Shown in pieces: positions 1 through 27,266 of a stretch of DNA of 27,266 bases. A model generated the notes under the pieces. The model had not been told where the DNA came from. It ran no database searches and worked only from the letters and a program-made list of their open reading frames with translations. Where the stretch lies: the IMG/VR virus record IMGVR_UViG_3300046000_007061, positions 1 through 27,266 of that record. The stretch is one strand, 5' to 3'. Made by a program: the position numbers and the translations under genes. Origin of the DNA: a virus. The stretch's first letter is position 1. Each line of letters starts with the position of its first letter.

Positions 1-644
1 GCCCAGCTATTAGAGATTTAATTAAATTCTGCATAGAAGTTATAGATAATACTAGTCCAAGTGTAACAGATAGAATGCATTTTAGGGCCTATATAACTAA
101 TTTCTCTGATAATATAGGTGCTGAATGGGATTCTAAAAAATATATGGGTAGAGGTGAAAATTTTTACACTTATCAAGGATTTACAAGAGATGTTGGGTTT
201 ACTTTTATAGTAGCTGCACAATCCGTTCAAGAAATGGAGAAAATATATCAAAAAGTAAATTACTTAGCATCTACATTGCATCCTGATTACCAAGATGGTA
301 CCGGATTTATGAGAGGTAGCCTTCATAAATTAACTATAGGAGAATATTTTTATAGAACTACCGGTGTTATTACCTCTATGAATATAAGTGTAGAAGACAA
401 TTATCCCTGGGAAATTAAAATGAGCCAACCAGAATTATCAGGATCTTTAAATAACCCTAATTTAGATGATAGAGGACAAATGGAAGTGCCCCAAATATTA
501 AAAATTCAAATGAATTTTAAACCTATAGCTCAACATTCTAAAGAAGGTGGGCCTTTACCCAAAAAAGGTTTAACTCAACCTATTATAGTTTCTGAAATAA
601 TAGCTAATAGTTATTTACAAAGAACCGATCTTAATTTTGCATAA
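1..644 (+). CDS. Tail/baseplate structural protein, 5' partial
   Basis: The frame is open from base 3 to the stop at 642-644, so the gene starts upstream of the window; the first in-window ATG (base 75) lies in the middle of continuous coding sequence. The visible part (about 213 residues) has the texture of a phage tail protein: a segment describing displacement and 'tube' type strands (FRAYITNFSDNIGAEWDSKK), then a GFTRDVGFTFIVAAQS strand pair and a loop with YPWEIKM. I recall similar proteins among baseplate or tail-tube-adaptor genes of T4-related phages but cannot name the T4 counterpart. It is followed by a terminator and by the gp53-like wedge gene, which fits a baseplate role. Confidence is good for a virion protein, low for the exact part. 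Confidence 0.6.
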   Translation, partial: PAIRDLIKFCIEVIDNTSPSVTDRMHFRAYITNFSDNIGAEWDSKKYMGRGENFYTYQGFTRDVGFTFIVAAQSVQEMEKIYQKVNYLASTLHPDYQDGTGFMRGSLHKLTIGEYFYRTTGVITSMNISVEDNYPWEIKMSQPELSGSLNNPNLDDRGQMEVPQILKIQMNFKPIAQHSKEGGPLPKKGLTQPIIVSEIIANSYLQRTDLNFA

Positions 645-645
645 T

Positions 646-668
646 AGGCTTTATTAGGAGCCTTTTTT
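646..668 (+). terminator. Intrinsic terminator after the partial tail gene
   Basis: AGGCT (646-650) pairs with AGCCT (659-663) around an 8-base loop and is followed by a run of six T (663-668). It lies directly after the stop codon. Unlike later terminators in this window, no TTTG-N20-TATATTTA promoter is superimposed on it. Confidence 0.7.
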
Positions 669-676
669 ATCTTACC

Positions 677-684
677 TATTTATA
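677..684 (+). promoter_or_regulatory. TATTTATA motif, possible late promoter
   Basis: The octamer TATTTATA lies between a terminator and the start of the next gene. The same octamer stands before the reductase gene (12358), the holin gene (14505) and the gene at 23157. It is the exact reverse complement of the T4 late promoter TATAAATA. In DNA this AT-rich it could be chance. Confidence 0.2.
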
Positions 685-706
685 TCAAAACAATAAATCA
701 ACGATA

Positions 707-1222
707 ATGAATAATTTTAATTTAAAAAAATATTTGGGTGAAAACATATTATTAAAAGAAAATCAACTTCCTCAAATTGAATTAAATACATCCTTCCTTC
801 AATCCCAAGATGATTTTGAAAGAGGTGGGGATGAAGGGTACACTGTATGGAAATCTGAATTTAAAAATGGGTTAAAAGCTAACCAGCAAAATGCCAACTC
901 ATCAGGCAAATCTGCTATCTTAGTTAGTAGAAATAAATTTACTATGTTGGATATGGATGGGGAATATATACCTTATATTAACATTAAATTTAAAAAACCC
1001 TTAAATGAAGTTTTTATTGATTTAGATGATTATGATCCTGAAGAATTTGGTGTTGAAGATTTTGATAACTTTGATAAAATAATTAAATCAAAATCAAATC
1101 CAACATTACAAGATGTTTCTGAATTAATTGATTTAGAGGATAAAAATTTAAGTTTTTATGGCTGCTATGTTTTAGATATAAAACCTAATGAAATAATACA
1201 AATACAAAATTATGCCAAGTAG
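707..1222 (+). CDS. Putative capsid-targeted protein of unknown function
   Basis: A 171-residue acidic protein that I do not recognise. Its N terminus reads MNNFNLKKYLGENILLKEN, and almost the same pattern (F-[ND]-L-[KR]-x-Y-L-x-E-N-x-L) opens the otherwise unrelated protein at 15353. In T4, internal head proteins and Alt carry short N-terminal capsid-targeting peptides cut by the gp21 protease after (L/I)-x-E; L-G-E and L-K-E sites are present here near residues 10-18. The body contains GLKANQQ, an FIDLDDYDPEEFG segment and a C-terminal YVLDIKPNEIIQIQ strand, loosely like the end of ADP-ribosyltransferase/phosphotransferase folds, but no catalytic set is clear. It overlaps the gp53-like gene by 11 bases. 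Packaging in the head is an inference from the N terminus. Confidence 0.7.
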   Translation: MNNFNLKKYLGENILLKENQLPQIELNTSFLQSQDDFERGGDEGYTVWKSEFKNGLKANQQNANSSGKSAILVSRNKFTMLDMDGEYIPYINIKFKKPLNEVFIDLDDYDPEEFGVEDFDNFDKIIKSKSNPTLQDVSELIDLEDKNLSFYGCYVLDIKPNEIIQIQNYAK

Positions 1223-1532
1223 GTATCAAATAATCTCTACAATGAAATCCGATACAGGTATTGCCTCAACTTCAGGTAAAACCATGTATAAACCCACTTA
1301 TTATCCTAATATTGAAGCTCAACCTGATGATAATTACATTTTAACAGGAGTAACTGATAGATTAGATAATATAGCATTTGATTTTTACGGAGATGCTACT
1401 TTATGGTGGGTTGTAGCTATGGTTAATAATCTAGAAGGAGGTTCAATTTACCCACCAACAGGAATGTATTTAAGAATACCTAAAGATTTATCAAATCTTA
1501 TATCTAAATATAATCAATTAAATAATATATAA
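1212..1532 (+). CDS. 53: Baseplate wedge protein, gp53-like
   Basis: A 106-residue protein whose centre reads TDRLDNIAFDFYGDATLWWVVAMVNN followed by PPTGMYLRIP. This is the hallmark of T4 gp53 and related LysM-like baseplate wedge proteins: a short fold in which 'DRLDNIA..FYGD..LWW.IA..N' is followed by a 'G..L.IP' strand. gp53 joins neighbouring wedges during baseplate assembly in T4. T4 gp53 is about 196 residues, so this is a short version keeping mainly the LysM-like part. The start (ATG 1212) lies inside the end of the preceding gene. Neighbouring hub and lysozyme genes support the call. Confidence 0.8.
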   Translation: MPSRYQIISTMKSDTGIASTSGKTMYKPTYYPNIEAQPDDNYILTGVTDRLDNIAFDFYGDATLWWVVAMVNNLEGGSIYPPTGMYLRIPKDLSNLISKYNQLNNI

Positions 1533-1538
1533 TAAGTT

Positions 1539-3800
1539 ATGACCGATTTAGATTACACTAATATCGCTGGTTCTGCCTTTCAACCCTATGTTGCTACTCA
1601 AATAGAAAAACGTAAAGCTCTTGTAAATAAAGATTACAGATCTTCATCTGAATTAAATTGGTTATCTAATAAAAATGTTTGGATTAGAGTAAGTTCTGGA
1701 GCTAATGTTAGAGAGGGTAATATGAATTACCAAGGATTGCAAGACGATGAATTATCTAGAAAATATATTTTACAAGGAGGATTAGCAGATAATCTTACAA
1801 ATGAAAAAATTTACTCATTACGCTCAGGAATAGGTCCTGATGGAGCTTATGGTATAGGTGGAACAGATTTTGGTTTAACTCCTATGCCGGGTATGACTAA
1901 TATTTCTATTAAAACCGGTGGTAAACTAGGTACTTTAAAAGAAACCACTATTGACTTTGTTTGTCATAATATGGAGCAACTTAATATAATGGAAGCTCTT
2001 TATATGAAATTAGGTTTTGGTTTACTAGTAGAATGGGGGCATACCTATTATATAGATAATAAGACAGAAAAAATAGAAAATGTTCCTCAACCTCTTCCTT
2101 TTTATGATATTACTACTAAAGAAGAATTAATGGGGGCTATTACTACTCACAGAAAATTACATAGTGGTAATTATGATGCCACTTGGGGCACTATTAAAAA
2201 TTTTACTTATTCTTTATCTAAAAATGGTACTTTCAATTGTCAAGTCCAATTAGTAGGAGCTGGAGATATTTTAGAATCCTTAAAAGTCAATATATCAGGA
2301 GAAACTTTAAATAATGCTCTTTCAGGCAGCGAAATTTCAGGCTCAATATACCCAGTAGTTTCAGATTTTACTAAATCAAAGTTAAATGAAGTTTTATATA
2401 GTATATATTCTAGAGATATTAAAGCAACAATTGAAGCCGAAAATTTAGAAAATGCAAAATTAAAAACTGCGATTGTTACTTCATTAACATCGGGACCAGC
2501 AGCTTTAATATCTTTTATATTTGGAAATAATACTGTAAAAACTGATTATACTATAGAAACTAGTATTGATTATTTAAAATATATTCAACCTTTTTACGAT
2601 AATATACATCTTGACTTATTAGATTGGAATAATAAAAATACTGAACTACAACAAAAAGGATATCATTATAGATTAATTAATGAACCTGGAGTACCTGATA
2701 ATTATGATGGTTATATAGATACTAAAGTACCTGCTATTACTGTTTCTAATTATTTTGGAAGACTTACAATAGATTACGAAATGCCCGAAGAAGATGGAAC
2801 TAATACTACAAATGTCACTAAACCCGGCTTACCACAAGTTTATATAACTTTAGGTAATTTACTTTTATTAATAATGTCTAATGGAATGTTATATCATAGA
2901 AATGAAGGAGAAGGGCAGGATAAACAACGTCCTTACATTTACATAGATGTTAATCCTGATACTAACAGATGTTATACTTTTCAAGGTCATTGTTCTCTTG
3001 ACCCATCAGTATGTTTAATAGGTTCAGCTCAATTACCTTTTGGCATAACTTCTCAAACTTTTGAAGATATTAAAACTAATTTTAATTGGTTTGATAATGA
3101 TGGTACTGGAGGTAGATTTATGTGGACTTTAGTAAATGTAGATTGGGTAGCGAGTATATTAAAAAAATGGAGAGCTAATGATACTAAAGGAAATATTTAC
3201 TTTGTAGATTTAGTTAAAGATATTTTAGATGGAATTTCTAAAGCTTGTGGGGGATACAATGAATTTAGGATTGTACCTGATGATGATTCACGATGTGTAA
3301 GAATATTAGATGATAGAAGAATGACTGGCCCAGGATTTCCTGTTCCTGAGTATACTGAAATACCTGTATTAGGTAAAAAAAGTATAGTTTATGATTTTAA
3401 TTATACTTCTAAGATAGCACCTAATACTGCTGCTATGATTGTAGTAGCGGCTCAAGCACAACCTTATGGGGTTCAAGGAGCAGAAAATGCTTTAGCTTTC
3501 TCTCATCTAAATAAAGGATTATATAATAGACTAGATACAGTAGTAGTAGATTCAGGAACTGAAAATAATAAGAATGCTAATCCTAATAGTACTGTTGAAC
3601 AAAGATATATTGAATTAAGAACATATATAGAAAATATATATAGTGGGCAAGGAACAGGTGCTAAAACTGAATCTGAAATTTATAATTCTAGACCTAAAGT
3701 TCAAGCAACTAATCTAAATACAGCTTTACAAAATGCTGGAGTAACCGATGAAATCCATAATTCTGATGGAACAGTAACATTTACAGGACCTAAATTTTAA
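1539..3800 (+). CDS. Large baseplate hub-like structural protein
   Basis: A 753-residue protein beginning after the leader AATAAGTT-ATG. It has no transmembrane segment or enzymatic motif. Around residues 120-250 it reads like a tail hub: strands such as NISIKTGGKLGTLKETTIDFVCHN, then a helix MEQLNIMEALYMKLGFGLLVEWGHT and a TWGTIKNFTYSLSKNGTFNCQVQLVGAG strand pair. This arrangement (strand, displacement helix, strand) resembles T4 gp27/gpD-type hub domains. The middle and C-terminal halves are unassigned. It lies between gp53-like and hub/glucosaminidase genes. It is most probably a central baseplate or hub component; equivalence to one T4 gene product is not established. Confidence 0.6.
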   Translation: MTDLDYTNIAGSAFQPYVATQIEKRKALVNKDYRSSSELNWLSNKNVWIRVSSGANVREGNMNYQGLQDDELSRKYILQGGLADNLTNEKIYSLRSGIGPDGAYGIGGTDFGLTPMPGMTNISIKTGGKLGTLKETTIDFVCHNMEQLNIMEALYMKLGFGLLVEWGHTYYIDNKTEKIENVPQPLPFYDITTKEELMGAITTHRKLHSGNYDATWGTIKNFTYSLSKNGTFNCQVQLVGAGDILESLKVNISGETLNNALSGSEISGSIYPVVSDFTKSKLNEVLYSIYSRDIKATIEAENLENAKLKTAIVTSLTSGPAALISFIFGNNTVKTDYTIETSIDYLKYIQPFYDNIHLDLLDWNNKNTELQQKGYHYRLINEPGVPDNYDGYIDTKVPAITVSNYFGRLTIDYEMPEEDGTNTTNVTKPGLPQVYITLGNLLLLIMSNGMLYHRNEGEGQDKQRPYIYIDVNPDTNRCYTFQGHCSLDPSVCLIGSAQLPFGITSQTFEDIKTNFNWFDNDGTGGRFMWTLVNVDWVASILKKWRANDTKGNIYFVDLVKDILDGISKACGGYNEFRIVPDDDSRCVRILDDRRMTGPGFPVPEYTEIPVLGKKSIVYDFNYTSKIAPNTAAMIVVAAQAQPYGVQGAENALAFSHLNKGLYNRLDTVVVDSGTENNKNANPNSTVEQRYIELRTYIENIYSGQGTGAKTESEIYNSRPKVQATNLNTALQNAGVTDEIHNSDGTVTFTGPKF

Positions 3801-3805
3801 TAATT

Positions 3806-4735
3806 ATGGCTTTAATATTTAATACAGATCAAATAGATTCGTGCTTAAATTCATACAGAGAAGTATTTTCTGATCCTTATAAATCAGGAGATGGCAATTC
3901 CTTTAATGCTGGAATAATCTTACCTTTGGATTTTAGCTTAGAAATGGATGGGTTAAGTGGAATAATTCCTCATTCAGCCTTTGTAATTCCTTCAAATTCA
4001 TTACCTCAATCATATTTGATTCAATCTGGTTCTGAAGCAGATAAACAAAAAGTTGCTTTTATTCTTCATACAATAGATCAAAATTTTAATAATAATAAAT
4101 GGACAACTAAAATTACAGGACAAACCCTTAGTATCAGATTTGAACCTTTAACTGAAGAAGAAAAGGCAGTTATTAAAAAAGCTCAAGAAACTAATAAAGA
4201 ACCAAGCCTATCAGATTATAGTGCAGTTGCTAAAAAAACTTCATATCCTGAATTACCATTTACAACTCCTCCTCCACCAAGTAATATTTTAACTTTTAAA
4301 GATGCTATTAATTATTTAAATAAAAAATATGGAAAAGCCTTAGGTAAAAGTGTATTTGCAATATTATTTGCTGAAGCTAGACGTATTGGAGAATCATTTA
4401 AATCTGCTGGAGGGTATAATTATGCCGGAGTCCAAACTGATAGTGGTAGATGGGGAGCTCCTGGAATTATAGGACAATTTAGTAGAATAGATAGTGGTGG
4501 AGTTACGAGATCATTTGCTATATTTGCAAACAATGAATCTTTTTTAGATTTTATGGCTAACAGAGTTAAAGCCAAAGGAATAAACGCTACATCAGCAGAT
4601 GAATGGACTAAAAATTATATAAACAAATGGTGGAGTCCTGCAGCTAAAGCATCTTATATTAAAGGTACAACAGTTTATAACGGTAAAGTAGCCATATATA
4701 ATTCAGCATCTAAACGATATGATAATCTAGTATAA
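3806..4735 (+). CDS. Hub-domain/glucosaminidase fusion (tail-associated lysozyme)
   Basis: A 309-residue two-part protein. Residues about 30-115 (LDFSLEMDGLSGI, then FVIPSNSLPQSY, then WTTKITGQTLSIRFEP) look like the last domain of a tail hub protein, where strands of this kind end in 'W.T.I.GQ'. A proline-rich linker (TTPPPP, about 153-158) leads to a glucosaminidase-type domain at about 160-305, with AILFAEARRIGESF (Glu190 is the likely catalytic acid) and the NYAGVQTD and FANNESFLDFM segments seen in N-acetylglucosaminidases. This parallels T4 gp5, where a hub OB domain carries a lysozyme that cuts peptidoglycan during tail penetration. Here the enzyme class differs from the T4 lysozyme. 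The next gene starts one base after its stop. Confidence 0.75.
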   Translation: MALIFNTDQIDSCLNSYREVFSDPYKSGDGNSFNAGIILPLDFSLEMDGLSGIIPHSAFVIPSNSLPQSYLIQSGSEADKQKVAFILHTIDQNFNNNKWTTKITGQTLSIRFEPLTEEEKAVIKKAQETNKEPSLSDYSAVAKKTSYPELPFTTPPPPSNILTFKDAINYLNKKYGKALGKSVFAILFAEARRIGESFKSAGGYNYAGVQTDSGRWGAPGIIGQFSRIDSGGVTRSFAIFANNESFLDFMANRVKAKGINATSADEWTKNYINKWWSPAAKASYIKGTTVYNGKVAIYNSASKRYDNLV

Positions 4736-4736
4736 A

Positions 4737-5333
4737 ATGAAATATTTCCCTAAATCACGAATAATAACTAACCAAAAAGCAAATCCCGGCCAATTTAAAA
4801 TGGCTAATGGGCAAGATTATACAGGTTTTTATTATACTACTTTTACAGGAGAATCCTTTACAGGAGAAAGTCCTACTAATGGCTTTTCAGCTCCTTTAAC
4901 TGAAATGCCTTTAACTTTAGGACAATCAAGTATAGATATTACAGTTGAAAATTATAAACAATTAAAACCTGCTGAAGTTAATTTAATTGATCCTATCCCT
5001 TTTACTCCACGTCCTACAGAAGCTGATTATATAGCAGGTAAAATAACAAGATATTTCGCTAGACAAAGAAATGGAACTACATTTAGGTTAATGGAAATTA
5101 ATCAAACAACTTACAATGCCTTTACAAGTGGTGTAGGTGATGCTAATACTTCATTATGGAAAGTAGTTTCAATCTTCTGGCAAATATCAGGCCCTATTAA
5201 TAATGAAAAAGTTAATAATATAACAACTAGAGCTGGTATAGTAGATACTAATCAAAGAATATTAGATAGAACCGAACCTAATTTTATTGGTATAAAACAA
5301 TATTTAACTGATTTAAGACAATTTTCAAGATAA
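4737..5333 (+). CDS. Virion-associated protein of unknown function
   Basis: A 198-residue protein starting MKYFPKSRIITNQKANPGQF and continuing with YTGFYYTTFTGESFTGESPTNG. It lacks Cys, signal peptide and membrane segments and is rich in Thr, Asn and aromatic residues, as are many phage structural proteins. I recall similar proteins next to baseplate genes in other large phages, without a known role. It is the last gene of the structural block before a terminator-promoter element, and the preceding stop is separated from its ATG by a single base, indicating translation coupled to the hub/lysozyme gene. Confidence 0.55.
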   Translation: MKYFPKSRIITNQKANPGQFKMANGQDYTGFYYTTFTGESFTGESPTNGFSAPLTEMPLTLGQSSIDITVENYKQLKPAEVNLIDPIPFTPRPTEADYIAGKITRYFARQRNGTTFRLMEINQTTYNAFTSGVGDANTSLWKVVSIFWQISGPINNEKVNNITTRAGIVDTNQRILDRTEPNFIGIKQYLTDLRQFSR

Positions 5334-5337
5334 TAAA

Positions 5338-5369
5338 TTTGGCTCCCATAAGGAGCCTTTTTATATTTA
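5338..5369 (+). promoter_or_regulatory. Bacteroidota-type promoter overlapping a terminator
   Basis: TTTG (5338-5341), exactly 20 bases, then TATATTTA (5362-5369). The same spacing is found at eight other sites in the window. It should start transcription of the polymerase gene (ATG 5386). The spacer holds the terminator hairpin of the upstream operon. Confidence 0.7.
5341..5362 (+). terminator. Intrinsic terminator closing the structural block
   Basis: GGCTCC (5341-5346) pairs with GGAGCC (5352-5357) around a CATAA loop, followed by five T (5358-5362). The hairpin occupies most of the spacer of the promoter at 5338-5369. Confidence 0.85.
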
Positions 5370-5385
5370 AATAAATAAAGGTTAT

Positions 5386-6720
5386 ATGTCATTTTATATA
5401 GTAGAAACTCAAGAACAGTTATTACAACTCTCACAACAAGAAAGTTGTTACATTAATGTAATCCCACTATCATCTAACTACCACCCAGTATTAACTGAAA
5501 TATCATTAATTTACTATAAACCAAAACATGGTAAGGGATTAGTATTCACTATAAACCATAGTGAGGGGTTTTATTTAAGTTTAGATAAAATAAAAGAATT
5601 TATTTTAAGTCATAAAGTAATTTACGTTTTAGATAAAAAAACTATTTCTCATTTAATAGGGGAAGAATTCTTACAAAGTAAAGTACAAGATATTAATTTA
5701 TTGTCACTGCATGCCTCCCATATCACTCCGTATATACAAGATTGTGAAACAAGTATACACACTCATTTCCAAAGACTTTATAAAGACAAACCTTATTTAA
5801 ACTCTATTATCCCTATTTGTAAACACTATGAGACTCAAGAAAAAATTTATAATGCAGTACAAGAATGGGTAGAAAAACAGCACGAAATCAGCTATTATAA
5901 CGAAGAATATATTGAGGTGTTCTACCGCATTGAAAAACAAGGGATTGCGTTAAATATGCCGGTTTTTAATGAAAGTTTTAATTTAAGTAATCCTAATTTT
6001 AATATAAAGGATGATAAAATTTATACACAATTCAATCTAAATAATTTTACTTCTCGCCCTTCAAATTCATTTAATGGAATAAATTTTGCAGCCCTAAATA
6101 AAAACAATGGACAACGAGCATCTTTTATACCTCAAAATGATTATTTATTTGAATTTGATTACGATTCGTATCATCCACGTATTTTAGCAAAATTGATAGA
6201 GTATGAATTTGAGGAAGAATCTGTTCATGCTCATTTAGGGCAAATGTATTTTAAAACCGACATTTTAACAGAAGAGCAATATTCACAATCTAAGGAATTG
6301 ACATTTAAACAATTATATGGAGGGGTATTTGAACAATATAAAAATATTCCATATTTTGCTAAAATTATTCAATATACTGATAAAATATATAAAGATTTTA
6401 ATTCCCTGGGATATATAGAATTAATAGGGGGGAGAAAATTATATAATATAGAAAATGCAACCCCTCAAAAACTATTAAACTACATCATACAATCAGGAGA
6501 AACTTTTTATAATGTAAATTCTATAAAGAAAGTATTAGAATATTTGAAGAATAAAAAAAGTAATATTATATTATATACCTACGATAGTATTTTAATAGAT
6601 TATAATAACGAGGATGGGAAAAAAACGCTAAAAGATATTAAGAATATATTAGAAAGTAGTTTTGGATTTAAAATAAATGCTAGTTATGGAACAGATTACA
6701 ATAATTTAACAAAAATATAA
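5386..6720 (+). CDS. Miniature family A (Pol I-type) DNA polymerase
   Basis: A 444-residue protein with Pol I landmarks in order: TSRPSNSFNGINF (222-234; R224 matches Pol I R668), motif A FDYDSYHPRILA (D258 is the catalytic Asp), motif B SKELTFKQLYGG (K303, F307 and Y311 match K758, F762 and Y766), IIQSGE (Q369 matches Q849) and motif C TYDSILID (D400 is the catalytic Asp). Residues 1-150 align in order with a 3'-5' exonuclease domain, but the D-x-E of Exo I is replaced (around VIPLSSNYHP), so proofreading is probably lost. The thumb is reduced to about 20 residues between RIEKQGIALN and the TSR segment. E710 (steric gate) is His263, R754 is Tyr299, and HDE of motif C is YDS. No other polymerase is visible in the window; role in phage replication is inferred. 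Confidence 0.8.
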   Translation: MSFYIVETQEQLLQLSQQESCYINVIPLSSNYHPVLTEISLIYYKPKHGKGLVFTINHSEGFYLSLDKIKEFILSHKVIYVLDKKTISHLIGEEFLQSKVQDINLLSLHASHITPYIQDCETSIHTHFQRLYKDKPYLNSIIPICKHYETQEKIYNAVQEWVEKQHEISYYNEEYIEVFYRIEKQGIALNMPVFNESFNLSNPNFNIKDDKIYTQFNLNNFTSRPSNSFNGINFAALNKNNGQRASFIPQNDYLFEFDYDSYHPRILAKLIEYEFEEESVHAHLGQMYFKTDILTEEQYSQSKELTFKQLYGGVFEQYKNIPYFAKIIQYTDKIYKDFNSLGYIELIGGRKLYNIENATPQKLLNYIIQSGETFYNVNSIKKVLEYLKNKKSNIILYTYDSILIDYNNEDGKKTLKDIKNILESSFGFKINASYGTDYNNLTKI

Positions 6721-6729
6721 ATAAAAGTT

Positions 6730-7200
6730 ATGATAAGTACACAGGTTATAGACCCTTCATATATTTATTTCAAATATGACATGGATATTACATGCCCAGA
6801 TTTAAATAATATGAGTAATAAATTATTTTGCACATTTTCCAGCAAAAATGACTTGGAAGAAACTCTTTCAAAAATACAATCTCAATATAAAATTTTATTT
6901 AATAAAATATTTGTATTATATATAGAATCTACAGAAGAGTATGTTTGTACTTATAATATAGACCATAATAATATGACTAGAGGTTTATTATATAATACTA
7001 TTTTATTACATAGAAAGAAAGAATCTAATACCTTATATACTATAAATGCTTTAAATGATTTAATCAAATCATTAAATGGTGGAGTATTAGATACTTCCTA
7101 TACAATCAATTGGATTGATTATAAAAATTGTATATTATTAACACACGCGGGAGAGTTAAGAAGATTAGATACAAAAATTTATAAAATAATTACTTTATGA
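6730..7200 (+). CDS. Conserved-looking phage protein, function unknown
   Basis: A 156-residue protein starting after the leader ATAAAAGTT-ATG. It contains a CDLNN-like stretch (ITCPDLNNMSNKLFCTF), then FVLYIESTEEYVCTYN, then ILLHRKKESNTLYTINALN and LIKSLNGGVLDTSYTINW. I recall a similar protein in T4-related marine phages, where it has no assigned function. There is no signal peptide or membrane segment. It sits between the polymerase and the ADP-ribosyltransferase-like gene, overlapping the latter by an ATGA junction, so the two are probably translated together. Confidence 0.65.
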   Translation: MISTQVIDPSYIYFKYDMDITCPDLNNMSNKLFCTFSSKNDLEETLSKIQSQYKILFNKIFVLYIESTEEYVCTYNIDHNNMTRGLLYNTILLHRKKESNTLYTINALNDLIKSLNGGVLDTSYTINWIDYKNCILLTHAGELRRLDTKIYKIITL

Positions 7201-7604
7201 TTAAGTTAATAGACTTATTAAAAAATTCTAATCTAATAATAGAGGGACCTCAGTTTGGAGTGTTATATCACTACACTGAAGATTTTCGATTAAAAAAAAT
7301 AATAGAAAGTAATATTTTAAAAGGGCCCGTTAGTTTAACTAGAAGTCAAGATTCATTTGTAAAAGACTGGATGGGGAATGTGCCTATCATAGTTTTAGAT
7401 CAAGATAAATTACGCCATAATTATAAGATGAGACCATATCAATCTTATGATGAATACGGAAATTCTGAAGATGAAATGGAAGAAGTAGTAGACAAAAGTA
7501 TTACTAATTTAGATAAATATATTATTAAAATTATTTTACCAAAATCCAATCCCGAATTAGAATCTTTATTTAAAGAAAAAAATATTTCATACGAATTAAA
7601 ATAA
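7197..7604 (+). CDS. ADP-ribosyltransferase-like protein with targeting-like N terminus
   Basis: A 135-residue protein. Residues 1-16 (MIKLIDLLKNSNLIIE) resemble a capsid-targeting peptide with a possible gp21-type cut after I-I-E; the next gene opens almost the same way (MIKLSNLLKEIE). The body begins GVLYHYTEDFRLKKIIESN (His25), then GPVSLTRS (44-50), VLDQDKL, and an acidic segment DEMEEVVDKSI (92-102) before YIIKIILP. The order 'YHYT...L..I', 'SLTR', 'E.E..V...I' matches small ADP-ribosyltransferase-fold phage proteins, in which the His binds NAD and a Glu catalyses; Glu95 or Glu96 would be the candidate. T4 Alt is a packaged ADP-ribosyltransferase, which makes the combination meaningful. 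Fold and packaging are inferred. Confidence 0.6.
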   Translation: MIKLIDLLKNSNLIIEGPQFGVLYHYTEDFRLKKIIESNILKGPVSLTRSQDSFVKDWMGNVPIIVLDQDKLRHNYKMRPYQSYDEYGNSEDEMEEVVDKSITNLDKYIIKIILPKSNPELESLFKEKNISYELK

Positions 7605-7611
7605 TTACTTT

Positions 7612-7941
7612 ATGATAAAATTATCAAATTTATTAAAAGAAATTGAAGTAGGAATGGGAGGAAAATCTGTACTATGGGGATATAATGATTATGATGAATT
7701 TATGGAGTTAATTAAATTACAAGGTTTTTCTACATCTCAAGAAGCCTTAGATGAAATAAATGAACTCTATCCATGGGAAGATCCATATGAACTTGGTACA
7801 AGTGTAGATTACCCTTCATACGCTTATTTATCAGGTGATGGGCAAGTAACATTTGTAAAAGATTTATCTGAATTTAGTGATAATTATCAAACTGAAGAAG
7901 GTTGGGGAGTCACTAAATGGTCAAAAGATCCTCCTTTATAA
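7612..7941 (+). CDS. Small acidic protein with targeting-like N terminus
   Basis: A 109-residue acidic protein that I do not recognise. Its first residues, MIKLSNLLKEIE, match the opening of the preceding gene (MIKLIDLLKNS), while the rest differs, which suggests a shared N-terminal signal; L-L-K-E could be a prohead protease site. The body is Trp/Tyr-rich (VLWGYNDYDEF, YPWEDPYELG, GWGVTKWSKD). It is preceded by CTTT-ATG only 7 bases after the previous stop and is the last gene before a terminator-promoter element. Confidence 0.6.
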   Translation: MIKLSNLLKEIEVGMGGKSVLWGYNDYDEFMELIKLQGFSTSQEALDEINELYPWEDPYELGTSVDYPSYAYLSGDGQVTFVKDLSEFSDNYQTEEGWGVTKWSKDPPL

Positions 7942-7946
7942 AAACA

Positions 7947-7978
7947 TTTGGCTTCCTCAAGAAGCCTTATTATATTTA
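7947..7978 (+). promoter_or_regulatory. Bacteroidota-type promoter overlapping a terminator (gene 32)
   Basis: TTTG (7947-7950), 20 bases, TATATTTA (7971-7978). Transcription would start about 35 bases before the gene 32 ATG at 8020 and probably covers the replication genes. Confidence 0.7.
7950..7970 (+). terminator. Intrinsic terminator before gene 32
   Basis: GGCTTC (7950-7955) pairs with GAAGCC (7961-7966), loop CTCAA, followed by a T-rich stretch (TTAT). The hairpin fills the spacer of the promoter at 7947-7978. Confidence 0.75.
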
Positions 7979-8019
7979 CGAATACAAATTAGTTTTAACA
8001 TTTTAAAAAACAAAAAGTT

Positions 8020-8865
8020 ATGAATTTAGACTTGATTCAAAACAAGCTTAATGAATTATCGGCTCCTAAAACTGGAGGTCAGAAAAACAACGATAAAGCT
8101 TTAAGCTTTTGGAAACCCACAGTTGGGAAAGCCTTAGTAAGGTTTGTACCCTCAAAATTTAACCAAGAAAACCCATTTAGAGAATTGTATTTTCATTATG
8201 GTATTGGTAAAAGAACAATTATTTCACCTTCAAACTTTGGTGAAAAAGATCCAATTATCGAATTTTCTAAAGAACTTCGTAAAACTAAAGAACCTGAAAA
8301 CTGGAAACTAGCTAAAAAACTTGAACCCAAAATGAGAGTTTTCGCACCTGTTATTATTAGAGGTGAAGAAGAAAAAGGAGTTCGTCTTTGGGAATTTGGT
8401 AAAGAAGTTTATCAATCATTATTATCATTAGCCGCTGATGAAGATATTGGAGACTTTACAGATGTAATGGAAGGTAGAGATATGAAAGTTGAAACAGTAG
8501 GTCCTGAAACCACAGGAACTGATTATAATAAATCACGTATTATGCCTGCTCTAAAAACTTCACAGTTAAGTAATGATAACGATGAATTAACTAAATGGTT
8601 AGAAACACAACCAGATCCAACTTCATTTTCTAAAAAATATACTTTTGATGAAATTAAACAATTTCTAGCTGAATGGTTAAATCCTGAAGAAGAAGCTAAA
8701 GAAGAAGGAAGTATTATGGATGGGCCAGCTACAGATTTCGGATCAGCCCCTTCAGTTAAATCCAAATTTGAATTAGATACTACTAAACCCGTTGCAAATA
8801 AAGCATTTGCTCCTAAAAAAGAAATTCCAACAGCAGACGAGTTTGACGACTTGTTTAAAGAATAA
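8020..8865 (+). CDS. 32: Single-stranded DNA-binding protein, gp32-like
   Basis: A 281-residue protein with gp32 features: a short basic N-terminal arm, the core opening FWKPTVGKALVRFVPSK, then PFRELYFHYGIG, MRVFAPVIIRGEEEKGVRLWEFGKEVY, and an acidic C-terminal tail ending ADEFDDLFKE. In T4, gp32 coats single-stranded DNA in replication and recombination and its acidic tail docks partners such as UvsX, helicase and primase. The T4 zinc site (one His, three Cys) is missing: this protein has no Cys at all, and the place is taken by IISPSNFGEKDPIIEF. It starts after AAAAAGTT-ATG, directly behind a strong promoter, with uvsX 8 bases downstream. Confidence 0.88.
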   Translation: MNLDLIQNKLNELSAPKTGGQKNNDKALSFWKPTVGKALVRFVPSKFNQENPFRELYFHYGIGKRTIISPSNFGEKDPIIEFSKELRKTKEPENWKLAKKLEPKMRVFAPVIIRGEEEKGVRLWEFGKEVYQSLLSLAADEDIGDFTDVMEGRDMKVETVGPETTGTDYNKSRIMPALKTSQLSNDNDELTKWLETQPDPTSFSKKYTFDEIKQFLAEWLNPEEEAKEEGSIMDGPATDFGSAPSVKSKFELDTTKPVANKAFAPKKEIPTADEFDDLFKE

Positions 8866-8872
8866 TTAATTT

Positions 8873-9943
8873 ATGGCTAGTAAAAAAGAAGATAGCCTTT
8901 CCGGCAAAGTCGGAAAGGCCATTACTGGGACCTTTTCTTTAGATAAATTTAAAGCTGGTAAAAATCTAGGACAAAGTACCTCTAATTTTAAGCCCCAAGC
9001 GTGGATTAAATTTACTGACCCCGTTTCAGAAATGTTAGAAATGCCAGGTATTCCAAAAGGTCACATTACTTTAGTAAGAGGGCATAGTAATACAGGTAAA
9101 ACAACCTTATTAATTGAAGCTGCAATCGAAGCTCAAAAAACCAATGTGCTACCCGTTATCATTATTACTGAAATGAAACATAGTTGGGAACACTGGTCAG
9201 CAATGGGATTTGATTTAGGTGAAACCGTTGATGAAAATGGAGATAAAAATTATAAAGGTTTCTTTATTTATGCCGATAGAGAATCACTTCAATGTATCGA
9301 AGATGTAGCTGCTTTTATTGCTGATCTATTAGATGAGCAAAAGAAAGGTAATTTACCTTATGATCTATTATTCTTATGGGACTCAATTGGATCTATTCCA
9401 TGTAGAATGAGTATTGAGAAAAACTCTAACTCACCAATGTGGAATGCAGGAGCAATGTCTCAACAATTTGCTAACTTTATTAATCAAAGGGTAATTATGT
9501 CTCGTAAAGAATCACAATCCTACACCAATACAATGCTTTGTGTAAACAAGGTATGGGTAGAACCAGCACTTATGCCGATGGCTCAGCCAAAATTACGGAA
9601 TAAAGGCGGTGATAGTATGTTTTTTGATGCCTCATTCATCATTACTTTTGGTAACGTAACTAGTCCTGGTACTCAAAAAGTAAAAGCAACTAAAAATGGT
9701 AAAGAAATTGAATTTGCTCTTAAAACCAAAGTATCTTGTGATAAAAATCACGTTACAGGTGTAACAGCCAAAGGTATTATAGTAAGTACAGCTCATGGGT
9801 TTATTAAAAATTCACCTAATGAGATAAACAAGTATAAAAAAGAACATTCTAAAGAATGGGCTAGTATCTTAGGAAGCGATGATTTTGATATCGTTGAAGA
9901 AGAAAACACTGACTTTGTAGGGGTAGATTTATCTGAAATCTAA
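8873..9943 (+). CDS. uvsX: RecA-like recombinase, UvsX
   Basis: A 356-residue RecA/UvsX-type strand-exchange ATPase (T4 UvsX: about 390). The Walker A motif GHSNTGKT is at residues 70-77, Walker B FLWDSIGS around 167-174 (Asp170), and an E-M-K-H-S-W segment at 100-105 follows the first core strand. A later segment with NKVWVEP and GGDSMFFDASFII is typical of the UvsX core. UvsX forms filaments on gp32-coated DNA and drives recombination-dependent replication and repair. The 3' end meets the next ATG with no gap, so this and the nuclease gene are in one operon with gene 32. Confidence 0.88.
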   Translation: MASKKEDSLSGKVGKAITGTFSLDKFKAGKNLGQSTSNFKPQAWIKFTDPVSEMLEMPGIPKGHITLVRGHSNTGKTTLLIEAAIEAQKTNVLPVIIITEMKHSWEHWSAMGFDLGETVDENGDKNYKGFFIYADRESLQCIEDVAAFIADLLDEQKKGNLPYDLLFLWDSIGSIPCRMSIEKNSNSPMWNAGAMSQQFANFINQRVIMSRKESQSYTNTMLCVNKVWVEPALMPMAQPKLRNKGGDSMFFDASFIITFGNVTSPGTQKVKATKNGKEIEFALKTKVSCDKNHVTGVTAKGIIVSTAHGFIKNSPNEINKYKKEHSKEWASILGSDDFDIVEEENTDFVGVDLSEI

Positions 9944-10972
9944 ATGAATTACAAACAATTATTAGATTCTATACATAAGGATACACCTTCAATTCCCTTG
10001 CATTTAAACAGCAGGGTTTTGTTAGTAGATAGTATGAATATGTTCTTGAGATCATTCGCTGTTATTAATAGTACAAATACTCAGGGAGTTCATGTTGGTG
10101 GTATGGTAGGATTTTTAAGATCTCTAGCTTATACAGTTAATTTAGTACAACCCACAAGGATTATATGTGTTTTTGATGGGCAGGGTAATACTACAAATAG
10201 AAAAAATTTATATCCTGAATATAAAGCTAATCGTAAGTTAAAACGTATCACAAATTGGAATTCATTTGATGATTTAGCTGATGAATCTGCTTCATTATCC
10301 CAACAAATGTTAAGATTAGTAGATTATTTACAACAACTTCCAATCTCTATTATTATTTTAGACAAATTAGAAGCTGATGATATGATTGGTTATCTAGCTC
10401 CTAAATTCGATAGTTCAGTTATTGTATCTGCCGACCAGGATTTCCTTCAATTATGTAATGATAAAATTCAAGTATATTCACCTATAAAGAAGAAATTCTA
10501 TGGCCCTAAAGAAGTATATGATGAAATGGGATTATGGCCTCAAAATTATATCAATTATAAGGTATTAATGGGTGATAAGTCTGATAATGTTCCGGGTATT
10601 AAGGGATTAGGTGATAAAAAGCTTAACAAATTATACCCAGAAATTGCAGGAGATAGGAAAGTTACATTAAAAGAAATTATTCAAAAGAGTTACGATAAGC
10701 ACGAAGAGCATGGTTTATATGGAGATATTTATAATTTTAGAAAACAATTAGAAATTAACTTTAAATTAATGTCTTTAACCGAGCTTAATATACCTGAATA
10801 TGATAAAGTTGTGTTAGATGCTTTAATTCACAATACACCTAACACATTAAATAATGCTCGTTTCCTACAACTACATAAATCCGATTATTTAGAAAATCAA
10901 ATATCTCCTAATATAGAATTTTGGCTTTCAAATAATTTTGCGTATATTAGTCAATATAAACATAAAAAATAA
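9944..10972 (+). CDS. 5'-3' exonuclease / flap nuclease (RNase H-like)
   Basis: A 342-residue member of the Pol I 5'-nuclease/FEN family, which includes T4 RNase H. Metal-binding acidic residues appear in order: LLVDSMN (Asp29), VFDGQGN (Asp78), LEADDMIG (Glu143, Asp145, Asp146), SADQDFLQL (Asp164, Asp166) and GDKSDNVPGIKGLG (Asp210, Asp213, and the helix-hairpin-helix that grips DNA). In T4 the enzyme removes RNA primers from lagging-strand fragments, which suits its place between uvsX and helicase. The polymerase at 5386 lacks such a domain, so this gene would supply it in trans. Its ATG directly follows the uvsX stop codon. Confidence 0.85.
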   Translation: MNYKQLLDSIHKDTPSIPLHLNSRVLLVDSMNMFLRSFAVINSTNTQGVHVGGMVGFLRSLAYTVNLVQPTRIICVFDGQGNTTNRKNLYPEYKANRKLKRITNWNSFDDLADESASLSQQMLRLVDYLQQLPISIIILDKLEADDMIGYLAPKFDSSVIVSADQDFLQLCNDKIQVYSPIKKKFYGPKEVYDEMGLWPQNYINYKVLMGDKSDNVPGIKGLGDKKLNKLYPEIAGDRKVTLKEIIQKSYDKHEEHGLYGDIYNFRKQLEINFKLMSLTELNIPEYDKVVLDALIHNTPNTLNNARFLQLHKSDYLENQISPNIEFWLSNNFAYISQYKHKK

Positions 10973-10977
10973 AAGTT

Positions 10978-12354
10978 TTGACATTACAAAAACTCGAAGA
11001 GTATGGACCTACTTTCCAACTAAAAGTAATTAGTGCTTTATTAAAAAATAAAGCCTTTCTATTAAATGTAAGAGACATTATTGATGAAGATCACTTCTCT
11101 AACCCAGGTCATAAATGGATTTTGAAAGAGTTGTTAAGATTTTTTGATTTATATCATACAACTATAACACTTGATACCCTAAAAATTGAAGTTAAGAAAA
11201 TTGATAATGATATTTTACAAACAGCTGTAAAAGAACAATTAAAATTAATTTACACTACTCAATACGATGATCAAGAATATGTTGAAGAGGAATTTGCTAA
11301 CTTTTGTAAAAATCAACTACTAAAAAACGCCTTATTAGATTCAGTGGATTTATTAAAAAGTGGTCACTATGACGATATTAGATTACTAATTGATAATGCA
11401 TTAAAGGCGGGTGCTGATAAAAATTTAGGTCATGAATATAAAAAAGATGTTGAATCCCGCTATAGAGAGTCAAGTAGAAAAGTAGTACCTACACCCTGGG
11501 CTATATTAAACACATTACTTCAAGGTGGATTAGGTGGTGGTGATTATGGTTTAATTTATGGTGGTCCTGGAGGTGGTAAATCATGGGATTTAGTAGCATT
11601 AGGTGCGTTTGCGGGTTCATTAGGTTACAAAGTAATTCACTATACTTTAGAATTAGGTGAAGATTATGTTGGTAAAAGATATGATGCCTACTATACAGGA
11701 ATTTCTGTAAGTGATGTTCACAATTACCAAGATAAAATTAAAGAAATGCTAGAAGAATATGATGATAATATTATAATTAAAGAATATCCTGCTAAAGGTG
11801 CATCATTAACTACTATTAAATCACATATCCAGAAGACAATGGATTTAGGTTTTACTCCGGATTTAATTTTAATTGATTATGTAGATTTATTAAAACCACC
11901 TTCAAGACGTAAAGAGAAAAAAGAAGAAATTGATGATTTGCATTACGGAACTAAAGGTTTAGCTAAAGAATTAAATTTACCTATTTGGTCGGTCTCACAA
12001 GTAAACAGAGCAGGCGCTAAAGACGAAGTAGTAGAAGGAGACAAATCAGCAGGTTCATATGAAAAACAAGCTATTGTAGATTTTGGTATGTCTCAATCTA
12101 GATTGAAAAAAGATAAAACTGAAGGTACAGGAAGATGGCATATCCAAAAGAATCGTTATGGTCCTGATGGTATGACTTACAATGTTAATATTGATACTTC
12201 TTGTGGTCATATTGAAGTATTAGGAGAGTATGATGATACTGAAGATTACAAATCACAACAATCATCACAACCTAATACATTTGGGGGTATTTCAAACAGT
12301 GAGAAAGGTAATCTCAAAAACTTATTTCAAAATTTTACTTTAGATAGTAAATAA
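10978..12354 (+). CDS. 41: Replicative DNA helicase, gp41/DnaB-like (TTG start)
   Basis: A 458-residue DnaB-family helicase. Residues 1-120 form the helical N-terminal domain (starting LQKLEEYGPTFQLKVISALL), followed by the ATPase: Walker A YGGPGGGKS (194-202), HYTLELGEDYVGKRYDA, Walker B LILIDYVDLL (296-305), SVSQVNRAG (arginine/sensor region) and HIQKNRYGPDG. It would unwind DNA ahead of the fork and work with a primase that is not in the window. The start codon appears to be TTG at 10978: the leader AAAAGTT stands at the same spacing as before ATG starts elsewhere (6730, 8020, 21667, 25494), and the first Met in frame would remove much of the N-terminal domain. Confidence 0.87.
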   Translation: MTLQKLEEYGPTFQLKVISALLKNKAFLLNVRDIIDEDHFSNPGHKWILKELLRFFDLYHTTITLDTLKIEVKKIDNDILQTAVKEQLKLIYTTQYDDQEYVEEEFANFCKNQLLKNALLDSVDLLKSGHYDDIRLLIDNALKAGADKNLGHEYKKDVESRYRESSRKVVPTPWAILNTLLQGGLGGGDYGLIYGGPGGGKSWDLVALGAFAGSLGYKVIHYTLELGEDYVGKRYDAYYTGISVSDVHNYQDKIKEMLEEYDDNIIIKEYPAKGASLTTIKSHIQKTMDLGFTPDLILIDYVDLLKPPSRRKEKKEEIDDLHYGTKGLAKELNLPIWSVSQVNRAGAKDEVVEGDKSAGSYEKQAIVDFGMSQSRLKKDKTEGTGRWHIQKNRYGPDGMTYNVNIDTSCGHIEVLGEYDDTEDYKSQQSSQPNTFGGISNSEKGNLKNLFQNFTLDSK

Positions 12355-12357
12355 TAA

Positions 12358-12365
12358 TATTTATA
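12358..12365 (+). promoter_or_regulatory. TATTTATA motif upstream of the reductase gene
   Basis: Second copy of the octamer, within TAATATTTATAG, in the 58-base gap before the ribonucleotide reductase. The context TAATATTTATAG also occurs before the holin gene (14503-14513). Confidence 0.2.
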
Positions 12366-12412
12366 GACCCAATTTTAAAAAACAAATAAATTAATTAAAA
12401 AACAGTTAGAAC

Positions 12413-14272
12413 ATGTTATCCAAAGAGTCACAAATCCTTAGTGAAATTACAACACATCTTAAGTATTCAAAATATTCTCCTGAGAAAGAACGTAGAGAGA
12501 CTTGGAATGAGTTAATTACAAGAAATAAAGAAATGCATCAAAGTAGATTTCCAAATCTCTACAAAGAGATAGAAGATGCCTATAAATTTGTATACAACAA
12601 AAAAGTATTACCTTCAATGAGAAGCTTACAATTTTCAGGTAAACCTATTGAAATAAACAATGCAAGAATATTTAATTGTTCATATCTCCCAATAGACGAT
12701 CATAGAGCATTCTCAGAAACTATGTTTTTATTATTATCAGGTTGTGGAGTAGGATATTCCGTTCAAACTCATCATATAGAAAACCTACCTGAAATTAGAA
12801 AACCATTAAAATCTAAAAGATATTTAGTAGGGGATAGCATTGAGGGTTGGGCAGATGCTGTTAGAATGTTATTTAAATCGTATTATGGTTATACTTCAAG
12901 TGCTCCAAAATTTGATTTTAGAGATATTAGAGTTAAAGGAGCTCATCTTATAACAGTTGGGGGAAAAGCCCCAGGTCCTGAACCCTTAAAAATTGCTTTA
13001 ACTCACGTTCAAGCTATATTAGACCGTAAAAATGACGGTGAAAAATTAACATCAGTTGAATGCCATGATATTATATGTCATTTAGCAGATGCTGTATTAT
13101 CTGGTGGAATTCGTCGTGCTGCTTTAATATCTTTATTTGATTTGGACGATGAAGAAATGTTAACTTGCAAATTCGGACAATGGTGGGAAACTAATCCACA
13201 AAGAGGTAGAGCAAATAATTCAGCTGTTTTATTAAGAAATAAAATTGATAAAGATACGTTCTTAAATCTATGGAAAAAAATAGAATTAAGTAATAGTGGA
13301 GAACCAGGATTCTTATTTACTAATGATAAAGATGCAGGAACAAATCCATGTGCTGAAATTAGTTTAAAACCAAATCAATTTTGTAACCTTTGTGAAATTA
13401 ATGCATCAGATATAGAATCTCAAGAAGATTTTAATGCAAGAACAAAAGCTGCAACATTTATAGGAACCTTACAAGCCTCATATACTGATTTCCATTATTT
13501 AAGAGATATTTGGAAGAAAAATACAGAAAAAGAAGCATTACTTGGTATTAGTATGACAGGTATTGCATCAGGTGCTATATTTAACTTTAATATCAAGGAA
13601 GCAGCAGCAGTAGCAGTTGCAGAAAATGAAAGACTAGCTCCAATTATTGGAGTAAATAAAGCAGCAAGGGTTACTACAGTAAAACCTGCAGGAACTACAT
13701 CATTAGTATTAGGTACTTCAAGTGGAATACACGATTGGCATTCAGAATACTATTATAGAAGAATAAGATTAGGTAAAAATGAGGCTTTATATACCTACCT
13801 TAATGCTTACCACCCAGAAATGTTAGAAGATGATTTCTTTAAACCTACCATTCAATCAATTGTTAAAATCCCTCAAAAATCACCAGAAGGAGCCTCTATT
13901 AGAGAAAAAACATCTGCAATGGATTTATTGGAAAGAATTAAAACCATCAATAAAGATTGGATCCAACCAGGACATAAAAGAGGATCTAATATGCATAATG
14001 TTTCAGCTACAGTTAACATCAAACCATCAGAATGGGCAGATGTGGGTGAGTGGGTTTATGAAAATAAAAAATTCTTTACAGCATTATCATTCTTACCTGA
14101 AGATTTAGGTACTTATACCCAAGCTCCTTTTGAAACTATTACTAAAGAAGAATATGAAGTAGCACTTCAATCTTTACATGAAATTGATTTAACTAGAGTA
14201 GTAGAAATGACTGACAATACTTTATTAATGGAGAGCCAAGCCTGCTCAGGAGGAGCCTGTGAAATCTCATAA
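12413..14272 (+). CDS. Class II (B12-dependent) ribonucleoside triphosphate reductase
   Basis: A 619-residue monomeric reductase that makes deoxynucleotides, resembling Lactobacillus leichmannii RTPR (739 residues). The key residues can be placed: NCSY with Cys89 (RTPR C119), NPCAEI with Cys313 and Glu315 (C408, E410), FCNLC with Cys324 (C419, same 11-residue spacing; the radical-bearing Cys class) and a C-terminal C-x4-C pair, Cys611 and Cys616 in ACSGGACEIS (C731, C736), which shuttles electrons. A glycine-rich SGCGVGYS lies at 109-116. No small subunit or glycyl-radical activase is nearby, as expected for class II, which needs adenosylcobalamin from the host. T4 itself has class I and III enzymes, so this is a replacement. 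The last codons overlap nothing; the DUF5522-type gene starts 4 bases later. Confidence 0.87.
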   Translation: MLSKESQILSEITTHLKYSKYSPEKERRETWNELITRNKEMHQSRFPNLYKEIEDAYKFVYNKKVLPSMRSLQFSGKPIEINNARIFNCSYLPIDDHRAFSETMFLLLSGCGVGYSVQTHHIENLPEIRKPLKSKRYLVGDSIEGWADAVRMLFKSYYGYTSSAPKFDFRDIRVKGAHLITVGGKAPGPEPLKIALTHVQAILDRKNDGEKLTSVECHDIICHLADAVLSGGIRRAALISLFDLDDEEMLTCKFGQWWETNPQRGRANNSAVLLRNKIDKDTFLNLWKKIELSNSGEPGFLFTNDKDAGTNPCAEISLKPNQFCNLCEINASDIESQEDFNARTKAATFIGTLQASYTDFHYLRDIWKKNTEKEALLGISMTGIASGAIFNFNIKEAAAVAVAENERLAPIIGVNKAARVTTVKPAGTTSLVLGTSSGIHDWHSEYYYRRIRLGKNEALYTYLNAYHPEMLEDDFFKPTIQSIVKIPQKSPEGASIREKTSAMDLLERIKTINKDWIQPGHKRGSNMHNVSATVNIKPSEWADVGEWVYENKKFFTALSFLPEDLGTYTQAPFETITKEEYEVALQSLHEIDLTRVVEMTDNTLLMESQACSGGACEIS

Positions 14273-14276
14273 TCTT

Positions 14277-14462
14277 ATGATACCATTAGGAACTGATTGG
14301 ATATACCAATTATTTGTAAAAGAGACATCAAAACCCAAACTGCAACCAACAGATTTTTATTATAATAATCGAAATCAAATGGTATTTACTGAGTCATACC
14401 ATTTAAAGCGAGGAAAATGTTGTAATAATAAATGTATTCATTGCCCTTATAATAAAAAATAG
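14277..14462 (+). CDS. DUF5522-type Cys-rich small protein
   Basis: A 61-residue protein starting at ATG 14277, four bases after the reductase stop. A GTG at 14259 would add six residues but lies inside the reductase gene and lacks a leader. Residues 27 onward read DFYYNNRNQMVFTESYHLKRGKCCNN and then CIHCPYN: the 'FT..YHLKRG.CC...C.HCPY' signature of DUF5522, a short family seen in Bacteroidota and some eukaryotes. Four Cys (two in CC, two in C-x2-C) could bind metal or act in redox chemistry. The tight linkage with a Cys-dependent reductase is suggestive of an electron-donor or accessory role, but that is only inferred from position. Confidence 0.75.
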   Translation: MIPLGTDWIYQLFVKETSKPKLQPTDFYYNNRNQMVFTESYHLKRGKCCNNKCIHCPYNKK

Positions 14463-14480
14463 TTTTATTTTTAAAAGAAA

Positions 14481-14502
14481 GCCCCTTAATGTAGGGGCTT
14501 TT
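14481..14502 (+). terminator. Intrinsic terminator after the reductase operon
   Basis: GCCCCT (14481-14486) pairs with AGGGGC (14493-14498), loop TAATGT, followed by four T. The stem can extend through flanking A-T pairs. Confidence 0.85.
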
Positions 14503-14504
14503 AA

Positions 14505-14512
14505 TATTTATA
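14505..14512 (+). promoter_or_regulatory. TATTTATA motif upstream of the lysis cassette
   Basis: Third copy of the octamer, just behind the terminator and 24 bases before the holin-like gene. A late promoter here would fit the timing of lysis genes. Confidence 0.25.
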
Positions 14513-14536
14513 GGTATAATTTAATACAGTACCTAT

Positions 14537-14737
14537 ATGAATATGCTAAAAAGACTACAAGCTCCTACTCCAAAATTATGGAGACAAATAGGAAATGCCT
14601 TACTAATTATCTCAACAACGATTACAGGATATACTGCATATGTGGATGAACCTATTATAGCTACTATCTCTATGGTATGTGGAATATTAGGAAAAATAAT
14701 AACTAGCTTCTTTATAGAAGATAATACTGAAGTGTAA
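14537..14737 (+). CDS. Holin-like small membrane protein
   Basis: A 66-residue protein with a short charged N terminus (MNMLKRLQAPTPKLWRQ) and two predicted membrane segments, about residues 18-36 (IGNALLIISTTITGYTAYV) and 40-59 (IIATISMVCGILGKIITSFF), then an acidic tail. Small proteins opening LKRLQAPTPK stand next to endolysins in phages of Bacteroidota as I recall them. Holins form lesions in the inner membrane that set lysis time and release the endolysin. The endolysin ATG overlaps its stop codon by one base, which supports a shared lysis role. Confidence 0.65.
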   Translation: MNMLKRLQAPTPKLWRQIGNALLIISTTITGYTAYVDEPIIATISMVCGILGKIITSFFIEDNTEV

Positions 14738-15348
14738 TGAGTATACAAGCGTTACAAACAAAAATAGGAGTTAAGTCTGATGGAGACTTTGGCCCAACAT
14801 CTTACAAGGCTGCCATTAAGTTCTTTAAATTAACACCAGTAAGAGCTGCACATTTATTTGGGCAAACATCACATGAAACAGGAGGGTTTAAAATTTTTAC
14901 AGAAAATTTAAACTACTCTGTAGATGGACTTCAAAAAATATTTGGAAAATATTTCCCAGGTAATCTTGAAACTTCCTATGCAAAACAACCAGAGAAAATA
15001 GCCAATAGAGTATATGCCTCTAGAATGGGCAATGGAGATGAGAAATCAGGAGATGGGTGGAAATTCCGTGGAAGAGGAGCTCTTCAATTAACTGGTAAAT
15101 CTAATTATCAATTATTTGCCAACAGTCTAAACAATCAAAACATAATGGAAAATCCAGATCTAGTAGCAACAGAGTTTGCTTTTGAATCTGCTATATTTTT
15201 CTTTAATACCAATAAACTATGGTCAATATGTGACAAAGGGATTGATGATATAACAATAACAGCATTAACACGTAGGGTGAATGGAGGTACACATGGGCTT
15301 GCAGATCGTATACAAAAAACAAAAAAATTTTATGAATTTGTAAAATAA
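14737..15348 (+). CDS. GH19 endolysin with N-terminal peptidoglycan-binding segment
   Basis: A 203-residue chitinase-class (GH19) lysozyme that would hydrolyse the glycan strands of host peptidoglycan. Residues 1-30 (IQALQTKIGVKSDGDFGP) are a short peptidoglycan-binding repeat of the 'DG.FGP.T' type. The GH19 domain follows: HLFGQTSHETGGF with catalytic Glu47, FTENLNYS with second Glu56, NRVYASRMGNGDEKSG, WKFRGRGALQLTGKSNY (109-125) and the later TRRVNGGTHGLADR. There is no signal peptide, so export would depend on a holin. Second of three glycan-cutting enzymes in the window. Confidence 0.88.
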   Translation: MSIQALQTKIGVKSDGDFGPTSYKAAIKFFKLTPVRAAHLFGQTSHETGGFKIFTENLNYSVDGLQKIFGKYFPGNLETSYAKQPEKIANRVYASRMGNGDEKSGDGWKFRGRGALQLTGKSNYQLFANSLNNQNIMENPDLVATEFAFESAIFFFNTNKLWSICDKGIDDITITALTRRVNGGTHGLADRIQKTKKFYEFVK

Positions 15349-15352
15349 TTAT

Positions 15353-15943
15353 ATGGATAATTTTGATTTGAGAGGATATTTAGTAGAAAATAAACTTACC
15401 CCTAATTCACAACAATTAGAAGAAATTAATTGGAAAAATTTAGCAGCTGGTACTGCGATGACTTTAGGTACATTAGGGGCACAGGGTCAAACTGCTGATA
15501 CTACTAAAACAATTGAACCTACTACACAAACAGTTAAAAAAACTAATTTTGGTACCCCAGAACAAAGAGCTGCTGCTAAAGAAAAAAGAGAAGCTCAACG
15601 TAAAATAAATTATGAAAATTTTATAAAAGGGGCTTACATTAAGAAGTTTGTTGAACAAGTTGATGATGAAGAATTTAAATCTAGTTGTGAATTAACTATG
15701 AACGAAGAAGTTGATTATTTAGATGGTACCTCTCCTAATATACCTGAAATTATTTATAGAGAATTAGAGGACGGTACCAAATTAAAAATTAATTTAAAAA
15801 AATACCAAAGATACCTTAAAAATCAAAGTAAACAAGATAATGTTAGTTTAGATGGTATGCAAGGGCCTAATTTTAAGTCAACTAGTTGCGGTATATCAAA
15901 AGCATCATCTAAGCAATCTAAAAAAGATTGGAAACGTAAATAA
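15353..15943 (+). CDS. Putative internal head protein with targeting-like N terminus
   Basis: A 196-residue protein starting MDNFDLRGYLVENKLTPNSQ, which matches the start of the protein at 707 (MNNFNLKKYLGENIL) although the remainders are unrelated. The next part contains QLEE, a possible prohead-protease site, and a small-residue segment LAAGTAMTLGTLGAQGQ. The middle and end are highly charged (PEQRAAAKEKREAQRK, then a Lys-rich tail ending SKQSKKDWKRK), as in DNA-associated internal head proteins. It is out of place inside the lysis cassette, between endolysin and the second holin. Function unknown; packaging with DNA is inferred from the N terminus and charge. Confidence 0.65.
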   Translation: MDNFDLRGYLVENKLTPNSQQLEEINWKNLAAGTAMTLGTLGAQGQTADTTKTIEPTTQTVKKTNFGTPEQRAAAKEKREAQRKINYENFIKGAYIKKFVEQVDDEEFKSSCELTMNEEVDYLDGTSPNIPEIIYRELEDGTKLKINLKKYQRYLKNQSKQDNVSLDGMQGPNFKSTSCGISKASSKQSKKDWKRK

Positions 15944-15950
15944 AGATTAT

Positions 15951-16367
15951 ATGAAATTATCAACATTAACCCTACTAACATTGACTACAGCATTTGCCTT
16001 CATGGGTACGTACTTTTTTAATTTAACTGCTAATAATTTAGAGCAATATCTAGCAGTGGCTTTAGTAGTCTTTGCAGATGGATTCTTTGGAATTTGTGCA
16101 GGAATAAAAAGAGAAGGATTTAAAACATATAAAGCTATTAAAATAATTAAATCATTGATTTTATGGGAAGTTATGCTTACATTGGTATTATCAATTGAAG
16201 TAGGATTTCAAGGAACATCATGGTTAAGTGAAACTATTATAACTCCCTTCCTGGTATTCCAATTAATTTCTATTTTAAAAAATGCTTCTATGGCAGGCTT
16301 TTTAAATAATGAATTACTAAATAAAATACTGGATAAGATAGATAAACATAAAGGAGAGAGAGAGTAA
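15951..16367 (+). CDS. Second holin, Phage_holin_4-like
   Basis: A 138-residue membrane protein. An in-frame ATG at 15852 would overlap the previous gene by 92 bases and add a non-matching N terminus; ATG 15951, after AGATTAT, gives a proper start MKLSTLTLLTLTTAFAFMG. Membrane segments are near 5-22, 33-50, 66-83 and 92-108. The stretch LVVFADGFFGICAGIKREGFKTYKAIKIIKSLILW is the pattern of the toxin-secretion/phage lysis holin family (Phage_holin_4), with 'AD..FG' followed by 'G..S/T.KA...'. With the small membrane protein at 14537 the cassette has two holin candidates; one may act as an antiholin. Confidence 0.7.
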   Translation: MKLSTLTLLTLTTAFAFMGTYFFNLTANNLEQYLAVALVVFADGFFGICAGIKREGFKTYKAIKIIKSLILWEVMLTLVLSIEVGFQGTSWLSETIITPFLVFQLISILKNASMAGFLNNELLNKILDKIDKHKGERE

Positions 16368-16371
16368 TAGT

Positions 16372-16737
16372 ATGCAAGATATAACACAAGGAAGAATACA
16401 GCAAATACTTCTAATAATTATAGCAGCTCTAGCAGCTTGGAATATATTTAATACTAATAGTATTAGAACAGATGTTAAAGGATACAAAGCTGAAATAGAA
16501 TTACTACAAACTAAAGTAGATTCTGCTAAAATAATCGATCAACAACTTGTTGTAAAGATTGATTCAGTAAAATCAAATGTAATTACAATTACAAAAGAAA
16601 TACATCAAATAGATAAGACAATAACGATAATAAAAAAACAAACAGATGAGAAAAGTAATACTGTTGATAAGTTTTCTAATGCTGAGCTTGAATTCTTTTT
16701 CACAAATAGATACAACAAGAATATCACTCCAAAGTAA
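16372..16737 (+). CDS. Inner-membrane spanin-like protein (Rz-type)
   Basis: A 121-residue protein with one N-terminal membrane segment (about 9-27, IQQILLIIIAALAAWNIF) followed by a long coiled-coil region rich in heptad-spaced Ile, Val and Leu (IELLQTKVDSAKIIDQQLVVKIDSVKSN and onward) and a short C-terminal NAELEFFFTNRY segment. This is the layout of an inner-membrane spanin subunit, which crosses the periplasm to help fuse inner and outer membranes at the last step of lysis of Gram-negative hosts. A second exported protein starts inside it in another frame, as in Rz/Rz1 pairs. No sequence signature proves it. Confidence 0.6.
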   Translation: MQDITQGRIQQILLIIIAALAAWNIFNTNSIRTDVKGYKAEIELLQTKVDSAKIIDQQLVVKIDSVKSNVITITKEIHQIDKTITIIKKQTDEKSNTVDKFSNAELEFFFTNRYNKNITPK

Positions 16738-17050
16738 TATTGCTAGATTAGTAGCAAAAGACTTAATTAGATATGATGGATGTTTACAGGAACTAGAATT
16801 AACTCAACAAAAAGTTATTAAGCTAGAAGAAAGAGAAATACAAAAAGATACAATCATTAAATTATACTCAGAGAAAGATGAAAATAGTCAATACATTATT
16901 CATCAATATGAGCTACAAGTAGGTCAGTATGAACACATGACTAGTGATTTACGAGATGAAATAAGAAAAGGAAGAACTAAAACCTTCCTATACAAAGTAG
17001 GTACCCTCTTAGGAATATTAACAACATCCTACCTTTTAATAGTAAAATAA
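16646..17050 (+). CDS. Nested exported protein, possible spanin partner
   Basis: A 134-residue protein whose first 92 bases lie inside the preceding gene in another frame. The N terminus MRKVILLISFLMLSLNSFSQ is a signal peptide with a likely cut after SFS; there is no lipobox Cys, so it is not a standard Rz1-type lipoprotein. A charged coiled coil follows (about 45-110) and a C-terminal membrane segment (about 113-132, LYKVGTLLGILTTSYLLIV). The nested arrangement recalls Rz/Rz1, while an exported N terminus with a C-terminal anchor recalls a unimolecular spanin without the lipid anchor. It is the last gene before a terminator. Confidence 0.6.
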   Translation: MRKVILLISFLMLSLNSFSQIDTTRISLQSNIARLVAKDLIRYDGCLQELELTQQKVIKLEEREIQKDTIIKLYSEKDENSQYIIHQYELQVGQYEHMTSDLRDEIRKGRTKTFLYKVGTLLGILTTSYLLIVK

Positions 17051-17072
17051 ATTAAAATTTTTTAAAAATAAA

Positions 17073-17104
17073 TTTGGCTTCCTAAGGGAGCCTTATTATA
17101 TTTA
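17073..17104 (+). promoter_or_regulatory. Bacteroidota-type promoter overlapping a terminator (dpdA)
   Basis: TTTG (17073-17076), 20 bases, TATATTTA (17097-17104), 21 bases before the ATG of the DpdA-like gene. Confidence 0.7.
17076..17094 (+). terminator. Intrinsic terminator after the lysis cassette
   Basis: GGCTTCC (17076-17082) pairs with GGGAGCC (17086-17092; one T-G pair), loop TAA, followed by a T-rich stretch. The hairpin fills the spacer of the promoter at 17073-17104. Confidence 0.7.
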
Positions 17105-17125
17105 GTTATATAAATTATTTAAGTT

Positions 17126-17911
17126 ATGAAAATTTCACATGAATTACCTTTAAGTCTATTAGAACATAGTTTAGACTGGAACCATTATGACTATTGTCTT
17201 CCCATATTTATGGATAAATATCCTGAATATAGGCAATATTTTTTAGATCAAAGAGAACGAGATCGTTTTATAATAATGGATAATTCTTTATTTGAGGGTT
17301 ATTCCCACACAACTCAAGATCTACTCGAAAAAATCGATTTAATTAAACCTGATATCTTTATTGTTCCTGATGAATGGAATGATTCAATACTTACGGTTAA
17401 AAACGCTAAACATTGGCTTCAATACAAGATGCCGATGCGTACTAAATTAATGGTAGTATTGCAAGGAAAAACCGTAAGTGATATACATTTACTATATCAA
17501 CAATGTGTTGATTTAGGTTATACTCATTTTGCTTTTAATCATTCTTCTGTTGTTTACCAAGAATTAGGAGGATCTGAAAATATTTTAGCTAATCAATCTG
17601 TTGGTAGAGTATTATTAATTCAATATTTACTATCACAAAATGTAATTAAAGAACACCATTATATTCATTTATTAGGAGCATCGACTCCTCAAGAATTCAC
17701 ATTTTATAGAGATGCTTTACCAACATTAATCAATTCAGTTGATACTTCAAATCCTATTATTTGTGGTGCTTTAGGTATTAGATATACTGAAACAGGTTTA
17801 TTAGAAAAGCCTAAAGAAAAGATTGAAGAATTTATGGAAAAAGATTTGGATTCTAAATTAGAAGATATTATATTTAATGTAAATAAATTTAAAGAATTTT
17901 GTAATAAATGA
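17126..17911 (+). CDS. dpdA: DpdA-like 7-deazaguanine DNA transglycosylase (TGT fold)
   Basis: A 261-residue TIM-barrel protein of tRNA-guanine transglycosylase type. Landmarks: FIIMDNSLFEG (48-58, in the place of the TGT D-S-G-G segment), IVPDEW (79-84), MVVLQGKT (109-116, like the VQG strand), HLLGAS (181-186) and SVDTSNP (204-210), where an Asp provides catalysis in TGT-like enzymes. DpdA enzymes exchange guanine in DNA for a 7-deazaguanine such as preQ0, hiding phage DNA from restriction enzymes. The queC gene about 430 bases downstream supplies this base, which strongly supports DNA rather than tRNA modification. The zinc site of bacterial TGT is absent, as is common for DpdA. The start follows AAGTT-ATG behind its own promoter. 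Confidence 0.65.
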   Translation: MKISHELPLSLLEHSLDWNHYDYCLPIFMDKYPEYRQYFLDQRERDRFIIMDNSLFEGYSHTTQDLLEKIDLIKPDIFIVPDEWNDSILTVKNAKHWLQYKMPMRTKLMVVLQGKTVSDIHLLYQQCVDLGYTHFAFNHSSVVYQELGGSENILANQSVGRVLLIQYLLSQNVIKEHHYIHLLGASTPQEFTFYRDALPTLINSVDTSNPIICGALGIRYTETGLLEKPKEKIEEFMEKDLDSKLEDIIFNVNKFKEFCNK

Positions 17912-18051
17912 TAAAATTTTATTTAATACAATTAGTCAACCTCCCACTTAGATGGTTTGGGTATACTTATCAAAGGATGGCTCAATTTGATCCTGAAACC
18001 TTTGAAATAATTTATCATCCTTGGGAATTAAAAAAATTAAAACAAAAATAA
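17908..18051 (+). CDS. Small protein of unknown function
   Basis: A 47-residue reading frame starting in an ATGA overlap with the dpdA stop and ending TAA at 18049-18051. It reads MIKFYLIQLVNLPLRWFGYT and then QRMAQFDPETFEIIYHPWELKKLKQK. No signal peptide is evident though the N terminus is hydrophobic. The stop-start coupling and the tight gap (4 bases) to the next gene suggest it is translated. I do not recognise it. Confidence 0.55.
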   Translation: MIKFYLIQLVNLPLRWFGYTYQRMAQFDPETFEIIYHPWELKKLKQK

Positions 18052-18055
18052 AATT

Positions 18056-18283
18056 ATGGAAGAACAAAAACCGTACATGATGTCTCTTTATGAGTATTTA
18101 GGTAGAGCTGCTGGACCAATGTTAGGTAAAGAAGTAGCTGATACTGCTGTTAAATTAAGAGAAACTATTCAAGAGCAAAATGTTTCAAATCCTAAATACA
18201 CAGGTAAAGTAAAATTATATCGTAGAGAATTTTTAGATGAGTATTTTGGGAAAAAAATATATGATGGAGAACAAAAAAAGTAG
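18056..18283 (+). CDS. Small conserved-looking phage protein
   Basis: A 75-residue protein starting after AAAATT-ATG. It contains YMMSLYEYLGRAAGPMLGKEVADTA and a C-terminal NPKYTGKVKLYRREFLDEYF. I recall small proteins with this 'MSLYEYLG..AG' opening in phages of Bacteroidota, without known function. It is soluble and basic at the end. It lies within the DNA-modification block between dpdA and queC, and its stop is followed by a leader region with a possible pseudoknot. Confidence 0.6.
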   Translation: MEEQKPYMMSLYEYLGRAAGPMLGKEVADTAVKLRETIQEQNVSNPKYTGKVKLYRREFLDEYFGKKIYDGEQKK

Positions 18284-18290
18284 TTTTAAA

Positions 18291-18322
18291 AGGGTTTGCC
18301 TATACCTTACTAATACCTGGCA
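18291..18322 (+). promoter_or_regulatory. Possible H-type pseudoknot in the queC leader
   Basis: AGGGT (18291-18295) can pair with ACCTT (18304-18308; one G-T pair), and TGCC in the loop (18297-18300) can pair with GGCA downstream (18319-18322), giving an H-type pseudoknot 20 bases before the queC ATG. preQ1 riboswitches are also small pseudoknots, but I cannot match the known preQ1 consensus. Pairing is short and could be chance. Confidence 0.25.
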
Positions 18323-18342
18323 CAAATCAAAATAATTAAATT

Positions 18343-19260
18343 ATGTCTAAAAAACATGTTGTAGTATCCTTAAGTGGAGGTTTAGATTCAAGCACATTAC
18401 TATTACGTTGCTTATCAGAGTACAAAAGTGTTACTGCCATAAGCTTTGACTATGGTCAAAAACACAGAGTAGAGTTAGAGAGAGCTCAATCATTGGTAGA
18501 TTATATTGATTCTACTTTATTAGAAAGCTATAAATTAGGTGGAGTAAATTACACTAACCAAAAAGGGCCAGTTAAGTACCGTCAAATCCAATTAAACGGA
18601 TTAGTTGATCTATTAGATTCAGCTTTAGTAACAGGAGGTGAAGATGTACCTGAAGGTCATTATGCAGAAGATAATATGAGGAGCACTGTCGTCCCTAATC
18701 GTAACAAGATATTTGCTTCTATTGCTCAAGCAGTAGCTTTATCAGTTGCAAATAGAACAGGAGAGACTTGTGATATTGCAATGGGAATACACAGTGGTGA
18801 TCATGCTATTTATCCAGACTGTAGACAAGAATTCAGAGATGCAGATGATGTAGCTTTTAGATTAGGGAATTGGGAAGCAGAAAGAGTAGGTTATTTTACA
18901 CCTTATTTGGAAGGAGATAAATTTACTATCCTTCAAGACGGAGAAGTATTGTGTAAAGAGTTAGGATTAGATTTTGATGAAGTTTATTCAAGAACTAATA
19001 CTTCTTATAAGCCAATCTTTATCCCATATGAAACTCATGCGTTTAAAGGAGGTAAATGGTACTCAGACTATAAATCAGCTTCATCAGTTGAAAGAGTAGA
19101 AGCATTTATTAAATTAGGAAGAAAAGATCCAGCTCCTTATGCAGACGAAACAGGACCAGTAACATGGGAACATGTAGTAACAGAAGTAACAAAAGTATTA
19201 AATAACCATAACCAACCAATTTCCAATGATATTAATTGGGTTGAAACAAGAACATACTAA
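18343..19260 (+). CDS. queC: 7-cyano-7-deazaguanine synthase, QueC-like
   Basis: A 305-residue PP-loop ATPase. The ATP motif SGGLDSS is at residues 11-17, followed by AISFDYGQKHRVELERA (the QueC 'YGQ.H..E' segment), VPNRNKIFASIAQAVA and GIHSGDHAIYPDCRQEF, then NWEAERVGYFTPYLEGDK, all typical of QueC. QueC turns carboxy-deazaguanine into preQ0 using ammonia and ATP, through an amide intermediate. Unusually, the C-terminal zinc cluster (normally S-C-Y and C-x2-C-x2-C) is gone: TSYKPIFIPYETHAFKGGKWYS carries no Cys. The earlier pathway genes are not in the window and may come from host or elsewhere in the phage. The next gene overlaps its stop by one base. Confidence 0.85.
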   Translation: MSKKHVVVSLSGGLDSSTLLLRCLSEYKSVTAISFDYGQKHRVELERAQSLVDYIDSTLLESYKLGGVNYTNQKGPVKYRQIQLNGLVDLLDSALVTGGEDVPEGHYAEDNMRSTVVPNRNKIFASIAQAVALSVANRTGETCDIAMGIHSGDHAIYPDCRQEFRDADDVAFRLGNWEAERVGYFTPYLEGDKFTILQDGEVLCKELGLDFDEVYSRTNTSYKPIFIPYETHAFKGGKWYSDYKSASSVERVEAFIKLGRKDPAPYADETGPVTWEHVVTEVTKVLNNHNQPISNDINWVETRTY

Positions 19261-19499
19261 TGGGAATGTACAGAAAGAAGCAAGTTGTAATTGAAGCAGT
19301 TCAATGGGATGGAAATACTGAACCAATGTTAGATTTTTGCAAAAGTGCTGAATTTAGAGATGGAGAATTATACATTCAAACCTTAGAAGGGCAGATGCAT
19401 GCTTCCAAAGGTGACTTCATTATAAAAGGAGTACAAGGAGAATTTTATCCATGCAAACCAGATATTTTTGAAAAAACTTACGAAGAAGTTTGGGATTAA
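19260..19499 (+). CDS. Small conserved phage protein of the 'VIEAVQW' type
   Basis: A 79-residue protein with a well-known phage pattern: RKKQVVIEAVQWDG near the start, LEGQMHASKGDFIIKGVQGEFYP in the middle and CKPDIFEKTYEEV at the end. Proteins of this type are widespread in phages and prophages and have no established role; the GD-x-I-I-x-G core suggests a small beta fold. Its ATG uses the last A of the queC stop codon, so the two are co-translated. A promoter begins inside its last codons. Confidence 0.75.
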   Translation: MGMYRKKQVVIEAVQWDGNTEPMLDFCKSAEFRDGELYIQTLEGQMHASKGDFIIKGVQGEFYPCKPDIFEKTYEEVWD

Positions 19500-19520
19500 C
19501 AAAAAAATTTCGTATATTTA
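19489..19520 (+). promoter_or_regulatory. Bacteroidota-type promoter before the lipoprotein gene
   Basis: TTTG (19489-19492, inside the end of the previous gene), 20 bases, TATATTTA (19513-19520), then AAGTATT. It would drive the lipoprotein gene and the RNA region behind it. Confidence 0.75.
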
Positions 19521-19551
19521 AGTATTATTAATTAACAAATAACAAACAAAA

Positions 19552-19722
19552 ATGAAAAAAGCATTTTTAGCATTAGCCTTAGTATCTAGTGTAACATTCA
19601 CAAGTTGTAAGCAAGTAGAAGTAACTGAAATCTCAACAGTAGAAACAACAGAGGTAGTAGTTGATTCAGTTCAAGCAGACTCAACTATAACTGACTCAGT
19701 AACTGTAGATACTGTAAAATAA
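19552..19722 (+). CDS. Small exported lipoprotein
   Basis: A 56-residue frame starting MKKAFLALALVSSVTFTSCK: a signal peptide with a lipobox-like T-S-C (Cys19), so the mature protein is probably a lipid-anchored peptide of about 38 residues. The rest is rich in Thr, Val, Ser and acidic residues (repeats of VxT and DSV), without aromatic residues. It has its own promoter and the leader ACAAAAATG. A surface or periplasmic lipoprotein made early could act in superinfection exclusion, but nothing in the sequence proves this. Confidence 0.65.
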   Translation: MKKAFLALALVSSVTFTSCKQVEVTEISTVETTEVVVDSVQADSTITDSVTVDTVK

Positions 19723-19930
19723 AACACCTCCCAGTAGATAGGTCCGCCAAGAAAGTCTTTAAACAACGTGGGAACTGCGGCTCTCCCAATGTGGCTGGAA
19801 TGTTTTATCAAAATTACCAATGCTCGCTGTTAATTGATGATGGTGCTAAACGGATGAAAAAGGGTTAATAGTAATCTAGAGTACAAGCAAATCATCAATC
19901 AGTAACCCCGAAAGACACAGGTTGGTAAAA
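19723..19930 (+). ncRNA. Structured RNA candidate A (pseudoknot domain)
   Basis: This 200-base stretch has no sensible reading frame but strong base-pairing. TTACCAA (19814-19820) pairs with TTGGTAA (19922-19928) and closes a domain in which ATTGATGAT (19833-19841) pairs perfectly with ATCATCAAT (19891-19899), while GGGTTA (19862-19867) pairs with TAACCC (19903-19908). The last two helices cross, forming a pseudoknot. Upstream, TGGGA (19769-19773) pairs with TCCCA (19784-19788), and GCCA (19746-19749) with TGGC (19792-19795). I do not recognise the RNA family; it is not a tmRNA. It would be transcribed from the promoter at 19489 and ends next to the tRNA-like element. Confidence 0.55.
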
Positions 19931-19933
19931 AAG

Positions 19934-20005
19934 AATCGATTGGTGTAACAAGGTAACACCGTGGAATATGTTCACGAGTTGAGAGTTCGAATCTCTCATC
20001 GATTC
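19934..20005 (+). tRNA. tRNA-like element, anticodon uncertain
   Basis: A cloverleaf can be drawn: acceptor AATCGAT (19934-19940) with ATCGATT (19998-20004), D arm GTGT/ACAC with a GG-bearing loop (19943-19959), anticodon stem CGTGG/TCACG (19960-19976), T arm GAGAG-TTCGAAT-CTCTC (19981-19997). G19933 could pair with C20005, as in tRNA-His. The anticodon loop AATATGT lacks the invariant U at position 33; at the standard offset the anticodon would be UAU (Ile), but this is doubtful. It may be a degenerate tRNA or a mimic. Confidence 0.5.
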
Positions 20006-20046
20006 CAAATTTAAACTACTGTTCTTTGACATAAAACTTATAAAAA

Positions 20047-20355
20047 ATGGAACAAATTTTAGCATTTGTTTTAGGTGTTAGTGCGGTTGCCTTTGTATGG
20101 GTAGTTGTGGTAGCGTTTAGAACAGCAAAACAAGTAACAGCTTTAAAAGCTAACGAAATTGAAATTACTAGTTGGATTCAAAGAAATGACGAATTAGTAA
20201 ATCGTAGAATTGATCAAGAAATTGACAGAACAAATAACCTATACTCAGATAGTATTTCATTTACTAATTCAAGAGTAGATAAATTAGAACAAAAACTCAC
20301 ATCAATTAAAAAAGATGGATGTGAACCTGTTAAAAAGAAATTATTAAAAGGATAA
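20047..20355 (+). CDS. Small membrane-anchored coiled-coil protein
   Basis: A 102-residue protein with one N-terminal membrane segment (about 4-25, ILAFVLGVSAVAFVWVVVVAF) followed by a charged helical region (residues 30-90, e.g. WIQRNDELVNRRIDQEIDRTNN) and a Lys-rich end. It would sit in the inner membrane with a cytoplasmic or periplasmic coiled coil. The ATG comes 41 bases after the tRNA-like element. No family recognised; the next small gene also encodes a membrane protein. Confidence 0.6.
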   Translation: MEQILAFVLGVSAVAFVWVVVVAFRTAKQVTALKANEIEITSWIQRNDELVNRRIDQEIDRTNNLYSDSISFTNSRVDKLEQKLTSIKKDGCEPVKKKLLKG

Positions 20356-20400
20356 ATTAACAAACAAAGAACAGTAGTAAAATATATAAAAATTATAATT

Positions 20401-20565
20401 ATGAAAAACATTTATTTAACTTTAGCATCATTTTTACTACTGTTTATTTTAGTAGGAGTATTTAACATACAATCAAACTGGTTGTTTCTATTATTAGTAT
20501 TTCCTGTTTATACATTTATAACAATGACAATAGATGCTTTTAAAGATTTCAAAAGAAAACCATAA
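20401..20565 (+). CDS. Very small double-span membrane protein
   Basis: A 54-residue frame, ATG 20401 to TAA 20563-20565: MKNIYLTLASFLLLFILVGV, then a short NIQSNW loop, then LFLLLVFPVYTFITMTIDAF and a charged end DFKRKP. Two membrane segments with a short turn fit a small inner-membrane protein. The leader ATTATAATT-ATG resembles other starts. The following gene begins inside its 3' end in another frame, suggesting coupling. Function unknown. Confidence 0.55.
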   Translation: MKNIYLTLASFLLLFILVGVFNIQSNWLFLLLVFPVYTFITMTIDAFKDFKRKP

Positions 20566-20998
20566 AAATTTTAGACTACCTAAATTTACAATAGGTAATA
20601 AAATAGATGGAACAGTAACTTTTTTAGGAGACTTCTCATATAAAATAGAGAAACAATACGACACTAATAAAGTAATAGGCCTGTCAGACAGTTATAACCA
20701 TTTAAGAGATAGTGTTAGAATTGGATGGAGATGGTATAGAAATGAATTACAAGTGATGTCTTTAATACATTCACAAGGAGAGATACAAATAAGCTATTTA
20801 ACAACTGTTAGAGAAAATAAAGAATACAGTTTTTCTATATCAATAGAGAAGAATTCTTATATTATTGTTTTTGATAGTAAAAAGTTTGAATTTGAGAGAA
20901 AGAGTAGATGGAAGTTTTTAAGATATTACTTGTTTACTTATTTTGGTGGAAAAACAAAAGCACCAAAAGATTTTAAATTTAAAATTAATTGCTATTAA
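20534..20998 (+). CDS. Conserved Bacteroidota-type protein of unknown function
   Basis: A 154-residue protein overlapping the preceding gene by 32 bases. Its features, NHLRDSVRIGWRWYRNELQVMSLIHSQ in the middle and YYLFTYFGGKTKAPKDFKFKI near the end, match a family I recall from Bacteroidota genomes with 'DSARFGWRY' and 'FGGN.KAPH.M.I' signatures. The alternation of strands suggests a beta-sandwich, perhaps binding a ligand or carbohydrate, but the activity is unknown. A promoter starts two bases after its stop, so it ends the small operon that follows structured RNA A. Confidence 0.6.
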   Translation: MLLKISKENHKNFRLPKFTIGNKIDGTVTFLGDFSYKIEKQYDTNKVIGLSDSYNHLRDSVRIGWRWYRNELQVMSLIHSQGEIQISYLTTVRENKEYSFSISIEKNSYIIVFDSKKFEFERKSRWKFLRYYLFTYFGGKTKAPKDFKFKINCY

Positions 20999-20999
20999 A

Positions 21000-21031
21000 T
21001 TTGGCTATTAGAAAGAAAGTTCGTATATTTA
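21000..21031 (+). promoter_or_regulatory. Promoter dedicated to a non-coding RNA/tRNA unit
   Basis: TTTG (21000-21003), 20 bases, TATATTTA (21024-21031), then AGTATAAG. No convincing coding region follows for 330 bases; the transcript would contain RNA B, tRNA-Ser and RNA C. Confidence 0.75.
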
Positions 21032-21037
21032 AGTATA

Positions 21038-21136
21038 AGAAAGATATTGAAGGTTCGACCCTCTACCAACGATTTTACACCAATCAATGGATATCGAGAG
21101 GGAGCTACCGATTGATAAGTGACCGCACACGCGGTA
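21038..21136 (+). ncRNA. Structured RNA candidate B (pseudoknot before tRNA-Ser)
   Basis: CCCTCT (21059-21064) pairs with AGAGGG (21097-21102), continued inside by CGAT (21070-21073) with ATCG (21093-21096) and CCA/TGG (21080-21090). The apical ATCAAT (21083-21088) can pair with ATTGAT (21111-21116) beyond the stem, giving a pseudoknot. A separate hairpin ACCGC-ACAC-GCGGT (21122-21135) stands 5 bases before the tRNA. A reading frame that crosses this area also crosses the promoter and the tRNA and is not credible. Confidence 0.5.
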
Positions 21137-21140
21137 AAAT

Positions 21141-21225
21141 GGAGAAATGGCAGAGTGGTCGATTGCGGCAGTCTTGAAAACTGTTGTACTGAAAGGTACC
21201 GGGGGTTCGAATCCCTCTTTCTCCG
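21141..21225 (+). tRNA. tRNA-Ser(UGA)
   Basis: Complete cloverleaf with a long variable arm: acceptor GGAGAAA (21141-21147) with TTTCTCC (21218-21224), discriminator G, D loop with AGAGTGGTCGA, anticodon arm GCAGT-CTTGAAA-ACTGT giving anticodon TGA, variable arm GTACTGAAAGGTACC, T arm with GGTTCGAATCC. The 3' CCA is not encoded (GCAG follows). UCA codons are frequent in this AT-rich genome. Confidence 0.93.
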
Positions 21226-21228
21226 CAG

Positions 21229-21299
21229 AGCAGGTCCTAGAAATAGGATATGGGTTCCTTAATTGGACAGAAGGACCGGGGTGTCCCTGATCGCCTGCT
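21229..21299 (+). ncRNA. Structured RNA candidate C (compact pseudoknot)
   Basis: A 71-base element closed by AGCAGG (21229-21234) and CCTGCT (21294-21299). Inside are a hairpin TCCTA-GAAA-TAGGA (21235-21248) with a GNRA tetraloop, a stem TCCTT (21256-21260) with AAGGA (21271-21275) extended by GG/CC across a bulge, and a crossing helix GGACA (21265-21269) with TGTCC (21282-21286), that is, an H-type pseudoknot. It starts three bases after the tRNA-Ser end. It does not match any ribozyme or riboswitch consensus I can recall. Confidence 0.6.
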
Positions 21300-21366
21300 A
21301 TAATTAAATTTATTCAATATGAGGTCAATTCCTTCATCTCCAATGTAGATTAGCTATTGCTAATTT

Positions 21367-21600
21367 ATGACTCAAAATTTGAGAATTTGGAGAGTAGTCC
21401 CTACCAGTAAGACTGGTGTTCAGGCTCCCACGTTTTTTGTTGAAACAACAGAGAATGGTAGAGAAGAAGCAGTAGCATCTGCAAACCGCCAAGCAAGACA
21501 AAGGTCAGGTTTGGGTAAGTTTAACAATTGGTATTTTGAATTAACTAAAATGAATGTCAGAGTTGACAAACATGGAAAGTATATTCGTCATCACCAATAA
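21367..21600 (+). CDS. Small basic protein of unknown function
   Basis: A 77-residue, basic protein starting MTQNLRIWRVVPTSKTGVQAP and containing FFVETTENGREEAVASANRQARQ; the opening strand and the following alanine-rich helix suggest a small alpha/beta fold. It ends YIRHHQ. A hairpin ATTAGC-TATT-GCTAAT (21349-21364) stands two bases before the ATG and might limit translation. I do not recognise the family. It is the only protein gene behind the RNA B/tRNA/RNA C unit. Confidence 0.5.
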   Translation: MTQNLRIWRVVPTSKTGVQAPTFFVETTENGREEAVASANRQARQRSGLGKFNNWYFELTKMNVRVDKHGKYIRHHQ

Positions 21601-21619
21601 AAAAATATTTGGAGAAAGG

Positions 21620-21651
21620 TTTGGATATCTGGATCTTTCTTCGTATATTAA
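21620..21651 (+). promoter_or_regulatory. Bacteroidota-type promoter
   Basis: TTTG (21620-21623), 20 bases, TATATTAA (21644-21651), 15 bases before the ATG at 21667. The last two bases of the -7 box differ from the other copies. Confidence 0.65.
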
Positions 21652-21666
21652 ATAAAAATAAAAGTT

Positions 21667-21897
21667 ATGACAACACGAGAATTAGAGTTAAGTGGAGATT
21701 TAGCAAACTACAACAATGCTAAAGAAGCTATTGTCGATGCATTGGTAAGAGAAGATTTTCTTACTGAAGCACAAGCAGAAACAATTAAAACAAGGTATGC
21801 AGTTGTATTAGTCCAAGGTAATTGGTTTGGTCAAGCAATAGGTAAGTTATTAAACAAAAAAGACGTTCAATATATAAAATTAGTAAAAATAGTATAG
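21667..21897 (+). CDS. Small protein of unknown function
   Basis: A 76-residue protein starting after AAAAGTT-ATG, behind its own promoter. It reads MTTRELELSGDLANYNNAKE, then a helical AIVDALVREDFLTEAQAETIKTR and VVLVQGNWFGQAIGKLLNKK. No membrane segment. The next gene starts two bases after its stop with the leader ATAGTT-ATG, so the two form an operon. I do not recognise it. Confidence 0.6.
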   Translation: MTTRELELSGDLANYNNAKEAIVDALVREDFLTEAQAETIKTRYAVVLVQGNWFGQAIGKLLNKKDVQYIKLVKIV

Positions 21898-21899
21898 TT

Positions 21900-22811
21900 A
21901 TGAAAAATTCGTTATCAGCAAAAGGGTTATCAATGTCTCAAGCACAATCAATCTCTAATCTTTGTAATCAAAGAGCAAAAGAGATTTCTACTAAATTAGA
22001 CAACATCAACAATGTGTCTAAAGAATTAACCATAGGAACAGAAATCTATATCGAGACTCAAGGGAACCCAATCCCAGAAAACGTAGTAGAGTTACTAACC
22101 TCTAAAGCAAGACTATCTGCCACTCAAGCATTCTTGATGGAGAACATCAAAGCTAAAGATGAGTTGATTAACAAAATTAAATACGAAGGATTCAAATACG
22201 ATATAGAGGCTCCAATCCGTCCTACAACAATTTCAGAAACACTTCCAAGTGAAGTGGATGAGAATTTTGGTTGGGATACTTTAACCTTAGCCGAGTATAA
22301 TGAGTATTTAGAAGCAGAGGCTTACGCTTCACATATTGGTCAGTTCATTCATAAAAAAGGAACTCTAGACCGATTAAGAGCAGAACTTCCTACCATTAAA
22401 ACTTTAGAGTTTATGGAAATTGAAGTTGGGAAGAAAACTCCACTTAAAGTATATGTTCATCATACACCAGCGCAATTGCTTACAATTCATGAAGAGTTAG
22501 CAGCTCTACATAGAGGATATGAGCAAAAAGTAAATTACTTCAAATCCAAAGTAAAAAATGCTGTTACCTCTGAAAACGCTAGAATTCAGAAAGAGAGAGG
22601 AGATATTCAAGCTAAAGTGAATCAACAAAACTCAGATCTAGCAAATGCTTATAAATTAGCATATGAGAAATGGAATGCTGAGCAATATAAAGCACAACAC
22701 GAGTTTGAAGAAAAACGTCAAGGCAAAATTCAAGAAGCTGTCAATTTAAAAATTGAAGTAGCAGGAAGACTCCAGGACGTAGTGGATGAATTTTTGAATC
22801 AATTAAAATAA
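21900..22811 (+). CDS. Coiled-coil-rich phage protein of unknown function
   Basis: A 303-residue, mostly helical protein. It opens KNSLSAKGLSMSQAQSISNLCNQRAKEI, with helices up to about 105, a middle acidic segment (SEVDENFGWDTLTLAEYNEYLEAEAY), then GKKTPLKVYVHHTP and a long C-terminal helix (about 200-303) rich in Lys, Glu, Ala and Gln, probably coiled coil. I recall homologous-looking proteins in large phages of Bacteroidota, without function. It has no signal peptide. Its stop is followed directly by the palindrome TTTGGTACCAAA and structured RNA D. Confidence 0.6.
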   Translation: MKNSLSAKGLSMSQAQSISNLCNQRAKEISTKLDNINNVSKELTIGTEIYIETQGNPIPENVVELLTSKARLSATQAFLMENIKAKDELINKIKYEGFKYDIEAPIRPTTISETLPSEVDENFGWDTLTLAEYNEYLEAEAYASHIGQFIHKKGTLDRLRAELPTIKTLEFMEIEVGKKTPLKVYVHHTPAQLLTIHEELAALHRGYEQKVNYFKSKVKNAVTSENARIQKERGDIQAKVNQQNSDLANAYKLAYEKWNAEQYKAQHEFEEKRQGKIQEAVNLKIEVAGRLQDVVDEFLNQLK

Positions 22812-23135
22812 TTTGGTACCAAAGGGCTAAGCACAAGCCGATGCCCTAAGGTTTTATGCTGGGATTTGTAGAGTCTTAAAAAAACATATAAGATATATTG
22901 ATGTCTAATCAACTACAAACATACGTGGCCCTGTGCCATCTATAAACTCGCTTCCCTACAACTTAAACCAAAACTGAGATAGAACTCAACAGCTAGACAT
23001 GTTACTCCGCCAGAGGAGATTAAAAGTGGCTAGCGATTCTAAGACTGAGTTTTTGTCCTTGCCCTTGTGGTAGTGGAAGGTTTTTGACTTTGATTTTGCA
23101 TTTGACCTAGTCTATATGCTTTACATCCCAGCAAC
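22812..23135 (+). ncRNA. Structured RNA candidate D (about 320 bases)
   Basis: This gene-free stretch begins with a perfect palindrome TTTGGTACCAAA (22812-22823) and a hairpin AGGGC (22823-22827) with GCCCT (22843-22847). GCTGGGAT (22858-22865) pairs with ATCCCAGC (23125-23132), closing a domain of about 275 bases. Inside, TGGC-CCTGT-GCCA (22926-22938) forms a hairpin, and a three-tier stem is made by AACTCA (22983-22988) with TGAGTT (23046-23051), GCTAG (22992-22996) with CTAGC (23030-23034), and CTCC/GGAG (23005-23018). No frame over 60 codons is convincing here. Family not recognised. Confidence 0.45.
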
Positions 23136-23140
23136 ATATT

Positions 23141-23148
23141 TATTTATA
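23141..23148 (+). promoter_or_regulatory. TATTTATA motif before the gene at 23157
   Basis: Fourth intergenic copy of the octamer, 8 bases before the ATG. At this distance it cannot be the -7 region for a leader of usual length, so it may be chance or part of an A/T-rich leader. Confidence 0.12.
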
Positions 23149-23156
23149 AAATACTC

Positions 23157-23690
23157 ATGATAGAATTACTGCAACTTATCAAGAAAATTTACACTAAGGA
23201 AGGTATAGATGAGTATAAAGTTTTGATTGAACAAGAAGTTAAACTTTTTCTTGAATTAGCAGATCCTAACTTTGCATACCACTATGACGAAGTGTCTCCT
23301 GATGAATGGGAATTTGAAGATAAGTATAGCAATAAACTAGGAGTTAAATATAACAATTCTGTAAAGCAATTTGAATCGTACTACTTAATTAAAGACCTAA
23401 AAGGAGATTACATAAAAATATACGACTACGAAAAATGGAAACCAGGGTTAGACCCTACATCTTTTCAAGGTGGTACAGATCAGAATCGATCAGACACTAT
23501 TTGTAAGATTCTAAGAGATGAAGTTATACCAAGGTACCTAACCAATAAGAAACCTTCCCTAATAAAGCTTCACCCACTAAATGATTATAGATATCAAATA
23601 TTTATGAAATGCGCTGAAGTGTGTAGAGAAAAATATCCACAAATTGAAATTAGACCTTTAAGAAAAGAAATTATTTTAATAAATAAGTAA
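23157..23690 (+). CDS. Acidic protein of unknown function
   Basis: A 177-residue protein, MIELLQLIKKIYTKEGIDEY at the start, with an acidic and aromatic middle (FAYHYDEVSPDEWEFEDKYSN) and a basic C-terminal part (PLRKEIILINK). No membrane segment, no signal peptide, two Cys near the end (KCAEVCREKYP). I do not recognise it. It is flanked on both sides by structured RNA candidates D and E and has no clear promoter of its own, so it is probably read through from the operon starting at 21651. Confidence 0.55.
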   Translation: MIELLQLIKKIYTKEGIDEYKVLIEQEVKLFLELADPNFAYHYDEVSPDEWEFEDKYSNKLGVKYNNSVKQFESYYLIKDLKGDYIKIYDYEKWKPGLDPTSFQGGTDQNRSDTICKILRDEVIPRYLTNKKPSLIKLHPLNDYRYQIFMKCAEVCREKYPQIEIRPLRKEIILINK

Positions 23691-23695
23691 TATAG

Positions 23696-23911
23696 AAATT
23701 TAACACCTCGATGGTTGTCTGTAACCAACGATTGTTCGAAAGGACTATGAAACAGAATAGGCGTGTTGATAGTGGTAAACCTCACCAATTGTAACCGATT
23801 AAGTTCAAAGGAAGATAAGGACTAGTACGCCTGTGACAAACACGATGAATTCAGGATTTCCCATAGTAGCCCCGTTACAAACCAGAGTGCAGCAGAGGTG
23901 TTAAATTTTTT
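23696..23911 (+). ncRNA. Structured RNA candidate E with a 14-bp closing stem
   Basis: The ends form a perfect 14-base-pair stem: 23696-23709 (AAATTTAACACCTC) with 23895-23908 (GAGGTGTTAAATTT), followed by T bases that could act as a terminator. Inside, TGGTT (23712-23716) pairs with AACCA (23723-23727); AGGCGT (23759-23764) pairs with ACGCCT (23827-23832); and TTGTAAC (23789-23795) pairs with GTTACAA (23874-23880), crossing the previous helix and giving a pseudoknot. No reading frame spans it. About 213 bases long and not assigned to a known family. Confidence 0.65.
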
Positions 23912-23923
23912 AAAAATAATTAC

Positions 23924-23952
23924 AAAAAGGCTTGCTTACGCAGGCTTTTTTT
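23924..23952 (+). terminator. Intrinsic terminator before the gene at 23986
   Basis: AAAAAG (23924-23929) pairs with CTTTTT (23945-23950), with a bulged G, and CTTGC (23931-23935) with GCAGG (23940-23944) around TTAC; seven T follow the stem core. It overlaps the promoter at 23931-23962. Confidence 0.7.
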
Positions 23953-23962
23953 CGTATATTTA
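23931..23962 (+). promoter_or_regulatory. Bacteroidota-type promoter overlapping a terminator
   Basis: CTTG (23931-23934), 20 bases, TATATTTA (23955-23962), then GATATAAA. It drives the gene at 23986 and the RNA ligase. Confidence 0.7.
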
Positions 23963-23985
23963 GATATAAATTTAAAATAAAGGTT

Positions 23986-24291
23986 ATGAAACAAAACGAA
24001 GAACAAATCTTATGTGCTGCAATATGGTTACAAGAAGCTGAAAGAGCAGCTCACAGACCTATCAACACACCAGGTGGAGTTGTTATTAGTGGTTTTAGAC
24101 ATGGTCATTGTATTTCTTCTATAGTATCCCTTACAGGTAAGAGGTTGCATGAACATGGAGAACATATACAGGGGTTTCTAACTAACAAGAATAGATTTGT
24201 TGATAGAGAAGAAGGTGCTCAAATTTGGATTAAAAATGGAGGTTTTTTAAATTATAGCTCAATAGAACTATACTCAGAAGATTTATACTAA
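23986..24291 (+). CDS. Conserved phage protein with 'GFRH' and 'GFLT..NRFV' motifs
   Basis: A 101-residue protein starting after AAAGGTT-ATG. An upstream in-frame ATG at 23932 lies inside the promoter/terminator and cannot be used. It reads ILCAAIWLQEAERAAHRP, VVISGFRHGHCISSI, then IQGFLTNKNRFVDREEGAQIW and ends ELYSEDLY. This 'AAIW...G.RH..C......GFLT..NRFVDR.E' pattern is common in phages and some bacterial genomes and has no assigned function; the conserved His, Cys and Arg could form a binding site. It is 11 bases upstream of the RNA ligase gene. Confidence 0.75.
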   Translation: MKQNEEQILCAAIWLQEAERAAHRPINTPGGVVISGFRHGHCISSIVSLTGKRLHEHGEHIQGFLTNKNRFVDREEGAQIWIKNGGFLNYSSIELYSEDLY

Positions 24292-24302
24292 AATTATAAG
24301 AA

Positions 24303-25427
24303 ATGGAAAATAACAACAGCTGCTGTTTTGTAGCAAAAATAAATGAAGTAAAAGCAATCGAAGGAGCAGATAACATCGAACAAGCAGTTATCGGAGGGTG
24401 GAATACTATTGTAAAAAAAGGAACACATCAAGCAGGGCAACTAGTAATAGTTGCAACAACTGATGCTGTTATTCCTTTAGAGCTTTCTGATAGGTTTGGT
24501 GTAACCTCTTACCTAAGAAAAGGACAAAGAGTTCGAACTGTAAAACTAAGAGGAGTCTATTCTGAATGCTTAGTAATACCAATCACTCCAGGACATGAGA
24601 TTAATTACTCAGAGGGTCAAGACATGATGGCAAAACTTGGTATCGTAAAATACGAACCACCAGTTAAACAAATTCAACTTGCCTCAGGTAGAAAGATCAA
24701 ATGGAGAGACAATCAAAACTTCCACATCTACTACAAATTCCCAAACCTTAAAAACGTTGACGGGATGTTTACACAAGAAGACGAAGTTCAAATTACTAGA
24801 AAGATTCATGGGACAAATGCTAGATACGGTATTGTAAAGAAAGGTAAATTAACATTCTGGGATAAAGTAAAAAAATTCTTTAGACTAGCTGATGAGTGGA
24901 TTGATTATGAATACATTTACGGATCACATAACTGTGAGAAAGGAAGTGACTCTCAAGGATTTTATTCAACTGATGTTTGGAGAACAATTGCTGAAAATTA
25001 TCATATTAAGGAAAGGCTTTGGAACCAAGCTAAAAAGTATAGTGCTAAAGATTTAGGATCTGGATTAGTTCTTTATGGAGAAATTTATGGAGCAGGAATT
25101 CAAAAAAACTATGAATATGGTTTAACTGATATTAAGTTTGCTGGATTTGATATTACAGTAAATGGAAAATATCTAGCACCAGAAACAACTCACTTAGTAA
25201 CTTCTTGTGATTTTCAACTTGAACATGTAGAAGTTCTTTATGAAGGTACTTGGAATCAAGAAATTCAAGACAGTTTTGTATTCAACAACTTTATTGAAGG
25301 AACGAAAGTACCACATGAAGGAATTGTAATCAAAGAGATCTCAGGTGATAGAAAGAAAGTAGCAAAGGTAATTAATCCAGACTACTTGATCTACGGAGAA
25401 AAGAACGATGTGGGAGATTCACATTAA
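24303..25427 (+). CDS. RNA ligase, Rnl5/DraRnl-like with N-terminal OB domain
   Basis: A 374-residue nucleotidyltransferase. Residues 1-115 form an OB-type domain (CCFVAKINEVKAIEGADNIEQAVIGGW, then GQLVIVATTDAVIP). The ligase core has motif I TRKIHGTNARYG with the adenylated Lys167, motif IIIa-like LVLYGEIYGAG, motif IV HEGIVIKE and motif V KVINPDYLIY. An N-terminal OB domain in front of the catalytic domain is the layout of Deinococcus RNA ligase (Rnl5), which seals nicks with a 3'-OH RNA strand; T4 Rnl1 and Rnl2 are built differently. In a phage it could repair nicked tRNA or process the nearby structured RNAs. Catalysis is well supported; substrate is inferred. Confidence 0.82.
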   Translation: MENNNSCCFVAKINEVKAIEGADNIEQAVIGGWNTIVKKGTHQAGQLVIVATTDAVIPLELSDRFGVTSYLRKGQRVRTVKLRGVYSECLVIPITPGHEINYSEGQDMMAKLGIVKYEPPVKQIQLASGRKIKWRDNQNFHIYYKFPNLKNVDGMFTQEDEVQITRKIHGTNARYGIVKKGKLTFWDKVKKFFRLADEWIDYEYIYGSHNCEKGSDSQGFYSTDVWRTIAENYHIKERLWNQAKKYSAKDLGSGLVLYGEIYGAGIQKNYEYGLTDIKFAGFDITVNGKYLAPETTHLVTSCDFQLEHVEVLYEGTWNQEIQDSFVFNNFIEGTKVPHEGIVIKEISGDRKKVAKVINPDYLIYGEKNDVGDSH

Positions 25428-25437
25428 AATACTTAAG

Positions 25438-25465
25438 AAAAGGCTTGTTTACTTAAGTCTTTTTT
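25438..25465 (+). terminator. Intrinsic terminator after the RNA ligase gene
   Basis: AAAAGGCTT (25438-25446) pairs with AAGTCTTTT (25455-25463; one G-T pair) around an 8-base loop, followed by T. It overlaps the promoter at 25444-25475. Confidence 0.7.
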
Positions 25466-25475
25466 CGTATATTTA
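25444..25475 (+). promoter_or_regulatory. Bacteroidota-type promoter overlapping a terminator
   Basis: CTTG (25444-25447), 20 bases, TATATTTA (25468-25475), then AGTATT. It lies 18 bases before the small gene at 25494. Confidence 0.7.
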
Positions 25476-25493
25476 AGTATTAAAATAAAAGTT

Positions 25494-25664
25494 ATGAGAG
25501 GTAAAAGAATTTATTGTGAAGATACTTCACCAACCCTAAAATCCATTCGTTTACATAAAAATCATGGTAAAATCGTGACTATAAACAATAAGCAGTATGA
25601 GTGTATAGGAGGGGATTTACTTTTTAATACCACAACAAATCGTATAGAAAAGTTACCAGTTTAA
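25494..25664 (+). CDS. Very small protein of unknown function
   Basis: A 56-residue frame, ATG 25494 to TAA 25662-25664, with the standard leader AAAAGTT-ATG and its own promoter. It reads MRGKRIYCEDTSPTLKSIRL, then HKNHGKIVTINNKQYECIGG and ends with RIEKLPV. The alternating strands suggest a small beta barrel, and two Cys are present. Not recognised; a dedicated promoter and terminator pair support that it is a real early gene. Confidence 0.65.
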   Translation: MRGKRIYCEDTSPTLKSIRLHKNHGKIVTINNKQYECIGGDLLFNTTTNRIEKLPV

Positions 25665-25683
25665 AATATTTTTCGTATATTTA
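25652..25683 (+). promoter_or_regulatory. Promoter with weak -33 box
   Basis: TATATTTA (25676-25683) in the usual TTCGTATATTTAGATATT context, but the element 20 bases upstream is GTTA (25652-25655) rather than TTTG, inside the end of the previous gene. 26 bases before the ATG at 25710. Confidence 0.6.
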
Positions 25684-25709
25684 GATATTAATTTAAAAAC
25701 AAAAAGGTT

Positions 25710-26282
25710 ATGTATTACAAATTTAATAAAGAGACACTTGATTTTGAAAAAGTAGGATTAACAAATAAAATATTATCCGGAATAGGAGCCATTATAGGAC
25801 TGGTTGTAATTCTAGGATTTACTTTACTCCCCTCCTCAAAAGAACAAGAAACGAGTTACGAAGAAAAACTTATAATAATAAAACAGTACAACGAATTCTC
25901 AGAAGAAAAATTAGTAACACAATTAAGAGAATTAAATTTAAAATTCCCATACATTATACTAGCCCAGTCCATACAAGAGACAGGTAATTTTAAATCAGGA
26001 ATATTTAAAGAAAATAATAACTTATTTGGGATGAAGGAAGCTAAAATGAGAGCTACTCTCTCCCAAGGCACTCATCGGGGTCATGCCTATTACGGCACTT
26101 GGCAAGAAAGTCTATATGATTATGCTATGTACTATAATACGTACTTACGTAAAATAAAGACAGAGGATGAATACTTTGAATACTTAAGACAGAATTATGC
26201 TGAAGATCCTGAATACGTTCCTAGACTAAAAAATATTATTAAAAAGAAAAAATTAAAACATTTATTTAAACAACTAGCTTAA
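25710..26282 (+). CDS. Membrane-anchored glucosaminidase
   Basis: A 190-residue protein. The first 19 residues are cytoplasmic, a single membrane segment spans about 20-41 (ILSGIGAIIGLVVILGFTLLP) and the rest lies in the periplasm. Residues 55-190 form a glucosaminidase-type domain with FPYIILAQSIQETGNFKSGIFKENNNLFGMK (79-109; Glu90 is the likely catalytic acid), a TWQESLYDYAMYY segment and a YAEDPEYV...LKNII end, which match N-acetylglucosaminidases of the Bax/FlgJ type. It has its own promoter and stands outside the lysis cassette. It could remodel peptidoglycan locally during infection or exclude other phages. Confidence 0.75.
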   Translation: MYYKFNKETLDFEKVGLTNKILSGIGAIIGLVVILGFTLLPSSKEQETSYEEKLIIIKQYNEFSEEKLVTQLRELNLKFPYIILAQSIQETGNFKSGIFKENNNLFGMKEAKMRATLSQGTHRGHAYYGTWQESLYDYAMYYNTYLRKIKTEDEYFEYLRQNYAEDPEYVPRLKNIIKKKKLKHLFKQLA

Positions 26283-26287
26283 AGAAT

Positions 26288-26560
26288 ATGGAATCCCCAG
26301 AACAAAACATGATTACAGACTGGCTAAAAGAAAACGGTAATCCTGAAATCGAAATACAAGTTCTAAATGAAGTTGTAGATAAATTAGTAGAAGAAAGAGA
26401 TACTCTACTAAAACAGAGAGATGAATTTGCTATTGGGTTTGGATGTTGGCTACATCAAAACCTTACTCATATTTCAAAAGATAGTTGGGGAGTTTATAAT
26501 GGAGAATGGTTAACAGTAAATGAGAGTTTAGAAATCTATAAAAAAGAAAAAGGATTATGA
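26288..26560 (+). CDS. Small protein, paralogue of the one at 26748
   Basis: A 90-residue acidic protein: MESPEQNMITDWLKENGNPE, a coiled-coil-like segment (VLNEVVDKLVEERDTLLKQRDE), then FAIGFGCWLHQNLTHISKDSWGVYNGEWL and the end ESLEIYKKEKGL. The second half (FAI.F..W....KDSWG.YNG.W...N...S..E.LEIYKKEKGL) is similar to the gene at 26748, so the two are paralogues. It sits five bases after the glucosaminidase stop and overlaps the next gene with ATGA. Function unknown. Confidence 0.6.
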   Translation: MESPEQNMITDWLKENGNPEIEIQVLNEVVDKLVEERDTLLKQRDEFAIGFGCWLHQNLTHISKDSWGVYNGEWLTVNESLEIYKKEKGL

Positions 26561-26751
26561 CACCAAAATTAAAAGCAGAAGAGTTAATAAATAAATATTT
26601 AGATGCTAATTATTCGGATTTAAGTATTTACGGAGCTTTAAGTTGTGCATTAATAGCAGTAGATGAGATATTAAATTATTTAGAAGTATATGGTTTTTCA
26701 ACTCAAATAGAATACTGGCAAGAAGTTAAACAAGAAATAGAAAAGCTATGA
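26557..26751 (+). CDS. Small conserved phage protein of unknown function
   Basis: A 64-residue protein coupled by ATGA overlaps to genes on both sides. It reads KLKAEELINKYLDANYSDLS, then ALSCALIAVDEILNYLEVYG and ends YWQEVKQEIEKL. I recall the 'A.ELI.KY....ALIAVDEIL......W..VKQEI..L' pattern as a common short protein in phages and prophages of Flavobacteria and relatives. Helical; no known role. Confidence 0.65.
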   Translation: MTPKLKAEELINKYLDANYSDLSIYGALSCALIAVDEILNYLEVYGFSTQIEYWQEVKQEIEKL

Positions 26752-26975
26752 CATTAAAAGAAAAGTTTTACCCATATTCAGATAATGAATATTCTGAAAA
26801 ATGGACAAGTGCAGAAAATTGTGAAGATGTAGCAGATGAATTTGCTATTGAGTTTGCAGAGTGGATTAACTGTAAAGGTTATAAATCTTACAGTAATGGT
26901 TGGGCTAATTTTAATACAAAAGCAGTTAGTGAAAAAGAACTATTAGAAATCTATAAAAAAGAAAAAGGATTATGA
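26748..26975 (+). CDS. Small protein, paralogue of the one at 26288
   Basis: A 75-residue acidic protein with ADEFAIEFAEWINCKGYKSY, NGWANFNTK and the end SEKELLEIYKKEKGL. It matches the second half of the protein at 26288; the last 33 bases of both genes (26528-26560 and 26943-26975), including the ATGA junction to the next gene, are identical. Function unknown. Confidence 0.6.
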   Translation: MTLKEKFYPYSDNEYSEKWTSAENCEDVADEFAIEFAEWINCKGYKSYSNGWANFNTKAVSEKELLEIYKKEKGL

Positions 26976-27266
26976 AATACTGGTTTAAATACACATTTGA
27001 TTGGATGAGGGTATATAACTCACCATTCAAGCCAATCATACCAAAACTATACATTGGTAAGGTTGCAATAGGAACTCCTTATTTCTTTCCGAGAGTGTGG
27101 GTGAAGGCAACTCCTAAATTAGCACATGAAGCTGTTAAAAAACATATTGAGAGGGAAAAAGCATTTAACAAATTAAATCCACAGTATGCTAGAAAAATAA
27201 AACCATACAATGAGATTTTTGAAGATAAGATGAATGCAAGTTATCCTGTTCCTAAAAAAATAGCCC
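26972..27266 (+). CDS. Phage protein of unknown function, 3' partial
   Basis: The frame opens in an ATGA overlap with the previous gene and remains open to the end of the window (98 codons). It reads MKYWFKYTFDWMRVYNSPFK, then PKLYIGKVAIGTPYFFPRVWVKATPK, a helical EAVKKHIEREKAFNK, and ARKIKPYNEIFEDKMN close to the window end. I recall proteins with 'GTPYF.PR.W' and 'KI.PY.E......M....PVPKKIG' segments in large phages; no function is known. The C terminus is missing. Confidence 0.6.
   Translation, partial: MKYWFKYTFDWMRVYNSPFKPIIPKLYIGKVAIGTPYFFPRVWVKATPKLAHEAVKKHIEREKAFNKLNPQYARKIKPYNEIFEDKMNASYPVPKKIA

Follow-up and report, generated by a model that had tools for sequence, protein, structure and literature searches.

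Candidate intrinsic terminators nested in the promoters of downstream genes recur in large phages of Flavobacteria and their relatives

In the open-access PMC literature, isolated overlaps between a terminator and a following control region are described, and no recurrent device in which a hairpin lies inside a promoter was found. As far as the case is recounted in PMC6045580 (after Grundstrom and Jaurin 1982), the terminator at frd-ampC of E. coli overlaps the control region of the next gene. Bacterial RNA polymerase often remains on the DNA after intrinsic termination and restarts nearby, with values of 37%, and 55% with added sigma, in vitro (PMC6978380). It has been suggested that terminators and promoters lie close together as an adaptation for polymerase restart; the proximity is discussed there for bacteria, with little benefit expected for lytic phages that have their own polymerase (PMC11347151). 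The primary-sigma promoter of Bacteroidota comprises a -33 box TTTG and a -7 box TAnnTTTG (PMC7366714, PMC9723704).

The DNA analysed here (the window) is a stretch of 27,266 nucleotides from IMG/VR record IMGVR_UViG_3300046000_007061. Comparison with related genomes makes it likely that an intrinsic terminator superimposed on the next promoter is a recurrent device of phages whose genes lie on one strand. The window is part of a large tailed phage and is kin to Immutovirus immuto (MW353175; host Flavobacterium sp. LMO8), with 54% identity between the RecA-like recombinases of the two phages and a common gene order of DNA polymerase A, gp32-type ssDNA-binding protein, recombinase, 5'-3' exonuclease, helicase, ribonucleotide reductase and, further along, QueC. 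The G+C content is 30%, and nearly all long genes of the relatives G001 (173 kb) and G012 (168 kb) follow a one-strand layout. The phage group that carries the composite elements consists of large viruses of Flavobacteria and their relatives.

The DNA polymerase is seemingly split, with a polymerase-domain gene at 5386-6720 in the window and a distant exonuclease-subunit gene at L167:10706-11491 in G001; the latter lies inside the G001 structural half and is also preceded by a composite of the spacer-filling form described below. Three long non-coding stretches of the window (19723-19930, 22812-23156 and 23692-23920) are richer in G+C, with DNA conserved at about 70-97% among relatives, and are candidate structured phage RNAs; an Rfam search of them returned no match apart from a tRNA elsewhere. 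ARAGORN placed a tRNA-Ile at 19934-20006 and a tRNA-Ser at 21141-21226.

Promoters and overlapping hairpins in the window

The pattern TTTG-N20-TATATTTA occurs six times on the + strand of the window and never on the - strand, the reversed-pattern control gave no occurrence, and a looser N17-23 form has seven occurrences versus 0.59 in shuffles. Eight TTG-N20 sites of the window are intergenic and two lie inside genes. Across 158 related loci, TTTG precedes TATATTT(A/G) at a spacing of exactly 20 in 162 instances, compared with at most 17 at other spacings and five at spacing 20 on the reverse strand, and the forward/reverse counts of TTG-N20-TATATT in two whole relatives are 39/3 and 39/4. 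Given this sharp maximum at a spacing of 20, confined to the coding strand, TTTG-N20-TATATTTA is judged to be a real promoter pattern, and the distance of 20 bases between the boxes in the original prediction is confirmed. The pattern agrees with that of Bacteroidota in its -33 box and its spacing; in the -7 box, TAnnTTT is kept and the final G is mostly A.

The promoter elements of the window, with the hairpins that overlap them, are as follows.

5338 to 5341, + strand: -33 box TTTG of composite 1, before the DNA polymerase A-type gene 5386-6720, which it is predicted to drive
5341 to 5357, + strand: hairpin GGCTCC-CATAA-GGAGCC of composite 1, spacer-filling, register S50 (-11 kcal/mol, z -2.85; covariation)
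directly after hairpin 5341-5357, + strand: candidate U-tract TTTTTATATTT of composite 1
5362 to 5369, + strand: -7 box TATATTTA of composite 1
7947 to 7978, + strand: composite 2, with TTTG, hairpin 7950-7966 and TATATTTA at 7971-7978, before the gp32-type ssDNA-binding protein gene 8020-8865
17073 to 17104, + strand: composite 3, with TTTG, hairpin 17076-17092 (one U.G pair) and TATATTTA at 17097-17104
21611 to 21651, + strand: composite 4, with a 14-pair hairpin 21611-21642 and TTTG 21620-21623 in its 5' arm (register S41)
21644 to 21651, + strand: -7 box TATATTAA of composite 4; downstream gene 21667-21897
23924 to 23962, + strand: composite 5, with hairpin 23924-23951, CTTG 23931-23934 in its 5' arm and a TTTTTTT tract
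23955 to 23962, + strand: -7 box TATATTTA of composite 5; downstream gene 23986-24291
25436 to 25475, + strand: composite 6, the weakest (two G-C pairs), with hairpin 25436-25465, CTTG 25444-25447 in its 5' arm and a T-tract
25468 to 25475, + strand: -7 box TATATTTA of composite 6; downstream gene 25494-25664
19489 to 19520, + strand: promoter pattern with no G+C hairpin (internal comparison)
21000 to 21031, + strand: promoter pattern (TTTGGCT...) with no hairpin, z +0.26 (internal comparison)

A G+C hairpin overlaps six of the eight intergenic promoters, filling the spacer in three and enclosing the -33 box within the stem in three; each of these six hairpins precedes the -7 box. Folding and covariation both indicate that a stable G+C stem-loop is present in the sense RNA. 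The folding energies range from -8.6 to -11 kcal/mol for the spacer-filling three and from -10.5 to -15 for the other three, and the two hairpin-free intergenic promoters have z-scores of -1.38 and +0.26. Composite 3 has the lysis cassette upstream and the gene 17126-17911 (phrog_19058, function unknown) downstream. A further copy of the promoter pattern, at 17845-17876, lies within the 3'-terminal part of that gene and is conserved in relatives, which may reflect nothing more than coding constraint.

The letters and coordinates at 5338-5369, 7947-7978 and 17073-17104 proved correct on re-checking, but the stem-loop does not coincide with the 20 spacer bases, as had been supposed: it measures 17 nt (e.g. 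5341-5357), starts at the final base (G) of the -33 box, with four spacer bases left over. The shifted forms at 23931-23962 and 25444-25475 stand in their coordinates, with CTTG as the -33 box, and represent a second fixed register rather than a variant of the first form. Five composites had been counted; the sixth, at 21611-21651, was missed, and the hairpin at 25444, with two G-C pairs, falls below the strict threshold defined below and, as a single weak case, might be due to chance.

A second motif, ATATTTATA, is found at 12357-12365 and 14504-14512 of the window. It lacks a -33 box, is often found about 13-18 bases behind a terminator, and shows a strand bias of 29/3, 35/5, 31/3 and 29/2 in whole G001, G012, G006 and G032. 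The motif is enriched in the structural half of G001 and TTG-N20-TATATT in the other half, and ATATTTATA is probably a late promoter.

Registers of the hairpin, its distribution, and its gain and loss

A hairpin was called strict when it had at least three G-C pairs, and the null was formed by dinucleotide shuffles of the same promoters. Strict hairpins overlap five of the eight intergenic promoters of the window (0.20 in shuffles), and 12 of 32, 10 of 34 and 10 of 25 promoters in G001, G012 and G006 (0.94, 0.56 and 0.81 in shuffles, respectively). The hairpin-bearing share of promoters in whole relatives is about 30-40%, compared with about 2-3% in shuffles, and at a looser threshold 8 of the 34 intergenic promoters of immuto have an overlapping hairpin. 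The proposed comparison of spacers with shuffled sequence is thus positive in whole related genomes and in the cultured relative.

The hairpin centres of 415 distinct sites cluster in two registers, S41 with 37 and S50 with 29 distinct hairpins, and every other register holds at most eight; S41 copies share flanks and may be duplicates, so the within-genome counts are not fully independent. In S50, the spacer-filling form, a 17-base hairpin is opened by the last G of TTTG and ends four bases before the -7 box. In S41, the TTG-in-stem form, TTG sits at the top of the 5' arm of a stem of 8-15 pairs; stem lengths overall are 5-15 pairs. Hairpins also occur beside 350 intergenic TATATT boxes that have no -33 box, with no preferred register (one each at 41 and 50). 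Two registers that use the -33 box, and none preferred beside boxes without it, indicate that the hairpin is registered to the -33 box, and so the composite would arise through recruitment of the -33 box into the stem. At L172:9812 (G001 129813), the spacer hairpin GGAGTCTCGAAAGAGACTCC fills the promoter spacer exactly, has no T-tract behind it and does not resemble a terminator.

The recurrence of the composite is borne out in the window, in whole relatives and in other viral contigs. A search of IMG/VR for TTTGGCT-N9-AGCC with TATATTT no more than 14 bases behind it yielded 72 distinct cases; 67 of them have the promoter gap of 4, and in many the flanks are unrelated. A TTG-in-stem scan of the same collection gave matches with a T-run, the only informative ones, at gap 9-10, and a gap-8 peak that largely reflects repeated copies of a single sequence similar to a coding region. 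Among the matches listed, only about 2% of 107 distinct TTTGGC-N18-TATATTTA sites in IMG/VR have the matching GCC; the device is therefore not a property of all such promoters, and its general use by viruses is rejected. A host-like device is likewise rejected: in 397 Flavobacteriaceae genomes the spacer-filling pattern had six matches versus four for the reversed control, which is not beyond chance, and the TTG-in-stem pattern none, and a scan of 84,980 species showed no gap peak (2/33), all with tight patterns that fix part of the stem next to TAnnTTTG and would miss host versions with other stems.

The hairpin label changes at least four times on the polA protein tree and at least three times on the gp32 tree, and the promoter stays. 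INDEPENDENCE of two parts is seen in both directions: in L015, L021, L024 and L026 the stem persists and the -33 box has decayed (TTAG/CTAG), and in L169 and L038 the promoter persists with no hairpin. Repeated loss of the hairpin at the gp32 junction, with the promoter kept, implies that the promoter can do without it at this site. Judged by these comparisons, the hairpin is optional at gp32 and nearly always present at the late-to-early boundary. This is consistent with a terminator that is called for wherever late transcription has to end, and it speaks against the promoter depending on the hairpin for its function. Phage N4 exemplifies promoters that are single-stranded hairpins; a promoter of that kind is rejected here, because the hairpin is dispensable while the -33 and -7 boxes stay.

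The independent loss of either half is what would be expected if termination were real and the overlap merely saved space, with no functional consequence of its own. This is a serious alternative with a nearly even chance of being the whole account of the overlap, and it is compatible with, rather than exclusive of, a terminator superimposed on the next promoter. Other terminators in the same genomes are likewise followed closely by promoter-like boxes, as such packing would predict. Against it, the hairpins hold two fixed positions relative to the -33 box and are spread over registers beside boxes that lack it, and the junction before the polymerase gene has been refilled in immuto with a different register, an S41 composite located just before that gene at the end of the linear record.

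Pairing, termination and the remaining explanations

Covariation was analysed in 43 distinct elements, taken from promoters upstream of orthologues of three window genes and chosen by promoter, not by hairpin. The S50 stem has 81% standard pairs versus 69% when shuffled, and 44 both-side changes versus 14.4 +/- 3.4 in shuffles. Its covariation score of 0.446 compares with 0.234 +/- 0.018 and was reached by 0 of 500 shuffles; slid registers, which score at most 0.24, are the stronger control, since relatedness stays in the shuffles. Across orthologous junctions, both boxes and their 20-base distance are retained and the stem diverges through compensatory substitutions and G.U pairs, which points to selection on a + strand RNA hairpin and bears out the original prediction that boxes and spacing are kept while the hairpin sequence varies. 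The non-Watson-Crick cells of S41 comprise 46 G.U and 5 A.C (17 and 4 outside the -33 box), an excess expected of a + strand RNA hairpin and not of a DNA dyad, although the fixed 5' arm and transition bias partly confound it and both weaken the inference.

This bears on the proposal that the spacer dyad is an operator, bound by a dimeric phage regulator with no terminator involved, which is quite unlikely. The position between the -33 and -7 boxes is a classic operator place, the registers are fixed, a dyad with no U-tract exists (G001 129813) and the U-tract of the spacer-filling class is weak. Nevertheless, the half-site letters are not conserved between copies, and as they vary widely the pairing is kept by double changes: L009 and L010 have near-identical flanks, and the stem GGCTTCC...GGAAGCC of the one is GGATACC...GTATCT in the other (GGATAC facing GTATCT). 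The TTG-in-stem class, moreover, tolerates G.U while A.C is rare and has U-runs that accompany the hairpin, and stems of 5-15 pairs also speak against an operator.

Support for termination from the U-tract is strong for the TTG-in-stem form and modest for the spacer-filling form. A run of at least five T precedes the -7 box in 15 of 20 S41 promoters versus 11 of 87 with no hairpin. The S50 tail is T-rich (8.1 T in 12 versus 6.7 in hairpin-free promoters), its U-tract is broken by the -7 box (TTAT-TATATTT), and some IMG/VR copies have ATCT or TTCG at the tail position. The hairpins sit just past the stop codons of upstream genes. By comparison with immuto, the polA junction is the boundary of tail and replication genes, and its hairpin is kept in 18 of 23 relatives; the 17073 junction comes after the lysis cassette, and the stem is present in all 11 orthologous promoters found directly there. 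Taken from these sequence features, it is likely that S41 hairpins terminate transcription, and somewhat less likely that S50 hairpins do so.

The same + strand covariation would be expected if the hairpins protected or processed the 3' ends of the upstream mRNAs and did not stop the polymerase, and the weak U-tracts of the spacer-filling class would suit this role. The long U-runs right behind the TTG-in-stem hairpins and the placement of hairpins at unit ends, just ahead of a new promoter, make it improbable. Chance origin of the set in A+T-rich DNA (30% G+C, with a -7 box that is T-rich by itself) is refuted, with next to no probability left to it, by 5-12 hairpins per genome versus 0.2-0.9 in shuffles, by orthologous conservation with covariation and by the lack of a preferred register beside boxes without -33.

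Proposed working of the element and comparison with known systems

According to the terminator-in-promoter reading, each element would be a primary-sigma promoter as known from Bacteroidota (TTTG or CTTG, 20 bases, TATATTTA), and its upstream half would in addition specify a terminator hairpin that forms in RNA read from the upstream genes. The -33 box would be shared, with its last G opening the 5' arm in the spacer-filling form or its TTG topping the 5' arm in the TTG-in-stem form, and the T-rich stretch before and inside the -7 box would take the role of the U-tract. In a one-strand genome of about 170 kb, read-through from the preceding unit, notably from tail and lysis genes, would be stopped where replication and early genes restart, and the promoter would be protected from it. 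Host RNA polymerase would presumably be used. A terminating polymerase would come to rest with its active site within the -7 box or immediately ahead of it, and its footprint would thus cover the promoter of the next unit; a polymerase already bound at that promoter would obstruct one that arrives from upstream. These overlapping footprints are proposed to cause physical exclusion between terminating and initiating polymerases. It is unlikely, if conceivable, that the element serves a hand-over, in which a polymerase whose active site lies over the -7 box at termination remains DNA-bound, recruits sigma and initiates again from the overlapping promoter, the next unit being fed by, or exclusive with, the previous one.

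The element could be a compact stop/start switch. If the hairpins terminate, one element of 32 to 40 bases would be both stop and start signal, repeated across a one-strand genome; it would offer natural, sequence-varied and cultured material (Flavobacterium phage immuto) on in vivo polymerase restart at a neighbouring promoter, and a practical rule for the annotation of transcription units in Bacteroidota phages.

Compared with the Bacteroidota primary-sigma promoter, the phage pattern shares the TTTG/TTG upstream box, the TA..TTT downstream box, the 20-base spacing and the site before genes. It differs in the usual final A of the -7 box (TATATTTA), where the host has G, in a -33 box that is far better kept than in host promoters, and in a spacer that carries a hairpin. 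The hairpins resemble intrinsic terminators in their short G+C stem, loop of 3-6 bases, T-rich tail and position at the ends of gene blocks. By contrast, the phage 5' arm overlaps the -33 box, the tail overlaps or abuts the -7 box, and an A breaks up the tail of the spacer-filling class.

The frd-ampC case is alike in that one stretch ends the upstream operon and belongs to the next control region; in the account given in PMC6045580, however, the last frd gene contains the ampC promoter, and the terminator follows that promoter as an attenuator. The phage hairpin lies inside the promoter, ahead of the start point, and there are many instances of the device. Relative to the open-access PMC literature, which holds isolated overlaps, the recurrence and the fixed alignment of a putative terminator hairpin nested in a promoter are new. 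As in the proximity and polymerase recycling discussed for bacteria (PMC6978380, PMC11347151), the putative terminator adjoins a downstream promoter at which a released polymerase can reinitiate; the distance in the phage elements is zero or negative, and the composite would represent the extreme case of this arrangement.
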